Below, piece after piece: positions 1 through 64,000 of a stretch of 64,000 nt of DNA (position 1 is its first letter; each line of letters begins with the position of its first letter). Both the position numbers and the translations under genes were made by a program. The notes below the pieces were generated by a model that ran no database searches, was not told where the DNA came from, and worked only from the letters and a program-made list of their open reading frames with translations. The stretch comes from an uncultured Eubacterium sp. (GTDB taxonomy: Bacteria > Bacillota > Clostridia > Lachnospirales > Lachnospiraceae): assembly GCA_947385875.1 (NCBI GenBank), contig CANDMV010000003.1:1-64000 (forward strand). Reading direction: 5' to 3'.

Positions 1-237
1 ATAAGTCTCGAACTTCACTTCTTTATCCATGTCAAATTTATCTATTGCATCAATGAGTCCAAAGATCCCATAACTAACTAGATCATCATACTCCACATTA
101 TACCCCAGATACATGCTGAGTCTGCCTGCAACAACTTTTACAAGCGGTGCGTACTCAAGAATAATCTGTTCTCTCAGCTCCGGTGTCGGCTTGGCCTGAT
201 ACATTTCCCAAAGCTTTTCTTTTGAAACCTTTTTCAT
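1..237 (-). CDS. sigD: Flagellar/motility RNA polymerase sigma factor SigD (FliA/WhiG family), 5' part only
   Basis: The 79 codons in the window encode the N-terminus of a sigma-70-family protein. It starts [14 protein letters not shown] and carries the region-2 signature [10 protein letters not shown] followed by [19 protein letters not shown]. It runs off the left edge of the window. The ATG at 235-237 is preceded by a GGAGG site. It is the most distal gene visible in the fla/che operon, downstream of cheD, exactly where sigD lies in Bacillus subtilis. That position and the FliA-like region 2 support SigD, which directs late flagellar genes such as flagellin. Only region 1.2/2 is visible, so assignment to the sigma-28 branch rests partly on context. 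Confidence 0.88.
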
Positions 238-261
238 GCTAAACCTCCAGGCAGTTTCATT

Positions 262-549
262 TTATACTGTTTCGCTTTGATGGTCCCCTTCTTCCGTGGT
301 TTCTTCATCCTCAAGAATCTCTCCGTCAATAAAACCCAGGTCGTCTGCTGTAAAATTCTCATCTAGTTTTTTTGCTATATTTATATCCAAAATAATCTTG
401 ATTACATACCCTAAAATCCCAAAGCCAACCAAAACGAAGAACATAGCCTTGATTAAAAACGAAAGGCTGTAATCATTTACATATGAAATAATACACATTG
501 CAAAACCAGCTGTCAGCATTACGATCGCAGGAATCTGCTTTGTCTTCAT
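262..549 (-). CDS. Small two-helix membrane protein of the flagellar operon, function unknown
   Basis: This 95-residue protein has two hydrophobic segments, about residues 7-24 and 31-53, followed by an acidic cytoplasmic-type tail rich in Asp and Glu (LDENFTADDLGF then EDEETTEEGD). It sits between cheD and sigD on the same strand, with 18 bp to cheD and 24 bp to sigD, so it is surely co-transcribed. Upstream of its ATG is a GGGAG site. I do not recognise the family. Its position suggests a role in motility, but the sequence gives no mechanism. B. subtilis has no equivalent gene between cheD and sigD. Confidence 0.75.
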   Translation of the reverse strand: MKTKQIPAIVMLTAGFAMCIISYVNDYSLSFLIKAMFFVLVGFGILGYVIKIILDINIAKKLDENFTADDLGFIDGEILEDEETTEEGDHQSETV

Positions 550-567
550 AAAATTCTCCCTATAAAT

Positions 568-1053
568 TCAAATCTTCCTCAATGTTTTGCCTACAGACTT
601 TATGTAGTATTCGCCAGTATCACAATGAAGCTCTACCGTCCGTCCATAATTCAGTCCGGTGTCTTCCGCAACCAGACGAATTCCAAGTTCCCTCAATTTT
701 TTTTTGGAAGCCAAGGCATTCTTCTCTCCTATGCTGCCGATTCCATCTGCCCCGCTGACTTCAAACATCTTAGCTCCGCCTGCAATTTTTGCCACCATAC
801 GCGACTTGTTCGCACCGGCTCTCTGCATCCGTTTCACAAGCTCTTCGATTCCTGTATCAGCAAACTTTGCGATATTCGAATTATTTCTTATTTTTGTGCT
901 ATCCGGCAGCATGATATGTGCCAGCCCGCCTATTTTAGTAACCGGATCCCAGATTGCTATTCCGATACAAGAACCAAGCCCAAGCGTTGTGATTGCATCC
1001 GGACTTTTACATATATTTAAGTCCGCCATTCCAACTTTTATCATCTGACTCAT
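568..1053 (-). CDS. cheD: Chemoreceptor glutamine deamidase CheD
   Basis: This 161-residue protein has the usual CheD length. CheD deamidates glutamines in methyl-accepting chemoreceptors and, in Bacillus-type systems, binds CheC to stimulate its CheY-P phosphatase activity. The signature GLGSCIGIAIWDP carries the catalytic cysteine, and GLAHIMLPDS carries the catalytic histidine. A second conserved block, KIAGGAKMFE, follows. The start ATG at 1053 has GGAG eight bases upstream. It lies directly after cheC in the operon, as in B. subtilis, consistent with a working CheC-CheD pair. Confidence 0.96.
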   Translation of the reverse strand: MSQMIKVGMADLNICKSPDAITTLGLGSCIGIAIWDPVTKIGGLAHIMLPDSTKIRNNSNIAKFADTGIEELVKRMQRAGANKSRMVAKIAGGAKMFEVSGADGIGSIGEKNALASKKKLRELGIRLVAEDTGLNYGRTVELHCDTGEYYIKSVGKTLRKI

Positions 1054-1088
1054 CTATTTTACTCCTATACAATAATATTAGATTTCCA

Positions 1089-1709
1089 TTAAAGTGTAAT
1101 CCCCAACGAAGTTAATATCTTGTCATAAGAATCCAATTCCGGCAAAAGAATAAAATAGCCCTCCAGCATGGTTTCTCCCCCAAAAGACGTTTCAATCAGC
1201 AGAGCATTATCCCCATACTGACCGAACTGAATCGCAGGGATGCTTAATATAGCCCCTGCCATATCCACAGATAAATAAGGCACAGTAGGTGCAATACTCA
1301 TATTTGTCATGGAAGCTATTGCTGAAAGATACGCACTTGCAATAATATTGCCAATTTCTTTCATTGCAGACAAATCCATCTCATCAAACGGTTCTTTGTA
1401 ATCTTCATTTCTGCCGAGCAGTCTGTTGACCAGATAATGTGCCGCATCCATCTTCAGTAAAAACATCAGGCTGCCTTCAATATCATTCTGTACTCCCAAA
1501 TATACTCCTACAATTTCTTCCTCTTCGGAACCAATCGCGGTATTCAGCTCCTGAACAGCCATCAGCTTGACATTAGGAACTTCCATATTTAGCTTTACAT
1601 TCAGCAGTGTGGCTACTGCAGTTGTAGCATTTCCTGCTCCGATATTGCCAATTTCACGTAATACATCAAAATACATACTATTAATTTCGTCAAACGTAAA
1701 CTTGCCCAT
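1089..1709 (-). CDS. cheC: CheY-P phosphatase CheC
   Basis: This 206-residue CheC removes phosphate from CheY-P in the adaptation system. Both E...N phosphatase helices are present: REIGNIGAGNATTA near residue 17 and KEIGNIIASAYLSA near residue 115. The reading frame stays open upstream to 1814, but the start is placed at MGKFTFDEINSM (ATG ending at 1709). A GGGAG site precedes that ATG, and the family begins there. It lies between cheW and cheD in the operon. Confidence 0.94.
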   Translation of the reverse strand: MGKFTFDEINSMYFDVLREIGNIGAGNATTAVATLLNVKLNMEVPNVKLMAVQELNTAIGSEEEEIVGVYLGVQNDIEGSLMFLLKMDAAHYLVNRLLGRNEDYKEPFDEMDLSAMKEIGNIIASAYLSAIASMTNMSIAPTVPYLSVDMAGAILSIPAIQFGQYGDNALLIETSFGGETMLEGYFILLPELDSYDKILTSLGITL

Positions 1710-1838
1710 ATAAATCTCCCTACATACAATAATTTCCCCCAACTGATTTCCTATATACATATTAAGATATAGCAAGACTATGTCTGCTGCCCATGCTGTC
1801 AGGCGGCCCTCCATAGCCTCACTATATCTTTTGAATTC

Positions 1839-2300
1839 TTATACTACCTCATGTTCATCAATAATCGCGTTAATATCAAACAAAGAAACAAGCTCTTCCC
1901 CATTCTTGCCAATGCCGTTGATAAACATTTCTTTCCCTTCTTTTGAACTATGAGACGGCTTATCAATCTCACTGGATCCCAGATTAATCACTTCCCTGAC
2001 TTCATCCACAACAATTCCCAATGCGTCCTTCTGTTCGAATTTTAATATAATAATTCTGGAGGCATCTGTATATACATCATCCTCAAGTCCCATTTTCAGG
2101 CGGATGCTCATAACCGGTATCACTTCGCCACGCAGATTGATTACGCCCTTAAAGTAATACTGTGAGGTCGGCACCCGTGTAATCTTCTGCATCCTTACAA
2201 TATTATCAATAAAACTGATGTCGATCCCATACTGTTCGCTTCCAATTTTTACTACAATATACTGTTTTTTGGTCTCTTCGACCGTTTCCATATAATCCAA
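1839..2300 (-). CDS. cheW: Chemotaxis coupling protein CheW
   Basis: CheW is a single CheW-like domain that links chemoreceptors to the CheA kinase. Visible motifs are QYIVVKIGSEQYGIDI, FKGVINLRGEVIPV and LGIVVDEVREV. The start is uncertain. A strong GGGAGG follows the cheA stop directly, which best fits the TTG at 2298-2300 (spacing about 8). A GTG at 2309 overlaps that ribosome site, and an ATG at 2291 is 17 bases away. The gene follows cheA by a few bases, so translation is probably coupled. Confidence 0.93.
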   Translation of the reverse strand: MDYMETVEETKKQYIVVKIGSEQYGIDISFIDNIVRMQKITRVPTSQYYFKGVINLRGEVIPVMSIRLKMGLEDDVYTDASRIIILKFEQKDALGIVVDEVREVINLGSSEIDKPSHSSKEGKEMFINGIGKNGEELVSLFDINAIIDEHEVV

Positions 2301-2314
2301 AACAGGCACCTCCC

Positions 2315-4438
2315 TTACATTAATGTATTTACATCCAGTATCAGTGCAATTTCACCATCACCAAGAATCGTTGCGCCGCTGATAATCTTACTGTTACTGA
2401 TAAATTTGCCAAGTGACTTGATAACGATTTCCTGCTGTCCCAGAAGGCTGTCCACTACAAGTCCTGCCTGCTTCTCGCCTTTATTCACGATAACGACTGT
2501 CAGGCTTTCTGGTTCTGGCTCCGGCGGCTCAATATCGAGAATCTGGTTCAAGCGGATCAAAGGAATTACGATACCGCGCAGATTGATCACTTCTTCTGCC
2601 TGCACATATTTAATATCTGAAACAGGCACATCTTCAATCGTAAGAATAGAGCCTAACGCTATCGCAAACAGCTCATCATGTACTTTTACTAACAATGCCT
2701 GAATAATTGCAAGTGTCAGCGGCAGGCGGACAATAAATTTTGAACCTTCGCCCAGTCTGCTCTTAACTTCTACATCTCCGCCCAGAGCTTCAATATTCGA
2801 CTTTACTACATCAAGTCCGACACCTCTGCCGGATACATCCGTGATCTTCTTTGCCATCGAAAAGCTCGGCATAAACAGAAAATCAATAATTTCTTTCTGG
2901 CTCAGATTCGCTGCCTGCTCCGGCGTTACGAGTCCGCGCTCAATCGCTTTGTTCTTTACATTTTCGGTATCGATACCATTCCCATCATCGCCTACTTCAA
3001 TGATTACATTGTTGCCTTCCTGATATGCCTTTAAATTAATCGAGCCAACCTCCGGCTTCCCTCTTTCCTTACGCAGCTGGGCGCTTTCCAGACCATGGTC
3101 TGCGGAATTACGCAGCAGATGCTGTAAGGGATCACCGATCTGATCTACTACTGTACGATCCAGCTCTGTATCTTCACCAGACATGAACAATTCCATTTTC
3201 TTATCCAGCTTGCGGGACAAATCACGGATCATACGAGGGAATTTTGCAACTACGCTCTCAATCGGCACCATTCTGGCTTTCATGACAGACTCATGCAGGC
3301 TCGTCGTAATACGCTCCAGATACTCGATCTGATCACGAAACGTCTGACTGTGCGTACCGTCGCCGGAATCACTGGAGCTTATTGATACCAGACTGTTTTT
3401 GGCGATAATCAGCTCGCTGACCTGATTCATCAATGCATCCAGCTTCTCTATATCTACACGGACAGTACGGTTGGCCACCGGTTTATTTGTCGGCTTGCCC
3501 TTCGCAGCCCCTCCTGCGGCAGCCGATTTCGTCTGTTCTTCTTTTGCAGGCACCGCTGCCGCAGCTGATGTCTTCTCTGCCGGAACCGGCTTTTCCAGCT
3601 CTGGAGCCTTTGACTTGCCGGCAGCTTGTGTCAGTGTCTCATATTTCAGCTGCTCGCCAATGACTTCATCAATCTCTGACACCGCCTTTGCAGCTGAAAC
3701 CATCTCATCTACACCATCATGATCTGATACCGCAAAAAAGCTGAAATCCAGATCAAATTTTTCATCTTCGATATCCTGCACGCTTGGACTATATACTAAA
3801 ATCTCTCCAAATTCTTCGATTGCTTTAAATACCAAAAACGCTCTCGCTGCTTTCAGCAGACACTCTTTTTGAATATATACCGTAAAGCCGAAAATCACTT
3901 TACCGCTTTCTTCCGCATTCTTTAATGCCTCACGTCCGTTCTGCGCGATATCCATTGTAAGGTACTTCTTTTCATGTCCGCCCTCTGAAGAGACCGTCTC
4001 TTCCTGCGGTTTTGCTTCTTCCTGCGCCGTTTTTTCTTGTTTTGCAGCTGTGGTATCTCCATTTAAAATTCCATTTAACGCAGATATAATTCCTTCATTG
4101 TCATTCGTTCCTTCATCCGAAGTCTCTTTAATAATATTCAGATATCCTTCAATCGCATCCAGACACTGGAACAATACATCAATAATATCTCCGTTAACCT
4201 TTATCTTGTCATTACGCACTTCCTGAAATACATTTTCCATGTCATGCGTCAGATGCTGCATACGCTTAAATCCCATCGTGCCGGCCATCCCCTTTAAAGA
4301 ATGGGCCGCACGGAAGATCTCGTTAATCACGTCATGATCTTCCGGCTCATTTTCAAGCGCCATGATATTATCGCTCAGACTCTGGATATGCTCAGCTGTC
4401 TCATCAATAAAAATCTCCAGATATTGACTTACATCCAT
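2315..4438 (-). CDS. cheA: Chemotaxis histidine kinase CheA
   Basis: This 707-residue CheA has the full domain order. An HPt domain carries the phospho-accepting histidine in AHSLKGMAGTMG near residue 46. Next come a P2-type CheY/CheB-binding region (about 155-270), an Ala/Pro/Lys-rich linker and a dimerisation helix pair (about 325-390). The ATPase has an N box (LLRNSADHGLE), a G1 box (EVGDDGNGID) and a G2 box (DVSGRGVGLDVV). A C-terminal CheW-like domain contains EEVINLRGIVIPLIRL. The ATG at 4438 lies just beyond the cheB stop with a G-rich ribosome site. All kinase residues look intact. Confidence 0.97.
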   Translation of the reverse strand: MDVSQYLEIFIDETAEHIQSLSDNIMALENEPEDHDVINEIFRAAHSLKGMAGTMGFKRMQHLTHDMENVFQEVRNDKIKVNGDIIDVLFQCLDAIEGYLNIIKETSDEGTNDNEGIISALNGILNGDTTAAKQEKTAQEEAKPQEETVSSEGGHEKKYLTMDIAQNGREALKNAEESGKVIFGFTVYIQKECLLKAARAFLVFKAIEEFGEILVYSPSVQDIEDEKFDLDFSFFAVSDHDGVDEMVSAAKAVSEIDEVIGEQLKYETLTQAAGKSKAPELEKPVPAEKTSAAAAVPAKEEQTKSAAAGGAAKGKPTNKPVANRTVRVDIEKLDALMNQVSELIIAKNSLVSISSSDSGDGTHSQTFRDQIEYLERITTSLHESVMKARMVPIESVVAKFPRMIRDLSRKLDKKMELFMSGEDTELDRTVVDQIGDPLQHLLRNSADHGLESAQLRKERGKPEVGSINLKAYQEGNNVIIEVGDDGNGIDTENVKNKAIERGLVTPEQAANLSQKEIIDFLFMPSFSMAKKITDVSGRGVGLDVVKSNIEALGGDVEVKSRLGEGSKFIVRLPLTLAIIQALLVKVHDELFAIALGSILTIEDVPVSDIKYVQAEEVINLRGIVIPLIRLNQILDIEPPEPEPESLTVVIVNKGEKQAGLVVDSLLGQQEIVIKSLGKFISNSKIISGATILGDGEIALILDVNTLM

Positions 4439-4439
4439 G

Positions 4440-5534
4440 TTATTTTACCCCCACTTGATTAATTATACTTTTGGGAATATTCGTAAGAGACACCACTTCA
4501 TCAGTCAGACCGGCATCTGCAACTGCTTTCGGCATACCGTATACGATACAAGTCGGCTCATCCTGTGAGATCACATAAATCGGTTTTGACCGCTCCAGTT
4601 CACGGATTCCTTCTGTACCATCGGCTCCCATGCCGGTCAGCACTACGCAGACAATCTGGTCGTACTTAGACCGTTTCAGCGACTTGTACATCACATTTGC
4701 GCAAGGACGCAGCCCTCCGATCGGCGGTGCATCTGACAGATGAACTTTGTGTGTGCCGTCCTTGACCGGCACAACCTCCAGATGATATCCGCCCGGTGCC
4801 ACATAGACACAGCCCTTTTGAAGGATCTCATTATCCACTGCCTCTTTGACCGTCACCTTGCTCAGTTCATTTAACCGTTCTGCCATCGACCTGGTAAACC
4901 CTGTCGGCATATGCTGAACAAGTACCATCGGCGCGTCCATATTTTTATCTAAAAATGGAATCACGCTCTGCAGCGCCTTAGGCCCGCCCGTAGAACATGC
5001 CAACGCGATCAATTTGTTACTGCCGCTAGAGACCTGTTTATGCGGAATCTTGCGTCCTAACTGCCCAGATACCACAGCCGCTGCTTTTGCTGCCGCAGAT
5101 GCCGCAGCTGATGATGACAGATTCCTTTTTTTCGCCACAGGCAGCACGGAGTTTAAAAGCTGGATTAACTGTTGGCGGAACTGCACTCCCTTTGCCTCGA
5201 TAATATTCTGAGGCTTTGTCATAAAGTCAATCGCACCATACTCCATTGCCTGTATTGTAATCTTAGCATCTTCTTTTGCCAGAGAGCTGACTACAACTAC
5301 CGTAGCACGAATATTCTCTTTCTGCAATTTCTGTAGAAGCTCCAGACCATTCATCTTTGGCATATTTATATCCAAAAGCACAGCATCATAGCTGCGGCTT
5401 TTGATTTTTTCATATGCTGCCAGTCCATCAGAACATGTATCTATCGCCTCATACTCATCACTTGTATTAATTATATCACAAATGGCTCTTCTCATGAGTG
5501 CAGAGTCATCTACTACTAAAATATTTTTTTTCAT
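4440..5534 (-). CDS. cheB: Protein-glutamate methylesterase/deamidase CheB
   Basis: This 364-residue CheB has an N-terminal receiver domain (VVDDSALMRR, phospho-acceptor Asp in VLLDINMPKMNG) and a C-terminal methylesterase domain joined by an Ala-rich linker near residues 140-160. The esterase domain shows ACSTGGPKAL with the catalytic Ser, LVQHMPTGFT with the catalytic His, and VLTGMGADGTEG with the catalytic Asp. It demethylates chemoreceptors for adaptation. Its start overlaps the end of the PilZ gene by 4 bp. Confidence 0.97.
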   Translation of the reverse strand: MKKNILVVDDSALMRRAICDIINTSDEYEAIDTCSDGLAAYEKIKSRSYDAVLLDINMPKMNGLELLQKLQKENIRATVVVVSSLAKEDAKITIQAMEYGAIDFMTKPQNIIEAKGVQFRQQLIQLLNSVLPVAKKRNLSSSAAASAAAKAAAVVSGQLGRKIPHKQVSSGSNKLIALACSTGGPKALQSVIPFLDKNMDAPMVLVQHMPTGFTRSMAERLNELSKVTVKEAVDNEILQKGCVYVAPGGYHLEVVPVKDGTHKVHLSDAPPIGGLRPCANVMYKSLKRSKYDQIVCVVLTGMGADGTEGIRELERSKPIYVISQDEPTCIVYGMPKAVADAGLTDEVVSLTNIPKSIINQVGVK

Positions 5535-6283
5535 GGCTCATCAGCGCTTCTTTCTTTTATTCTATTTCTACGTTTTTCATCAAAAATATATCGAATAATC
5601 TCTTCGCGTATTTTCCGATCCCGAATCACAAATTCTACCCTCGTTTCAAATTTCTTACAGTCAGAAGACGACACAAACGATGACAGAATATGCGCCGGTA
5701 TCTGATAAATCTCGGAATCTTCCGCACTGCTCAGCTTTACTTTGATCATAATATAAGAATCATTTCTGCTCTCCGCGTCCGATAGGAAACGCGCCCCGCC
5801 TCCGCTAATATCTACAATAGACCCTTTCTGGCAGACAGTACTGGCAGCGGGCTGCTCTACGGAAGACTCATACCTCCCTGCCTGCGCAGACAGCGCCTGC
5901 TCTGCCGTAAGATTATAATATTCCATATCAATGACACACGGCATACGGAAATATTCCCGGCGCTGAAATTTATGCAGCTGGCTTTTCAGACTGGCGCGCA
6001 GCATATACATATTATTAGTTTTGTACCGCTCCTTTACAAGGCCCAGCCCGCGATAAAGACCTCCCTGCGAATAAAACACAAATTCAAAACGAATGCCAAT
6101 CGGCAGCATCACCATCTTTCCCGCCTCAGTCGGCATAGACAGCTCCAGCTCGTCATCTGCGAATATATTCACAACCTGACTTTTATAGATATGAGCTCGT
6201 ACTCCCGTCCTTCGTTCCTGCTCAATCTGCTGCATCATGCATAAATCTACTTTATTTCCCGGCTGAATGATATTTGCAATCAT
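5531..6283 (-). CDS. PilZ-domain c-di-GMP-binding protein, YcgR/YpfA (MotI/DgrA)-like flagellar brake
   Basis: This 250-residue protein has a YcgR-type N-terminal domain (about 1-100) and a C-terminal PilZ domain. The PilZ c-di-GMP motifs are visible: the arginine cluster FQRREYFRMP near residue 110 and the glycine-rich VDISGGGARFLS near 160. In Bacillus, the relative YpfA binds c-di-GMP and slows the motor by acting on MotA. Placement inside the fla/che operon between flhG and cheB fits a c-di-GMP-controlled brake on motility. A GGAGAA site precedes ATG 6283. The exact motor partner is inferred from the family. Confidence 0.88.
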   Translation of the reverse strand: MIANIIQPGNKVDLCMMQQIEQERRTGVRAHIYKSQVVNIFADDELELSMPTEAGKMVMLPIGIRFEFVFYSQGGLYRGLGLVKERYKTNNMYMLRASLKSQLHKFQRREYFRMPCVIDMEYYNLTAEQALSAQAGRYESSVEQPAASTVCQKGSIVDISGGGARFLSDAESRNDSYIMIKVKLSSAEDSEIYQIPAHILSSFVSSSDCKKFETRVEFVIRDRKIREEIIRYIFDEKRRNRIKERSADEP

Positions 6284-6325
6284 AATTCTCCTCAGTTCCT
6301 CACAGCATAAAGAAACTATGCCTCT

Positions 6326-7195
6326 CTATTTGAAAAAACTAAAAAATAGCTCCCTGATTCCCAGTCTCTCCTCTTCAATCACTGGCTCCCCATCAATCAA
6401 GCCCTGAGCCAGCAGCTCAAAGGCTCTGGCAGATCTAGCATTCGGCGCGCTCAAGGATACAATTTTCTGCGCCCGCACCGATTTTTCTAACAACACATCC
6501 TGTGGTATTGTACCAAAAAAATGTACTTCCCCCTGAAGAAACTTGGATATAACAGAGCTCAGCTTATCATATACAATCTGACCGTCTTCAGGTGATACCG
6601 TCCGGTTGACAACCACTTCGATATTCGTACTGTGACGTACAAAGCCAGGATTTCCATACAGTGCCTTAATCAGGGAATAAGAATCCGTTAGAGAACTAGG
6701 TTCCGGCGTCAATACCAGAAGCACCTCAGGGCTTGCCGACACAAATTCCATGACATTATTGGCTATGCCGGCACCTGTATCTATTAGAATAAAATCTGTC
6801 AGCTCATCCAGTTCGATCAAATTGTTTACCAGCCTTGACAGCTGATTTTTTGTCAGATTATTCATTCCAAGAATCCCATTCCCGCCAGAAATAAAACCAA
6901 TTTCCATAGGACCTTCGGTAATAATATCCTGCATTTTCTTACCATGATAGATCATATCACTTAAATTATATTTCGGAATAGCGCCGAACATAACCTCTAC
7001 ATTGGCCAGACCCATATCCGCATCAAAAATTATTACTTTTTTTCCCAGTTTCCGCAGCTGAACAGCCAGGTTAACCGCGATATTTGATTTTCCAACTCCG
7101 CCTTTTCCACTGGTGATCGTGATAACTCTTGCTTTGGATACAGATCGAGTCTGCTTGGATTTAATCACATTCCTCAGTTGTTCTGCCTGATCCAT
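6326..7195 (-). CDS. flhG: Flagellar number regulator FlhG (FleN/YlxH), MinD-like ATPase
   Basis: This MinD/ParA-type ATPase of about 289 residues carries the deviant Walker A GKGGVGKSNIAVNLAV and the switch II region FDADMGLANVE. DTGAGI appears in the Walker B region. With FlhF it sets the number and position of flagella. The frame opens at a TTG (7201), but the ATG at 7195 has GGAGGGG at the better spacing and is chosen. It overlaps or abuts the flhF stop, as in Bacillus where ylxH follows flhF. Confidence 0.94.
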   Translation of the reverse strand: MDQAEQLRNVIKSKQTRSVSKARVITITSGKGGVGKSNIAVNLAVQLRKLGKKVIIFDADMGLANVEVMFGAIPKYNLSDMIYHGKKMQDIITEGPMEIGFISGGNGILGMNNLTKNQLSRLVNNLIELDELTDFILIDTGAGIANNVMEFVSASPEVLLVLTPEPSSLTDSYSLIKALYGNPGFVRHSTNIEVVVNRTVSPEDGQIVYDKLSSVISKFLQGEVHFFGTIPQDVLLEKSVRAQKIVSLSAPNARSARAFELLAQGLIDGEPVIEEERLGIRELFFSFFK

Positions 7196-7197
7196 AC

Positions 7198-8517
7198 TCA
7201 ATCCCCTCCAAGTAATTTCTTCACAATTTTCTGCGTATCAAATACCTCAATATCATCCGGTACATTCTGTCCATAGGTAGCATATGACAGATTTGCTCCC
7301 GAATACAAATGGATATTTAACAAGTTGCCATAACATGAGGTCTCATCCAGCTTGGTAAAGATCAGCTTGTAATCCGCAAAAGTCTGATAGATATTGCACA
7401 TATCCTGCAGATCACGGTATTTTGTGGTCGCGCTTAAGACCAGATATACCTCAGTATCATAATCGGCAGTAAGCCCGCCGATTAAATTCTTCACATCTTC
7501 GCATTGTGCTGCATTTTTATGTGAAAATCCTGCTGTATCCACAAGAACTAAATCATAATCCGATAAATTATCTACCGCATCCTTGATTTCTTCTGTAGAG
7601 TATACGATTGTAAGCGGCATGTCCAAAATATTCGCATATGTCCGCAGCTGTTCTGTCGCTGCTATACGGTAAGTATCTGCCGTAAGAAATGCTACTTTTT
7701 TGCCTTCATCTACTTTATAACGAGAAGCAATCTTTGCTATCGTCGTCGTCTTGCCTACACCGGTCGGTCCTATAAAAAATACGACCTTCGGCTTTTTATC
7801 TCCTAATTCGATTGGCTTGGGCTGACCAAATTTTAATATCAGTTTTTGATAAATATGAGATAAAATATAATCTATATTGTTGCCTTTGCTTGAAATCTTT
7901 TCCAATTCATCCAGAATCTGGTTCGCGTATTTTTCGTGAACTTCATTGTCAAGCAGAGTCTGATAAAGCATTTTTATAAAAGAAAACCCTTCCTGCGCCT
8001 TGTTTTCTCCTGCTGTAATCAAACCGTCTTCCTGATTTTTCTTTTCCGCTGAGATACGGTCTTCTAAAAGGCTCTGCAAGCTATCCAGCCTCTCTTCGAT
8101 CGCACTCGCAGGTACGTGTGCCGGAACCGGCATAACCGGTGCATAGCCGGATAACTCTCTCTCGGGCTGTCTGCTGGAAATCATTCTAGTCTGCTGAACA
8201 TCCGGCGGATTCTGCGCAGCAACTGGGATATTAATCGGCTCGTCAGCTGTCAGATTAATACTTTCCGGCCGTCTTGCCAATGCCTCTCTGGAATCCGGCT
8301 GCCGGAACAATTCAGTTTTATCTGATTTATCAGATTTATCTGAATCATTTTCTTCCAGAGCAGCTGTTACTTCATATATAATTCCTTTGAAAGCGCGAAA
8401 TACTCCTTTTGGCTTTACAGTCTTTACGCTCATGATGACAACATCAGGTCCCATCTCCTTTTTTGCCTTCTCAATCGCTTCGCTTTCTGTCTTCCCCTGA
8501 AATTTATTAATTGTCAT
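7198..8517 (-). CDS. flhF: Flagellar placement GTPase FlhF (SRP-family)
   Basis: This 439-residue SRP-type GTPase has a basic N-terminal region, a long variable linker (about 75-180) with an Asp/Lys-Ser repeat, and a C-terminal NG domain. GTPase motifs are G1 FIGPTGVGKTTTIAK, the SRP-GTPase segment TADTYRIAATEQLRTYA, G3 LVDTAGFSHKN and G4 FTKLDET. It marks the site where flagella are assembled. It starts one base after flhA ends, with GGATGG upstream, so translation is probably coupled. Confidence 0.96.
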   Translation of the reverse strand: MTINKFQGKTESEAIEKAKKEMGPDVVIMSVKTVKPKGVFRAFKGIIYEVTAALEENDSDKSDKSDKTELFRQPDSREALARRPESINLTADEPINIPVAAQNPPDVQQTRMISSRQPERELSGYAPVMPVPAHVPASAIEERLDSLQSLLEDRISAEKKNQEDGLITAGENKAQEGFSFIKMLYQTLLDNEVHEKYANQILDELEKISSKGNNIDYILSHIYQKLILKFGQPKPIELGDKKPKVVFFIGPTGVGKTTTIAKIASRYKVDEGKKVAFLTADTYRIAATEQLRTYANILDMPLTIVYSTEEIKDAVDNLSDYDLVLVDTAGFSHKNAAQCEDVKNLIGGLTADYDTEVYLVLSATTKYRDLQDMCNIYQTFADYKLIFTKLDETSCYGNLLNIHLYSGANLSYATYGQNVPDDIEVFDTQKIVKKLLGGD

Positions 8518-10551
8518 TTACGCTGTCACCATCCCCACTGACTGTAATTCTACATTTGAATCGATCTCATTGTAGGATACCACGATAAGATCTTTAAAAT
8601 ACTCCTCTGTCATCTTTTTAAAATACATACGCACAATCGGTGAAGTAACGATAATCGGATTCTTCCCAAGATTTTCCAGCTTCGCAATCTCTGTCTCGAC
8701 GGATGCCATAATAAGCTTTGTCCGCTCTGGGTCGATTGCCAGATATGCTCCCTGTTCCGTCTGCTTTACTGATGACATAATTTCCTGTTCTATATTTGGA
8801 TCCAGCGTAATGACACTGGTCGCTTCGTTCGGCATAAAATAGCGGTTTGATATTGCGCGCTTCAATGCCTGTCTCGTGTATTCTGTCAGCACATCTGTAT
8901 CTCTGGATGTCATCGCGTGATCTGCAAGCGTTTCAAATATTGTAAGCAGATCGCGGATGGATATGCCTTCGGACAACAGATTCTGTAATACCTTCTGGAT
9001 CTCGCCGATGCCGAGCAGCTTTGGTACAAGCTCCTCTACAAGCACCGGATTGTTTTCTTTTATATTATCAATCAGATTCTGTACATCCTGTCTGGTCAGC
9101 AGTTCCGCGATATGGCTGCGGATGACTTCTGTCAGATGAGTTGCGATGATGGAAGGAGGATCTACAACTGTATAACCCAGGCTCTCTGCGCGTTCCCTCT
9201 GGCTTTCTGTAATCCAGATTGCCGGCAGATGAAACGACGGCTCAAAAGTAGGAATACCCGTAATCTCTTCTTCTACATATCCAGGATTCATAGCCATATA
9301 ATGGTCAAATAAGATCTCTCCTTCTGTAATCTGAATGCCTTTAATCTTTATAATGTACTGATTTGGATTCAGCTGAATATTATCGCGGAGACGAATAATC
9401 GGAACTACTGTACCAAGCTCCAGAGCAATCTGCCTTCGAATCATAACCACACGGTCTAATAAATCACCGCCCTGATTTACATCGGCAAGCGGTATAATAC
9501 CGTAACCAAACTCCAGCTCAATCGGGTCTACCTGCAGCAGCGTAGTAACATTTTCCGGCTTTCGAATTTCTTCCGCCTCTTCTTCTTCCTGCGCCGCCTC
9601 TTCTTCCACTGCTTCCACCTCCATAGACTTACTCATGCCTCTCGCAACGATCAAATACATTAATCCAAATGCCACAAACAAAACTGGGTTCAGCGGTGTT
9701 GCTATGCCTAAAAAAATCAATGTACAACCTACAAGAGTCAATACTTTTGGTATGCCAAATAACTGTGACACTAATATATCACTGATGTCAGCTTCTTTTG
9801 AAGCTTTTGTTACCAAAATACCTGTCGCTAATGAAATCATAAGCGAAGGAAGCTGGGATACCAGACCATCACCTATTGTCAGAACGCCATAATGCTGCAG
9901 CGCCTCCATCGCCTCCATGCCTTCACGGGTCATGCCCATTACTGTACCGCCTATTAAGTTTACAAAAGTAATCAATAGACCGGCAGTTGCATCTCCCTTA
10001 ACATACTTCGTAGCACCATCCATAGAACCAAAGAAGGAAGCCTCTGCCTGTATTTTTTCACGCCTGATTTTTGCCTCACGATCATCGATTGCACCTGTAT
10101 TTAAGTCAGCATCAATCGCCATCTGCTTACCCGGCATAGCATCCAGCGTAAAGCGGGCTGTAACCTCTGATACACGTTCCGAACCTTTGTTAATAACTAC
10201 GAACTGAATAATAACTAATATAATAAATACAATCGCACCAATAACTAAATCGTTTCCACCTACGAATGAACCAAATGTCGTAACAACGTTTCCTGGATCT
10301 CCTGTATTTAAAATCAATCTCGTAGAAGATACATTCAATGAAATCCTAAAAATCGTCGTAAACAGCAGCAGCGTAGGAAAAAAAGACATATCCAGAACTT
10401 CCTGCACAAACAGACAGTTAAACAATACAACCAGCGCAATCGATAGATTAAGCGCCAGCATAACATCCAACATCTGATTCGGGATTGGTATGATAAAGAA
10501 CACGACTGCAGCTAAAAGATATAATGCAACGCCTACATCTGCTTTCTTCAT
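8518..10551 (-). CDS. flhA: Flagellar type III export gate protein FlhA
   Basis: FlhA (about 677 residues) is the export-gate subunit that uses the proton motive force and docks substrates through its cytoplasmic domain. About eight membrane helices fill residues 1-310, with the conserved cytoplasmic FHIPEP-type loop containing ARFTLDAMPGKQMAIDADLN. A Glu-rich linker (EEEAAQEEEEAEE) then leads to the cytoplasmic domain ending near VVSYNEI. The frame extends to a GTG at 10566. The ATG at 10551 (MKKADVG) is preferred because of the ribosome-site spacing. Confidence 0.96.
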   Translation of the reverse strand: MKKADVGVALYLLAAVVFFIIPIPNQMLDVMLALNLSIALVVLFNCLFVQEVLDMSFFPTLLLFTTIFRISLNVSSTRLILNTGDPGNVVTTFGSFVGGNDLVIGAIVFIILVIIQFVVINKGSERVSEVTARFTLDAMPGKQMAIDADLNTGAIDDREAKIRREKIQAEASFFGSMDGATKYVKGDATAGLLITFVNLIGGTVMGMTREGMEAMEALQHYGVLTIGDGLVSQLPSLMISLATGILVTKASKEADISDILVSQLFGIPKVLTLVGCTLIFLGIATPLNPVLFVAFGLMYLIVARGMSKSMEVEAVEEEAAQEEEEAEEIRKPENVTTLLQVDPIELEFGYGIIPLADVNQGGDLLDRVVMIRRQIALELGTVVPIIRLRDNIQLNPNQYIIKIKGIQITEGEILFDHYMAMNPGYVEEEITGIPTFEPSFHLPAIWITESQRERAESLGYTVVDPPSIIATHLTEVIRSHIAELLTRQDVQNLIDNIKENNPVLVEELVPKLLGIGEIQKVLQNLLSEGISIRDLLTIFETLADHAMTSRDTDVLTEYTRQALKRAISNRYFMPNEATSVITLDPNIEQEIMSSVKQTEQGAYLAIDPERTKLIMASVETEIAKLENLGKNPIIVTSPIVRMYFKKMTEEYFKDLIVVSYNEIDSNVELQSVGMVTA

Positions 10552-10767
10552 GTCTCTCAATCCCACCCTTCCTTTGTATTTTCACCATCTATTATGACAG
10601 CTGAATCTGCTAATACCTTTTTGTAAAAAATTTTTCTGCTGCTCTTAATTTGAAAGAACCTATGCTCTTTCATCATCTGTCTGCTGCCAGACATCTGCAA
10701 AATGTCAGCCTGCTTATTATCCATAATTTTTCTCAAGACCTATCATTATATATATTTTACTGGCATA

Positions 10768-11895
10768 TTATAATTTATTTTTTAACCGATATACCGCTGC
10801 CAGAATCTCAGCTACTGTCTGATAGAGTTCCGGCGGTATTTCTTCTCCGATTTCTACATTTGCGTACAGCATACGCGCTAACGGCTTATTTTCAACAATT
10901 TCTACATCCGCTTCTTTTGCTTTTTCCTTAATTTGTAATGCCAGATAATCTGTTCCTTTTGCCAGCACGACCGGCGCCTGTGCCTGCTCCGCATCATATT
11001 TTAAAGCCACTGCATAATGTGTCGGGTTTGTAATTACGACATCTGCCTTGGGCACATCCTGCATCATACGCCGCTGTGACGCTTCTCTCATTCTTGCACG
11101 CTGTTTGCTTTTGATCTGCGGATCACCTTCTGAGTTCTTATACTCATCTTTTACTTCCTGTTTGGTCATCTTCATATCCTGATGGAATTTCCATTTTTGA
11201 TAAATCAGGTCCGCAACTCCAATAATCAGATAAGCCACAGATATTTTAAGTCCGGTACTTAAAACGACCGAGCCGATTAACATAATTGCCTGCATCAGCG
11301 GCATACTGTATAACAACAGCAGATTACGGGAATTATCTTTAATCGACATATAAGTTATAACTACAATTAATACAATCTTCGCAATGGATTTTAAAAGCTC
11401 AATCAAGGAATTTGCTGAAAAAATACGCTTGAACCCATTGATCGGGTTAAATTTACTAAGCTTTGGCTGTAACGGCTTTTTTGTAACTTTCCATTTTACC
11501 TGCAGAATATCCAGAATCACCATAGAGATCAAACCTACGATGAAAAAAGGCAGAACCATATTGATAATACCCTTTAGCGCCTCACTCAGCAGCCGAGAAA
11601 TCGACCTTCCAGTTGGACCTCCGCCATTTTCAGCGATAAAATCTGGAATCAGTCCATAAAAATTCTCAAACATTCCAAGAAAACCTTCTCCGAGACTGGA
11701 TACCAGAACTTGAAGCATCACAAATAAAAGTATCAAACCTACAGCATTGTTTAATTCCCTGCTTTTCGCAACTTTTCCATCATTTCTGGCATCATTCAGC
11801 TTTTTTGACGTAGGCTCCTCTGTCTTCTCCCCGCCTTCACCGTCTTTGGCAAACCATTGCAGGTCCAGCTGCATCCGCCATTGTTCATTATTCAC
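10768..11895 (-). CDS. flhB: Flagellar export switch protein FlhB
   Basis: This 375-residue FlhB has four membrane helices between about residues 45 and 225 and a cytoplasmic C-terminal domain with the autocleavage motif NPTHYAVALKY. It switches export from rod/hook to filament substrates after self-cleavage between Asn and Pro. The N-terminus has the family feature KTEEPTSKKLNDARNDGKVAKSRE. Its start overlaps the end of fliR by 8 bp. About 200 bp without a gene separate it from flhA; that gap contains only a short 6-bp hairpin (GAAAGA/TCTTTC). Confidence 0.96.
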   Translation of the reverse strand: MNNEQWRMQLDLQWFAKDGEGGEKTEEPTSKKLNDARNDGKVAKSRELNNAVGLILLFVMLQVLVSSLGEGFLGMFENFYGLIPDFIAENGGGPTGRSISRLLSEALKGIINMVLPFFIVGLISMVILDILQVKWKVTKKPLQPKLSKFNPINGFKRIFSANSLIELLKSIAKIVLIVVITYMSIKDNSRNLLLLYSMPLMQAIMLIGSVVLSTGLKISVAYLIIGVADLIYQKWKFHQDMKMTKQEVKDEYKNSEGDPQIKSKQRARMREASQRRMMQDVPKADVVITNPTHYAVALKYDAEQAQAPVVLAKGTDYLALQIKEKAKEADVEIVENKPLARMLYANVEIGEEIPPELYQTVAEILAAVYRLKNKL

Positions 11896-12676
11896 TCAGA
11901 TACATCCCTTTAATCATATAGACTACCATTCGTTTCATTTCTGATGCAACAAAATCAGCTACGCCGCTAATCAAAGATAATGCAATAAACAGCACTATCA
12001 ATCCAATCAGCACCTTGATCTGCATACCGACTGCAAACATATTCATCTGCGGCGCTACCTTTGCCATAATACCAAGTACACAGTTTATAATCATCATGCA
12101 GGCAAATACCGGCAGTATAATTCGAAATCCTATGACAAGCAGACTGGACATAAAGCTGGTAAATCCCAGCAATAGATAATCCCACTGAAAGATCTGCTGA
12201 TTAATCGGAATCAGCTGGTAAGAATCACATACTGCACGGATTACATACTGATACATATTGGAAGCCAGCAGCATCAGCATAATCGAATAATTGTACAGAT
12301 TACCTGTGATACTTTCACTCATCTGCGTCATTGGATTAAATTCCTGTGCCATTGACAGACCGATCTCCATATCGATCAATCTACCCGCAAACAAAACAAT
12401 AGAATTACAGATACTGGCTGAATAACCAATCAGCAAGCCTGTAATTCCTTCCTTGATTACAATAACCCCATATTCCATTATACCTGTGTAAGCAAGGTTC
12501 TGCTCCGGCAAAACACCTGTCAGCATAATTGCAATACAGCCTGCTGCTCCTACTTTTGTTCTGACAGGAACACCCCTCGTGTTAAAGAAAGGAGCCGCGA
12601 AAATACAAGCAGCAATCCGAGCCAGAACTAACAGGAAATATTCAAATGTCTGTAATGAGAACGTCGCATCAAACAT
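11888..12676 (-). CDS. fliR: Flagellar export gate protein FliR
   Basis: This 262-residue integral membrane protein has about six helices and is a component of the FliPQR export gate in the flagellar base. Conserved segments include FNTRGVPVRTKVG near residue 30, IDMEIGLSMAQEFNP near 120 and a C-terminal segment ending in MKRMVVYMIKGM. It sits between fliQ and flhB, the standard order. An AGGATAGG site precedes the ATG at 12676. Confidence 0.95.
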   Translation of the reverse strand: MFDATFSLQTFEYFLLVLARIAACIFAAPFFNTRGVPVRTKVGAAGCIAIMLTGVLPEQNLAYTGIMEYGVIVIKEGITGLLIGYSASICNSIVLFAGRLIDMEIGLSMAQEFNPMTQMSESITGNLYNYSIMLMLLASNMYQYVIRAVCDSYQLIPINQQIFQWDYLLLGFTSFMSSLLVIGFRIILPVFACMMIINCVLGIMAKVAPQMNMFAVGMQIKVLIGLIVLFIALSLISGVADFVASEMKRMVVYMIKGMYLSE

Positions 12677-12693
12677 GTCACATTCCTATCCTA

Positions 12694-12963
12694 CTATACA
12701 TACAAGCTGAAGTCTGACCATAACCCTGTCATAAATGTAGATAAGTTATTCAGCATCCATGCGCCAAGCAGCAGCATCATTGCAAACACAGCTAAAATCT
12801 TTGGCACAAATGTCAAAGTCTGTTCCTGAATAGACGTTACCGTCTGAAAAATACTCACAATCAGGCCAACCACCAGTGAAGTAAGAAGCATCGGGGATGC
12901 CGTCGTAATAATCGTATAAATCGCCTGTCTGGCAATATCCATAACCTGTCCTTGTGTAATCAT
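12694..12963 (-). CDS. fliQ: Flagellar export gate protein FliQ
   Basis: This 89-residue protein has two membrane helices (about 17-40 and 52-72), the normal FliQ length. It shows the conserved SIFQTVTSIQEQTLTFVPK connecting loop. It forms the FliPQR export gate with its neighbours. GGAGGG precedes ATG 12963. A gap of about 180 bp separates it from fliP. I see no gene or clear signal in that gap. Confidence 0.95.
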   Translation of the reverse strand: MITQGQVMDIARQAIYTIITTASPMLLTSLVVGLIVSIFQTVTSIQEQTLTFVPKILAVFAMMLLLGAWMLNNLSTFMTGLWSDFSLYV

Positions 12964-13144
12964 AGGATGTCCCTCCTAAAACTAATGCACCTTATAGGCA
13001 CTCCAAAATTAAGCTTGTACACATTTTAGATCTAATACTAAACTCCTGCCTGCAGCAGCAATAGAATTTTTCTCTAAAATCATGTTTATCAACAAAGTAC
13101 TCCCTTCGATTTAAATCAGCTATCGTCAATCCTAATCAGAATAA

Positions 13145-13984
13145 TCACATAAGCGTCCGAACCAATTCTTTAATCACAAGATTCCATCCATCAGCCAATA
13201 CAAACAGCAGGACTTTAAACGGCATGGAGATCGTAGTAGGAGGAAGCATCATCATACCCATTGACATCAATACGGAAGATACAACCATATCAATTACAAT
13301 AAATGGAATATAAATGATAAATCCAATAATAAATGCCGTACGAAGCTCACTGATAATAAAACTAGGCACAAGCACATAAAACGGCACTTCATCCCTTGTC
13401 TCATAAGTAATCCCTGCTATATCACAGAACATATTCACATCCTTTTCCTGTGTCGTATTATACATAAATATACGTAATGGTTCCTCTGCCCGCTCAATCG
13501 CTACTTCGAGAGTAATCTCTCCTGCATCTAACGGCCTAATCGCCTCCTCGTTAATCTGAGTAAAAACCGGCGACATAATATACAGAGTCAAAAACAGTGC
13601 CAATCCAACCATAACCTGATTTGGCGGAGCAGTCTGTGTACCTAATGCTGTTCTCACAAAATGAAGTACTATGACAATCCTCGTAAAGGATGTCAGCATA
13701 ATCATAATAGACGGTGCTAAGGAAATAACGGTCAAAATAATCAGCATCCGAATTGGCGCCGAAATATTACCATCTTCATTCCCATAGTTTATCCATATGC
13801 CATTATTATTGTCTGCTGTTGCATCAGGCGGATCATCCTGCTCTCCTGCTGAATCGAATTGACTGATCTCATCCCTGGCATTAGCGCTTACATGCTGCTT
13901 ACAGCAGAACATCAGACAAATGGTAAGCGTCACTATGGCAAGCATAAATGACGCTATGCAATATATTTTTTTTCCTTTACTCAT
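13145..13984 (-). CDS. fliP: Flagellar export gate protein FliP
   Basis: This 279-residue FliP has an N-terminal signal-peptide-like helix (about 6-28), a variable periplasmic-type segment, and four membrane helices. Conserved motifs are SFTRIVIVLHFVRTALGTQ, PPNQVMVGLALFLT and PFIVIDMVVSSVLMSMGMMM. It is the core of the export gate. It lies between fliO and fliQ. The signal-peptide-like N-terminus agrees with the family, where FliP is cleaved in many species. Confidence 0.96.
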   Translation of the reverse strand: MSKGKKIYCIASFMLAIVTLTICLMFCCKQHVSANARDEISQFDSAGEQDDPPDATADNNNGIWINYGNEDGNISAPIRMLIILTVISLAPSIMIMLTSFTRIVIVLHFVRTALGTQTAPPNQVMVGLALFLTLYIMSPVFTQINEEAIRPLDAGEITLEVAIERAEEPLRIFMYNTTQEKDVNMFCDIAGITYETRDEVPFYVLVPSFIISELRTAFIIGFIIYIPFIVIDMVVSSVLMSMGMMMLPPTTISMPFKVLLFVLADGWNLVIKELVRTLM

Positions 13985-13995
13985 TACAATCTGCC

Positions 13996-14379
13996 CTACT
14001 TTTTCGGAATATGATGCTTTACTTTGTCAAGAATATCGCGAAAGCTTTCCGCCATATCCGTCTTTGTCTCTGCTGCATCTGTAGTGCCTATCTCTAGTCG
14101 GTCTTTACTGATTTCAGCCAGTTTTTCGACATGATCTTTACTAACTGCAATGACAAGGTATACATCTCCTGCTTCTATAATCTGTATGTAATTATTTGCA
14201 GTAAGTCTCAGAGTCTCAATAATTTTCAGATTCTGATTACGCACCTGCCCCTGCTGATAACCCGCAATAAAACGGGTAGTCAGCCACGTCAGCAACAATA
14301 CAATGATAAAAATTGCTAGAACACCCATCAGCTGGCCCAAGGAACTCAGCCAAGAACCCGCCGTCTGTGACAGTACCAT
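13996..14379 (-). CDS. fliO: Flagellar export assembly protein FliO (FliZ)
   Basis: This protein of about 127 residues has one membrane helix near the N-terminus (about 13-35) and a small cytoplasmic domain containing YLVIAVSKDHVEKLAEI. FliO helps assemble the FliP ring. It is poorly conserved, so position between cheY and fliP is a large part of the evidence. The frame opens with a TTG at 14388 overlapping the cheY stop. The ATG at 14379 is the simpler start, and the ribosome site is weak for either. Confidence 0.85.
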   Translation of the reverse strand: MVLSQTAGSWLSSLGQLMGVLAIFIIVLLLTWLTTRFIAGYQQGQVRNQNLKIIETLRLTANNYIQIIEAGDVYLVIAVSKDHVEKLAEISKDRLEIGTTDAAETKTDMAESFRDILDKVKHHIPKK

Positions 14380-14380
14380 T

Positions 14381-14743
14381 CTAACCAACTACTTTTTTAA
14401 CTGCTTCTAGCACACGTTCTGCCTGAAAAGGCTTAACAATAAAATCCTTTGCGCCAGACTGAATCGCCTCAATAACCATTGCCTGCTGCCCCATCGCGGA
14501 ACACATAATAACACAGGCACTAGGGTCTGCTTCTCTAATTGCCTTTAATGCCTGAATACCATCCATCTCAGGCATAGTAATATCCATCAATACAAGATCC
14601 GGCTTTGTCTCATTATATTTTTCTACTGCCTTCAAACCATTCTCAGCTTCTCCAGCAATCTCATAGCCGTTCTTTGAGAGGATATCCTTAATCATCATTC
14701 TCATAAAAGCTGCGTCATCACAAATTAAAACTTTCTTTGCCAT
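14381..14743 (-). CDS. cheY: Chemotaxis response regulator CheY
   Basis: This 120-residue single receiver domain has the acidic pair in LICDDAAFMR, the phospho-acceptor Asp in DLVLMDITMPEMDG (about residue 54), the conserved Ser/Thr in MCSAMGQ and Lys in DFIVKPFQ. CheY-P binds FliM/FliY at the switch to change rotation. It lies between fliY and fliO as in B. subtilis. A GGGAG site lies upstream, and a possible internal promoter sits just before it. Confidence 0.97.
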   Translation of the reverse strand: MAKKVLICDDAAFMRMMIKDILSKNGYEIAGEAENGLKAVEKYNETKPDLVLMDITMPEMDGIQALKAIREADPSACVIMCSAMGQQAMVIEAIQSGAKDFIVKPFQAERVLEAVKKVVG

Positions 14744-14802
14744 TTTTGTTCTCCCTTATTTTCTAATTTTTATTGTTTTGTCTCCTGTGACATCCTTTTT
14801 GT

Positions 14803-14832
14803 ATTATAACATAAAACAATAAGTATTAGCAA
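14803..14832 (-). promoter_or_regulatory. Possible internal sigma-A promoter before cheY
   Basis: On the minus strand TTGCTA (827-832 of the 14 kb block) is followed after 18 bases by TATAAT (14803-14808), with an extended TG one base before the -10. It lies in the only sizeable gap between fliY and cheY, 60 bases before the cheY ATG. It could raise cheY and export-gate expression independently of the main operon promoter. This is a sequence match only. Confidence 0.4.
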
Positions 14833-15963
14833 TTATTTTATAATTTCTGTAATCCTTACACCAAAGCTTTCTTCGATTACAACGACTTCTCCTTTTGCTA
14901 CATATTTACCATTTACAAGTACGTCAATCGGTTCACCGGCAATTTTATCAAGTTCTATAATTGTACCTGGCGCAAAATCAAGAATCTCCTGTATTGATTT
15001 CGTAGTACGCCCTAGTTCTACCGTAACCTCTAATGGCACATCCATAATCAGGTCAATATTTTCTTTCTGGAAGATTGCCGGATTGAAATCACCTGAAAAA
15101 CTCTGGAACTGTGCCTGCTGAACATTGACCGGCTGCTGCATCATCATTGGCTGTTGCTGCATCATCGGCTGCTGCATCATCATTGGCTGTTGCTGCATCA
15201 TCGGTGCTGCCTGCGGCTGCGATGCAGGCGGCGGAGTCGGCGCGGCAGAGATTGATGACGGAGCGGTTTCTTCCAGATCTTTCGTCATAGTCTGTGTAAC
15301 GCCCTCGCACATCTCTTTTGCAAAGGATACCGGATACAGCTGCATGATTGTACTGTCTACCAAATCTCCGATCTCCATTTTAAATGAAATCCTAACAAAG
15401 TCGCCTGTCAGAAACTCGTCAATTTCTTTCTCGTCCAAGCTATCTTTTAAGTCAATCAAATTTGCTTCCGGCGGACTAATATCTATCGTCTTATTCAGCA
15501 TAGATGACAGCGATGTGGCTGCAGATCCCATCATCTGATTCATTGCCTCACTGATAGCGCTTAAATGCAGCTCACCCAGCTCACCATCTGTATTAGTTCC
15601 ATCCCCGCCCATCATCAAATCGGTAATGACCTTTACATCATGCTCCTTTAATACTAACAAATTGCTTCCGTCCAGACCCACCGTATAGGCAATTCGGATA
15701 AATACACACGGCCTTTCGTACTGGCTTACAATATCATCCCAAGTAGCCATCGATACAACCGGAGTCGATATATCCACTTTATAATTGACAAGTGAAAACA
15801 ATGTCGTTGCTGCTGTCCCCATACTGATATTCGCAATCTCACCAATCGTATCGCACTCATCAGGAGTGACTATCGCAGCAGAACCGGACGGAGCAGGCTC
15901 AGCCGCTTCACCGCCATTTTGAAGCAACGCTGTAATCTCTTCTTGTGATAATGCTCCATTCAT
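14833..15963 (-). CDS. fliY: Flagellar switch phosphatase FliY (CheC-like plus FliN domain)
   Basis: This 376-residue protein combines a CheC-like CheY-P phosphatase domain with a C-terminal FliN/SpoA domain that forms the C ring. The N-terminal CheY-P-binding peptide ALSQEEITALLQ is present. The two phosphatase helices are DTIGEIANISMGTAA and AISEAMNQMMGSAATS. The C-terminal SpoA domain has MDVPLEVTVELGRT and PIDVLVNGKYVAKGEV. The linker at about residues 235-285 is made of repeated Gln/Pro/Met blocks. It follows fliM by 7 bases. Confidence 0.96.
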   Translation of the reverse strand: MNGALSQEEITALLQNGGEAAEPAPSGSAAIVTPDECDTIGEIANISMGTAATTLFSLVNYKVDISTPVVSMATWDDIVSQYERPCVFIRIAYTVGLDGSNLLVLKEHDVKVITDLMMGGDGTNTDGELGELHLSAISEAMNQMMGSAATSLSSMLNKTIDISPPEANLIDLKDSLDEKEIDEFLTGDFVRISFKMEIGDLVDSTIMQLYPVSFAKEMCEGVTQTMTKDLEETAPSSISAAPTPPPASQPQAAPMMQQQPMMMQQPMMQQQPMMMQQPVNVQQAQFQSFSGDFNPAIFQKENIDLIMDVPLEVTVELGRTTKSIQEILDFAPGTIIELDKIAGEPIDVLVNGKYVAKGEVVVIEESFGVRITEIIK

Positions 15964-15970
15964 AATAATT

Positions 15971-16948
15971 TTATTCCTCTCTTATAATTGATGTTATCCT
16001 TACTGCATAATCATCACCCGCTACACCGGGCAATGCCATGAATTTTTTAATGCTGCCGACATATATTCCCAGCTCATCCTCTACCTTTGAATCCAAGCGG
16101 ATAATATCGCCTACCTGAAGCCCTGCGAAATCACTGATGGAAAAACTGCTGTGTCCCAATACCGCCTTCACTGGAATCGGAGCCTTTTCCAAAAGATTCT
16201 CCACCATGTCACTATAAGATATTTCTTCCTTTTCCTGCTGACTGGAATACCAGAATTTTGTATTCAGCTTATCCATGACTACATCTAATGTAATATAAGG
16301 AAGACATACGTTCATAAGTCCTTCTACATCACCAATTTTAAGATTGATTGTGACGATCGCTATCATTTCACTCGGAGAAATAATCTGCGCAAACTGTGAA
16401 TTCGTCTCAATACGCTCCAAGCGCGGAGTCAGCTCCACGACATTCTTCCACGGCTCCCGCAAAAGATTCACACAGACAGTCAGCAACCGTTCAATAATTA
16501 ACAGCTCAATCTCAGAAAATTCGCGCGACTTCGCTAACGGCTCTCCCATGCCTCCAAGCATCCTGTCTACCATGGCATATCCGATATTGGTCGCCATCTC
16601 CAATAAGATATTGCCTTTTAACGGTGCAAAATTAATTACTCCTAAAAGCATCGGATTAGAAAGAGAATTCGCAAATTCCGAGTAAGTAACTGCCTCTGAA
16701 TTCACGACCTCCACTTGTATATTCTTTCTCAAATATACTGGAAGGTTCGTGGATAACAGCCGTCCATAATGTTCAAATATAATCTCAAGCGTCCTAAGAT
16801 GCTCCTTTGAGAATTTGGATGGCCTTGCAAAATCATAATTCTTGACTGGTTTTTCTTCTACGTCCTTCATCTCATCTACATCGACTTCGCCGCTGCTTAA
16901 AGCCTTCAATAGATTATCTATTTCACTTTGAGAAAGAACATCAGCCAT
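15971..16948 (-). CDS. fliM: Flagellar motor switch protein FliM
   Basis: FliM (about 325 residues) has the N-terminal CheY-P-binding motif LSQSEIDNLLKAL, a middle CheC-like domain without catalytic residues (FEHYGRLLSTNLP ... GGMGEPLA) and a C-terminal SpoA domain with PVKAVLGHSSFSISDF. It is the C-ring protein that receives CheY-P. The frame begins four codons earlier with GTG, but the ATG at 16948 follows AGGTGGTGA at good spacing. Confidence 0.96.
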   Translation of the reverse strand: MADVLSQSEIDNLLKALSSGEVDVDEMKDVEEKPVKNYDFARPSKFSKEHLRTLEIIFEHYGRLLSTNLPVYLRKNIQVEVVNSEAVTYSEFANSLSNPMLLGVINFAPLKGNILLEMATNIGYAMVDRMLGGMGEPLAKSREFSEIELLIIERLLTVCVNLLREPWKNVVELTPRLERIETNSQFAQIISPSEMIAIVTINLKIGDVEGLMNVCLPYITLDVVMDKLNTKFWYSSQQEKEEISYSDMVENLLEKAPIPVKAVLGHSSFSISDFAGLQVGDIIRLDSKVEDELGIYVGSIKKFMALPGVAGDDYAVRITSIIREE

Positions 16949-16986
16949 GAATCTCACCACCTGTCATTTGTTTTTACTAATATTAA

Positions 16987-17514
16987 TTACTGATAATTTA
17001 CTCCAGAGAAATTCACAGCTACGATAAAGTCAGAATCAAATAAATCCTGCATCTGATACAGCATCTCATCTCGAACCTCTTCCTGTCCGTCTGGAGTTGT
17101 GATTTCATCTATGGTATACTTTAAAAATGTATTGGATATGATCTGGCTCAACAGCTTTTCCCTGCCTTCGATCAGCGGACTGAGCTCAGCATAATCATCA
17201 TCTGCTTTGTTTAAAGTGATTGATACTTCCGCAACTACATAATGCCGTTTTCCATCTTCATCAGTTCCCTTTAGAGTAAACGTCTGTTCTGTATCGCCAG
17301 TCAAATTCACTACATCTGTCTGGTCAATCGGAATACTGTTTACATTATACACTTTGCCGCTGTCAAGCTCCAGCTCAATCGCACTGCACACTTCTTCAAT
17401 CAGTTGATTTGATTTCTTAGCGGATGGTACCAGCGTTATCATAATTACGCCAGATAACACTACATTCACAAATACCAGCGCCATAATCAATACAGACATT
17501 ACATTCTTTTTCAT
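16987..17514 (-). CDS. fliL: Flagellar basal-body associated protein FliL
   Basis: This protein of about 175 residues has one N-terminal membrane helix (about 5-26) and an extracytoplasmic domain. The segment EKLLSQIISNTFLKYTIDEI before the C-terminus is typical of FliL. FliL surrounds the stator units and supports torque. The start is placed at MKKNVMS (ATG 17514), six bases after GGGAG; an in-frame ATG four codons upstream has no proper site. It lies between motB and fliM. Confidence 0.92.
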   Translation of the reverse strand: MKKNVMSVLIMALVFVNVVLSGVIMITLVPSAKKSNQLIEEVCSAIELELDSGKVYNVNSIPIDQTDVVNLTGDTEQTFTLKGTDEDGKRHYVVAEVSITLNKADDDYAELSPLIEGREKLLSQIISNTFLKYTIDEITTPDGQEEVRDEMLYQMQDLFDSDFIVAVNFSGVNYQ

Positions 17515-17536
17515 CTGTTCTCCCATCCTTATATAT

Positions 17537-18475
17537 TTATAAATTGTCCGAATTATATGAATTAAATATTTTTATTTCTACCCTGCGGTTCTGGGCACGT
17601 CCTTCCGGTGTACTGTTATCTGCAACTGGGACATAATCTCCTCGCCCGGAAGACTTGATATATGCCGGATTCAGATTCGTGGTACTACGCAGATAATCTG
17701 CTACAGACAGCGCACGATACATCGAAAGCACATTATTATCTGCATATCGTGCATTATGAACTGGAACATTATCTGTATGCCCCTCGATCTCAATCGTATT
17801 TTGATTGAATTTCTGCAGTATTTTTCCTACTTTATCTACCAACTCATGAGCTTCATCTGCTAATTCAGACGAACCTGACGCAAATAAAATCGCTCCATTT
17901 AATGTCATCGTAATATGCTGGCCGTTAAAATCCACATTGACAATATCTTGTATCCCATAGCGCTGCAGCAGCTTCTCTACCCTGCCCGCCATGCGCTCCG
18001 ATTCATCAATCTCTGCCTGTTCAGCTAATTCCCTCGCAGCCTGCTCAGTCATTTCATCAATTTCCTGTGGCTCTTTAATGCCTTCCCTCTCTCCCTCTTC
18101 ATTCGCGAATCCATCATCTGGATTATGATTTGCACCATCATTATCCGCCAGTGTCTGGAGAGGATTCGTCTCTTCCGCATCGGATTTGCCGTCACCGGAA
18201 GAGTTCATCTTGGAATTGAAATATACGTCATATTTCTGCATCTGATTAATCCCGGCTGAAATCATCTGGCCTTCGCCGACCGAGGAGCCTCCGCCTTTTA
18301 AGATGCTGTACTGGCTTTGAAGAGAGGCGATCAGTGCATGGAACTTATTCTCATCTACTGACGACATTGAAAATAAAAGTACAAAGAAACACAGCAGCAG
18401 GTTCATCAGGTCACTGAAGGTAGCCATCCATTTTGGTGAACCCTGCGGCGCTTCTTCCTGTTTCTTTCTAGCCAT
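17537..18475 (-). CDS. motB: Flagellar motor stator protein MotB
   Basis: This 312-residue MotB has a single membrane helix near residues 20-40 with the proton/ion-binding aspartate in WMATFSDLMNLLLCFF. A variable acidic linker follows, then a C-terminal OmpA-like peptidoglycan-binding domain with IEGHTDNVPVHN and GRGDYVPVADNSTPEGR and QNRRVEI. It anchors the stator to the wall. It is 2 bases from motA. The pair sits inside the fla operon here, unlike in B. subtilis where motAB is elsewhere. Confidence 0.96.
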   Translation of the reverse strand: MARKKQEEAPQGSPKWMATFSDLMNLLLCFFVLLFSMSSVDENKFHALIASLQSQYSILKGGGSSVGEGQMISAGINQMQKYDVYFNSKMNSSGDGKSDAEETNPLQTLADNDGANHNPDDGFANEEGEREGIKEPQEIDEMTEQAARELAEQAEIDESERMAGRVEKLLQRYGIQDIVNVDFNGQHITMTLNGAILFASGSSELADEAHELVDKVGKILQKFNQNTIEIEGHTDNVPVHNARYADNNVLSMYRALSVADYLRSTTNLNPAYIKSSGRGDYVPVADNSTPEGRAQNRRVEIKIFNSYNSDNL

Positions 18476-18477
18476 CT

Positions 18478-19290
18478 TTATTCACCACCTCCGCCTGAGC
18501 CTTCATTCAGCCCTTCACGTACTGAAGGAGCTAAGAAGGATTTCAGCTTTTCTTCAATCACACGTGGATTTTCTCCGGCCTGTATCGATAACAGTCCTTC
18601 CACGGTTATTTCTTTAACCATCATCTCCTGATCGTTATTAACCTTCAGCTTTGATGCCGTAGGCTCGCAAATCCAGTTTGCAATAACAGAACCATAGAAT
18701 GTCGTTAACAATGCAACTGCCATATTCGGCCCGATTGAATTAATGTCTGATAAGTCTTTTAACATCTTTACAAGACCAATCAGCGTACCAATCATACCCC
18801 AGGCAGGGCCTAACGCTCCCCACTTCTCATAAAAACCAATGACCGTCTTATGCCTTGTCTCAATACAAGTCAAATCGGTCTCCAGAATACCGCGCACTAA
18901 TTCCGGATCTGTACCGTCTACGACAAGCATGATGCCTTTTTTCAAAAATTCATCTTCAATATTATTTGCTGCTTCTTCCAATGCAAGCAGGCCTTCTTTT
19001 CTGGCAATATTTGAAAGATTGATAATATTACGAATCGCTTCTGCAGCATCCACCTTCTGTTCCTTAATAGTCAGTGCAAAGGCTTTAAACGAATTGATGG
19101 TATCCGCAAGCTTATTACATCCTATAACACCACAGAGGGAACCGCCGAGAGTAATAAGAATAGAAGGGATATCAACGAATGATTCCGTAATGACATAAAA
19201 CTGAAACGTCCTCGCGTCCTGATTAAATGTCATACCGAATATCATCATAAGAATACCGACTACAAGGCCTATCAAACTTGATATATCCAA
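18478..19290 (-). CDS. motA: Flagellar motor stator protein MotA
   Basis: This 270-residue protein has four membrane helices (pairs near residues 4-50 and 150-210) and the conserved cytoplasmic loop between helices 2 and 3. Signature segments are KWGALGPAWGMIGTLIGLV and GPNMAVALLTTFYGSVIANW. MotA and MotB form the ion-driven stator. GGTGAAA lies upstream of ATG 19290. The C-terminus is Gly/Glu-rich (GLNEGSGGGGE). Confidence 0.96.
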   Translation of the reverse strand: MDISSLIGLVVGILMMIFGMTFNQDARTFQFYVITESFVDIPSILITLGGSLCGVIGCNKLADTINSFKAFALTIKEQKVDAAEAIRNIINLSNIARKEGLLALEEAANNIEDEFLKKGIMLVVDGTDPELVRGILETDLTCIETRHKTVIGFYEKWGALGPAWGMIGTLIGLVKMLKDLSDINSIGPNMAVALLTTFYGSVIANWICEPTASKLKVNNDQEMMVKEITVEGLLSIQAGENPRVIEEKLKSFLAPSVREGLNEGSGGGGE

Positions 19291-19343
19291 TTTTTTTCAC
19301 CTACCAATTATTTTTTCTCTTGTATAACACTCCTTATGTACGA

Positions 19344-19562
19344 TCAGCTGTTTCCATTCTGATCACGGAACATTAAACAATCACCCAATATTTTTTTCTT
19401 ATATAATATTACTAGATTTTGTATCTCTTGTCTACTTTCTTTTACAATTATTTTTTTTCCGGACAAGAATGAAATAACCGTATCCGGTGTCTCTTCTACG
19501 AATTCAATCTGATCTGAATTAATTATAAGCTTCGTCTCATTAAGCCTTGTTACTTCAATCAT
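19344..19562 (-). CDS. flbD: FlbD/SwrD family flagellar protein
   Basis: This 72-residue protein has the FlbD signature at its start (MIEVTRLNE then NSDQIEFVEETPDTVI) and the usual short length. In B. subtilis the same gene (swrD, ylzI) follows flgE and increases flagellar torque. Here it lies between flgE and motA on the same strand. GGGGGAC precedes the ATG. Confidence 0.92.
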   Translation of the reverse strand: MIEVTRLNETKLIINSDQIEFVEETPDTVISFLSGKKIIVKESRQEIQNLVILYKKKILGDCLMFRDQNGNS

Positions 19563-19696
19563 TTTCGTCCCCCTGTAATACTTGATAAGCCTTAGAACAA
19601 CAGTACAGATTCATCACCTGATCATTGTATGATTTATGACCTATAGTGTGTCTGTTATTTGTTTTCTTTCTAAATGTAAGAAACACTTTTTCACAC

Positions 19697-19727
19697 ACTT
19701 CAGGCTGCCTGCCAGACAGCCTGAAGT
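19697..19727 (-). other. Perfect 11-bp hairpin between flgE and flbD
   Basis: ACTTCAGGCTG (19697-19707) pairs perfectly with CAGCCTGAAGT (19717-19727) across a 9-base loop. It lies in the 314-bp gap downstream of flgE and upstream of flbD on the transcript. No T-run follows on either strand, so it does not look like a simple terminator. It may be a processing or stabilising hairpin at the 3' end of the flgE message. I see nothing else in this gap. Confidence 0.5.
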
Positions 19728-19876
19728 CTGACTGTAGATGTCTGTTATTCCTAATTCTAATGCTGCTCTATCCTTCGATCATCTGTACTAATCAAAATTG
19801 TCTTCCTATCAATCAATTCGAATATCCTGAAAATATTCATAATAAATCAATAGATCAATTCAGATAACTATCACCA

Positions 19877-22090
19877 TTATCTCTTCAGATTGACTAATTC
19901 TTCCAGAATACTGTCTGAGGTAGAGATAACTCTGGAATTTGCCTGATAACCACGCTGTGTCGTAATCATTGTAGTAAATTCAGTCGCCAGGTCTACGTTT
20001 GACATTTCAAGCGTACCGCTGTCAATGGAAGAACCATCCGAATCCATCTCCACGCCAATGCCGTCAAATTCGCCGGAGTTCATGGTCGTACGATAGCAGT
20101 TACTGCCGATGCTTTCCAGACCGGACGCGTTCGCAAATCTCGCTACCGCGATCTGCCCAAGCAGTGTCGTATTTCCATTGCTGTAAGAACCATAAATCTT
20201 ACCAGACTGATCAACAGAAAGGCCAATCAGCGTACCTACTTTTTTGCCTTTGCCGTCTCCCTTTCCGTCACCGTTTGACATAGCCGCGGTATTTGTGGCG
20301 CCGTTTCCAAGGTTCTTTATCGTGGAGAAATCAATCTCAATATCTGAGAATGGATTTCCTTCAGTAGCGATTTCTGACAGACGGAGAGTCTGGGTCATTT
20401 TACCTGTAGAGCCGATATAATCTAAGGAACCGTCTGCTGTATTGAAATAAAGCTTGTAGCCGTCAGCGCCCGGTGTTACGATCTCGTATGACCATGCGCC
20501 GTTCTTTCCATAAGTGTAACGTACTTCGGCATCTTTTGGGATATCCGTAGTAAAAATACCCAGATCATTGACTTGGTCTGTAGGCAGAATCACATATCCA
20601 TCCTCTAAATGATCGCTTAAATAATCTGTATATCCTGCATCTGTAAGCCATGTTTTAAATGCGTCGCCCTCAGCGTTCTCTGTTACCCAATCTAAAGTTA
20701 TTTCACCATTTTCATCTACCCTGACATACATATCGCCATTGACACGTTCCGGAACCGGATCCGCTCCATCTCCGCTCGGAGCTTTCGGCTGAAACTCATC
20801 ATACAGCTCTTTGATTGTCGTGGTTTCTAATTTATATACTGTCTCTGCATCGGCTCCCTCACCTATAGTTGTCGCTTTTAACACGCCGTTATCTATCATT
20901 TCCTTTAATTTTCCCTTAACAGTCGTAGTTTTAAAGGCGTTTTCAGCAACTGGCTTCGTATCACCGTCAGCTTCACCAGCATTAATCCAATTTAATGAAC
21001 TTATATCAACTTTTGTGCCATTACTGTCATATACCTCTAAATCCAGTCCTGAAAGATCATCAGGAATAGCATTGTTTCCTTGTTCATCTACTGGTACTTT
21101 TAAATCCACTCGTAACCCGGAAGGCAGTCTGTCTGTCTTTCCATTAGGAGCAAACCACTGATTTACCTGATCTGATGTAAAATGAAATGTTCTTGTTCTG
21201 TCACCATTCTCCCCTGTCTCAATCGTATCCGTATTTGCCAGCTTCGTCAGAGCATTTCCCATGCCGTTCGCCACTTTATAGTTATCCGTAATATATACGT
21301 TGCTGCCCTGCCCGCCGCCGAACAAATCGCCCAGACCTTTACCGTCTGCAGTCAAAATAGACTTGCCGTTTGCGTCCTGAATATCCGTCAGGTTGACTGT
21401 ATAGACATTATGCCCGCCTTCTTCTTCGCCTGTCAGCTGTGCCGCAAATAAAGCGGTGTATGAATACCCCAGATTATCAAAGAAATTCAAGTTCAGCCTA
21501 TATCCTTCATTTGAATTTACATTTGAATTATTATCATCTAAAATACCGGTACAACGCGCTTTCGTCGTATATTCCGGCTGAGAAGTCTGGTTGCCTGCAT
21601 CCATGATCTTCAAAGGCGATACTGTATCTTTACGGATATTGCCGTTTGCATCTACCTGCCAGCCCATAACCGTATATCCGGTAGACTCCATACACAGATT
21701 ACCCGCGCCGTCTACATAAAACGCGCCGGCTCTGGTAAATACATTTTCTGTACCGTTATTTACGATATAAAAACTAGTTGAATTTGTATCTGACAGCTTT
21801 AAGTCAAAAGCCTTGCCTGTAGATTCAGATGCACCGCCCGTATCAATGTCTATCGCCGTAGATGCAAAAGATGTACCAAGACCGATCTGCTTTGCGTTGA
21901 CGCCGCCCTTGCCCGTAGCTGCATTTGCACCGGATGCATAGGATGTCGTCTGATACATCATCGTACTGAATGTCGTACGTGATGATTTAAATCCTACTGT
22001 ATTTACGTTTGCAATGTTGTTACCAATAACGTCCATCTTCGTCTGATGCGTCCGAAGACCTGATACAGACGAATACAATGCTCTCATCAT
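19877..22090 (-). CDS. flgE: Flagellar hook protein FlgE (long form)
   Basis: This 737-residue FlgE builds the hook. The N-terminus has the rod/hook motif SVSGLRTHQTKMDVIGNNIA and NTVGFKSSRTTFSTM. The C-terminus has SNVDLATEFTTMITTQRGYQ and ends in ILEELVNLKR, both D0 helices. The protein is much longer than the roughly 400 residues of enteric FlgE. The extra length lies in the central surface-exposed region (about 230-600), which is poorly conserved. A GGAGG site precedes the double ATG at 22090. Confidence 0.95.
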   Translation of the reverse strand: MMRALYSSVSGLRTHQTKMDVIGNNIANVNTVGFKSSRTTFSTMMYQTTSYASGANAATGKGGVNAKQIGLGTSFASTAIDIDTGGASESTGKAFDLKLSDTNSTSFYIVNNGTENVFTRAGAFYVDGAGNLCMESTGYTVMGWQVDANGNIRKDTVSPLKIMDAGNQTSQPEYTTKARCTGILDDNNSNVNSNEGYRLNLNFFDNLGYSYTALFAAQLTGEEEGGHNVYTVNLTDIQDANGKSILTADGKGLGDLFGGGQGSNVYITDNYKVANGMGNALTKLANTDTIETGENGDRTRTFHFTSDQVNQWFAPNGKTDRLPSGLRVDLKVPVDEQGNNAIPDDLSGLDLEVYDSNGTKVDISSLNWINAGEADGDTKPVAENAFKTTTVKGKLKEMIDNGVLKATTIGEGADAETVYKLETTTIKELYDEFQPKAPSGDGADPVPERVNGDMYVRVDENGEITLDWVTENAEGDAFKTWLTDAGYTDYLSDHLEDGYVILPTDQVNDLGIFTTDIPKDAEVRYTYGKNGAWSYEIVTPGADGYKLYFNTADGSLDYIGSTGKMTQTLRLSEIATEGNPFSDIEIDFSTIKNLGNGATNTAAMSNGDGKGDGKGKKVGTLIGLSVDQSGKIYGSYSNGNTTLLGQIAVARFANASGLESIGSNCYRTTMNSGEFDGIGVEMDSDGSSIDSGTLEMSNVDLATEFTTMITTQRGYQANSRVISTSDSILEELVNLKR

Positions 22091-22195
22091 AATGAATTGA
22101 CCTCCTAAATCTTTCTGTCATTACAGCCTAGCCCTCACCTTCACGGTAACAGAGCCAAACTGTAATATTCTATCTATTTCCATCCGGCAGATCTT

Positions 22196-22225
22196 TGTAA
22201 CAGTCAGGAAAATCCGGCTGTTACA
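22196..22225 (-). other. Hairpin in the leader of flgE
   Basis: TGTAACAG (22196-22203) and CTGTTACA (22218-22225) form a perfect 8-bp inverted repeat with a 14-base loop, about 110 bases before the flgE start. A looser copy of the same arm, GGTAACAG...CTGTAATA, lies at 22145-22170. It could be a message-processing or leader structure. There is no T-run. Confidence 0.35.
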
Positions 22226-22297
22226 ATCTATTCTGCCTCTGAGACGCCATGCGGCTTTTTCTGTCAGTCAAAAGCCACAGCCTCCCGATAGGTCCGG

Positions 22298-22729
22298 CTA
22301 TATAATCACAGCGCCGTCAATATTTGTAAATATGTTCTCATCGGCCTCGCTTTTTTCCAGCGCGGTCACGACGGTCTTATTGGGAATATTCACGATAAAT
22401 GCCAGTGAATCAACAATCACCAGGGAGTCCTGAATTCCTTTTTCTCCCGCTTTTCTGACTCCAGATTCCAACCGCTCGTTCTGCTCCTTTGATAGGGTGA
22501 TTTTACGGTTTTGTAGGCGCATAGCGGCGTGTTTGGAAAATTTTAGCGGCGCAGTACCAGATACATTTCCTGCTGTGCCAGTCTGATTCTGCCGTGACTG
22601 CTGTGTCTGCCTTAACACTTCCTCAAAAGACACCTGCGTCCCTGCATCTGCTGCAGCCTCATTTCTCTGCGTCAGATACTGATCTGTCACCTGCTGTATG
22701 GAAGTGAATTTTTTTTCGATTCCATTCAT
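22298..22729 (-). CDS. Flagellar operon protein, TIGR02530-like
   Basis: This 143-residue soluble protein sits between flgD and flgE. It carries KFSKHAAMRLQNRKI followed by LSKEQNERLESGVRKAGEKG and IVDSLAFIVNIPNKTVVTAL, which are hallmarks of the family annotated as TIGR02530 in Firmicute flagellar operons. Its role is not established. Position next to hook-cap and hook genes suggests hook assembly or its regulation. GGAGATG precedes the ATG at 22729. Confidence 0.88.
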   Translation of the reverse strand: MNGIEKKFTSIQQVTDQYLTQRNEAAADAGTQVSFEEVLRQTQQSRQNQTGTAGNVSGTAPLKFSKHAAMRLQNRKITLSKEQNERLESGVRKAGEKGIQDSLVIVDSLAFIVNIPNKTVVTALEKSEADENIFTNIDGAVII

Positions 22730-22859
22730 AATTTCATCTCCATCTCACATTTATCATAATCTTCTACGATCATTATCTATGATCTGTCATGTTCGAAGCC
22801 TGATTGCATGACTGCGAAGCTTCCATGCCTCTTATCCTGCAAAAGGCTAAAAGTTTCAA

Positions 22860-23879
22860 TTACATATTTGTATCAGTGCCTTCTGTTCCTGAAGTACTCT
22901 GTCCAGCGCCTGCATTGGAATCATTCTGATTCTGGCTCTGATCCTGATTTTCCGGCTGCTTTTGTGACTGAAGTGCATCTAAGATTTTCTGCAGCAGCGC
23001 TGATACGTCATCCTGATCAGAGTCTGACGGATTCTCTGGTGCAAATTTTTTCTCCGCATTGGCAACCGCAGCTTCTACCGTATTAAAAAGCGTCCTCGTC
23101 TCATCAGCTACAAGCTTCTTCTGAGGATCTGTCATTCCATCGTAGTATTCTGCTGCTTCTTTCACCTTCGCACTGTATTCAATCAGCGTCTTTTCATCTG
23201 CTGCTTCAATTTCGCTTATAGATGGCAGATGTTTTACCATGCCTGTATACTTAGTTGCTTTTAAGGAGTTCATTTTGATCTCAAGAAGCCGCAGCTTGTC
23301 GATATCTTCATCCTCTACAAAGAGCTTCTGAGACTCTGTCATTTTATCATAGGCTTCACGTGCTGACTTCACAAGTCCGTCGTCTTCTGCAGTCAGATTG
23401 TCTTCGCTAGGCAGAAGCGCGATCATGTCGTGCAGTTCCTTCGCCAGTACAGATCCCTGGAAATACTCTTCATCCGCAACCGTATCCAGCTTATCCAGTG
23501 TATACAGCTTATCGTTTACCGAAATAACTGTCTCACCGTTTTTCTTGCTTACATAATCTACCTTGCCCTTGACAAAACCGTCCCCATCACTAATCAACAC
23601 GAATTTGCCTACGAGGTCATTGGCTGACTGCTCTGACATGGCAGACTTCATATCATTCAAGGACTCTACCATAGAAAATGTCGCCATCTGTGATACCCAC
23701 TCTGTATTACTTGTCGGCTCCAATGGATCCTGATACTGCATCTGAGCTACCAACAACTGCAGGAACTGTTCCTGGCCCATTTCGTTATTGACATTTTTTT
23801 TCTTGCCATTGGTTTTTTTGTTGGATTCGGAGGTTTCATCTACAAATTTCCCATCTTTTACTTCCTGTATAATCGCCAT
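22860..23879 (-). CDS. flgD: Hook-cap scaffolding protein FlgD
   Basis: FlgD (about 339 residues) caps the growing hook. The conserved N-terminal domain has MGQEQFLQLLVAQMQYQDPL and PTSNTEWVSQMATFSMVES. The central part (LVGKFVLISDGDGFVKGKVD) is also FlgD-like. Residues about 160-300 form an unusual helical extension rich in Lys and Glu with repeated KMTESQKLFV / GMTDPQKKLV motifs, and the end is Gln/Asn-rich. The start is taken at MAIIQEVKDG with GGAGAA upstream; the open frame extends 11 codons further. Confidence 0.9.
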   Translation of the reverse strand: MAIIQEVKDGKFVDETSESNKKTNGKKKNVNNEMGQEQFLQLLVAQMQYQDPLEPTSNTEWVSQMATFSMVESLNDMKSAMSEQSANDLVGKFVLISDGDGFVKGKVDYVSKKNGETVISVNDKLYTLDKLDTVADEEYFQGSVLAKELHDMIALLPSEDNLTAEDDGLVKSAREAYDKMTESQKLFVEDEDIDKLRLLEIKMNSLKATKYTGMVKHLPSISEIEAADEKTLIEYSAKVKEAAEYYDGMTDPQKKLVADETRTLFNTVEAAVANAEKKFAPENPSDSDQDDVSALLQKILDALQSQKQPENQDQSQNQNDSNAGAGQSTSGTEGTDTNM

Positions 23880-23926
23880 ATAGTATTCTCCTTTCCATAT
23901 AGCCGCTATCACGCTATATCATTATA

Positions 23927-25456
23927 TTATGCTTTAAAATCTACATTATTGCCGTTATCCCGCATAATGCGTACGGCAAGCATCTCTTCCTCAGACATCA
24001 GACCGCTTAACCCATCCAAATCGCCCAAATCATTCAGATTAATACCTCTTCTCGCACGGCGCGCGTTCTGCTCTTCCTGCTGTCTTGCCTGCTCTTCCTG
24101 CTGATGCGCGTCACGTTCCAGATTTTTTTCAAACTCGTGCGTGCCTACGGATACCTCGACGGCATCGACTTTGATTCCCTGTTGATTAAGGTTTTCTTTT
24201 AACACAGCGGCCTGCTGTACCAGTGCTTCCTTTATGTCTTCATTCTGCGCTACAAGCTGAGCCGTCACTGCTCCCTGCTTTTCTGATACATGCAGATACA
24301 CTCGGCCCAAATGTTCTGGATTCAGCTGCATTTCTATAGATTTGACATCTTCTGACAAATGTACTTTTGTATGCTCTACAATCTGATCTATCACATCCTG
24401 CATATTTACCTGCGGAAGCGATGTCTGGTTCGTGACATTCTGCGGCTGAGCTGAATGAACTACGGGCTCCTGCCCATTTGCTTCTGCATGAAAATCAAAC
24501 CTCGTCTGTTCATTTGAGTCATCTGACCGTGAAGCAGAATCCGCTGTCGTATTCTGCTGCGCATTCTGTTCTTCAGAAGGCTCCTTTGACCCTTCTTCCT
24601 GCACCTGCTGCGGCTGCTGAAGCTTCTCCGTCTCCTGCGGCTGCTCGGTCTGCACAGCTTCCTGCTCCTGCGGCTGCTCGGTCTGTACTTCCTTAGGCTG
24701 TACAGCAGCTGCTTCCTGTCTTGGCATTTCTTCCTGAACTTCCAAAGGCGTCTCCTGCGGCTGTATGAATTCCTGTGTCTCTTGTACCGGCATCTCTTCG
24801 ATCGGTACTTCTGCCGGCCGAACCTCATCCGGCTGCTGCGGCATCTTGTCTGTCATCTCCTGAAGCTGCCCCATCAGCTCATCCATGGTCATTCCAAGAT
24901 CCTGAAGCAGTTCTTCAGTAACTACGGATACTTCCTGCATTAGATTCTGGAAATTTTCGTTAAATAACATCATCCCGCTGTCTTCACTGCCTGTCAGTTC
25001 TACAGAAAGCGCGACCAGCTGCTGTGGATTTAGTAAATCTGCCTGTGTCAGGCCTAACAGCTCCATAGCTGCATCCAGCTGTTCATCATCTACACCCAGA
25101 TTTTCTTTTATTAACTCTTTGATGTCCTCTACTGCCTCTTCAATCGCTTCATTCAAAACCTCAGCATCTTCAGGACTGCTTTCCGCAGCACTGGTTACTT
25201 TGTCTGCGGCTGTCTGGTTTTGGTACTGCTCGTATTGCTGCTGTACATTGGTTTCCCCGCCAGATGATTTTACCGGTTCCTGTGCCGTCTGGTTCTTCTG
25301 ATTTGCCGCCTGCGCCGTATTCGAAGGATTCTGCTGCATGTAGCTGGAAAAAGAATTCTGGATTCCCTGCATCTTCAGTGATTTCAAATTCGCCGGCTTC
25401 TCTACATTCGCGGCTGTCTGTGTGCCCGGCATGGACACTGCTGGTATTGCTGGCAT
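23927..25456 (-). CDS. fliK: Hook-length control protein FliK
   Basis: This 509-residue FliK has a long, low-complexity Gln/Glu/Pro-rich middle (about 200-320), which acts as the molecular ruler. The C-terminal switch domain contains IEMQLNPEHLGRVYLHV and LKENLNQQGIKVDAVEVSVG. It measures hook length and triggers FlhB switching. AAGGAGG lies just before the ATG at 25456. It is flanked by the MotE-like gene and flgD as in Bacillus. Confidence 0.93.
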   Translation of the reverse strand: MPAIPAVSMPGTQTAANVEKPANLKSLKMQGIQNSFSSYMQQNPSNTAQAANQKNQTAQEPVKSSGGETNVQQQYEQYQNQTAADKVTSAAESSPEDAEVLNEAIEEAVEDIKELIKENLGVDDEQLDAAMELLGLTQADLLNPQQLVALSVELTGSEDSGMMLFNENFQNLMQEVSVVTEELLQDLGMTMDELMGQLQEMTDKMPQQPDEVRPAEVPIEEMPVQETQEFIQPQETPLEVQEEMPRQEAAAVQPKEVQTEQPQEQEAVQTEQPQETEKLQQPQQVQEEGSKEPSEEQNAQQNTTADSASRSDDSNEQTRFDFHAEANGQEPVVHSAQPQNVTNQTSLPQVNMQDVIDQIVEHTKVHLSEDVKSIEMQLNPEHLGRVYLHVSEKQGAVTAQLVAQNEDIKEALVQQAAVLKENLNQQGIKVDAVEVSVGTHEFEKNLERDAHQQEEQARQQEEQNARRARRGINLNDLGDLDGLSGLMSEEEMLAVRIMRDNGNNVDFKA

Positions 25457-25536
25457 CGTCTGCCTCCTTTCTTTTTCATCATAATCATTTTATATAAGCT
25501 GCCTGCGGCAGAATTCTGCTCAGACAGATTATATCA

Positions 25537-26385
25537 TTAATTTTTGGAAGGTTCTAACATCTCTGTCAGTTTCGCTGAAGTATCCTCATTCATTGCCGCT
25601 AAAATATCCGCCCGATTCTGCGCTGACATCTTCTCTAAAATTCTCTTTACAAGTGACAGATTATCCGTCATCGTATCAAAGATCTGTGCGGCTTCTTTTG
25701 CCTTCATCGACGAATAAGTCTTTACATAGTCATCTACTTTATCGTCATATTCCTGCTGTTCCACAACTTCCTTATACAATACTTCTGCGTTATCCGGCTC
25801 GATTTCTTCATAAAACTTACGGTATTCGGCAATATCCGGCGCATCGTCGCCAAATACTACTTCTTCATAAAATTCCTGCTTTAATCTCTCAAATTCTGCT
25901 TCATTATCACGATATCTGCGAAGCTTTCTTACCTGTGACTGCAGGTCTTCAATTTTTGCTGTCTTATCCTTGCCGGATTTCAGCGAAACCTCTAGGTCTC
26001 CCTCCAGCTGCTTGATTCTATCAATCGCTTCATCCAGCGTCTGATATGGATAATCAGCATCCACTTCGCCTTCTGCCGGACGTGCCTCTGGAAGAATCTT
26101 ATTGACATACGGCACATCTTTTAACAGCGGATATAGCACCGTAGAGCCGAAGCCCCCGACATCCATCCTTATTAATAAAGCAAGAATTCCCAGCCAGATT
26201 GCTATAATCACAATCGTAGCAAACGCGACAATTATCTTGCCGCCAACAGTTTCCTGCTCTTCCTCCATTTCACTGTCCTGTCTTGCTTTTTTCTTCTCTT
26301 CTTTTTTCTGCTTTTTTTCTGCTTTTCTTCTCTCTTTTTCCGCTTTTTTGGAATCCTGCTGTGCATCCATTGCTGCTTCCGGCAT
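25537..26385 (-). CDS. Flagellar coiled-coil membrane protein, MotE/YlxF-like
   Basis: This 282-residue protein has a Lys/Glu-rich N-terminus, one membrane helix (about 48-70), a coiled coil (about 120-180), and a C-terminal MgtE-N-like helical domain with KAKEAAQIFDTMTDN and RADILAAMNEDTSAKLTEML. It occupies the place of ylxF between fliJ and fliK. Such proteins are thought to act as periplasmic or basal-body chaperones of the motor. The exact role is inferred from the position and domain pattern. Confidence 0.82.
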   Translation of the reverse strand: MPEAAMDAQQDSKKAEKERRKAEKKQKKEEKKKARQDSEMEEEQETVGGKIIVAFATIVIIAIWLGILALLIRMDVGGFGSTVLYPLLKDVPYVNKILPEARPAEGEVDADYPYQTLDEAIDRIKQLEGDLEVSLKSGKDKTAKIEDLQSQVRKLRRYRDNEAEFERLKQEFYEEVVFGDDAPDIAEYRKFYEEIEPDNAEVLYKEVVEQQEYDDKVDDYVKTYSSMKAKEAAQIFDTMTDNLSLVKRILEKMSAQNRADILAAMNEDTSAKLTEMLEPSKN

Positions 26386-26433
26386 AATACTTATCCTCCT
26401 ATCCCTGTGATCGGTAAAATCTATTCATAAATA

Positions 26434-26877
26434 TTAAGCATCTCCGTGGTAAGTATAGCTTACAAGCTCGTTGACAGCCTGATTTTCTTCATAAGCCACT
26501 TCCTGCTTAAATTCTTCAAATGCCCGCTCACGCAGCTTTTCGAACGTCTTGCGTTCAATCATGATTTCATTCAGCTTCTGTCTGGCTGCCTCCACCTGCT
26601 TTTCCGCTGCATGGACTACCATCATCTGCGCACGGATTCTGGACTTCATGATGTCAATCGAACGTTTATTTTCCCGTATATCGCGGATACTAATCGTTCC
26701 GCTTACCAGCTCGACTGCCCGCTTCTCGTACATAGACCGCTGCATAATCAGAGACTGGAGAACTGCTTCTTCCCTTTTCAGCTTTGCGTTTGCCTGTCCA
26801 TATGCTATTTTTGCCTGATTTTCAAGCTTCAGCTTAATATTCAAAATACTCTGCAGCTTAAATACAAACTTTGTCAT
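26434..26877 (-). CDS. fliJ: Flagellar export chaperone FliJ
   Basis: This 147-residue, almost fully helical coiled-coil protein begins FVFKLQSILNIKLKLE, typical of FliJ, and is rich in Arg/Lys/Glu throughout. FliJ links the FliI ATPase ring to FlhA. It follows fliI directly. The family is weakly conserved, so order in the operon supports the call. Confidence 0.9.
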   Translation of the reverse strand: MTKFVFKLQSILNIKLKLENQAKIAYGQANAKLKREEAVLQSLIMQRSMYEKRAVELVSGTISIRDIRENKRSIDIMKSRIRAQMMVVHAAEKQVEAARQKLNEIMIERKTFEKLRERAFEEFKQEVAYEENQAVNELVSYTYHGDA

Positions 26878-26978
26878 TGATTTCCAATCCTGCTTCTATT
26901 ATTCATGCCCTAAAAAAGTGCTCAAACGACAACATGCTTTATACTCCATGCACTCCTGCCATTTAGTTCTTCTATCTC

Positions 26979-28361
26979 CTAGCCTGCCTGCTTATCATTA
27001 AAAATCGCCTGCAGGCGCTGTGTAATCTCTTCAAATGAAAACTTTTCCATTGTAGCCTGCATCAAAAACTGATTAACCAGATTAATCTTTTGAATCGCGT
27101 AATCAATCGCTACATTCGAACCGCTTTTATAGGCACCGATATTAATCAAATCTTCTGCTTCATCGTAAGTACCCAGCACATTTCTCAGCTTTCCGGCTGC
27201 GCCTTTATGCTCTCCTGACGCAATCGCACTCATACATCTGGAAATACTCGCCAGTACATCGATCGCCGGATAATGGTTTTTCTGAGCCAGCTTTCTGGAT
27301 AATACAATATGTCCATCCAGAATACTTCGCGCCGTATCTGTGATTGGTTCATTAAAATCATCACCATCTACTAATACGGTATATAACCCGGTAATAGAAC
27401 CAACGTCTGAATTTCCTGCCCGTTCCAGCAGCTTCGGCATCTCCGAATAAATACTCGGCGGATATCCTCTCGTAACCGGCGGTTCTCCTGATGCCAGACC
27501 AATCTCACGCTGTGCCATACAAAAACGCGTCAGGGAATCCATCATCAGCAGCACATCCCTGCCCTGATCTCTAAAATATTCGGCAATCGCAGTTGCGGTC
27601 TTTGCAGCCTTATTACGAATCAGCGCCGGCTTGTCAGATGTAGCAACGACAACCACCGAACGCTTCATACCTTCTTCCCCTAAGTCATTTTCAATAAACT
27701 CACGAACCTCACGTCCGCGCTCTCCAATCAGGGCAATCACATTAATATCTGCTCTTGTGTTTCGCGCAAACATCCCCATTAAAGTACTTTTGCCTACACC
27801 AGAGCCTGCAAAAATACCAATACGCTGTCCTTTGCCGACTGTAATCAGTCCGTCTACCGCCTTTACTCCCAGCGGCAGTACTTCATTGATAATGACACGA
27901 TCCATCGGATCAGGCGGCATCGCCTCTACCGGATATTCTCTCAGCGACAGCCCTGAATTGTCATGCCACCCGTCATCTCTCTTTATATCTGTAGGTCTGC
28001 CTAATCCATCCAGTGTATGCCCTAAGAGATCATCTCCTACATAAACAGATAAAGGATGACCCGTATTCTCTACAATACATCCTACTCCAATGCCTTCGAC
28101 ATTTTCAAACGGCATCAGCAGGAGGTGCTTGTCACGAAATCCTACAACTTCGGCCATAACATATGTATTTTTTTCCTGATCGATCAGTATTCGGCATAAA
28201 TCATTCAATTTCGCGTCAGGCCCTAACGATTCTATCGTCAGGCCGACAACCTTGGCCACCTTACCAAATCGATTAAAATAATTCTTTTTCATCAAGGGAG
28301 CATATTTTTGAAAAAATATACTGCTCTGGTTCACACTCTGCATATTATGTTGTACTGCCAC
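26979..28361 (-). CDS. fliI: Flagellar export ATPase FliI
   Basis: This 460-residue ATPase is related to the F1 beta subunit. Walker A is GIFAGSGVGKSTLMGMFA, and Walker B lies in VLLMMDSLTRFCMAQRE. Other conserved blocks are IALIGERGREVREFIE and GLYTVLVDGDDFNEPITD. It powers export of flagellar substrates. The start is a GTG at 28361 with GAGG eight bases upstream. It lies between fliH and fliJ. Confidence 0.96.
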   Translation of the reverse strand: MAVQHNMQSVNQSSIFFQKYAPLMKKNYFNRFGKVAKVVGLTIESLGPDAKLNDLCRILIDQEKNTYVMAEVVGFRDKHLLLMPFENVEGIGVGCIVENTGHPLSVYVGDDLLGHTLDGLGRPTDIKRDDGWHDNSGLSLREYPVEAMPPDPMDRVIINEVLPLGVKAVDGLITVGKGQRIGIFAGSGVGKSTLMGMFARNTRADINVIALIGERGREVREFIENDLGEEGMKRSVVVVATSDKPALIRNKAAKTATAIAEYFRDQGRDVLLMMDSLTRFCMAQREIGLASGEPPVTRGYPPSIYSEMPKLLERAGNSDVGSITGLYTVLVDGDDFNEPITDTARSILDGHIVLSRKLAQKNHYPAIDVLASISRCMSAIASGEHKGAAGKLRNVLGTYDEAEDLINIGAYKSGSNVAIDYAIQKINLVNQFLMQATMEKFSFEEITQRLQAIFNDKQAG

Positions 28362-28385
28362 GATTCCATCCTCAAGCCAAAACTC

Positions 28386-29258
28386 TTAATCCATACAAGA
28401 CAATGCTCTTAAATCCTTCGTCAGATTCTCCAGCTGCACATCGATACCGCAGTCAAATATACCTTCATCTGTATCAATCGTACACTGACCCTGCTGGAGA
28501 GATTCATCCATAATAATATCTAATACGACTTCTCCGCCTATTTTTCTAAAAATCTCATCCCGCCCTGCCGACACAGTCTCATAATCATCCGCACTGACAC
28601 GAATGCGAAATTCCCGGCTGTTTTTAATATGCTGGACAGTATGCTGGATCAAATGAAGCAGAATCTTCCTGCGTCCGGCAAAATCTGTCATCAGTACTTT
28701 GTCAAATACTTCTATGACAGCATCCATCAGCTCTGGCTCCATTGTATGCAGCCGTTCGGCATATTCCTGCTCCTGCTGTTGACGCAACTGCTCCAGCTCC
28801 TCCCGCATCTGGGCTTCCTGTGCCTGCGCACGCTCCATGCCATTGGCATAGCCCAGCTCTTCGCCCTGTCTGCGAGCATTTTCTTTGATTTTTTCGGCTT
28901 CCTGCATCGCTTTCCTTAATAACTCTTCAGCATCTGCGGTCGCTTTGGCGGTAATCTCCGCCGCCTGCTCTTTGGCCTGCTCTACATAATCAATCTCAAG
29001 CTCCGGCGATATAGGAAGCTGTGGCGCAAATAATCCTTCGGTAAATTCTGCCTGACCATCTCCCGCCGCTTCGTCATCCTGCGAAGCAGGATCTGTCCCA
29101 GACGCTCCCGCCTGCTCCAGACGCTGCTGCCTCAGCTTTGCCTCCTGTTCGAAAGTCAATGCAGACAGCTTCTGCTCCAACAGCTCGTTATAATCAATCA
29201 CACGGGTGTAGACTCCTTCTTTGCTCTGATTGATCTGGCCTTTATATAAATTAGACAA
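28386..29258 (-). CDS. fliH: Flagellar export ATPase regulator FliH
   Basis: FliH (about 290 residues) has a long charged coiled coil (about 100-170) with EYAERLHTMEPELMDAVIEV following, and the C-terminal V-ATPase-E-like domain with FRIRVSADDYETV. It binds FliI. The frame extends upstream to 29291, but the TTG at 29258 (LSNLYKGQ, a common FliH start) is chosen. GGAGGTG lies at the right distance, and the overlap with fliG is then only 8 bp. Confidence 0.92.
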   Translation of the reverse strand: MSNLYKGQINQSKEGVYTRVIDYNELLEQKLSALTFEQEAKLRQQRLEQAGASGTDPASQDDEAAGDGQAEFTEGLFAPQLPISPELEIDYVEQAKEQAAEITAKATADAEELLRKAMQEAEKIKENARRQGEELGYANGMERAQAQEAQMREELEQLRQQQEQEYAERLHTMEPELMDAVIEVFDKVLMTDFAGRRKILLHLIQHTVQHIKNSREFRIRVSADDYETVSAGRDEIFRKIGGEVVLDIIMDESLQQGQCTIDTDEGIFDCGIDVQLENLTKDLRALSCMD

Positions 29259-30255
29259 CGATCTCGTCACCTCCGCCTCTTGAAATGACAATCTCAGCGG
29301 AATCCTCTAACTTACGTATTACAGCAACAATCTTCTGCTGCGCTTCTTCTACATCCTTCATCCTTACCGGACCCATAAATTCCATGTCCTCTTCAATCAT
29401 AGCAGCAAGACGCTTAGACAGATTCTTAAGGATAGCACCTTTCACTTCATCATTTGCACCCTTTAAGGCAATCGCAAGATCGCTGTTTTCTACATCGCGC
29501 AGTACACGCTGAATCGCGCGGTCATCAAGCAGCAGAATATCTTCGAATACGAACATCTTCTTGCGGATTTCGTCTGCCAGCTCTGGCTCTTCGACTTCGA
29601 GCGTTTCCATGATATGCTTTTCTGTACTTCGGTCTACGGTATTTAATATGTTGACAATCGCATCGACACCGCCGACAATCGTGTAATCCTGATTTGCCAG
29701 GGATGCCAACTTGCGTTCCAGCACGCTTTCTACTTCTTTAATAACATCCGGCGAGGTACGGTCCATCATCGCAATACGCTTTGCTACGTCTGCCTGCTTT
29801 TCTGGATCTAATGAACCAATAATCATAGATGCCTGATTCGGAGAAAGGTAAGACAGAATCATGGCAATCGTCTGCGGATGTTCATCCTGTATAAAGTTCA
29901 GCACCTGGCTTGCATCTGTCTTACGCACAAACTCGAATGGGCGTACCTGAAGGGATGCTGTCAGCTTTGTAATAACCTGCTGTGCCCTCTCCTCGCCGAG
30001 CGCCTTGTCCAAAAGGTCCTTTGCGTAGCCGATACCGCCTTCTGAAATATACTGCTGCGCCAGACATACCTGATAAAATTCATTGATGATGTCATCCTTT
30101 AACTGGGGCGCGATACTTCTGGTATTAGCGATTTCCAGAGTCAGCTCCTCGATCTCATCCTCTTTTAAATATCTAAATATACTTGCCGATTTTTCCGGCC
30201 CCAACGCTATCAGCAATACCGCTGCTTTCTGCAGGCCGCTCATCTTATCTGCCAT
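29251..30255 (-). CDS. fliG: Flagellar motor switch protein FliG
   Basis: This 334-residue FliG is the rotor protein that contacts MotA. The N-terminal domain starts MSGLQKAAVLLIALGPEKSA. The middle domain has the EHPQTIAMILSYL motif. The C-terminal torque helix carries the charged residues in FVFEDILLLDDRAIQRVLRD and EDMEFMGPVRMKDVEEAQQK. All regions are present. It lies between fliF and fliH. Confidence 0.97.
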   Translation of the reverse strand: MADKMSGLQKAAVLLIALGPEKSASIFRYLKEDEIEELTLEIANTRSIAPQLKDDIINEFYQVCLAQQYISEGGIGYAKDLLDKALGEERAQQVITKLTASLQVRPFEFVRKTDASQVLNFIQDEHPQTIAMILSYLSPNQASMIIGSLDPEKQADVAKRIAMMDRTSPDVIKEVESVLERKLASLANQDYTIVGGVDAIVNILNTVDRSTEKHIMETLEVEEPELADEIRKKMFVFEDILLLDDRAIQRVLRDVENSDLAIALKGANDEVKGAILKNLSKRLAAMIEEDMEFMGPVRMKDVEEAQQKIVAVIRKLEDSAEIVISRGGGDEIVV

Positions 30256-30274
30256 GTTTCTCCCTCAATTATCA

Positions 30275-31903
30275 CTATTCCCAATCTTCATTCAGCCAGT
30301 TGCGCAGCAGTGATGCCACCGCTTCCGGCTTTTCATCCACAAATTTCTCAATCAATACTCTGGCTTCAGATTTCTCTTTGAATCCAATGTCTTCCAGATT
30401 CTCTTCTTCGTTCTCTTTTGTCGTCTGCAATAATGTCTCTACCGATAACTCCGGCTCGATCTCCGGCTCTTTTTCCTTTCTGGTACTCATAAATACAACA
30501 AAGCCGAGCAGCGCAAAAATCAAAACCGCAAGCAGAATCTCAAGATAATCCGTAAGCGTTCTTCCGCTTCCCTGCGATGGAATAAACACCGGCTCCTGAT
30601 ATGCGATAATAGAAATCCTCTCCGCATCAATACCGGTCGCCATTGCCACAGCGTTGACAATATCAGCCCCTACCTGCTGCTGTTGAATGCCCTGACTTTC
30701 AATCTGTGCCTGATATTCTTCAAAAGTCATATCCTCCAGTTCGCCGGCTGCTCGCAGCGCATCTTCGTCATATTTTACATAAGACCTTGTCGCTACGCTG
30801 ATTGAAGCTGCATCTGTCAGCGCACCGCCAAATTTCGATATATTCTCTTTAATTTCTTCATTTAATGCATAATTATTCGTACGGTCCGAAATTGTTGTAG
30901 TTGTATTTTCTCCATCATTTATTACATATGTATTGCCGTCTTCCCCGTTTCCGTCAGTCCCCGGAACACCTCCCGGCGTAGACGTTGTCTCTTCATCATA
31001 GGCGCTTTCATTCTGCAGATACCCATTATCACGCCCTTCTGGTACGGAATAATTCTTACTGGTTGTCTTTGATTCATCAAAATCAAACGGCAGATTCAGC
31101 CCTACATCTACACTCTGATATAGCCCGGTACCGAGCAGCACATCTTTTACATCCTGCTTTACGCCATTTTCCCATTTCTGCTTAAATGACAGCTGAGAGG
31201 AAGTAAGTCCTGCTGCCGAAGAGCCATTTTCAATATTACCGGCATATAACAGATTCATATTACTGTCCATAATTGAAATATGTTCTGTTGTGTCATTCCC
31301 AAGCTCAGTCGCGACCATCTGTGCCAGACCCATAGCCTGGTCTTCCGACATCTCACTGTTCAGCGTTAAAAATACCGCTGCTGAAGACTCCCGTTTGCTC
31401 GCTACCAACGTACCGTCATTTGTCGGAATCTCCAAGCTCACAACCGCATCTTCTACATTCGATAGACTTTTCAAGATCGTTGCCAGCCTTTTTTCCTTGT
31501 GCTCTTTATACAGCTTTGACTTATCTGCTTCTGTCGTACTAAGACTGCCGTTTAGTATGTCTTTCAGCTGGCCGTCTTCCGTCTGAATCGCGTTAGATCC
31601 CAGCAGGATATTCGCTTTTGCTGAATCTGATTTTTTTATCATAAAAACCATTCCATCATCAGACTGTTCAAATTTAATTCCCGCATCATCTAAAAGCGTC
31701 TGCACAGAAGCTGCTTCCGTCGCTGTCTCACACTGTTTAATCATGACCATCTCTGGTCTCGTCAGCACGAACGAAAGAATAGCGATTGCAAGTATCACGA
31801 CTAACGCAGAGCTTGCAATAATCATCTGCTGTTTTCTTGTAAAATGCTTCCACCATTCTACAATCCTATTTCCTATTTCCCGTACTCTGTCAGGCATTTC
31901 CAT
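30275..31903 (-). CDS. fliF: Flagellar MS-ring protein FliF
   Basis: This 542-residue protein has two membrane helices, near residues 25-46 and 440-470, bracketing a large extracytoplasmic ring-building region. Conserved pieces are MVIKQCETATEAASVQTLLD-type RBM1, YKEHKEKRLATILKSL and VVSLEIPTNDG. The C-terminal tail that binds FliG (EKFVDEKPEAVASLLRNWLN) is present. It forms the base of the flagellum and lies between fliE and fliG. Confidence 0.96.
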   Translation of the reverse strand: MEMPDRVREIGNRIVEWWKHFTRKQQMIIASSALVVILAIAILSFVLTRPEMVMIKQCETATEAASVQTLLDDAGIKFEQSDDGMVFMIKKSDSAKANILLGSNAIQTEDGQLKDILNGSLSTTEADKSKLYKEHKEKRLATILKSLSNVEDAVVSLEIPTNDGTLVASKRESSAAVFLTLNSEMSEDQAMGLAQMVATELGNDTTEHISIMDSNMNLLYAGNIENGSSAAGLTSSQLSFKQKWENGVKQDVKDVLLGTGLYQSVDVGLNLPFDFDESKTTSKNYSVPEGRDNGYLQNESAYDEETTSTPGGVPGTDGNGEDGNTYVINDGENTTTTISDRTNNYALNEEIKENISKFGGALTDAASISVATRSYVKYDEDALRAAGELEDMTFEEYQAQIESQGIQQQQVGADIVNAVAMATGIDAERISIIAYQEPVFIPSQGSGRTLTDYLEILLAVLIFALLGFVVFMSTRKEKEPEIEPELSVETLLQTTKENEEENLEDIGFKEKSEARVLIEKFVDEKPEAVASLLRNWLNEDWE

Positions 31904-32058
31904 TCACTCTCCGTATGTATTCTATAATCATATGCGCCAGCTCGGATCCTGCTGTCTGCGCCCTGATTTCTTATACCAAAAAACCTGCACAATTTCTGCT
32001 CAGCTTCTTGCGAAACCTCCCGCAGACAGCAGACAGAGCCGCTGCCGCAGACAACCCG

Positions 32059-32379
32059 CTAAATCTGCATCTGCATAATCTCGCGGTAGGCTTCCTGCAG
32101 CTTATCTTTCACTGCTACTGTATACTGCAGCGCGATATTTGCTTTTGACTGTGCGATTAAAAGATCATGCGTATTTTCTGACTTTCCTAATGCAAACTGG
32201 ATCATGGCAGATTCTGCATCATTATGCAGGTCATTTGTCTCTTCTACCATGCCAAGCGCAGACTGAAAGACTGTCTCAAAATGCTCCTGATCTTCCTGCG
32301 CCGCAATCTTAAAACGTTCCTGCGCCATTTCAAAGGCTGATTCTGCTTTTGTAATTCCTGTTACACTCGAAATATCCAT
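32059..32379 (-). CDS. fliE: Hook-basal body complex protein FliE
   Basis: This 106-residue FliE connects the MS ring to the rod. It contains the family core NDLHNDAESAMIQFALGKSE and ends with YTVAVKDKLQEAYREIMQMQI. The size is right. It lies between flgC and fliF. A gap of about 150 bp to fliF contains no recognisable gene. Confidence 0.95.
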   Translation of the reverse strand: MDISSVTGITKAESAFEMAQERFKIAAQEDQEHFETVFQSALGMVEETNDLHNDAESAMIQFALGKSENTHDLLIAQSKANIALQYTVAVKDKLQEAYREIMQMQI

Positions 32380-32429
32380 TTTTCATAACCTCCTAATTGT
32401 TCATGCCAGTGCTGACATCATTAACGATT

Positions 32430-32876
32430 CTACTTACCGATCTGGAGACCGGCCTGTGCCATAGCTTTGCTTGCGTCGAATGCTGTAATATTCGCTTCGT
32501 ATGCGCGGCTGGCATCAATTAAGTTGGTCATTTCCGTTACAAGATTGACATTCGGATAAGAAACATATCCGTTTTCATCTGCATCCGGATGCGACGGATC
32601 ATATTCCATAATGAAGTCCGTCGTCCGGTCTTCATCTACTCTTGTTACCTTTACTCCATTTCCGATATGGCTGCCCCGCTTTCTGCTTTCCGTTAAATAG
32701 CGGTCAAATTTGCTGATTCCTTTTTCCTGAAAAGCAACAATTTTACGGCGGTACGGCGTTCCGGCATCTGTCCTTGTCGTATTTACATTTGCCAGATTCT
32801 GCGCAATAACATCTGCGCGAAACTGCTGTGCCGTCATGCCCGAAGCACTTATATTAAATGATTGAAACAATCCCAT
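32430..32876 (-). CDS. flgC: Proximal rod protein FlgC
   Basis: This 148-residue rod protein has the N-terminal motif FNISASGMTAQQFRADVIAQ followed by NLANVNTTRTDAGTPYRRK, and a C-terminal helix SRAYEANITAFDASKAMAQ. It forms the rod with FlgB. GGGGATGAAAG lies upstream of the ATG at 32876. Confidence 0.97.
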   Translation of the reverse strand: MGLFQSFNISASGMTAQQFRADVIAQNLANVNTTRTDAGTPYRRKIVAFQEKGISKFDRYLTESRKRGSHIGNGVKVTRVDEDRTTDFIMEYDPSHPDADENGYVSYPNVNLVTEMTNLIDASRAYEANITAFDASKAMAQAGLQIGK

Positions 32877-32976
32877 TCTCTTTCATCCCCTTCTTAAGCC
32901 GCCTCCTAATCAGCAGCATCCGTGTAATTTTTATAAATTCGCCAAACTCAATCAATCTCGCAGTTCTTCTTGTCAC

Positions 32977-33378
32977 TTACTTGCCAAGCGCTGTCCTCAT
33001 CCGCATAAATTCCTGCGATATGCTGTCTGTCAATCCCTGATACCTCAGACGCTCGGATGCCAGCTCTACATTCTCTAAATGTATGTCTACGTTATTTCCA
33101 TCTTCCCGATATGAGAACATGTCTGAGCTCTGGTCAATCTTCGAAATTGCTGTCAAATGATTCATATGTACATTATGCACCCTGCTATCCAGATCCCTAT
33201 TGTATTTGGACTCCATCAGCTCCATCTCAAGAAGAGACTGGAAATCCACGTCATAACGTTTATAATCCGGTGTTGTCGCATTCGCGATATTGTTCACCAA
33301 TGTGCTATTGCGCAGCCAGCTGGCATCTGCCGCTTTATCCAGCACGTTAATATAATCAAATGCAGATGAACTGAACAT
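32977..33378 (-). CDS. flgB: Proximal rod protein FlgB
   Basis: FlgB (133 residues) is the first gene of the fla/che operon. It shows WLRNSTLVNNIANATTPDYK and the C-terminal LRYQGLTDSISQEFMRMRTA. The open frame reaches 33480, but AGGAGGAAAAAT immediately before the ATG at 33378 sets the start at MFSSSAFDYINVL, as in the family. A sigma-A promoter lies about 88 bases upstream. Confidence 0.96.
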   Translation of the reverse strand: MFSSSAFDYINVLDKAADASWLRNSTLVNNIANATTPDYKRYDVDFQSLLEMELMESKYNRDLDSRVHNVHMNHLTAISKIDQSSDMFSYREDGNNVDIHLENVELASERLRYQGLTDSISQEFMRMRTALGK

Positions 33379-33465
33379 ATTTTTCCTCCTCATCACTCTC
33401 TTTTTCAAGCCGCTGAAACAAACGGAACAGCTACCTATGTATATCCATAAAATCACCCTACATAC

Positions 33466-33493
33466 ATTATAGTGAATCACACGATTTTTACAA
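33466..33493 (-). promoter_or_regulatory. Main promoter of the fla/che operon
   Basis: On the minus strand TTGTAA (33488-33493) and a perfect TATAAT (33466-33471) are separated by 16 bases. They lie about 88 bases before the flgB start and downstream of codY. This matches a sigma-A promoter and is the best candidate in the codY-flgB gap. No SigD-type promoter was seen here. Confidence 0.7.
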
Positions 33494-33510
33494 GATATTT
33501 TTTAAATTTT

Positions 33511-33536
33511 TACAACATTATTTACACGATGTTGTA
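33511..33536 (-). promoter_or_regulatory. Candidate operator upstream of the fla/che promoter
   Basis: TACAACAT (33511-33518) and ATGTTGTA (33529-33536) form a perfect 8-bp inverted repeat with a 10-base spacer. It lies about 18 bases upstream of the -35 hexamer of the flgB promoter. The centre-to-centre distance of the arms is 18 bp, close to two helical turns, as for dimeric regulators. No T-run follows on the codY transcript side, so a terminator is less likely. It does not match the CodY consensus I know. Confidence 0.5.
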
Positions 33537-33604
33537 TAATTTTGTCGAAGAAACACTATATTTGGCATTTAATGGTAAAAAAGGAACCCGAAGTCCTCCA
33601 GAAA

Positions 33605-34390
33605 TCAGATTCCCTTTTGATTTTTTTTCTTAATTGCATCTAATTCTGAAAATACTACATCATTAATCACTTTTATGTAGGTACCTTTCATTCCGGAAGA
33701 GCGCGACTCAATCACTCCTGCACTTTCAAATTTACGCAGGGCATTTACAATAACAGATCGCGTGATTCCGACACGGTCTGCCACTTTGCTTGCAACCAGT
33801 ATTCCTTCTGTACCATCCAGCTCGTCAAAAATATGTATAATCGCTTCCAGTTCTGAAAATGATAACGTGCTTATTGCAGAACGGACAATCTGAATCTTCC
33901 TTGTCTCCTCCTCATTCTCCTCATTTACAGAACGCATCATCTCAAGTCCTACGACCGTAGTGCCATATTCACACAAAATGATATCATCAATGTCATACGG
34001 ACAGTCACTGCGGTATACAAATAATGTACCAAGTCTTTCCCCTGCAATATCAATCGGCGTAATAATCGCTGAATATTTATTAATATTCTGAACAAATCCA
34101 AGCGTCTCTAAATTCACATTTTCTTTTGTAGAAAGTATGCCGAGCAGACGTTCATTTAACATGTCATCGATGAGTTCACCCACTTCATCTACAATCAGCT
34201 CAGAAATCTCTGCAATACCGCTGCATCTGCCGATTCCTAATACTTTTCCTTTTTTACTGATGACAAGAATATTGGACTGGAGAATGTCTGTCATCACCTC
34301 ACAGATATCATTGAACACTACTTTGGAGGAATTGTTATTATGAAGCAGCTTATTTATTTTTCTCGTCTTATCCAATAATTGAACACTCAC
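33605..34390 (-). CDS. codY: GTP/branched-chain amino acid-sensing global repressor CodY
   Basis: This 261-residue CodY has an N-terminal GAF-type ligand domain (residues about 1-160) and a C-terminal winged helix with ASKVADRVGITRSVIVNALR, then KFESAGVIESRSSGMKGTY, the highly conserved CodY DNA-binding region. It represses nutrient-uptake and many other genes when GTP and branched-chain amino acids are high. It starts with GTG at 34390, preceded by AGGAGG with 7-base spacing. It sits just upstream of flgB as in B. subtilis, so some flagellar transcription may be read-through from codY. Confidence 0.97.
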   Translation of the reverse strand: MSVQLLDKTRKINKLLHNNNSSKVVFNDICEVMTDILQSNILVISKKGKVLGIGRCSGIAEISELIVDEVGELIDDMLNERLLGILSTKENVNLETLGFVQNINKYSAIITPIDIAGERLGTLFVYRSDCPYDIDDIILCEYGTTVVGLEMMRSVNEENEEETRKIQIVRSAISTLSFSELEAIIHIFDELDGTEGILVASKVADRVGITRSVIVNALRKFESAGVIESRSSGMKGTYIKVINDVVFSELDAIKKKNQKGI

Positions 34391-34526
34391 GGATATGCCT
34401 CCTATTCTGCGTAAACAGCCTGATTTTTGCTGTCGAACATACAGATTCCAAATTATTACAATTTTATTACTTTTTATCTGGAATAATCATAACACTCTTT
34501 ATCTGATAATTCAACCAATATTTTAT

Positions 34527-34555
34527 ATTATATGAATTTTATATTTTTTTGTCAC
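34527..34555 (-). promoter_or_regulatory. codY promoter
   Basis: On the minus strand GTGACA (34550-34555) is followed after 17 bases by TATAAT (34527-34532). It lies about 140 bases before the codY GTG in a very AT-rich leader. It is a good sigma-A match and shows codY can be transcribed separately from topA. Confidence 0.6.
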
Positions 34556-34604
34556 AGTTTATAACCTGGATTTGCATGTAGTTTCCAATGACTTCCAATG
34601 TGAT

Positions 34605-34910
34605 TCACATGGATACCCGGACGCCAGTTGAGGGGTGCAGGCCTGCACCCCTCAATCGACTGTTTTTGATAAGCCTTACAATAAAAATGCTACTATTCTG
34701 ACAGAATCTTTAGCTGTAAAGAGCTGACCAGAATTCGCCGGCTGGATACAGATGTTTAGCTGTGAAACGCCGGCTGGAATTCGCTGACTGGATACGGATT
34801 TTACTTAGGGATTCTTAGCATTCTGGAAAAGTCACCAGGAGACGGAACCGCTCCCCGCACCCGGCGTCCTCGCAGCCGGTATGTAACAATTTATCTGAAT
34901 TGCTACATAC
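34605..34910. repeat. Palindromic intergenic repeat, copy 1 (codY-topA gap)
   Basis: The 635-bp gap between codY and topA holds a structured element. Its left end has GGATACCCGGACGC (34611-34624), then a perfect 28-bp palindrome at 34628-34655 built on TTGAGGGGTGCAGG and its complement, then CTGTTTTTGATAAGCCTTAC. Its right end, in inverted orientation, has CCGCACCCGGCGTCC and TGTAACAATTTATCTGAATT (34850-34902). In between is an imperfect duplication of a segment containing TTTAGCTGT and CGCCGGCTGGA. The same end motifs recur near 46.6-47.07 kb and 62.83 kb. No ORF of note is inside. Confidence 0.7.
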
Positions 34911-35025
34911 TAAAGATCGTTTGGAACGACAAAGGTTCTCATATTTTGTTTATATTATTGCTGACAATGGAAACAGTACTGTCATTTATATTTTAATGCA
35001 GCATTTACACAGCTTTATTTACTGA

Positions 35026-37176
35026 TTAACCGATTTTTTCATTCTGCATATTCTCATTCTGCGCTGCTTCCATGTTTTTCTCGCTGTCCTGTGTTTTTTT
35101 CAGGTCACGTACATAACCACACTGCGCGTCAGCGCAGACAATCTTGCTTCCTTTTTCTACCATGTACCCGCCGCACTGCGGACATTTTTCTGATGATGGT
35201 TTCTGCCATGACATAAAATCGCAGTCGTCCGGCCCGGCTTCGCAGCCATAAAAACGCCTGCCTTTTTTTGTCTTGCGTATGACGATATCCCTGCCGCACT
35301 TAGGACAGGCTACACCGATTTTTTCAAGATACGGCTTTGTATTGCGGCATTCCGGGAAACCGGGACAGGCTAAGAACCTGCCATGCGGACCGTACTTAAT
35401 GACCATGTTGCGGCCGCACTCTTCACAGATTACATCTGTTTCTTCTGCTGCGATCTGCACTTTTTCCAGATTTTTTTCTGCGTTTTTCACGGCTTCTTCG
35501 AGATCCGGGTAAAAGCTGCTGATTACGACTTTCCAGTTGACATTTCCTTCTTCTACCTTATCTAATAACAGTTCCATATTGGCAGTGAATTCTTCATCGA
35601 CGATGGCGGCAAACGCTTCTTTCATAATCGTATTGACTGCTTCACCCAGGTCTGTCAGATATAGGTTTTTATTCTCCTTTAAGATATAATGGCGGGTCAG
35701 CAGTGTCGTAATCGTCGGCGCATACGTACTTGGACGGCCAATGCCGTGCTCTTCTAACGCCTTGACCAGTGCGGCCTCTGTATAATGCGCCGGAGGCTGT
35801 GTAAAATGCTGTTTGCATTCTACATCTGACAGGCTCAGGCTCGTCGATTCATCGATCGATTTCAGCAGCGCATTATTTTCTCCCTTTTCATCCTCGTCAC
35901 TCATATATACGGACATAAAGCCGTCAAAAGCGATTCTTGATGCTGATACAGTCAGGATATATTCGCCTGCACCGATTTTAACGCTTGTCGTCTCATATTT
36001 TGCAGCGCTCATCCGGCTGGCGGTAAATCGTTTCCAGATCAAATTATATAAGCGGAACTGGTCTCTGGAAAGCGACTCCTTTACTTTTACCGGCGTTCTG
36101 GAAATATCTGTAGGTCGAATCGCTTCATGCGCATCCTGAATCTTGCCGGACTTTTTCTTCTCAGCAGAAGGAGCTGCAATGTATGCATCCCCGTAGTTAC
36201 TGCCGATGTAACTTCTGGCCAGTTCATCTGCCTCGTCAGAAATACGTATTGAATCCGTTCTTAGATAAGTAATCAGGCCGATGACGCCCTCACCTTTGAT
36301 TTCAATGCCTTCATAGAGCTGCTGCGCCAGCCGCATCGTCTTTAATGTAGAAAAATTCAATACCTTGGAAGCTTCCTGCTGAAGCGTGCTGGTTGTAAAC
36401 GGATTCGGCGCTTTTTTCATGCGCTCGCTCTTTTTAATATCTAAAATATGATACTGGGCTTCTAAAAGCTCTTTTTTAATCTGCTGCGCCTGCTCTTCAT
36501 TCTCGATTTTCATACGGCCTTTTGCTGTGCCATAGAATTTGGCTTCGAGCTTCTTTTTTGCGCCTGCCACCTTAAATGCAGCATCGATCGTCCAGTATTC
36601 TTCCGGGATGAACTCGCTGATTTCATTTTCACGATCTGCGATAAAACGCAGAGCCACCGACTGCACCCTGCCTGCACTAAGGCCGCGTTTTACTTTTTCC
36701 CAAAGAACAGGACTTATTTTATAGCCTACCATACGATCCAGGACACGACGCGCCTGCTGCGCATTTACCAGATCCATATCAATTTCTCTCGGTGATTTCA
36801 GCGATGCTTTTACTGCGTTTTTTGTAATCTCATTAAAACTGATCCGGTATACTTTCTTATCTTCTGCTTTTTCGTCCAGCTTTAATGCCTTGGACAGATG
36901 CCATGAGATTGCCTCTCCTTCCCGGTCAGGGTCGGTTGCGAGGTAAACCCGGTCGGCTTTTTTTACTTCCTTGCGCAGCTTTGCAAGTATTTCTCCTTTG
37001 CCCCGGATTGTAATGTATTTTGGTTCAAAATCATGCTCAAAATCAATTCCCATCTGACTCTTTGGCAGGTCTCTGACATGCCCGTTCGATGCCGTAACCT
37101 CATAATTCTTTCCCAAAAACTTTTTTATCGTCTTTACCTTTGCCGGCGACTCCACGATTACCAGATATTTTGCCAT
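35026..37176 (-). CDS. topA: DNA topoisomerase I (type IA)
   Basis: This 716-residue enzyme relaxes negative supercoils. The TOPRIM domain starts YLVIVESPAKVKTIKKFLG and has ATDPDREGEAISWHL with the acidic metal-binding residues. The active-site tyrosine is in GLITYLRTDSIRIS near residue 300. Three C-terminal zinc-ribbon units carry Cys4 patterns: CEECGRNM..., CPKCGRDI... and CPQCGGYM.... Length and domain order are normal. dprA and comM lie upstream, the usual Firmicute cluster. GAGGAGTAG precedes the ATG. Confidence 0.97.
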   Translation of the reverse strand: MAKYLVIVESPAKVKTIKKFLGKNYEVTASNGHVRDLPKSQMGIDFEHDFEPKYITIRGKGEILAKLRKEVKKADRVYLATDPDREGEAISWHLSKALKLDEKAEDKKVYRISFNEITKNAVKASLKSPREIDMDLVNAQQARRVLDRMVGYKISPVLWEKVKRGLSAGRVQSVALRFIADRENEISEFIPEEYWTIDAAFKVAGAKKKLEAKFYGTAKGRMKIENEEQAQQIKKELLEAQYHILDIKKSERMKKAPNPFTTSTLQQEASKVLNFSTLKTMRLAQQLYEGIEIKGEGVIGLITYLRTDSIRISDEADELARSYIGSNYGDAYIAAPSAEKKKSGKIQDAHEAIRPTDISRTPVKVKESLSRDQFRLYNLIWKRFTASRMSAAKYETTSVKIGAGEYILTVSASRIAFDGFMSVYMSDEDEKGENNALLKSIDESTSLSLSDVECKQHFTQPPAHYTEAALVKALEEHGIGRPSTYAPTITTLLTRHYILKENKNLYLTDLGEAVNTIMKEAFAAIVDEEFTANMELLLDKVEEGNVNWKVVISSFYPDLEEAVKNAEKNLEKVQIAAEETDVICEECGRNMVIKYGPHGRFLACPGFPECRNTKPYLEKIGVACPKCGRDIVIRKTKKGRRFYGCEAGPDDCDFMSWQKPSSEKCPQCGGYMVEKGSKIVCADAQCGYVRDLKKTQDSEKNMEAAQNENMQNEKIG

Positions 37177-37211
37177 GACTACTCCTCAACCTACTTATTC
37201 CGCTGTTATTT

Positions 37212-37318
37212 GTAATAATTCAGACAAATCGTAAGCATTTAAACAAGAGTATAAAATTCACAGGCGCCACTGACGCTTAAGACTGCATTGCGAATACAAA
37301 TATGTTCCGAATTATTAC
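37212..37318. repeat. Long-spaced perfect inverted repeat in the dprA-topA gap
   Basis: GTAATAATTC (37212-37221) and GAATTATTAC (37309-37318) are exact 10-bp complements separated by 87 bases, filling the gap between the dprA stop (37320) and the topA ribosome site. In the dprA-topA transcript the arms could pair and form a large closed loop. No T-run follows. A role in message processing is possible. Chance is also possible in AT-rich sequence. Confidence 0.3.
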
Positions 37319-37319
37319 G

Positions 37320-38486
37320 TTAATTCATTTCATTATGTGTCCTGCCGTTATCCCGATTTGCGAACCCGACAGGACACGTTTTTAACTTATAATGATTTTT
37401 ATATATTTCTTCAATCTGCTGTTTTTGCACCAATGATGCCAGAATCCGGCTGGAATCCTGAACATTCAGTCCGGTTTTTATCATGACTTCTTCCAGACTG
37501 ATTGGTGTCAGACAAAAACAACCATACACCAACTGTTCATCTTTTTCAAGAGATTTTTTATGTAAATTAGCAAAATTTTTGCCGGATGGAACCATATAAG
37601 GCACATTTTTCCTGCGCCCCGCCTCGATTGTCAGCTCTTTGATGAAGTCCTCCGCCGATAAAAGAACTCCTGCTCCCTGCGCAATCAGGCGGTTGCAGCC
37701 GGCGCTCAGCGCATCAGTCACGCGTCCCGGCAGCGCGTAGACATCCTTTCCCTGCTCTAACGCAAAGTCTGCGGTAATTAAAGAACCACTCTTTTCCTTG
37801 GCTTCGATCACAAGCACGACATCTGACAAAGCGCTGATCAGGCGGTTGCGCTGCGGGAAATATGCAGGCAGCGGCCTTGTGCCGGGCGGATATTCGCTGA
37901 GCAGACCTCCATGCTGAGCGATTTCATAATACAGCTGCTTATGGTAGTTCGGATAACAGATGTCTATGCCGCAGCCAAATACTGCATAGGTACTCCCGCT
38001 GCTGTCCAGCGCTCCCCGATGCCCAGCTGCGTCAATGCCCTTTGCCATGCCGCTGACTATAGGCACATCATGCAAAGCCAGCTCCCTCGCAATCTCTCTG
38101 GCGATGCTCCTTCCATATTCTGAACACATTCTGGCGCCTACAACAGCCACCCGGAACTCTCCCGGTGCAGGCAGGCTGCCGCGGTAATAAAGTCCATAAG
38201 GCGCATCATACAATTCTCTCAGCTGTATCGGATAATCCTCTTTTTCAAGACTTGTAAATGAAATATTTGCCTGTGCCAGCTCATTCCATTCTTTGTCAAT
38301 ATCCCAGTTCTTTTTCGACTGCATGATACTTGCAAGATCTTTTGGTGTCAGTCCTATAATTTTTTTCATCTGCTTTTCATCCAGCCGATAGACTTCTTCC
38401 GCACTGACACACGCACGAAAAAGCTGTTTCCTCACTCTGGGAGTGCACCCTTTCACACAGGAAAGCCAATAAGCATATCGCTCCAT
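37320..38486 (-). CDS. dprA: DNA-processing protein DprA (Smf)
   Basis: DprA (388 residues) loads RecA on incoming single-stranded DNA. After a SAM-like N-terminal region, the Rossmann-type core has VAVVGARMCSEYGRSIA, IVSGMAKGIDAAGHRGAL and FPQRNRLISALSDVVLVIEA, then KSGSLITADFALEQGKDVYA. A C-terminal winged-helix domain (GCFCLTPISLEEVMIKTGL) completes it. The start is MERYAYWLS (ATG 38486, GAGGTGG upstream), just after the comM stop. The longer open frame lies inside comM and is not used. Confidence 0.95.
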   Translation of the reverse strand: MERYAYWLSCVKGCTPRVRKQLFRACVSAEEVYRLDEKQMKKIIGLTPKDLASIMQSKKNWDIDKEWNELAQANISFTSLEKEDYPIQLRELYDAPYGLYYRGSLPAPGEFRVAVVGARMCSEYGRSIAREIARELALHDVPIVSGMAKGIDAAGHRGALDSSGSTYAVFGCGIDICYPNYHKQLYYEIAQHGGLLSEYPPGTRPLPAYFPQRNRLISALSDVVLVIEAKEKSGSLITADFALEQGKDVYALPGRVTDALSAGCNRLIAQGAGVLLSAEDFIKELTIEAGRRKNVPYMVPSGKNFANLHKKSLEKDEQLVYGCFCLTPISLEEVMIKTGLNVQDSSRILASLVQKQQIEEIYKNHYKLKTCPVGFANRDNGRTHNEMN

Positions 38487-38487
38487 G

Positions 38488-40098
38488 CTACCACCTCTCC
38501 CAGTACGTCCTGTCAAAGCTGCGGTAGCAGAATGCTTCGGATAAATGTCCAATGTCTACCCGGCTGCTATTGGATAAGTCCGCGATTGTTCTCGCTACAC
38601 GCAGGATTTTATGATAAGAGCGGGCTGTCAGATTTTTCAGCTGGTACATATCGTGCAGATAATCCTCTTCCTTTTGGGTAATGCCGCAGATTTCCTTCAG
38701 CCAGTCGGCCGGTATCTGGCTGTTAAAATAAATCCCGCTGCCTTCAAAACGTTTTTTCTGCAGCTCCCATGCTTCGCAGACTCTTTTACGGATTGCAGCT
38801 GAGCTTTCATTTACCTTATCTGCAGTCAGCTCTTCATATGTCAGCTGCGCAGTTTCTACACAGATGTCAATGCGGTCTAATAGCGGCTGGCTGATTCTTC
38901 CCAGATAACGGTCTATGGCGCTCTGTGTACAGCGGCATCTGTTCATATCCGGATAGGCTCCACACGGACAGGGATTGCTAGCAGCCACCAGCATAAAATC
39001 AGCCGGATAACTGCAGCTGCCCTGAAGTCTGGATAAATGTATCTGCTTATCTTCCATCGGCTGACGCAGCAGCTCTAAGGTCGACTTTTGAAACTCTGCC
39101 AGCTCGTCCAAAAACAATACCCCTTTGTGTGCCAGAGAAATCTCTCCCGGCTTTGGCGATACCCCTCCTCCGACCAGCCCCTGCGGCGTAATCGTATGAT
39201 GCGGGCTGCGGAACGGGCGTTCTTTTATCATGCCGCTCTCCTGCATGAGCATACCGCTGATACTATAGATTTTTGCAAGCTCCAGCTGCTCCGGCTCACA
39301 CATCGGCGGCAGAATCGTCGGAATCCGCTGTGCAATCATCGTCTTTCCTGCTCCCGGCGGCCCGATCATTAACAGATTATGCATGCCGGCTGCTGCTACC
39401 TCACTGGCACGGCGTACCAGAGGCTGCCCGTTGATCTGGGAAAAGTCTGGAGCTTCATGGAGCTGTCCTGTCTTCCGAAATATTTCTGCAGCTTCCTGAA
39501 ACTGCCCTGTCTCCCATGAAGAATCTAAGTCTTCATAAGATTTTCCGTGATTGCCGGACAAATCCGTGTTTTCACAAGACTGTGCATCGTCGCCGTTTAA
39601 AAAAGCGATCACTTCTTTTATACTTTTTACTGCTGTAACCGGAAGGTCTCTTATAATTTCTGCTTCTATTCGATTCTTAAAAGGCACAATACAGCGTGTA
39701 AAGCCATGATCCTTTGCCTCTGCTACAATCGGCAGAATTCCTTCTATCGGCTGTACATTTCCATTTAGTCCTATTTCACCTGCGATAAGTACTTCAGACA
39801 GGCTCTCGCCCGGTATGATTCCAAGCGCCGCCAGAATAGCCACCGCCACCGGCAGATCAAAGCCTGAACCTGTCTTTTTAATATTTGCCGGGGATAAATT
39901 AATGGTAATCCGCTTTGCGGGCAGGACATAGCCGCTATTGCGCAGAGCTGTGCGGACGCGTTCTCTGGCTTCTTTTACCTCAGATGCCAGAAAGCCTACC
40001 ATCTCAAACATCGGCATTCCATCACTCACATCTGCCTCTACCTGCACCGGCATACTGTTGATTCCCCGGATAATTGCTGTTGATACAATACTATACAA
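38488..40098 (-). CDS. comM: ComM/YifB family AAA+ ATPase
   Basis: This protein of about 536 residues belongs to the Mg-chelatase-like YifB/ComM family, a hexameric helicase that extends branch migration during transformation. It has the N-terminal ribosomal-S5-like domain (EVKEARERVRTALRNSGY), Walker A in MIGPPGAGKTMIAQRIP and Walker B in KGVLFLDELAEFQ. The zinc-binding CPCGAYPD, a family hallmark, is present. The start is a TTG at 40098, six bases after AGGAGG, giving LYSIVSTAIIRG; the open frame extends 29 codons upstream without support. Residues about 170-230 form a non-conserved insert with a repeated ETGQFQEA / KTGQLHEA pattern. Confidence 0.94.
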   Translation of the reverse strand: MYSIVSTAIIRGINSMPVQVEADVSDGMPMFEMVGFLASEVKEARERVRTALRNSGYVLPAKRITINLSPANIKKTGSGFDLPVAVAILAALGIIPGESLSEVLIAGEIGLNGNVQPIEGILPIVAEAKDHGFTRCIVPFKNRIEAEIIRDLPVTAVKSIKEVIAFLNGDDAQSCENTDLSGNHGKSYEDLDSSWETGQFQEAAEIFRKTGQLHEAPDFSQINGQPLVRRASEVAAAGMHNLLMIGPPGAGKTMIAQRIPTILPPMCEPEQLELAKIYSISGMLMQESGMIKERPFRSPHHTITPQGLVGGGVSPKPGEISLAHKGVLFLDELAEFQKSTLELLRQPMEDKQIHLSRLQGSCSYPADFMLVAASNPCPCGAYPDMNRCRCTQSAIDRYLGRISQPLLDRIDICVETAQLTYEELTADKVNESSAAIRKRVCEAWELQKKRFEGSGIYFNSQIPADWLKEICGITQKEEDYLHDMYQLKNLTARSYHKILRVARTIADLSNSSRVDIGHLSEAFCYRSFDRTYWERW

Positions 40099-40199
40099 TC
40101 GATTCCTCCTAATTATGCATTCTTTTTGATGAAGACGGCAGGTCTTATTTTTCAAGTTCCGTCTTCTGCATATTTTCTGTTTCAATAAAAATGGGAATT

Positions 40200-40817
40200 T
40201 TATTTGCAGAATGGCTGCATTTGGGAATATGCAGCCTTTAGATACAAAAAAGATAGGACTATTTTATCATAAAGTGGCAGGAAATAAAAGAGTTTTGTTA
40301 TTATTCTTGAAAATTTGTGTAACAGTTCAGCCCAGTACTTTGCATTTACTGCAAAGTATGTAAGAACGTGTAAATTATGCCAAGAGGGAATCCGGCTCTT
40401 CGCCAAAGGAAGAAGAGTCAGTACATCATCTCTTGTTTTAAATGTTGTCATATCATTTTGAAACTTTCTAGCATTGATCTTACAGCCCCCATTCCCCAGC
40501 ATTTGAATGACTGCTTCTTTCAGACCGTCAAAGTTTCTATCAATATAAATCTTCAGCGCTTCATAAGTTTCTGTCCCTGTCCGGTAGCTTCTGCACTTGC
40601 CCATCCTTACTGCATCAGAAACAGATTTTGGATTATAGATATGCAGCTCAGCCAAAAGATATCCATCATACCATTTTTGAATTTCAGCAGATTCCATGCC
40701 GTACTGACTGCATAATTTAGAAATCTCATCCTCTGTAAAGCCAAAATATTCCGATAAAAAAGCCGGACGACGGCGCGGCCTGCTGACACAGATAAATCTT
40801 TTTTCTGTCCGAACCAC
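40200..40817 (-). pseudogene. Remnant of an AAA-ATPase/PD-(D/E)XK (DUF1703-type) gene, deleted internally
   Basis: The frame starts with a fragment of the P-loop region (KRFICVSRPRR, where intact relatives continue FGKT). It jumps straight to the later block FLSEYFGFTEDEI ... IQKWYDGYLL, so the rest of the ATPase core is deleted. After VLTLL the family sequence (normally about HLGYLAYD) is lost and the frame continues into unrelated residues. No start with a good ribosome site is seen. It lies directly behind a second remnant of the same family at 40828-41629, and the two look joined by deletion. Family identity is from recognised motifs. Confidence 0.7.
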
Positions 40818-40827
40818 TGCGTTTATC

Positions 40828-41629
40828 CTATACGCCTCTGTTCTCTAAATCTGCCTCATACCGCTGAGCCTCAATCTGTTTCAATGCAGCCTGCGCAGTA
40901 TCTTCCAAGGATGCCTCCTCTTTCGAATCCCTGACCTTAAATTCTATGATCACAGCATGATCGGTTTCTTTTTGTGGTTCCATCACTACATCGTATCTTC
41001 CAAAGCTGCTTTCCCGATTGGAGGTAATGATATAGCGGCCTGCCAGTTCCACAGACAGCCCCAGAACGAATCCTTGATAAAACCTCTCCGGCTGAGTATC
41101 CGCAGATGGCTTTTTTCCACTGTCAAAATAACTGAAGGTAAGCAGCGCCACACGGTTCATATAAGCATTCATGGACTTTACGTCACCCAGCAGCAGCGCC
41201 CTGATAAAGCCGTTATAGACTGTTCCAGAACCAGAAAACCATTTCCGAATCAGCTTTCGAAACATAATCTGAACTTCCTTGTTTGTCAGCATCAATTCAT
41301 ATAGATCCTCTCCCGTATCTTCATTCAGCATACAGCTTTCTACTTTCAAATATCCACAGGCAAGAAACAAGCTCCAGATCGCATTTTCATCTGCATCCAT
41401 CTGGTCAAAAATAATCTGTTCATCAATCTCCTTATACAGATGCTCCCCTTTCAGCAGATTCTCCATCGATATTTTAATTTCTGCGCTTCCCTCCCGTATC
41501 AGCTGATCCGCCAGACTGTTGCTGCTAGTGTTACCATTCTCTGATAAAGCTTGATTTATCTATATATAAATACTGATTCATAATTAATTTGTCAAAACTC
41601 TGAATTCCAATTCCTACAGTTCTTGGCAT
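40828..41629 (-). pseudogene. Remnant of a second AAA-ATPase/PD-(D/E)XK (DUF1703-type) gene
   Basis: A well-placed ATG (41629, GGAGGGG nine bases upstream) begins the typical N-terminus MPRTVGIGIQSFDKLI and YIDKSSFIREW, then stops at 41531-41533. In another frame the sequence resumes directly at NTSSNSLADQLIREG, a block that lies far downstream in intact genes, and continues to the nuclease domain (FYQGFVLGLSVELAG, RYDVVMEPQ, HAVIIEFKV with PD-(D/E)XK residues). It ends early at a TAG after DLENRGV. The ATP-binding core, several hundred residues, is missing. These proteins are often present in many copies and appear to be selfish or toxin-like. Confidence 0.75.
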
Positions 41630-41905
41630 CGCTATAACCCCTCCATATTCCAAACAAAGCAGCAATCCTTGATACACTATTTTTTAATTCATGCACTCCA
41701 AAGACATGAACAAATATCATTTACTTAGTGACTTAACCAATGATTCTGCGTCTATGTCAAGTTTAAGCTAATGTCATTCGCTATGAACAGTTATTTTAAT
41801 TATACTGTCTTACAGCGGCAAAATCAAGCATATAATTTCGAACAAACATTCTGGATATAAAACAAAAACCGCAAATATTACAACTGGTTTCAAGCAGACA
41901 GTTCA

Positions 41906-42070
41906 CTAGAGCGTGTTTGAAAAATGCTTTCCATGAGATATGCTTCACACTTTGTGAAGGATTTATCACAAATTTATGAGTCGCAGCGGGCAGCGCCTCT
42001 TAAATTTGGGATGAATTATCCGCAATGCGGGGAGTGCAGATTGCAGGAATGATTTTCAAACACGCTCTAG
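41906..42070. mobile_element. 165-bp fold-back element (MITE-like)
   Basis: CTAGAGCGTGTTTGAAAA at 41906-41923 is repeated exactly, inverted, at 42053-42070. Inside, GGATTTATC-ACAAATTTA near 41959 pairs with TAAATTTGGGATGAATTATCC near 42001, so the whole unit folds back. Both ends begin with CTAG. Related end motifs (AAGCATGTCTGAAAAATGC at 43933, TTTTCAAACACGC at 51172) occur elsewhere in the window. There is no ORF inside. The remainder of the 41630-42114 gap shows nothing recognisable. Confidence 0.6.
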
Positions 42071-42114
42071 CTTGTCCATACTGTTACAATACCCAGAAAG
42101 AGACAGTGCATTGA

Positions 42115-42171
42115 ATAAAAAGCAGGGATAAAGCAAGGATCGCTGTCAGACAGCTTCCAGCACTTTATCCC
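42115..42171 (-). terminator. Rho-independent terminator of sigK
   Basis: On the minus strand GGGATAAAG (163-171 of the 42.0-kb block) and CTTTATCCC (125-133) form a perfect 9-bp stem. The loop itself contains the palindrome GCTGTCAGACAGC. The downstream side is TGCTTTTTATT. It lies 29 bases beyond the sigK stop. Confidence 0.75.
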
Positions 42172-42199
42172 CTTTTCGCGATCTCTCTTTTTTCGCCGG

Positions 42200-42826
42200 C
42201 TACCCCTGCTCAAACTTCTCCCGCAGTTTTCCTAAAGCTTTCTTTTCAATCCTGCTCACGTAAGAGCGCGAAATGCCAAGCCTTCCCGCAATCTGCTTCT
42301 GTGTCACAGGTTTATCATCTGCCAGTCCATAACGAAGAATAATGATCTCGCGCTCCCTGTCTGTCAGGATCTCAGGCAGAAGCTTCTGCAGCTGGCCGAT
42401 TTTGCCATTTCTGTCCATGCACTCGATGACATCCGGCTCCTCGCTTTCAATCACATCCATAAAATTGATCTGATTGCCTTCCTTATCTGTCCCAATCGGT
42501 TCATAGATCGATACTTCCCTCGCGGCTTTTCTCCGATTGCGCAGGTGCATCAAAAGTTCATTGTCAATACATCTCGCTGCATATGTTGACAATCTAGAGC
42601 CTTTTTCTGGATGAAAAGTCATGACCGCCTTAATCAGCCCGATTGTGCCAATAGAAATCATCTCCTCCATATCCTCATCCGCATTTTGATATTTTTTCGC
42701 GATATGCGCTACCAGGCGCATATTGTGTACTATTAACGTATTTCGGGCCTCAAGGCTTCCTCCCTGCATTTCTTCCAGAACTTTTTTCTCCTCCTGTATT
42801 CCAAGCGGTGGTAAAAAAGTCTTCAA
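42200..42826 (-). CDS. sigK: Sporulation sigma factor SigK
   Basis: This 208-residue sigma factor has region 2 (HNMRLVAHIAKKYQ, MISIGTIGLIKAVMTF, STYAARCIDNELLMHLRN), the SigE/SigK-specific EPIGTDKEGNQINFMDVIE, and region 4 with a helix-turn-helix (KQIAGRLGISRSYVSRIEKK). It drives late mother-cell sporulation genes. The start is a TTG at 42826, seven bases after GAGGT. The N-terminus is short (LKTFLPPLGIQEE), with no membrane-type pro-sequence of the B. subtilis kind, and the gene is not split by a skin element. Confidence 0.88.
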   Translation of the reverse strand: MKTFLPPLGIQEEKKVLEEMQGGSLEARNTLIVHNMRLVAHIAKKYQNADEDMEEMISIGTIGLIKAVMTFHPEKGSRLSTYAARCIDNELLMHLRNRRKAAREVSIYEPIGTDKEGNQINFMDVIESEEPDVIECMDRNGKIGQLQKLLPEILTDREREIIILRYGLADDKPVTQKQIAGRLGISRSYVSRIEKKALGKLREKFEQG

Positions 42827-42914
42827 AACCCATACCTCAAAGCCACTTTCTTATATTGTATGTATGAATATGTCGCTTTGTGCCTTTCCAATTTTCAGAT
42901 TTTGGTGTAAAATC

Positions 42915-43922
42915 ATGCTTATGAAGAGAATATTAACTTATACCATTGATGCGTATGCCTCCGGATGGCACATACAGACATTTTTAAAATACAAACAATA
43001 CTCGCGCAGTGTGATTACACAGCTGAAAAAAACGGAAAACGGCATTCTGGTGAATGGCAGATGGGCTTATATCAATGAAATTCTAAGGGAAGGAGATGTC
43101 CTGAATATACAGCTCATTGAATCGAAGCCGGATCGCTTACCGCCAGATAACTGTATTTATAATTCATTAGAATGGGAATGCGGCCATAAGATTTCGCCAG
43201 ATTCAACATACACTCATAAGCATGGAGATCAAAAATGCGGTCATAATATGCCTTCAGAACTGGCATTTGAGATCATATACGAAGACAAGGATCTGTTAGC
43301 TGTCAATAAATCTGCCGGTATGCCGATACATCCTTCGATAGAACACCATGGCGATACGCTTGCAGATGCCGTATACTTCTATGCTCAAAGCAGACAGGAA
43401 TGGTATCCGTACCGCTGCATTAATCGATTAGACCGTGATACAAGCGGCCTGACCATAATTGCCAAAAACGCTTACAGCAGCTGCATATTATACAATCAAA
43501 TGCATGATCGGAAAATTCACAGGATTTACTATGCCATTGCAGAAGGTCTTACAGATGCTTGCGGCACGATTGACGCACCGATCAGCCGCAGAGATGATTC
43601 GGTAATTGAACGTGTAGTAGATTTTTCAAAAGGAGAGAGAGCCGTTACGCATTACGAACGTCTGGCATACAAAAACGGTCTTTCCTTTCTAAAGATCCGC
43701 CTGGAAACCGGACGCACACACCAAATTCGGGTGCACATGCGCCATATCGGCCATCCTTTAATCGGAGATTTTCTGTATAATCCAAAAGATTCCCACATGA
43801 AAAGACAGGCTCTCCATGCCGGGAATCTGGAATTCATACATCCGGTAAACGGCCAGATCCTGACATTATACGCACCGCTTCCAGACGATATGAAGCATTT
43901 TTTCAATATTACTATTTTTTAA
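42915..43922 (+). CDS. RluA family pseudouridine synthase
   Basis: This 335-residue protein has an N-terminal S4-like RNA-binding region (SRSVITQLKKTENGILVNGR) and an RluA catalytic domain. The catalytic Asp is in CINRLDRDTSGLTIIAKN near residue 175. The C-terminal motifs GRTHQIRVHMRHIGHPLIGD are intact. It modifies uridines in RNA, but the target cannot be read from the sequence. Between the domains there is an unusual His/Gly/Cys-rich stretch (CGHKISPDSTYTHKHGDQ). It is divergent from sigK, with 89 bp between starts. ATG 42915 or 42921 may be used. Confidence 0.9.
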   Translation: MLMKRILTYTIDAYASGWHIQTFLKYKQYSRSVITQLKKTENGILVNGRWAYINEILREGDVLNIQLIESKPDRLPPDNCIYNSLEWECGHKISPDSTYTHKHGDQKCGHNMPSELAFEIIYEDKDLLAVNKSAGMPIHPSIEHHGDTLADAVYFYAQSRQEWYPYRCINRLDRDTSGLTIIAKNAYSSCILYNQMHDRKIHRIYYAIAEGLTDACGTIDAPISRRDDSVIERVVDFSKGERAVTHYERLAYKNGLSFLKIRLETGRTHQIRVHMRHIGHPLIGDFLYNPKDSHMKRQALHAGNLEFIHPVNGQILTLYAPLPDDMKHFFNITIF

Positions 43923-43965
43923 AAAGCCGCCTAAAGCATGTCTGAAAAATGCTTGCCGTAAACTG

Positions 43966-44580
43966 CTATTTTATAATAGAATGATACAATTTTTCTAAAT
44001 GATTATTCTTCAGCAGCTGCTGAATCCTTTCCTTATAGTTATTTCTCAATATATTACGGCGGATAAAGGCAAATGTCTCCTCCTCGCCCTGCTGTGCCAG
44101 CATATGAAGCAGAAACTCCAACTGACGTCTCGTATCATCATGAACGATCATATAGCTTTTTCGCTTTTCATAATAATCAAGTGGATCCGTATCCTTGTAT
44201 TCATCCTTACGATAATTTTTCGAAGCGCTGATGCGGTCCACAAACATCTCAATCAGATACTTCACCGGCATTTTCATACCGGCTACATGCTTATCAGGGC
44301 CTGTCGTATAATCAATCCAGTATTCTGCATGATGCTTATTGCGCCCTTTGTGGTGCAGCCATGCGGTAGAATACCCCAGCACCCTGCGCTCCCCATTATG
44401 AGGGCTCTGCCCCTCCAGATAATATAGAATGCCGGTACGCATTTCCGGCCAGGTATATTTAGACAGATCATGCGTCAGCCCCTGCCAGTACAGGCCGAGC
44501 CGGAAGCATCCTTCCCTGACCAGCTTTCTATGATGATTGATTGTCTTTAAATGCGCTTTCGCATTTTGAATGTACCCCAT
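43966..44580 (-). CDS. DUF5662-like protein
   Basis: This 204-residue soluble protein is rich in His and Trp/Tyr. It contains INHHRKLVREGCFRLGLYWQ, HDLSKYTWPEM, WLHHKGRNKHHAEYWIDY and VKYLIEMFVDRISASKNY. The spaced HH/HD/HHxxxN residues suggest a metal-binding helical bundle like HD-type proteins. It resembles the uncharacterised DUF5662 family of Firmicutes. It lies 15 bases downstream of the GH13-like gene, with GGAGG before the ATG, so the two are probably co-transcribed. Confidence 0.75.
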   Translation of the reverse strand: MGYIQNAKAHLKTINHHRKLVREGCFRLGLYWQGLTHDLSKYTWPEMRTGILYYLEGQSPHNGERRVLGYSTAWLHHKGRNKHHAEYWIDYTTGPDKHVAGMKMPVKYLIEMFVDRISASKNYRKDEYKDTDPLDYYEKRKSYMIVHDDTRRQLEFLLHMLAQQGEEETFAFIRRNILRNNYKERIQQLLKNNHLEKLYHSIIK

Positions 44581-44594
44581 TCATGTAACCTCCA

Positions 44595-46469
44595 TCATTT
44601 TCCGATTAATATTATAATAGACTGCGGCGATACTGCAATCTGCTGCTGTTTTTCCATTTCCTTTGGAAGCTCATAGTATGGCTCATCCTTATCCGCCGTA
44701 TTAACCGTAAAATACCACTTTAATCCATAAGGCAGCTTTGGCAGCGCCAGCGACTGCTGCTCAATATAAAAATTCAGCCCTATGTAGATAAAATCATCTT
44801 CTGTACCATCTTCACGCACGGCGTATCTGCCGCAGTATAACAGGCCGACTGCTACTGGAAACCGATTTTTCATCGTCACCCATGCACTTTCTCCATGATA
44901 GGACAAATCCGGATAACCTTTCGATTCATAATCACACATCTGCATAGGCTTGCCGCTGCTTAAAATCGGGTGCTCTGCACGAAACGCGATCATCCGGCGT
45001 ACAAACTGTGTGTAAGCAGTATTGCGCTTCAGACTGCTCCAGTTGACCCATCCTGTCTTATTATCCTGACAATAGCAGTTATTATTTCCCTGCTGGGAAT
45101 TGCCGAATTCATCTCCCGCTAAGATCAGCGGAACACCCTGCCCGATCATAAGAATCACTATGGCGTTGCGCATCTGCTTTTTACGGAACTCTATAATACT
45201 CCTCTTCCTTGTCGGGCCTTCCATACCGCCATTACAGCTGAAATTCCACTTAATGCCGTCCTGATTTCCTTCCCCGTTTTCTTCATTATGCTTTTCTAAA
45301 TAAGAAAACAGGTCCGCCAGAGTAAATCCATTATTACCTGCAATATAATTTATAAATCCAAATACCTGATTCTGACGTTTCAGCTGATTTAACAGCTCCG
45401 GAATGCTGCCGTCATTCCTGCTTAACAATTTTCTGGCTGCATATAAAAAATCCTCGTTGTACACAAATAAATGAGGATACGCGGTCTTCTTATCAAATAA
45501 ATGCATATGAAAACCTTCTGCAAACAGCTTCGTACGTCTTAAAATCAAATCCTGCCCCATTGCGTCGACCGGCAGCGCTGCCCCGAGCAGGTGAAAGCCG
45601 TCCACATGGTATTCCATGACCCAGTAGCGCAGGATCTCAACTGCAATATTCTGGTTCATCTTTTCATCAAAATACATCTCCATAATGCATTCCATCTGAT
45701 TTTTATGAAGCTCGCGAATCAGCGCTTTTAACTCCACAGAAGGCTCATCTGTAGCAGCATAAGCCGACTTTGGAGCATAATAATCTCCCGGTATATAACC
45801 CCAGCAGTTTATTTTACAAGATCTTTCTTCCGCATTTTCTTCCAGCAAATATCCTTCAATAGCATTTTCGCTCCAATCTGTAATATCCCGGCTGTCCTCT
45901 TTTTCTACGATCAGCTCCTCAAATTCATATACCGGCATAAATTCTATAGAAGTCACGCCCAGCTCCTTTAAATAAGGAATCTTATCCATGACACCTGCAA
46001 ATGTCCCTCTTTTCTTCCCTACGGCACCTGCATCCATCGTAAAGCTGCGGACATTAAGCTTATACATGACCATTTGCTCCCTTGGAATTTCCGGAAAACG
46101 ATCGCCGCACCAGTCAAACTCTGTAAAATCAAAACCAGCACGAATTTCCCAGTCAGCTGCCAGCCTTTTTCGATCCGCCCATTTTTCTCGTCCTATGACC
46201 CTGCGCGCATGTTTGTCAAATACTACTTTTCCATCAATCTCATAATTATAGTTCAGCTTTTTACATTTAAGTCCTTTTATTCCTACGGAACGGAGAGCCC
46301 CAATACAATATTCATCCGGAACTGGTATGCGGATCTGCTTATCATTTGCTGTATAAAGCAGAATCGCACATTTTTGCTCTTTTTCACCTTCAAATGTGAA
46401 ATAAACAGCATCTGCTGTTTTGGATACACCGATTTTTGCATAATTTCCTTCAATGATTGTATATTCCAT
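44595..46469 (-). CDS. GH13 alpha-amylase/debranching-like protein with degenerate active site
   Basis: This 624-residue protein has an N-terminal beta-sandwich region (1-125), a GH13 barrel and a C-terminal domain. The fold is clear: MYKLNVRSFTMDAGA, RGTFAGVMDKIPYLKELGVT, NCWGYIPGDYYAPKSAYAA, IGQGVPLILAGDEFGNSQQG. The catalytic motifs are not. Region II reads VDGFHLLGAA (Leu at 295 where the nucleophile Asp belongs). Region IV reads IAGNNGFTL (Asn-Asn at 379-380 instead of His-Asp). Region I lacks the Asn-His pair. It is unlikely to hydrolyse glucans and may bind glycogen-like polymers. Related proteins with this change occur, as I recall, across Lachnospiraceae. Confidence 0.85.
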   Translation of the reverse strand: MEYTIIEGNYAKIGVSKTADAVYFTFEGEKEQKCAILLYTANDKQIRIPVPDEYCIGALRSVGIKGLKCKKLNYNYEIDGKVVFDKHARRVIGREKWADRKRLAADWEIRAGFDFTEFDWCGDRFPEIPREQMVMYKLNVRSFTMDAGAVGKKRGTFAGVMDKIPYLKELGVTSIEFMPVYEFEELIVEKEDSRDITDWSENAIEGYLLEENAEERSCKINCWGYIPGDYYAPKSAYAATDEPSVELKALIRELHKNQMECIMEMYFDEKMNQNIAVEILRYWVMEYHVDGFHLLGAALPVDAMGQDLILRRTKLFAEGFHMHLFDKKTAYPHLFVYNEDFLYAARKLLSRNDGSIPELLNQLKRQNQVFGFINYIAGNNGFTLADLFSYLEKHNEENGEGNQDGIKWNFSCNGGMEGPTRKRSIIEFRKKQMRNAIVILMIGQGVPLILAGDEFGNSQQGNNNCYCQDNKTGWVNWSSLKRNTAYTQFVRRMIAFRAEHPILSSGKPMQMCDYESKGYPDLSYHGESAWVTMKNRFPVAVGLLYCGRYAVREDGTEDDFIYIGLNFYIEQQSLALPKLPYGLKWYFTVNTADKDEPYYELPKEMEKQQQIAVSPQSIIILIGK

Positions 46470-46608
46470 ATATTTTCCGCCTTCTCCTGTCTGCCTGTTA
46501 ACTGGAACGAATCCTTTGTATCCCTCGTATAGTGTGTCTTATAAAATATTATATCATTAAGCTTTACTATTTGTATATAATTTTCTGAAAAAACATATAA
46601 GTTCTTAG

Positions 46609-47074
46609 GTAACAGTCCAGATAGGGAGTTACATATTGGCTGTTCGGACGCTGGGAGAGGGAATCTGCTTATGGCAGGCATCACATGAAATCTCTTTTCT
46701 ATAACGGCTGTAGCAGATCAGTGATCTATGATAAGCAGTTCTCGGTTAGTTCTGCCGATGTACATCGTTTTTATTGTTAGGCTAATCAAAAACAGCTGGG
46801 TGAGGGGAGCTGTGCCATCTTTCTGTGACGTTGGAAGAATGATTAGAAGCCCTTAGTATTCTGTTCAATAAACAGGCGGCAAAGCCGAAGCGGCACCTTT
46901 AGCTTCTAGCGTTAGCTGGGGCGGACTAGGTGCCGCGACCGTCCGGTGCCATAGCGTAAAAACAGAATACTTAGGGATTCTTATCATTTTGTAAAAGTCA
47001 CAAAAAGATGGCACAGCTCCCCTCACCCAGCGTCCGGGTATCCATAAATGTAACACCCTATCTGAACTGTTATG
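46609..47074. repeat. Palindromic intergenic repeat, copy 2: nested giant hairpin
   Basis: The 640-bp gap upstream of the GH13-like gene contains two pieces. At 46609-46665 is a degenerate end copy (GATAGGGAGTTACATATTGG, CGGACGCTGGGAGAGGG). At 46793-47032 there is a hairpin about 240 bp long. Its arms of about 70 bp begin CTGGGTGAGGGGAGCTGTG at the left and end CACAGCTCCCCTCACCCAG at the right. The loop contains a second hairpin, GCGGCACCT with AGGTGCCGC. The right end continues GCGTCCGGGTATCC ... TGTAACACCCTATCTGAACT to 47074. No coding sequence is present. Confidence 0.75.
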
Positions 47075-47111
47075 TTATTAGATGATTAGAGATTTATTGT
47101 GAATAATAGAT

Positions 47112-48956
47112 CTACTCAAGCTTTAATGTTTCTGGCAGAAAGCAGGATGGCTCTACGGTTTTGTTACGCATCATTTTCACATAGAATATATGAAGTGACT
47201 GTCTGGCACGTGTCATGCCTACGTACATCATACGGCGCTCTTCTTCGATTTCTGCTTCTAGGACCGCTTTCTTGTACGGAATCAGCCCTTCATTGACATC
47301 AGGCATAATAATAGTATCATATTCGAGTCCTTTGGATGCATGAAGCGTCATGATCGATACGCTGTCTGTCTCCTGCTGCGTACGGTTATATTCCCGCTTC
47401 TGCTTCAATTTTTCTGTATAATCAGAGACAAACTGCAGCCATTCATCTAACCGCCGGTATTCTTTCGTACTTTCTGCCAGCTCGTCCAGAGTTTCAAACA
47501 AGTCAGCTGAAGGAATCTGCCGTTCTTTGGCGTATTCTGTCAGATACTCTTCGTATCCGATGCCCTTGCGCAGATAGTTGACTGCTGCAAAAGGCGTGAT
47601 TCTTGACAGCACCTGCAGGTCATAGCCCAGCTGTTCAATGCGCTGTGCAATCCACGGCTGTTCCTCATAAAAATCCTGCCATACATCAAAAGATATAACC
47701 GGCTGCATATTAAGGCTTTCCCTGCTGATATATCTCTTTGGCCGGTTCATAATCCGCAGAAAATCCCCTCTTGCGCGGCTTCCCAGCGCCAGTCTAAAAT
47801 ATGCCATAATGTCTTTCGCTATCCAATGATCGTAGATATTTGGTATCCGCTCTTTTGTCCGAAATGGCAGATTATACTCTATCAGCTTTGCAATCAATGC
47901 ACCCGGCTGAGTATTGGTACGCTATAAAACCGCGATCTGGCTGTAGCTGCCTCCGCTGTCTGCCTGTGCCCGGATTAAATCGATAATAGCCTTGTTTTCC
48001 TCCTGAACATTGTCAAACTGTCTGCATTGAAAGGCTTGCCGCTGTTCTGTCTGCGCACTTTTTATCACTTTTTTAAAACGGTTTTTATTATGGGCAATAA
48101 GCTTTCCTGCCAGTTCTACGACTTCTTTCGGGCAGCGGTAATTAACTGACAGGCTGATTTGCCGGGCAGACGGATAATCTTTTGGAAAATTCAGCATCAA
48201 CTCTGGCTTTGAGCCGCGGAAACGATAAATCGACTGATCATCATCGCCTACTACAAAAAGATTTGCCGAATCACCGGCAAGCAGGCGTACCGTCTCATAC
48301 TGCAGCTGGTTAATGTCCTGAAATTCATCGACCATAATATAGGTATACTTATTCTGCCATGCAGCAAGCAGATCTTTCCGCTGCTCCAACAGCTCTTTTG
48401 TATAGACCAGTATATCATCAAAATCAATCAGCCGATTCTGCCGCATATACCTGGCATATTCATGATAAACCGTGACAAATATATCTTTTCCGCAGTGGAT
48501 CGGATAATAATTTTCAATAGAAACACTGCTGTTTTTGATTGCGCTGATCTCGCTGAGCAGACTGCCGCAGAATTCGGATTCGTCTTCGCATTCGATTCTA
48601 TTCCTTGCAATAATTTCCCGCATAAACTGATATTTTACTTCTTCACGGGCAATATTTTCTGCGGAATAATGATATGCATGTTTTAATATCGTAAAAAAAA
48701 CGGCGTGAAATGTGCCAAAACTGACACCTGGATATTTTTTGACGGTCAGCTGTTCAAAACGCCTGCGCATTTCTCCGGCAGCTGCCTTTGTAAATGTGAC
48801 AACTAAGATCCTGCTCGGCGGTACGCCGTGCTGCTTAATCAGATATTCTGTACGTTTTGTAATCACCGCAGTTTTTCCGCTGCCAGGCCCTGCCAGAACG
48901 AGACAGGGGCCTTCTGTATGTGTGACAGCTTCTGCCTGCGAAGGATTTAGATTCAT
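47112..48956 (-). pseudogene. UvrD/PcrA-like ATP-dependent DNA helicase interrupted by an in-frame amber codon
   Basis: One reading frame contains all superfamily 1A motifs except for a single TAG at 47922-47924. Before it: AGPGSGKTAVITKRTEYLI (I), VTFTKAAAGEMRRRF (Ia), YIMVDEFQDINQLQ (II), VVGDDDQSIYRFRG (III), SLSVNYRCPKEVVE (IV). After it, in the same frame: RTNTQPGALIAKLIEYN, then IMTLHASKGLEYDTIIMPDV (V) and RRMMYVGMTRARQSLHIF (VI). The TAG sits where relatives have Tyr in IAVLYRTNTQ. Downstream translation could restart at an ATG (47897) but would lack the ATPase half. The start is ATG 48956. Total length without the stop is about 614 residues. Confidence 0.85.
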
Positions 48957-49011
48957 ATTCTGCCTTTCTTCTTTTTCTATCTTTATTTTTTTCTTTTGTG
49001 CTAAATACACA

Positions 49012-49050
49012 AGCCTGCCCTTATAAGATGATCCATTACAAGGACAGGCT
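49012..49050 (+). terminator. Terminator-like hairpin upstream of the helicase gene
   Basis: AGCCTGCCCTT (49012-49022) pairs with AAGGACAGGCT (49040-49050), 11 bp with one mismatch, which is G-U on the minus strand. On the plus strand TTTTCATATCATTTT follows. No plus-strand gene precedes it. In the minus-strand transcript it lies in the leader of the helicase gene, about 55 bases before its ATG, so it could instead be a leader structure. Confidence 0.35.
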
Positions 49051-49085
49051 TTTCATATCATTTTAATCTCTCCGGGTCTGAATCC

Positions 49086-49261
49086 CGCAGCTCTGCTGCG
49101 TAACAAACTAATACCGAGCAAAGCGAGGTTGGTTTTTTGATACCCCGCAGCTTACTGCGGAGTCGTTCATTGTGTGCTCTTAGAAAAATATGCTGAGTAC
49201 TTTTACTAAATATCACCGGGACAATACACTAAACATTCGTCTAGCGCGCAGCGAAGCTGCG
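49086..49261. repeat. Cluster of three short GC-rich hairpins (GCAGC family)
   Basis: The gap between the hydrogenase and the helicase has three near-identical mini-hairpins: CGCAGC-TCT-GCTGCG (49086-49100), CCGCAG-CTTA-CTGCGG (49145-49160) and CGCAGC-GAA-GCTGCG (49247-49261). A segment rich in T (GGTTGGTTTTTTGATACC) lies between the first two. They look like copies of one repeat unit rather than protein-coding sequence. The first and third share surrounding bases GGGATTC/GGGGAATC. Confidence 0.5.
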
Positions 49262-49282
49262 GGGAATCAGTCTCAGAGGAAT

Positions 49283-50731
49283 TTAAGCACGATGCATAGA
49301 GAATTTATCCATGTCATAATTTTCCAGGTTGCCATGCACACTGCGGTCATCTGCCTGCGCCAGGAGAGTGTCCCTGTTTTTCTTGGATTTAACCTTATCC
49401 TGAAACGCACTCGGTCCTCCAACGCAGCCGCCCTCACATGCCATGCCTTCGATGAAATCTTCCGGCAGCTTGCCGACTTTCATAAGGAGCAGTGCTTTCT
49501 TACATTCAGCTGCACCGTTTGCACGACATACTTTTGCATCCATTTCCTGATCGGTCTCCTTTAAGCACTGGAGAACAGCTTCCGTTACACCTCCGGAATT
49601 GCCAAAACGCTTGCCGAAAATACTGGATTCCTGATATTCATTTTCCGCCGGCTTAAGCGTCACATCTTTTGCCTTCAACAGTACACGAATCTCACTGTAA
49701 GTCAATACAGCATCCGCGTTGCCCTCGATCTTTTGATCCTTCACCTCAGATTTCTTCGCGATACATGGGCCGATAAACACTGTATATGCCTCTGGATCTT
49801 TTGATTTGATCAAACGTGAAACGCCGCACATTGGCGATACAGTCGTAGATACATGATCTTTCAGTTCCGGATAATGCTTATAGATCATATTTACAAAGCC
49901 TGGACAGCATGAGGTAGTCATCTTTTTTCCTTCCCTATATGCCTCAGCCCACTCATCCGCTTCGCTTGCCGCTGTCAGATCGCCGCCGAGCCCGACTTCA
50001 ATCGTATCCTCAAAGCCTAATTCTTTCAGGGCGTTTTTCCAGCTCTGCATCGTAATATCAGCGCCAAACTGGCCTTCTGTAGCCGGTGCAATCATAGCAT
50101 ATACTTTCCTGCCAGATTTAAGCGCTTCAATAACATCTACAATAAATGTCTGTGAGCCAATCGCTCCAAATGGGCAGTTGTGGATGCACTGTCCGCAGCG
50201 GATACATTTTTCTTTATCAATAACGGAAACGTTGTACTCATCGTATGTAATGGCATCTACCGGACATGCCACCTTGCATGGACGTTTTACGCCGACAATC
50301 GCGTTGTATGGACATGCCTTTGCGCACATCCCGCATTCTTTACATTTTGACGGATCGATATAAGAACGGTCATGCCCCATTTTAATGGCCCCGAATTTGC
50401 AGGCATTAATACAAGCCTTGCCCAGACAGTTCTGGCAGTTATCTGTAACTGTATAACTGGAAATCGGACAGCCTTCACATGCAGAACTGATAACCTGAAT
50501 GACATTTCCATCCTGCCCCTTGCCCAGATTCTTACCCTCTGCCAGACGGACTCTCTGACGGATAATCTCCCTTTCCTTATAAATACAGCAGCGGAATTGA
50601 GGCTCTGGTCCAGGAATCAGCTTCTTTGGAATATCATCCCTGTTTTCTTCTAATGTTCCGTCAAAAGCCATCTTTGCAACTTCATACAATACGTCGTGTT
50701 TGATCTTGATTACGTTCTCATCATTGTACAT
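49283..50731 (-). CDS. [FeFe] hydrogenase, group B-like monomeric enzyme with ferredoxin-type clusters
   Basis: This 482-residue protein reversibly reduces protons or oxidises H2. Residues about 84-195 hold several Cys motifs for 4Fe-4S clusters (CQNCLGKACINAC, CKECGMCAKACP, CIRCGQCIHNCP). The H-cluster motifs are L1 TSCCPGF (273-279), L2 GPCIAKK (321-327) and L3 GMACEGGCVGG (429-439). All four H-cluster cysteines are present. L1 lacks the usual Trp, and L2 has Gly-Pro in place of the usual Met-Pro, as I recall for group B enzymes. GGGGGAAAG precedes the ATG. The leader carries a hairpin. Confidence 0.92.
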   Translation of the reverse strand: MYNDENVIKIKHDVLYEVAKMAFDGTLEENRDDIPKKLIPGPEPQFRCCIYKEREIIRQRVRLAEGKNLGKGQDGNVIQVISSACEGCPISSYTVTDNCQNCLGKACINACKFGAIKMGHDRSYIDPSKCKECGMCAKACPYNAIVGVKRPCKVACPVDAITYDEYNVSVIDKEKCIRCGQCIHNCPFGAIGSQTFIVDVIEALKSGRKVYAMIAPATEGQFGADITMQSWKNALKELGFEDTIEVGLGGDLTAASEADEWAEAYREGKKMTTSCCPGFVNMIYKHYPELKDHVSTTVSPMCGVSRLIKSKDPEAYTVFIGPCIAKKSEVKDQKIEGNADAVLTYSEIRVLLKAKDVTLKPAENEYQESSIFGKRFGNSGGVTEAVLQCLKETDQEMDAKVCRANGAAECKKALLLMKVGKLPEDFIEGMACEGGCVGGPSAFQDKVKSKKNRDTLLAQADDRSVHGNLENYDMDKFSMHRA

Positions 50732-50761
50732 ACGCTTTCCCCCATTTATAATTATGATAGT

Positions 50762-50805
50762 TACTTTTCACACCCTGCCGGAAAGCGGCTGTGCTGTAAA
50801 AAGTA
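50762..50805 (-). other. Three-part hairpin in the hydrogenase leader
   Basis: TACTTTT/AAAAGTA (50762-50768 with 50799-50805), CACA/TGTG (50769-50772 with 50790-50793) and GCCG/CGGC (50777-50780 with 50786-50789) stack into one bulged hairpin about 30 bases upstream of the hydrogenase start. A TTGACA hexamer lies just upstream (50814-50819), but no matching -10 is seen. The hairpin may control the message, but no known riboswitch is recognised. Confidence 0.4.
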
Positions 50806-50946
50806 CCTTATGATGTCAATAACTTATTTTCTGGACAGTAAAATACTTTGTATCTTTCTTAAATCTATGGTAATATTCTAACATACAGAACAAAAAGATA
50901 CACAGGCTATGCTCATTTTCTGCTCTGGATTCTAAAGAATACTGCC

Positions 50947-51004
50947 AGCGCTTCATTACGGCGGTTTTCAGAGCTTATCTGAAGCGCTAGAATGATATTT
51001 TTTT
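50947..51004 (+). terminator. Orphan terminator-like inverted repeat
   Basis: AGCGCTTCA (50947-50955) and TGAAGCGCT (50980-50988) are a perfect 9-bp inverted repeat. The plus strand then reads AGAATGATATTTTTTTAA, with seven Ts at 50997-51003. No gene on the plus strand ends here, since the hydrogenase is divergent. It could terminate a small untranslated RNA from about 50.8 kb. The rest of the 50.73-51.24 kb gap is AT-rich, with poly-A/T tracts and nothing else I can name. Confidence 0.4.
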
Positions 51005-51239
51005 AACAATCCATGCGAAAAAAAATTATCGACTGATTTAGTGGATATGGGTGATTATAATACAAACTCTTTAAAAAATCTACACTCTTTCCGCTAAATT
51101 TGCGCTTGTACTAAAAAAAAAACGTAATCGTTCACAAGTGTTCTATTCGAACAGAAATTAGAGTTGGAGCATGTTTTCAAACACGCATTAGGCACCACTT
51201 TCCACTCAAAAACATATTTTAAAAGAAAAAGGTATTATC

Positions 51240-51713
51240 ATGGCATACGAAACATTTGTTCCCATTATTGGTACAATTATGAATATTTCACGCGGCAGCG
51301 ACTGCTGCAGCCAAATGATCGCAATGCGCACAGGAAATGGAATCGTAAATTTTATGTCAGATTCCCAGACACTGGTCATAGACAGCAGGCCGCTGCGGCC
51401 CGGTATGCGGATCGCCGCATTTTATGACAGCAGCCTGCCGGTGCCGCTGATCTATCCACCCCAGTACCGTGCACTTATCATCACACAGCTTGGCAGAAAT
51501 GAGCAGATCACATTAAAATTTTTTAACAGAAATCTTTTGGCTTCTGACCGAAGTCTCCAGTTAAATATTTCAGATCAGACGATTGTGCAGACAATTAACG
51601 GCCAGAGATTTGACTGCAGCCCTAGAAACCAGGATCTTTTGGTTTATTATTCAGCAACTACAAGAAGCATTCCTCCGCAGACAACACCGAACCGAATCAT
51701 TGTTTTCTGCTGA
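51240..51713 (+). CDS. Uncharacterised 157-residue protein next to the cotJ operon
   Basis: I do not recognise the family with certainty. The protein has no signal peptide or membrane helix. It looks beta-rich: FVPIIGTIMNISRGSDCC, IAMRTGNGIVNFMSDSQTL, RPLRPGMRIAAFYDSSLPVP and LIYPPQYRALIITQLGRNEQ. The first half, with alternating hydrophobics and RPGMRIAAFYD, is like a small OB-type barrel, but that is a guess. AAAGGT lies seven bases before the ATG. A possible CATATTTTA -10-like element lies just upstream. It ends about 150 bp before cotJA and may share sporulation control. Confidence 0.7.
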   Translation: MAYETFVPIIGTIMNISRGSDCCSQMIAMRTGNGIVNFMSDSQTLVIDSRPLRPGMRIAAFYDSSLPVPLIYPPQYRALIITQLGRNEQITLKFFNRNLLASDRSLQLNISDQTIVQTINGQRFDCSPRNQDLLVYYSATTRSIPPQTTPNRIIVFC

Positions 51714-51866
51714 TATCATAAATTGCAGTAATGCAGCCCCATCTATATGAAAACTGCTGCAAAACCTAATCCAAAATACGTGCCAGACAAAAATACTTCT
51801 TACAAACTTATGCACCATATCCACCATTTATGCATATTTTATAATAAAAAGTTTAAGGAGTTGCAT

Positions 51867-52085
51867 ATGCACAACTGTTATCAGTCTAACAACTGCGGCT
51901 CAATGCCATATATGATGCAGCCGGGCGGGTGCCAGAATTCCGTAGAATGCACCTGCTTTATGGCTATGGCAACCGTACCTTGGCAGCAGTTTACCGATGC
52001 TTACGAACCGGCACAGGCTTTCCAGATTGGAACCATATTCCCGGAGCTTGACAAACCATTTCTTGGAAGGGGTGTGATGAGGTAA
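51867..52085 (+). CDS. cotJA: Spore coat-associated protein CotJA
   Basis: This 72-residue protein has the CotJA core CFMAMATVPWQQFTDAYEPA followed by FQIGTIFPELDKPFLG. It is needed for CotJC assembly into the spore coat. The start is the ATG at 51867, six bases after AAGGAG; the open frame extends 40 codons further upstream without support. A CATATTTT element at 51833-51840 may be part of a sporulation sigma-E/K type promoter. The stop overlaps the cotJB start (TAATG). Confidence 0.9.
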   Translation: MHNCYQSNNCGSMPYMMQPGGCQNSVECTCFMAMATVPWQQFTDAYEPAQAFQIGTIFPELDKPFLGRGVMR

Positions 52086-52348
52086 TGAATCAGGCAAAAA
52101 ACAAATATGAACTTTTCACCTGGATTAACAAAGTGAGCTTTATGGCATACGACATGGCACTCTACCTCGACACACATCCACAGGATCAGCAGGCGCTCGC
52201 GTTTTTCCAGAAATATAACCAGATGCGCCGTCAGGCAATGGACACTTATGCAGCTCAGTTCGGCCCGCTGAATATGGACTGTATTGAAAATAACGATCAC
52301 TGGCACTGGGCCGACCAGCCGTGGCCTTGGGAAGGAGGACGCTGCTAA
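52085..52348 (+). CDS. cotJB: Spore coat protein CotJB
   Basis: This 87-residue CotJB has INKVSFMAYDMALYLDTHP, then QDQQALAFFQKYNQMRRQAM and a Trp-rich end (DHWHWADQPWPWEGGRC). It lies in the middle of cotJABC and overlaps cotJA by one base (TAATG), so translation is coupled. Confidence 0.93.
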   Translation: MNQAKNKYELFTWINKVSFMAYDMALYLDTHPQDQQALAFFQKYNQMRRQAMDTYAAQFGPLNMDCIENNDHWHWADQPWPWEGGRC

Positions 52349-52957
52349 ATGTGGAATTATGAAAAAAGACTCGAATACCCGGTAAATATCTCTACACCAA
52401 ACCCGAAAATCGCACAGGTAATTCTGTCACAGTTCGGAGGCCCGGATGGCGAATTAGCCGCCTCCATGCGGTATCTGTCACAGCGTTATACAATGCCGTA
52501 CCGGAATGTAGCAGGCCTTTTGACCGATATAGGTACAGAGGAGCTCGCACACATGGAAATGATCTGTGCCATCGTGCATCAGCTTACCCGCAATCTGACC
52601 CCGGAAGAGGTGACTGCATCAGGATTTGACAAATACTATGTAGACCATACGCTTGCACTCTGGCCGCAGGCAGCAGGCGGCATACCATTCAATGCCTGCG
52701 AATTCCAGTCCAAAGGCGATCCGATTACAGATTTGATGGAGGACATGGCAGCAGAGCAGAAGGCACGCACCACTTATGACAATATTCTGCGGCTTGTAAA
52801 AGACCCTGAGGTATGTGATCCAATCCGCTTCCTTAGAGAAAGAGAGATCGTACACTTCCAGCGCTTCGGCGAAGGGCTGAATATTGTAAAAGAACATCTG
52901 GATTCTAAGAACTTCTACGCATTCAATCCAGAATTTGATATACGACAGAAATCATAA
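52349..52957 (+). CDS. cotJC: Spore coat protein CotJC, manganese-catalase family
   Basis: This 202-residue CotJC has the manganese-catalase-type four-helix bundle with metal ligands visible as DGELAASMRYLSQRY, DIGTEELAHMEMI and DMAAEQKARTTYDNIL. A last ligand lies in REREIVHFQRFGEGL. It sits in the spore coat and may detoxify peroxide. It starts right after the cotJB stop with GGAGG inside cotJB. Confidence 0.95.
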   Translation: MWNYEKRLEYPVNISTPNPKIAQVILSQFGGPDGELAASMRYLSQRYTMPYRNVAGLLTDIGTEELAHMEMICAIVHQLTRNLTPEEVTASGFDKYYVDHTLALWPQAAGGIPFNACEFQSKGDPITDLMEDMAAEQKARTTYDNILRLVKDPEVCDPIRFLREREIVHFQRFGEGLNIVKEHLDSKNFYAFNPEFDIRQKS

Positions 52958-52972
52958 AGCAAAAATACAAAA

Positions 52973-53068
52973 GGGACTGCCGCACTAAGAAAAATACATA
53001 CAAGATATAGCAGATATATAAACATCAATCGCTATATTTTGTTATATCTTGCTTAGCGCGACAGCCCC
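52973..53068 (-). terminator. 96-bp terminator-like inverted-repeat element between cotJC and azlD
   Basis: GGGACTGCCGCACTAAG (52973-52989) is nearly complementary to CTTAGCGCGACAGCCCC (53052-53068). The three differences are all G-U pairs when read on the minus strand, so the RNA hairpin is best on the azlD side. Inside, AAGATATAGC and GCTATATTTTG.. can also pair. On the minus strand CCCTTTTGTATTTTT follows, which fits a terminator for the convergent azlCD transcript. The terminal sequence also resembles insertion-sequence ends. From 53069 to 53401 I see no convincing gene. Confidence 0.55.
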
Positions 53069-53401
53069 GTTTAAAATATATCAATATACTGTAACAGAGA
53101 CATCCACATCTTCATACATACCATCGATCACTGCTCTTTACAATACAGCTTCCACTGATACCTTCATTCGCCGCTGCCGCCTGAATCCGGCGCACCGTCC
53201 CATATCACTGCATGGACGCTGTCCAGAAGAAAGCGATACTGATGGTACAATCCTTTAATAATACTACATGTTTTTTTCCTCGTCTGCAGGTGAGAAGACT
53301 CCTTTACATCCGCAAAACTTATATAATTCACTGGATAACAAGATCTGAAAAATACAGTTCAGCCTTCTGCTTCACTGTATGATACAAGCGGTCACTGTCA
53401 C

Positions 53402-53719
53402 CTACAAAAAATAAACAGCTGCCGTCTCGCACAGAAACACAACTGCGCAGCACAGCACAGCAATCCCGACCATATTCATGCCTTTCCACGCAGCAAATAT
53501 CCCTGCTGCTAACGCAAGAATCCCTGCAATAGGAACCTGCGGTGCAGATATAATTGCCGGAAATGTCATAACCGCAAGCGTAACATATGGCACATAATAA
53601 AGAAATGACCGTATCAATGGATTCTTAATCTTCCCTCGAATCAATGTCAGCGGCAGAACACGAATCAGGCAGGAAACTGCTGCTGCCACCAATATATAGA
53701 TATAAATATTATGTTCCAA
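53402..53719 (-). CDS. azlD: AzlD family branched-chain amino acid exporter subunit
   Basis: This 105-residue protein has three to four membrane helices and the AzlD motif AVSCLIRVLPLTLIRGK then FLYYVPYVTLAVMTFPAI. With AzlC it exports branched-chain amino acids or analogues. The open frame reaches 53779, but the TTG at 53719 follows AGGAGG nine bases away and gives the usual length; an ATG at 53737 overlaps that site. It follows azlC. Confidence 0.88.
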   Translation of the reverse strand: MEHNIYIYILVAAAVSCLIRVLPLTLIRGKIKNPLIRSFLYYVPYVTLAVMTFPAIISAPQVPIAGILALAAGIFAAWKGMNMVGIAVLCCAVVFLCETAAVYFL

Positions 53720-53812
53720 CTCTGGAAACCTCCTCATATAAAAATAAAATGCCCGTTCTAAAATATCATACGATTTCACAAGAAATCATATAAACTGAAC
53801 CCTCTATCGTCC

Positions 53813-54541
53813 CTAATCGCTGCTATGAGAGGAATCCGATTCATCCTTAACCGGAAACAAGGCTGCCGCAATTCCTGCAATGAGTACCGTTAAAAGGCTG
53901 ATCTTCATGCTGTCAGACATGCTGTCAAAAAAAGGAGTCTCAGATACCGCAAAGCTTGCCAGAAAGCTTGCAATGACAACCCCTCCAACAATCTTATTCT
54001 GCTTCGAGGCAGGTATGATAATCGCGACAAACATACCATATAATGCCACACTTAAAGCACTGACAACCGATACCGGCAAAATATTGCCTGCCACAATTCC
54101 AAGAGCCGTCCCCATGGACCATCCTGGCAGTGCGACTGTCATCGCTCCATAATTGTAATACGGGTTCAGCACACCCGCCCTTCCGATACTGATTCCAAAG
54201 ATTTCATCTGTAATCCCAAATCCCACAAAAAATCGATGCACAATAGAAGTTCCTGAATGAAACTTCTGGCTGAGCGCGCAGCTCATAAGCAGATACCTGA
54301 TATTTGTAATCAGAATGACAATCGCCATCTCGATATAAGACGCGTCAGCCAAAATTACTGTAAACTCAGCGTACTCTCCCGCCGAAGCATGATTCAAAAA
54401 GCTGGAGATAAATCCCTGAAGAGGATTTAATCCGGCTTTTTTTGCCACTATTCCCAGCGAAAACGCTACAGCAAAATATCCCATAGCAATGGGAATCCCG
54501 TCTTTTGCTCCATTTATAAAAGCATTCCTGTTTTGATTCAT
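53813..54541 (-). CDS. azlC: AzlC family branched-chain amino acid exporter
   Basis: This 242-residue membrane protein has five to six helices and the AzlC signature GAKDGIPIAMGYFAVAFSLG, then NHASAGEYAEFTVI and ITNIRYLLMSCALSQK. GFGITDEIFGI follows. It is the larger subunit of the AzlCD exporter. It lies 17 bp after the channel gene on the same strand, with CAGGAGA before the ATG, so it is probably co-transcribed with the channel. Confidence 0.93.
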   Translation of the reverse strand: MNQNRNAFINGAKDGIPIAMGYFAVAFSLGIVAKKAGLNPLQGFISSFLNHASAGEYAEFTVILADASYIEMAIVILITNIRYLLMSCALSQKFHSGTSIVHRFFVGFGITDEIFGISIGRAGVLNPYYNYGAMTVALPGWSMGTALGIVAGNILPVSVVSALSVALYGMFVAIIIPASKQNKIVGGVVIASFLASFAVSETPFFDSMSDSMKISLLTVLIAGIAAALFPVKDESDSSHSSD

Positions 54542-54557
54542 TTTAAAATCTCCTGCG

Positions 54558-56129
54558 TCAGCTCCATAGGATGCTCCCTAAAAGCTCCCATGCAGCATCA
54601 CGTTCTTTCCTCTGTTCATCTGTAAGCTCTGAATATGTGCAGAGCATAGGATGCTGCTTTGCGGCATCATTACGCTCCCGCCCATAACTCCAGTTATAAA
54701 ATGTATAAAACCGCAGCCACCGCATATGATCCAGCCTGCGGTACTGATCCAATACAGATTCATCTTTTTTGTTTTCACTATATGCTTCATATGCTTTTTC
54801 TAATATATCCGGCGCAAATTCCGTAATGGTATCATCATTTAATAAAATACGAATTTTCATCAGCAGGTGATCTGCGGCAGAGATCTTAGATTCCCGATGA
54901 AAATCATCCAGCTCCTCCCAACTGAGCGTAGGATAGGAAACCGACCGGCAGAAGATCTCATTAATCATAATGGCTGCCCGGTTCAAAGAAGTCCTCATAA
55001 TCTGATTCGGTGTATAGATTTCCTCATTCGTCCCAAAATAAGACACTCCCGGCGCCCGCCTGTTGCTATGAAGATGAATATTTCCACGAAGCTTATAAAA
55101 CTTTTTCAGCCTCCAGAACACGTTCCAGCCTTCCGGCTCATCGTCTGTACAGATAATAATACGGTCGGCCTGTTCTAAGATCTCATGATGTATTTCCCAG
55201 AATTCATCATGAAAAATAAGAGAATCTGATGTCTTAGATACCTTCTCCATCGAAAACATCTTATGCAGCTGATTATGCACGGCAAGGAATTCTTTCGCGT
55301 CTCCAAATATATGGTATGCTACATGCTGATCGACCGAAATAACATTTGTCAAAATCGCCCGTTCAAGAATACTGTGCCCATAATTTCCAAATCCAATAAG
55401 TACAATCGTATTTTCATAGCTGCACAGCGGCTTCGAGCGCCAGTACTGTCTGGCACAGCAGTCATAGCTATGAAAAAAACTGATATTTTCTGATAGATGG
55501 TCCTGTCCGTTCGTCGTCCTTGCATATACCTCCACCGGAAGCGTATGCAGGTCAACCGCCCGGCTGTTCACACCTATGTCATTCTCTTTCATAAGAAAAA
55601 CCTTGCATCTCGTGCCGATATTTTTCTTGCGCGCTACGATTCTAGCCGGAGATACATTGATAAACAGGCATGGATAGTCCGGAAATTCCCTTCGGTCATC
55701 TCTTTTTTCACCGAAAATAATCACCGCGGCCGGATCTTCCTTATATATGTTTTCAGCCAGAGTTCCGGCTTCCGCTCCATAATCCGCAAAATAATACCAG
55801 TTTTTCTTCCGCTGGAACCCTAACACAAAAAGCGGCAGACCTTCGCTCGTGACAAAAGATATTGCCGCGCCGAATAGTGTCATCAAAATACCTGCGGATA
55901 ACAATAGGAATACAACTCCGACCGCATATCCCAGAGGCGTTACCGGCATTACATCACCATAGCCTACCGTTGTCAATGTAACTAAAGAAAACCATACTGC
56001 ATCACTGAAAGACCGGATCGTCGCCCTGCTGTCGGTATGTTCGGACAGACAGAGGATCATCAGCAGTCCAAGATAAATAACTATAAAAGACATTGTCATG
56101 TAGAGATAGATTTTATTCCTTCTTTTCAT
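54558..56129 (-). CDS. Potassium channel with RCK-like and C-terminal RyR domain
   Basis: This 523-residue protein has two membrane helices (about 9-29 and 67-92) flanking a pore loop with the K+ selectivity filter LTTVGYGDVMP (TVGYGD at 54-59). A cytoplasmic region follows, with a Rossmann-type RCK/TrkA-N start IVLIGFGNYGHSILERAI at 242-260. The last 64 residues (460-523) match a ryanodine-receptor repeat: HMRWLRFYTFYNWSYGRERN, then KQHPMLCTYSELTDEQRKE. Such a fusion suggests a ligand-gated K+ channel. It lies downstream of a restriction-modification operon, 170 bp away, and 17 bp before azlC. The ligand is unknown. Confidence 0.88.
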   Translation of the reverse strand: MKRRNKIYLYMTMSFIVIYLGLLMILCLSEHTDSRATIRSFSDAVWFSLVTLTTVGYGDVMPVTPLGYAVGVVFLLLSAGILMTLFGAAISFVTSEGLPLFVLGFQRKKNWYYFADYGAEAGTLAENIYKEDPAAVIIFGEKRDDRREFPDYPCLFINVSPARIVARKKNIGTRCKVFLMKENDIGVNSRAVDLHTLPVEVYARTTNGQDHLSENISFFHSYDCCARQYWRSKPLCSYENTIVLIGFGNYGHSILERAILTNVISVDQHVAYHIFGDAKEFLAVHNQLHKMFSMEKVSKTSDSLIFHDEFWEIHHEILEQADRIIICTDDEPEGWNVFWRLKKFYKLRGNIHLHSNRRAPGVSYFGTNEEIYTPNQIMRTSLNRAAIMINEIFCRSVSYPTLSWEELDDFHRESKISAADHLLMKIRILLNDDTITEFAPDILEKAYEAYSENKKDESVLDQYRRLDHMRWLRFYTFYNWSYGRERNDAAKQHPMLCTYSELTDEQRKERDAAWELLGSILWS

Positions 56130-56163
56130 AAGGCTCTGTCTTTATTCTCCTTTCGTCCTAAAG

Positions 56164-56294
56164 CGTGTTCCTTCTACAGACCATTCCGTAGTCTTTGGCA
56201 GCATACCTGATCTTATACTACTACGCAATACGTGTTCCTTCTACAGACCATTCCATGATCTTTGGAAGCATACCTGATCTTACACTATGCAATA
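56164..56294. repeat. Tandem direct repeat (67 bp and 64 bp) upstream of the channel gene
   Basis: Two adjacent copies, 56164-56230 and 56231-56294, both begin CGTGTTCCTTCTACAGACCA and both end in GCAATA; they differ at a few positions and by a 3-base gap. Each contains an imperfect palindrome around AGACCATTCC (AGACCAT...ATGATCT in the second copy). The array fills the gap between the nuclease stop and the channel start. It could be paired operators for the channel gene. Confidence 0.75.
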
Positions 56295-56299
56295 AGACT

Positions 56300-57562
56300 T
56301 TATATTATAGGCTTCGGAACAGGAGTTCTTGATTCCACTTTCTCTATAGCTTCTGCCAGCAGACGTTTCTGCTGATCCGGCATCCCGATATAATGATACA
56401 TCAAAAAGCGTGTATCTATCACAATGCCTTGTACCCGCTCATAGTTCTTTGGATCGGGTTTCCAGTCGCCGACAGCTTCACCTATATTTCCTATATTATC
56501 CGCTAATCCAGTCTCAAAGAAGGGATTGTCATTCTTATTAAATGGCATGACAAATGCATTATACAGCTTTTCGCTCGATATTCCCTTTGCACGTTCCATA
56601 TATTCGCCATAGGTTAGTTGTTTATTGATGTCAGGCCCTCCCGGCAGATGATTTGTATTTCCGCTGCATCCGTATCTGTAGAATTTCGCATCGAGGATAT
56701 ATACCTTATCGTTATAAATCATAACTGTATCCGGCTGCAGCGGCGTTTTCGTCCTGTCAGGGCCGTAATCAAGAAGCCATCTTGATCGCGGAAAATACCG
56801 ATCCTTATCCTGGATTCCAAATGCCTTGTCAATCATTTTCTCCCAGATGCGTTCAAAAAAATCTGTTCCAAAGAAATATTGTTTATCTGAAGACTTCGTA
56901 TCTATGTAATTGAGCATAGATACCATGGACAAAAACAGTTCCTGTTCCATATCATTATGCGTAGATGCCAGTTTTTTCTCCAGTATATAGACTGCTTCTC
57001 TGTGATCCGGGCAGGTGCCAGGCTTTTGGGGCATATAAGGCACATAGAGCCATCCCATCTTGTCAAACGCTTCATACACACAGTAACGATGTATCTGCGT
57101 GATTTTTTTATCGGCATCAGGCATAACGGAACGAACAGTCATTTTTGTAAATATCAATGAGCCGTTTTTCTGCACCAGCGCCCTCTGTTCACGTACTGTA
57201 TGCGGCCACGATACACGTCCTTTTATATCCGTCTTAAGCTGTGGATTCACATCAATGTAGTAACACCCTCTCCTAAGAAAATCCTGAATGATTTTAAGAT
57301 ACGCATGTATCGGGAAATTAACAGCTTCCGGCACAGCAAGCTTGGATTTCTCAATCAGCCGATCTTCCTTCATAAAGGCAGCAAGCACATAGAACAGATT
57401 CATGATATCTGCACGGAGATTATCATCATCTTCCGAAAGCTGATAACCAATAGGAAAATATATCACTGCATCATCAGTATCCGCTTTTAAGCCGACAAAC
57501 CTGTCCCCTTCTTCATTTCTGTTAATATGACAGCGTTCTCGTAAACTCTTTTGTATGATCAA
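56300..57562 (-). CDS. LlaJI-R2/McrC-like restriction endonuclease subunit
   Basis: This 420-residue protein resembles the LlaJI family endonuclease (the McrC-type partner of an McrB-like GTPase). The C-terminal PD-(D/E)XK nuclease is visible as TPLQPDTVMIYN then KVYILDAKFYRYG, with PD at 277-278 and DAK at 291-293. The N-terminal half (VNPQLKTDIKGRVSWPHTV, RALVQKNGSLIF) is typical of McrBC/LlaJI partners. The start is a TTG at 57562, with GAGGCGG eight bases upstream, 35 bases after the mcrB stop. It would cut DNA when driven by the GTPase. Confidence 0.85.
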   Translation of the reverse strand: MIIQKSLRERCHINRNEEGDRFVGLKADTDDAVIYFPIGYQLSEDDDNLRADIMNLFYVLAAFMKEDRLIEKSKLAVPEAVNFPIHAYLKIIQDFLRRGCYYIDVNPQLKTDIKGRVSWPHTVREQRALVQKNGSLIFTKMTVRSVMPDADKKITQIHRYCVYEAFDKMGWLYVPYMPQKPGTCPDHREAVYILEKKLASTHNDMEQELFLSMVSMLNYIDTKSSDKQYFFGTDFFERIWEKMIDKAFGIQDKDRYFPRSRWLLDYGPDRTKTPLQPDTVMIYNDKVYILDAKFYRYGCSGNTNHLPGGPDINKQLTYGEYMERAKGISSEKLYNAFVMPFNKNDNPFFETGLADNIGNIGEAVGDWKPDPKNYERVQGIVIDTRFLMYHYIGMPDQQKRLLAEAIEKVESRTPVPKPII

Positions 57563-57597
57563 AGCCTATGACCGCCTCGCTTTCTTTTCAACAAATA

Positions 57598-59103
57598 TTA
57601 TGCCTCTGCATTGGGATAAAGAGATGCGTAAACTGCAGGGTTGAAAATTTTGAACCGTTCACGTCCCTTGGAATATACAAAGGTTCGAATGATTTTTTCA
57701 AGACTGTCCATACTGTCAGTATTGAACAGTGCCTCTGGATAAAACTTAAAAGCATCATCCCATAAATACTTGATAACTTTCTCAGAAAACATACGATTAT
57801 GCATAACAGCCTCCCTGATTACAGCAAGCCTCTGCTTTTTCTCTTCTGTGATCTTTCTGGCAGCTTCATCACGCAGAAGGTCATTGTATTCGTCAAGGAG
57901 CGTTTTATATCCCTCCGCCGGCAGAGCCCGTTCGTCAAAAGCAAGATCATTTTCATGGATAAAATAGACTCCGATTCTTTTATCCTCAGCAGAAGACATC
58001 TTTGCCTTATTTCCAACAATGATACTGTTGACCTTCTCACAGAAAGCCCGCCACGTAACCCCTGTATCCAGAATCAAAGCATCCGCCAGAGATGCACGTA
58101 CATTTTCAAAGCTGTTTTCAATCATACGCATTCTCCATCTGCGCTGGAAAGCAGTATCAAGAGTGAATACGTTTTGATCAGATGTGTTCATGGTTCCAAT
58201 AATCGAAAGATTGGAAGGTATCCGAACCTTATGTGCAGGATCACCATAGATCTTTTGTGCCATATACTTATGTGTTATGCCATATTCACTTGTGCCGGCC
58301 GGGAAGATGATGCCTTCCATATTTTTCGGCTCCATAGTCCGATCTAGCAGCTGAAACACCTCGCCAAAGATTGCAGGAGCATTGCCCCGGTTGATTTCCT
58401 CTATGATAAAGATATATTCACACATCGGATGCCTATACGCATCCCTTATGACAGATGTAAATGGTCCTGGTGTAAATTCATAAATAATCTGCCCATCCGC
58501 ATCCACCCCCGGCATGATCTGACCTATGAAATCAGCGTTTGTGTAATCTGGATGGAATACAAGACGTTCCACAATACTGTCCTGATGGCAATATTCATGC
58601 TCGATCGTCCAGCTTTTACCTGACCCTGGTACTCCATATAAGAGAATATTTCTTCCATTACTTACTCGCCGGCTTTCATCAATCTCACACTCTTCACTTT
58701 TTTCAATAGCGCTGTTCCCCCATGAAGAAATCATATCCATCATGGCAGACATAATCTCCCTATACTGCTCACCCGTGATCTTTATAAACAATTCCGTCTG
58801 TTCGCTCTCATTTATAAGCTTCTGCAGCTTAGAAGAAACCGTCCTAAGTCCTGCCCCCGTCTTTGTCTCTAAGATCTTCTCAAAATAATGCCGAGAACTG
58901 CTCTGATCGTATCCTACATCAAATAAATAACAGAAAGTCCGAGCTGCTCCCGCTACATATCCAATCACTTTATCGCCCTCAGAAAGTGATTTCAAAGGTT
59001 CTGAATTTCCTTTCAGCATGAGTGAAACAGCACATTTTTCACCATGTCCGACTAATGAAAAAGACTTTATCTTTTCTTCAAGAATCAGTATAAAATAACT
59101 CAT
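57598..59103 (-). CDS. McrB/LlaJI-R1-like AAA+ GTPase of a modification-linked restriction system
   Basis: This 501-residue protein has an N-terminal region (1-110) with SEGDKVIGYVAGAARTFCYL, which looks like an EVE/PUA-type domain (inferred). The AAA+ motor follows: Walker A YGVPGSGKSWTIE (157-164), Walker B IFIIEEINRGN (231-241), and the McrB signature IIGTMNTSDQNVFTLD then FQRRWRM (305-325). It is the DNA-translocating GTPase. The ATG overlaps the stop of the preceding gene (ATGA), with AAAGGAG upstream, so the two are translationally coupled. Confidence 0.9.
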   Translation of the reverse strand: MSYFILILEEKIKSFSLVGHGEKCAVSLMLKGNSEPLKSLSEGDKVIGYVAGAARTFCYLFDVGYDQSSSRHYFEKILETKTGAGLRTVSSKLQKLINESEQTELFIKITGEQYREIMSAMMDMISSWGNSAIEKSEECEIDESRRVSNGRNILLYGVPGSGKSWTIEHEYCHQDSIVERLVFHPDYTNADFIGQIMPGVDADGQIIYEFTPGPFTSVIRDAYRHPMCEYIFIIEEINRGNAPAIFGEVFQLLDRTMEPKNMEGIIFPAGTSEYGITHKYMAQKIYGDPAHKVRIPSNLSIIGTMNTSDQNVFTLDTAFQRRWRMRMIENSFENVRASLADALILDTGVTWRAFCEKVNSIIVGNKAKMSSAEDKRIGVYFIHENDLAFDERALPAEGYKTLLDEYNDLLRDEAARKITEEKKQRLAVIREAVMHNRMFSEKVIKYLWDDAFKFYPEALFNTDSMDSLEKIIRTFVYSKGRERFKIFNPAVYASLYPNAEA

Positions 59104-59780
59104 ATTACTGCTCCTTTTTCATTTATAGTATCTATTACCAAATACATACTTGTTTTCATACGCGCAAGCCATTTATCATCGTCACCATTGCTGATTTCGA
59201 TATAATCTAAATACTCGTAGTCTGGCAGAATGCTTTTGCCTTCGATCTGAAGATCATATGCAGCAGTATCAAAAGGAGATATTTTTTTCTTCTTTCTCCA
59301 TCCAAGCCCCTTCACACACAGCTCCACATGTTTATTTTTATAAATGACATTCACCTTATAGTCACTGCCGCTTTTAAATGGTTCCATACGCTCTGGTGTC
59401 AATATTTCAACCCAGTCTCGGTTCTTTTGAAACACAATGGCATCTCTATGGCAGAAATCAAGATATAAATGATAAGAACCGTCGTCTTCTACTTTTTCAA
59501 TGATAACTTCATCTCCAGCATTTGCATTGACACGGCGGAAGTATTGTCCCAATCCAGATATCCGCTCTTGAGAATTCTGGCCAGTCTGAACATATTTAAT
59601 ATTCGAGTTTTCAGGAGTGTATAAAATTCCTTCGACACGGTCAAAAATAGTTATTGCCTGCTGGTTTACCAACATTTGAGATAAATCAATATCTCTTGGA
59701 ATAGCGATGTATGTATCATTAGCAGTGCCTGCCCCGATTTCTGTTGCATTCAGTCTTTTCAAAAAGCTTTCAATTTTCAT
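59100..59780 (-). CDS. Putative DNA-recognition (specificity) protein of the restriction operon
   Basis: This protein of about 226 residues has no nuclease, ATPase or membrane motifs. Its middle (ISGLGQYFRRVNANAGDEVI then EKVEDDGSYHLYLDF) resembles the beta-barrel turn of B3/EcoRII-N-type DNA-binding domains (GLxxYF...AGDxV). It lies between the double methyltransferase and mcrB, overlapping both by a few bases. In LlaJI the site-binding B3-like domain is fused to R1; here it may be a separate polypeptide. The function is inferred. Starts at 59789, 59786 or 59780 are possible. Confidence 0.6.
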   Translation of the reverse strand: MKIESFLKRLNATEIGAGTANDTYIAIPRDIDLSQMLVNQQAITIFDRVEGILYTPENSNIKYVQTGQNSQERISGLGQYFRRVNANAGDEVIIEKVEDDGSYHLYLDFCHRDAIVFQKNRDWVEILTPERMEPFKSGSDYKVNVIYKNKHVELCVKGLGWRKKKKISPFDTAAYDLQIEGKSILPDYEYLDYIEISNGDDDKWLARMKTSMYLVIDTINEKGAVI

Positions 59781-62565
59781 CACCATCACCGCCTATCAAT
59801 TTTATCAATTCATGTGCGATTCCCCTTGCCATAAGAGGCGGCACAGCGTTGCCAATCTGAATATAAGTCTTTAAATATGGTCCAAGAAAAAAATAATCAT
59901 CTGGAAATGACTGTACCCTGGCAGCCTCCCTCGGTGTCAATGCGCGTGCTTCTGTCGGATGAATATGAGAATGGCAGTCCGAACGCAGATGCGCCGTAAT
60001 TGTCCGGCATGGCCGATCAGCGTGAAGTTTAAAATATTTATCTTTAAATTTGTCATTTCTATGCGCATAAGGCATAATATCTGCTATTTTAGGATCCGTA
60101 GCATCGTCACCTGGATGCAGCCGACGGTAAATCTCGTGGTTAACCGGACTGCAGTATCTTGCTTTGTGGTTATACACCAACGGTATAACTCTGTCATCAT
60201 TAATGAGACGCAGATACCCATTTTCACATCCACGAAAAGGATTCGCGTCAATCTTACGCCCTGCCTCCTCTGTATCCAGTTCACTTACTCCCTTAACTTC
60301 CGGCGGCTCTAGAGCTCTTACACCCTCTAAAGCTGCCGACAAATTAAAAACCTCTGCATTCTTTCCTTTGTTCTCAATCGACTTAAAAATATCTTCCGGT
60401 GTTGTGCCGGATTGTTCCGCAACGTCGCTGCGTATAGCGATATATATTAATCGCTCCCGACTCTGCGCAACAGAAAAATCCGCCGAATTAAGCAGTCTGT
60501 AATCTACTGTATAATGGTATCTAAAGCCGTCTTTCACTGCATCGATTGCTTCATAATCCTCAACAACCTGATCTGCCACTTTCAGCATCCCCCTGACATT
60601 TTCCATTACAACAATTTTGGGAACAAGCTTTTCGACCACTTGAATAAAATATTTATATAATTCATTTCGAGGATCGTTAATCACCCGATGATGCTTATTC
60701 GCAGAGCTAAATCCCTGACAAGGCGGTCCGCCAATAACTATGTCTGTATCCTCTGTTATATAATCATCTATTTTATCCACAATTTTTCTGATGTCCCCGC
60801 ATTTGATCTGACTCTCCTCTATCTCTGGATGATTATATTTATATGTTTCAATACAAAGATCATCTATATCATTGGCAAAAACGACACGGCATCCTTCATG
60901 TATAAACCCCATGCTGAATCCGCCTGCGCCGCAGAATAAATCGACTAACCGCAGCTTTTTAGACCTGCGCTCCTTTTTCTGCTGTACTTTCCTAGCGCTT
61001 TCGTTTAGTTTCAATATGTAAGGATCGTAAAGCCTGCGGTTTCCGGCAACAGCAGCTCCACACCTCATGAAATCTTTATAACTGCTTATCTTTATTATTT
61101 TTTTTAATAAATTGACATCATCAGCTTTTTTTATATAACCCATTTCTATAAAAAGGTCTGCTGCACCATTTTCATTCTGTACATTTAGAGAAATATTCTC
61201 TTTTTTTGCTGCCGCCGTCACAATCTTGATAAATACCTCTATTTTTTCTTTATAATAGCGTTTTGCAGCATTATCCCATTGATCTATGTCCGCAATCGGC
61301 TGATACATATGCTGCTCCTGTTCTAACTTAACAAACAGCAGACGCATAGCTTTCGCGATTGCCTCGGCTAACATCGGCGGCACAGCATTTCCAATCTGCT
61401 TAAACTGTTCTGTTCTTGATCCCATAAAAATGAAATCGTCTGGAAATGACTGAAGCCTTGCTGCCTCCCTTACCGTAATGCTGCGCCCCTGTTCTGGGTC
61501 GGGATGTATGAACTGATTCCCATCTTTGTAAAGATGAGCAATAATCGTTCTAGATGGCATATCCCACCACTGCACTTTATAGCTGTTGAAAAAGACTCGT
61601 TTCTTTTCATGCCCTAAATCCGGCCTATATTCCAACAGCTCTAAAAAATTCCAATGGTTCTCTGCCATTACCCTATACCGCTCGACATCTTTTTCATTGT
61701 TCCTGCGTGCGACATGATCTCTGAGCTTCTTATCACTGTTCTTTCTGATCTTCTTAACATAAGAACTGCATGAATCATATGTATTTGGATAATCCACGCT
61801 CTTATCCCCTTGTCCCTGCTGAAGCTTTGGAAGATCACTGATCGCATCTTTCACTGTTACATATTTTTCCAATCCCCATTTAGACTCTTCGGATGCCCCC
61901 GGCAGGTAATGTGTTTTTACAATCGCCTTGTAAACATCCCTGGCCTCTATATCTATATCTTTTCTTACACCAAGCAATATAACCCTTTTTCGTTCCTGAG
62001 GAACCCCATAATTCGTAGCATTCAAAACAATGGTTTTTTCATCGCCTAGAACACGATAATTTCTTCTAAGACGACGAAGTATCATCCTGAAGATGCTTTT
62101 TCCGTTCACCTTCGTATCCAATAAGCCTGTAACATTCTCAAACACAAAAAACTTCGGCTTGAAATAATTTAACACCTTGATATAGCTTTCAAACAAATAG
62201 TTTCTTGGATCATTCTGCATATTGTTTTCATCCTTTGCTTTACCCAAAGGAGAAAAGCTCTGGCAGGGAGGACCGCCTATAATAATATCGACCGTCTGCT
62301 CTCCAACAGCTTTCCTAATTTTATTTAGTATATCTTTTGATGTAAGATCTTCTTCTAAAACAGCCTTTTCTGCATCCTCATACCCATAATATTTCATTCG
62401 CGCCTTAAGTGTTTCGCAAGCGAAATGATCAATTTCTACATGTGCTAACGCATGGAAGCCTTGAGCATAGAATCCTTCGCTCAATCCGCCGCAGCCCGCA
62501 AACAAATCTATGAAATTATATTTTCTCTCCAGTCCAGCTGGATTATTTTTATATGAACTACTCAT
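59770..62565 (-). CDS. Fused double DNA (cytosine-5) methyltransferase
   Basis: This 931-residue protein contains two full C5-methyltransferase domains. The first (about 16-420) has FIDLFAGCGGLSEGF, the catalytic GGPPCQSFSP (Cys101), FENVTGLL and IGNAVPPMLAEAI. The second (538-925) has LVDLFCGAGGFSMGF, GGPPCQGFSS (Cys616), MENVRGML, AQSRERLIYIAI and IGNAVPPLMARGI. Both catalytic cysteines and the ENV and GNAVPP motifs are intact. The target-recognition regions differ between domains, so each may methylate one strand of an asymmetric site. About 120 residues link them. It leads a four-gene restriction operon. Confidence 0.95.
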   Translation of the reverse strand: MSSSYKNNPAGLERKYNFIDLFAGCGGLSEGFYAQGFHALAHVEIDHFACETLKARMKYYGYEDAEKAVLEEDLTSKDILNKIRKAVGEQTVDIIIGGPPCQSFSPLGKAKDENNMQNDPRNYLFESYIKVLNYFKPKFFVFENVTGLLDTKVNGKSIFRMILRRLRRNYRVLGDEKTIVLNATNYGVPQERKRVILLGVRKDIDIEARDVYKAIVKTHYLPGASEESKWGLEKYVTVKDAISDLPKLQQGQGDKSVDYPNTYDSCSSYVKKIRKNSDKKLRDHVARRNNEKDVERYRVMAENHWNFLELLEYRPDLGHEKKRVFFNSYKVQWWDMPSRTIIAHLYKDGNQFIHPDPEQGRSITVREAARLQSFPDDFIFMGSRTEQFKQIGNAVPPMLAEAIAKAMRLLFVKLEQEQHMYQPIADIDQWDNAAKRYYKEKIEVFIKIVTAAAKKENISLNVQNENGAADLFIEMGYIKKADDVNLLKKIIKISSYKDFMRCGAAVAGNRRLYDPYILKLNESARKVQQKKERRSKKLRLVDLFCGAGGFSMGFIHEGCRVVFANDIDDLCIETYKYNHPEIEESQIKCGDIRKIVDKIDDYITEDTDIVIGGPPCQGFSSANKHHRVINDPRNELYKYFIQVVEKLVPKIVVMENVRGMLKVADQVVEDYEAIDAVKDGFRYHYTVDYRLLNSADFSVAQSRERLIYIAIRSDVAEQSGTTPEDIFKSIENKGKNAEVFNLSAALEGVRALEPPEVKGVSELDTEEAGRKIDANPFRGCENGYLRLINDDRVIPLVYNHKARYCSPVNHEIYRRLHPGDDATDPKIADIMPYAHRNDKFKDKYFKLHADRPCRTITAHLRSDCHSHIHPTEARALTPREAARVQSFPDDYFFLGPYLKTYIQIGNAVPPLMARGIAHELIKLIGGDGDEN

Positions 62566-62617
62566 AACCTATGCCCACCAAACTCGTTTTACAGCCGCTG
62601 TCATCCTGCTGCTAAAT

Positions 62618-62646
62618 ATTATACCAATCATCTTATCTGCTTTCAA
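62618..62646 (-). promoter_or_regulatory. Proximal promoter of the restriction-modification operon
   Basis: TTGAAA (62641-62646, minus strand) and TATAAT (62618-62623) are 17 bases apart, with GG just before the -10. This is a strong sigma-A match about 53 bases upstream of the methyltransferase start. Confidence 0.75.
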
Positions 62647-62719
62647 TATATAGTTTTTATGCCCTGCCATGATACTTAAGAGCTGATTACTATTCACGGC
62701 CTAACGGCCGCTCCCAACA

Positions 62720-62748
62720 ATTATACCAATACTTTTATTTATTTTCAA
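62720..62748 (-). promoter_or_regulatory. Distal, near-identical promoter of the restriction-modification operon
   Basis: A second TTGAAA (62743-62748) with TATAAT (62720-62725), also 17 bases apart and also preceded by ATTGG, lies about 102 bp further upstream. The -10 surroundings (ATTGGTATAAT) are identical in both. A GGCC-TAAC-GGCC mini-hairpin lies between them (62698-62709). Confidence 0.65.
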
Positions 62749-62829
62749 TTTCTTATGATGAATAAAAGCTTTTCCAATTATACTGTCGTTAATTTTCATC
62801 CCTAATGTCATTAGCTTAAGATTTTGTAA

Positions 62830-62956
62830 TCATTCAGATAAGGTGTTGCATTTGTGGATACCCGGACGCAGGGTGAGGAGTGCCGGCCTGCTGTTTTTGA
62901 TATGCCTTACACTAATAATACTGACTATATAGATAGAATCTTTCGCTGTCTTGGCG
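62830..62956. repeat. Palindromic intergenic repeat, copy 3
   Basis: The gap between the methyltransferase and the BlaI-like gene contains ATTCAGATAAGGTGTTGC, GGATACCCGGACGC-AGGGTGAGG and CTGTTTTTGATATGCCTTAC, then ATAGAATCTTTCGCTGT. These match the end motifs of the copies near 34.6 and 46.6-47.07 kb. Only one arm is recognisable here; the long palindrome is missing. It lies upstream of the BlaI-like promoter. Confidence 0.65.
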
Positions 62957-63009
62957 AAGGGCCAGATGCATGACAAGCCGCATTCTTTGGCTCTGACCAT
63001 AATTCGGTC

Positions 63010-63038
63010 TTGACTTTTATATGACAGTCTGTTATTAT
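63010..63038 (+). promoter_or_regulatory. Promoter of the BlaI-BlaR1-like pair with candidate operators
   Basis: TTGACT (63010-63015) and TATTAT (63033-63038) are 17 bases apart. The spacer contains ACAGTCTGT (63024-63032), and ATGACA (63021-63026) is matched by TGTCAT (63054-63059). ACA..TGT half-sites fit BlaI/MecI-type operators (TACAnnTGTA class), so the repressor probably controls its own operon. Confidence 0.55.
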
Positions 63039-63081
63039 ATAAAACAACACAATGTCATACTAAGAAAGGAGGAACGCATGT

Positions 63082-63453
63082 ATGGAGCAAAAATCACTTT
63101 CTGATGCCGAACTAGAAATTATGAAAATAATCTGGAATGCCAAAAAGCCTCTGCTGTTTGCACAAATCACAGAAGCTCTGGCTGCAGCCGGCAACCCATG
63201 GCAGAAAAATACACTGATAACCCTGCTCTCACGCCTGATGCAGAAAGGCTACCTAAAAGCAGCAAAGCATGGCAGAAAAAATGAATACATCCCCTGCATC
63301 GAAGAACATGAATTTCAGGCCATGCAGACAAAGCAATTCGTCAATCGGATCTATGAAGGAAATGTATCTGGACTCATCACACAGCTGGTCCAGAATGATA
63401 CGCTGACCGAGGCCGAATATGCCCAGCTAAAGCAAATACTGGAGGAAAAATAG
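63082..63453 (+). CDS. BlaI/MecI/CopY family transcriptional repressor
   Basis: This 123-residue winged-helix repressor has LSDAELEIMKIIWNAKKPLL at the start, NTLITLLSRLMQKGYLKAAK as recognition helix and wing, and a C-terminal dimerisation region with the family cleavage zone. It represses its operon until a BlaR1-like protease removes it. AGGAGG lies nine bases before ATG 63082; an out-of-frame ATG at 63078 is not used. The next gene starts on the base after its stop. Confidence 0.93.
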   Translation: MEQKSLSDAELEIMKIIWNAKKPLLFAQITEALAAAGNPWQKNTLITLLSRLMQKGYLKAAKHGRKNEYIPCIEEHEFQAMQTKQFVNRIYEGNVSGLITQLVQNDTLTEAEYAQLKQILEEK

Positions 63454-64000
63454 ATGCTGTCATCCATATTACTTTTGCTGCTGTCTCTTTCTATATCCGG
63501 AAGCCTTGTAATTATACTCATTTCTATCATCTGCCGACTGCTGAACAAAAAGCTCAGCCCGCAGTGGCAGTATTATATTTGGATTGCCGCCATTGCCCGC
63601 CTGCTGCTTCCGTTTTCCCCGGCAGAGAACCTGATGGGACATCTCCATTCATCAAATAATACAAACAGCTATGCAGATGCTTTCCATTCTTCAACTGAAA
63701 TAAATAGTAATCAAGATGCTTTCCATTCATTGAATCTACCAGACAGCAGCAGTGAAAAATCCGAATCACAAAACAAGATTAACACTATGCATTCCTTCAA
63801 AACACGATTGAAACGCATCCTGCGCAAGCTTTATGAATACCGGCAGTATTTATGTATCTTCTGGCTGGTGACAGCCATGCTTGTACTGATGCGCAAAATT
63901 ACACTTTATCAGGATTTCAAACGATTTATTCAGGCAGGCAGCGCGCCTATAGATGATATTGACTGTCTGGAAACACTGTCAAATATAGAATCCATGCTAG
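63454..64000 (+). CDS. BlaR1/MecR1-like M56 family sensor protease, 5' part only
   Basis: The visible 182 codons give a membrane helix at 2-25, then LLNKKLSPQWQYYIWIAAIA, which continues RLLLPFSP, the conserved N-terminal M56/BlaR1 segment. A Ser/Asn-rich loop and another hydrophobic helix (YLCIFWLVTAMLVLM) follow. The zinc-protease HExxH and sensor domain lie outside the window. GGAGG is eight bases before the ATG. With the preceding repressor it forms a BlaIR-type signalling pair; the signal, a beta-lactam or another, cannot be told. Confidence 0.88.
   Translation, partial: MLSSILLLLLSLSISGSLVIILISIICRLLNKKLSPQWQYYIWIAAIARLLLPFSPAENLMGHLHSSNNTNSYADAFHSSTEINSNQDAFHSLNLPDSSSEKSESQNKINTMHSFKTRLKRILRKLYEYRQYLCIFWLVTAMLVLMRKITLYQDFKRFIQAGSAPIDDIDCLETLSNIESML

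What the first reader, a model, noticed from the sequence alone, without database searches (positions are those of the whole stretch)
54558..56129. K+ channel fused to a ryanodine-receptor (RyR) domain beside a restriction island
The protein combines a TVGYGD potassium filter between two membrane helices, an RCK/TrkA-N-like Rossmann start, and a C-terminal 64-residue RyR repeat (WSYGRERN ... KQHPMLCTYSEL). RyR domains in bacteria are little studied and have been proposed to bind nucleotides or derived ligands. A channel of this kind next to a modification-dependent restriction operon could be a membrane effector that opens on a second-messenger signal. It may equally belong with azlCD, which lies only 17 bp downstream.
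Basis: partly seen in the sequence, partly recalled or inferred. Interest (0 to 1): 0.78.

Follow-up and report, generated by a model that had tools for sequence, protein, structure and literature searches.

The report
Potassium channel with ryanodine-receptor ligand domain
A gut bacterium carries a potassium channel whose tail is a ryanodine-receptor-type pocket matching the one that phages use to bind NAD-derived immune signals; it has nothing to do with the neighbouring restriction genes, but relatives of the channel are paired with the enzymes (TIR proteins) that make such signals.

Summary
Window 54558-56129 encodes a 523-aa channel: a KcsA-like two-helix pore with TVGYGD, two RCK-type Rossmann domains (closest folds CASTOR and GsuK), and a C-terminal RyR domain. 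The RyR part is a ~128-residue clamshell (396-523), not 64 residues.

The link to restriction is not supported. The neighbouring operon is a LlaJI-type (type II, methyl-protected) system; none of 80 homologue neighbourhoods holds a relative of it. azlCD lies downstream only inside the genus (6 of 10 genomes).

The useful finding is elsewhere. The channel's RyR domain is 40% identical over 53 residues to phage RyDEP, which binds and cleaves 2'/3'cADPR immune signals, and all four RyDEP ligand/catalytic residues are present (H468, W471, H493, D511). In Lachnospiraceae, filter-less sister proteins sit next to TIR or TIR-like genes in 15 of 25 cases. One channel with an intact K+ filter (locus L220) lies 3 bp from a TIR gene.

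I propose a K+ channel gated by an ADP-ribose-type or other adenine nucleotide, derived from TIR-coupled membrane effectors. The window's own clade is stand-alone, so its trigger may be metabolic rather than immune. Ligand and gating are untested.

The parts
54558..56129 (-). CDS of the 523-aa RyR-domain K+ channel
   Evidence: intact ORF, Pfam channel and RyR domains, homologues 53-80% identical across Lachnospiraceae
55830..56102 (-). two-helix pore domain, residues 10-100
   Evidence: PF07885 E 6.2e-12; KcsA fold Z about 10
55953..55970 (-). selectivity filter TVGYGD, residues 54-59
   Evidence: conserved in 53 of 55 aligned relatives
55434..55805 (-). first RCK-like Rossmann domain (about residues 109-232), glycine motif degenerate
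   Evidence: model secondary structure; VIA-align matches CASTOR, GsuK, KtrA, TrkA
54978..55415 (-). second RCK-like Rossmann domain (about residues 239-384) with GFGNYG motif
54561..54944 (-). RyR clamshell domain, residues 396-523 (canonical repeat 455-520)
   Evidence: PF02026; profile hits to RyR chains E 2e-20; R12 fold Z 6.3
54726..54728 (-). H468, equivalent of RyDEP H75 (catalytic / ribose contact)
   Evidence: BLASTP with RyDEP; 54 of 55 relatives keep it
54717..54719 (-). W471, equivalent of RyDEP W78 (stacks on adenine)
   Evidence: 50 of 55 relatives
54651..54653 (-). H493, equivalent of RyDEP H100 (phosphates)
   Evidence: 53 of 55 relatives
54597..54599 (-). D511, equivalent of RyDEP D117 (catalytic)
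   Evidence: 54 of 55 relatives
53402..54541 (-). azlC (53813-54541) and azlD (53402-53779): downstream neighbours, probably co-transcribed here, not an obligate part
   Evidence: PF03591, PF05437; adjacent in 6 of 10 same-genus genomes, rarely elsewhere
56300..62565 (-). LlaJI-type restriction-modification operon (R2 56300-57562, McrB-like R1 57598-59103, unknown 59100-59789, fused double C5-methyltransferase 59770-62565): neighbour, not a part
   Evidence: no relative in any homologous locus examined

Best explanation
The gene encodes a tetrameric K+ channel of the RCK-gated kind. Shown by sequence and model: a KcsA-like pore with an intact K+ filter, two RCK Rossmann domains per subunit, and a C-terminal RyR clamshell. 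Inferred: the chains assemble as a tetramer, the Rossmann domains form a gating ring under the pore, and the clamshell binds an adenine nucleotide, most likely of the ADP-ribose class (ADPR, cADPR isomers or related NAD products), in the pocket lined by H468, W471, H493 and D511. Closing of the clamshell on its ligand would tug the gating ring and open (or shut) the pore, changing K+ flux and membrane potential. The family appears to descend from, or share an ancestor with, membrane RyR effectors paired with TIR enzymes. The window's own clade has become a stand-alone chromosomal gene, so its everyday signal may be NAD/ADP-ribose status, or a TIR product made in trans.
For: Domain hits over curated cut-offs; confident model; GsuK is the top Foldseek match and CASTOR, GsuK, KtrA and TrkA the top VIA matches; R12 clamshell match well above unrelated rows. 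40% identity to RyDEP over 53 aa with all four ligand/catalytic residues aligned; those residues contact the bound ADPR product in the RyDEP crystal structure, and six of eight tested phage homologues bind 2'/3'cADPR (PMC13232231). Animal R12 domains bind AMP-PCP or ADP at the equivalent tryptophan (PMC12627627). RyR genes are next to TIR or DUF4062 genes: 8 of 9 other genomes in the phylum sample and 15 of 25 filter-less membrane RyR proteins in Lachnospiraceae. L220 pairs an intact-filter channel with a TIR gene 3 bp away and branches inside the channel clade. GsuK itself is activated by NAD+ and ADP (PMC3510474 abstract).
Against: No ligand, conductance or gating data. Only 1 of 20 intact-filter channels in the family sample, and none of 80 named loci, is beside a TIR gene. 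Three of 13 genomes with the intact-filter channel have no TIR detected by PF13676 or PF01582. W471 is lost in 5 of 55 relatives, so the adenine stack is not essential everywhere. A TrkA_C (RCK_C) subdomain was not recognised by Pfam. The model is a monomer; tetramer and ring were not modelled.
Confidence: 0.55

Rival explanations
1. Immune effector: the channel is the membrane arm of a Thoeris-like defence. A TIR protein, here encoded elsewhere in the genome, makes a cyclic ADP-ribose signal on infection; the RyR pocket binds it and the pore opens, draining K+ and stopping phage growth.
For: Filter-less sister proteins are TIR-linked in 15 of 25 cases. L220 is an operon of a TrkA_N-like membrane protein, an intact RyR K+ channel and a TIR protein that also matches ThsB_TIR PF08937. 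Own genome holds a TIR gene and a stand-alone RyR next to a DUF4062-like gene. TIR_2 present in 12 of 15 relatives with the family against 21 of 46 without (Fisher p 0.035, not corrected for relatedness).
Against: The window's clade is stand-alone: no TIR in 1369 ORFs around 80 loci. It is present in 10 of 13 genomes of the genus, more like a core gene than a sporadic defence island. Some channel-bearing genomes lack detectable TIR genes.
Confidence: 0.2
2. Housekeeping K+ channel controlled mainly through its RCK domains (NAD+, ADP/ATP or Ca2+, as in GsuK), with the RyR domain acting as a structural or dimerising module without its own ligand.
For: Broad, stand-alone presence with varied neighbours; RCK2 keeps a canonical GxGxxG; GsuK and CASTOR are the nearest folds.
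Against: Pocket residues H468, H493 and D511 are kept in 53-54 of 55 relatives, which include rows down to about 25% identity; a purely structural role does not predict this.
Confidence: 0.2
3. Accessory of branched-chain amino-acid export: the channel balances charge or K+ for AzlCD.
For: azlC starts 16 bp downstream; in 6 of 10 genus genomes azlCD follows on the same strand, overlapping the channel end in two.
Against: Most homologues (over 70 of 80 loci) have no azlC as immediate neighbour; two have azlC divergent upstream.
Confidence: 0.04
4. Membrane effector of the adjacent restriction island.
For: Same strand, 170 bp apart in this window.
Against: The restriction operon is LlaJI-type and has no relative in the loci examined; none of its proteins has a relative beside any channel homologue.
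Confidence: 0.01

Closest known systems
GsuK, dual-RCK multi-ligand K+ channel of Geobacter sulfurreducens (PMC3510474; PDB 4gx0-4gx5)
   Same: Two-helix pore plus two RCK Rossmann domains on one chain; top Foldseek match
   Different: GsuK is not known to have a RyR domain (own knowledge); here the C-terminus carries a RyR clamshell and no recognised TrkA_C domain
RyDEP, gp78 of mycobacteriophage DyoEdafos (PMC13232231)
   Same: PF02026 domain, 40% identity over 53 aa, same H/W/H/D ligand and catalytic residues
   Different: RyDEP is a soluble phage glycosidase that destroys cADPR signals; this is a bacterial membrane channel with a two-halved clamshell on one chain
Repeat12 (R12) domain of animal ryanodine receptors (PMC12627627)
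   Same: Clamshell fold (Z 6.3) on an ion channel; R12 binds adenine nucleotides
   Different: Different pore (Ca2+ release channel, about 5000 aa) and no RCK ring; the join to a channel was probably made independently
Thoeris systems (TIR signal maker plus effector)
   Same: Sister proteins and L220 pair a membrane RyR protein with a TIR gene
   Different: The window gene has no TIR partner next to it; PADLOC models recognise none of the RyR membrane proteins tested
CASTOR/DMI1 gating rings (plant nuclear channels)
   Same: Tandem RCK gating ring, best VIA-align match Z 15.0, rmsd 5.9, 286 residues
   Different: No RyR domain known; 10-13% identity

Membership tests
RCK-gated two-helix K+ channel (GsuK/MthK type) | K+ selectivity filter TVGYGD between two membrane helices | tested here: met
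   PF07885 E 6.2e-12; filter residues 54-59
RCK-gated two-helix K+ channel (GsuK/MthK type) | Cytosolic RCK Rossmann domain(s) | tested here: met
   Foldseek GsuK E 4e-7; VIA CASTOR Z 15.0, GsuK Z 13.6, KtrA Z 13.3
RCK-gated two-helix K+ channel (GsuK/MthK type) | RCK_C (TrkA_C) subdomain | tested here: inconclusive
   No Pfam TrkA_C match; RyR domain occupies the end of the chain
RCK-gated two-helix K+ channel (GsuK/MthK type) | Octameric gating ring and ligand-controlled K+ conductance | not testable with these tools
   only monomer models were made
RyR domain family PF02026 | Profile match over the curated cut-off | tested here: met
   32.0 bits against 27.4; E 2e-20 against RyR chains with the family profile
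RyR domain family PF02026 | Clamshell fold of the R12 domain | tested here: met
   the 24 best rows are all RyR structures, Z 6.3 to 3.4; unrelated rows 3.3 or less
RyR domain family PF02026 | Ligand residues H75, W78, H100, D117 of RyDEP | tested here: met
   H468, W471, H493, D511
RyR domain family PF02026 | Binding of adenine nucleotide or cADPR | not testable with these tools
   needs protein
RyDEP anti-Thoeris proteins | Encoded by a phage | tested here: not met
   Chromosomal; no relative confirmed in viral contigs, and plasmid matches cover only the pore
Thoeris effector | Gene beside a TIR (ThsB) gene | tested here: not met
   0 TIR genes around 80 loci of this clade; met in the relative L220
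Thoeris effector | Activated by a TIR-made ADPR signal; phage protection | not testable with these tools
   experiment needed
Restriction-associated effector | Conserved co-occurrence with restriction genes | tested here: not met
AzlCD accessory | Conserved co-occurrence with azlCD | tested here: not met
   6 of 10 in the genus, rare outside

The most novel reading that the evidence does not exclude
RyR-gated membrane proteins, including true K+ channels such as L220 and possibly the window's own channel, form an undescribed branch of TIR-based immunity: TIR enzymes make an ADP-ribose signal that opens a K+ channel through a RyR pocket. That would be a bacterial counterpart of cADPR acting on ryanodine receptors, with phage RyR proteins acting as decoys of the same pocket.
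Probability: 0.28. Interest if true: 0.9.

Novelty: new variant of a known kind. Interest (0 to 1): 0.66.

Why it matters
Whether cADPR acts directly on animal ryanodine receptors through the R12 domain is an open question that the RyDEP authors raise (PMC13232231). A 523-aa bacterial channel that carries the same pocket on a well-understood RCK ring would make the question testable in a simple system: does an ADP-ribose signal bound by a RyR clamshell move a pore? The TIR pairing of its sister proteins also points to membrane effectors of TIR signalling that the defence catalogue used here does not recognise, and gives a reason why phages carry RyR proteins.

Tried and rejected
Restriction-effector reading: rejected after the neighbourhood survey and the identification of the operon as LlaJI-type. 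azlCD reading: genus-limited only. Defence enrichment among immediate neighbours of 80 loci: 107 neighbours scanned against PADLOC gave only scattered, mostly generic hits and ordinary metabolic or regulatory families in Pfam. Phage or plasmid carriage of the whole channel: none. Conserved upstream DNA: the 171 bp before the gene match nothing in relatives; they only hold a 57-bp tandem duplication. TIR co-occurrence in trans: weak (12 of 15 against 21 of 46) and not obligate. VIA-align of the full model did not list RyR structures, since the large Rossmann domains and the pore fill the list; the separate C-terminal model did. A first filter pattern missed the K+ filter and was corrected. The preprint that is cited for newer Thoeris types (doi 10.64898/2025.12.03.692087) is not held, so a described RyR effector type cannot be excluded. 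The RyDEP structure itself may be PDB 35tm (sequence hit), but it was not among the fold matches listed.

Full report
What is there. The ORF at 54558-56129 lies on the minus strand and encodes 523 residues. Pfam finds Ion_trans_2 (residues 15-94, E 6.2e-12) and RyR (455-520, 32.0 bits against a cut-off of 27.4). An AlphaFold model from 55 relatives is confident (pLDDT 87.1, pTM 0.78). Foldseek puts GsuK first. VIA-align gives CASTOR Z 15.0 (rmsd 5.9, 286 residues), GsuK 13.6, KtrA 13.3, and KcsA about 10 for the pore. So the chain is pore, RCK1, RCK2, then a C-terminal domain.

The RyR domain. Folded on its own, residues 396-523 match RyR structures only at the top of the list: human RyR3 R12 Z 6.3, rmsd 3.6 over 114 residues, the whole model against 878-1047 of the two-repeat clamshell; unrelated folds score 3.3 or less. 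The Z values are modest in absolute terms, but the sequence profile agrees (E 2e-20 to RyR chains).

The pocket. A tblastn search of phage genomes finds, among 33 records, gp78 of mycobacteriophage DyoEdafos. This protein, RyDEP, has been shown to bind and cleave 2'cADPR and 3'cADPR; H75, W78, H100 and D117 contact the ligand, and H75 and D117 form the catalytic dyad (PMC13232231). BLASTP of the two gives 40% identity over 53 residues, beginning exactly at H75/H468; W78, H100 and D117 align with W471, H493 and D511 (numbering counted from the alignment). Across 55 relatives the four positions keep H 54, W 50, H 53 and D 54. Animal R12 binds AMP-PCP and ADP through an equivalent tryptophan (PMC12627627). 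An adenine-nucleotide or ADP-ribose-type ligand is thus the best guess; it is not shown.

Distribution and neighbours. Of the 13 same-genus genomes searched (the window's own included), 10 hold the channel (in one of them the frame is split). A GTDB scan found 260 relatives, the best 80 from Lachnospiraceae and other Clostridia. Neighbours are varied. No locus carries relatives of the restriction or methylase proteins. azlCD follows the gene in 6 of 10 genus genomes and hardly elsewhere. The neighbours carry no clear defence signature. The restriction operon is LlaJI-type: PF09563 nuclease, McrB-like ATPase, and a fused double C5-methyltransferase. It should cut unmethylated DNA, so 'modification-dependent' is wrong (family knowledge plus the domain hits).

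The TIR connection. RyR domains are uncommon in the phylum sample (10 of 398 genomes). In 8 of the other 9 genomes the RyR gene lies beside, or within about 1 kb or two genes of, a TIR or DUF4062 (TIR-like) gene. In a Lachnospiraceae sample of 397 genomes, 56 have RyR. I fetched these loci, sorted the RyR proteins by membrane helices and filter, and looked for TIR or DUF4062 genes with profiles built here. Filter-less membrane RyR proteins: 15 of 25 within 1 kb of such a gene. Intact-filter channels: 1 of 20. Fisher p 1.2e-4; this is not corrected for relatedness, and locus L030 also served as a profile seed. The same profiles find no TIR among 1369 ORFs around the 80 named channel loci.

The link case. 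In G862 (locus L220) an intact-filter channel (6684-8198; PF07885, PF02026) is followed after 2-3 bp by a TIR protein (8201-10744; TIR_2 E 7e-13, ThsB_TIR E 1e-8) and preceded, with overlap, by a 607-aa membrane protein with weak TrkA_N similarity. In L219 and L232 a similar large membrane protein precedes the channel (by inspection). A tree of the last 330 residues joins all intact-filter channels (24 rows, support 96/94), with L220 in the earliest-branching part, and puts mostly TIR-linked filter-less proteins beside them (midpoint root, so the direction of change is inferred). Profile comparison confirms homology from RCK2 to the C-terminus (probability 100, E 5e-57). PADLOC recognises none of the RyR membrane proteins tested.

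Reading. The family looks like a ligand-gated membrane module that is often paired with TIR enzymes; the window's clade keeps the pore and the pocket but has no TIR neighbour. Two readings remain: a stand-alone channel sensing NAD/ADP-ribose or other adenine nucleotide status, or an immune effector whose TIR partner acts in trans. Against an obligate TIR partner: three of 13 genomes with the intact-filter channel show no TIR by PF13676 or PF01582. I give the broad statement (adenine-nucleotide/ADP-ribose-gated K+ channel) 0.55 and the immune reading 0.2.

Novelty. RCK channels, RyR ligand domains and TIR signalling are each known. A K+ channel gated by a RyR domain, and TIR paired with RyR membrane proteins, did not appear in the papers I could search, but the preprint on newer Thoeris types is not held. 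I therefore call it a new variant of a known kind.

Noticed in passing
L220:4874-10744 (G862 contig 15): Three-gene operon: 607-aa TrkA_N-like membrane protein, intact-filter RyR K+ channel, TIR protein with ThsB_TIR match and WD-like repeats; the same genome also holds a stand-alone channel (L228).
   Followed up: partly
L030, L149, L208, L213, L216, L218, L224, L226, L237, L238, L244, L248, L249, L250: Filter-less membrane RyR proteins within about 170 bp of TIR genes: a candidate new TIR-effector pairing not recognised by PADLOC in those tested.
   Followed up: partly
L032:101-2586 (contig C71 of the window's own genome): Stand-alone 100-aa RyR protein 39 bp before a TPR protein with a DUF4062/TIR-like start, at a contig end.
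   Followed up: partly
L147:69-7945 (contig C99 of the window's own genome): A run of genes that look RAMP-like (type III CRISPR-like) by eye, ending in a TIR protein; the RAMP identity was not tested.
   Followed up: no
window 56300-62565: LlaJI-type restriction system with its two C5-methyltransferases fused into one 931-aa protein and an extra 229-aa gene (59100-59789) without any Pfam match.
   Followed up: partly
window 56164-56287: 57-bp tandem duplication (91% identical) between the restriction gene and the channel start; no copy elsewhere in the loci held at that time.
   Followed up: yes
L110, L112, L121 (RyR region): The adenine-stacking tryptophan (W471) is replaced by G, S or A in several close relatives although the rest of the pocket is kept; possibly a change of ligand.
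   Followed up: no
L169:5841-12411: Island with a TrkA_N-RyR membrane protein, a 600-aa protein with a possible SLOG-like start (by eye) and a 964-aa TIR protein in a row.
   Followed up: no
L145:654-7727: Stand-alone RyR between a 1507-aa protein with a weak Card1-like nuclease match and a TIR protein, in a genome of the same family.
   Followed up: no
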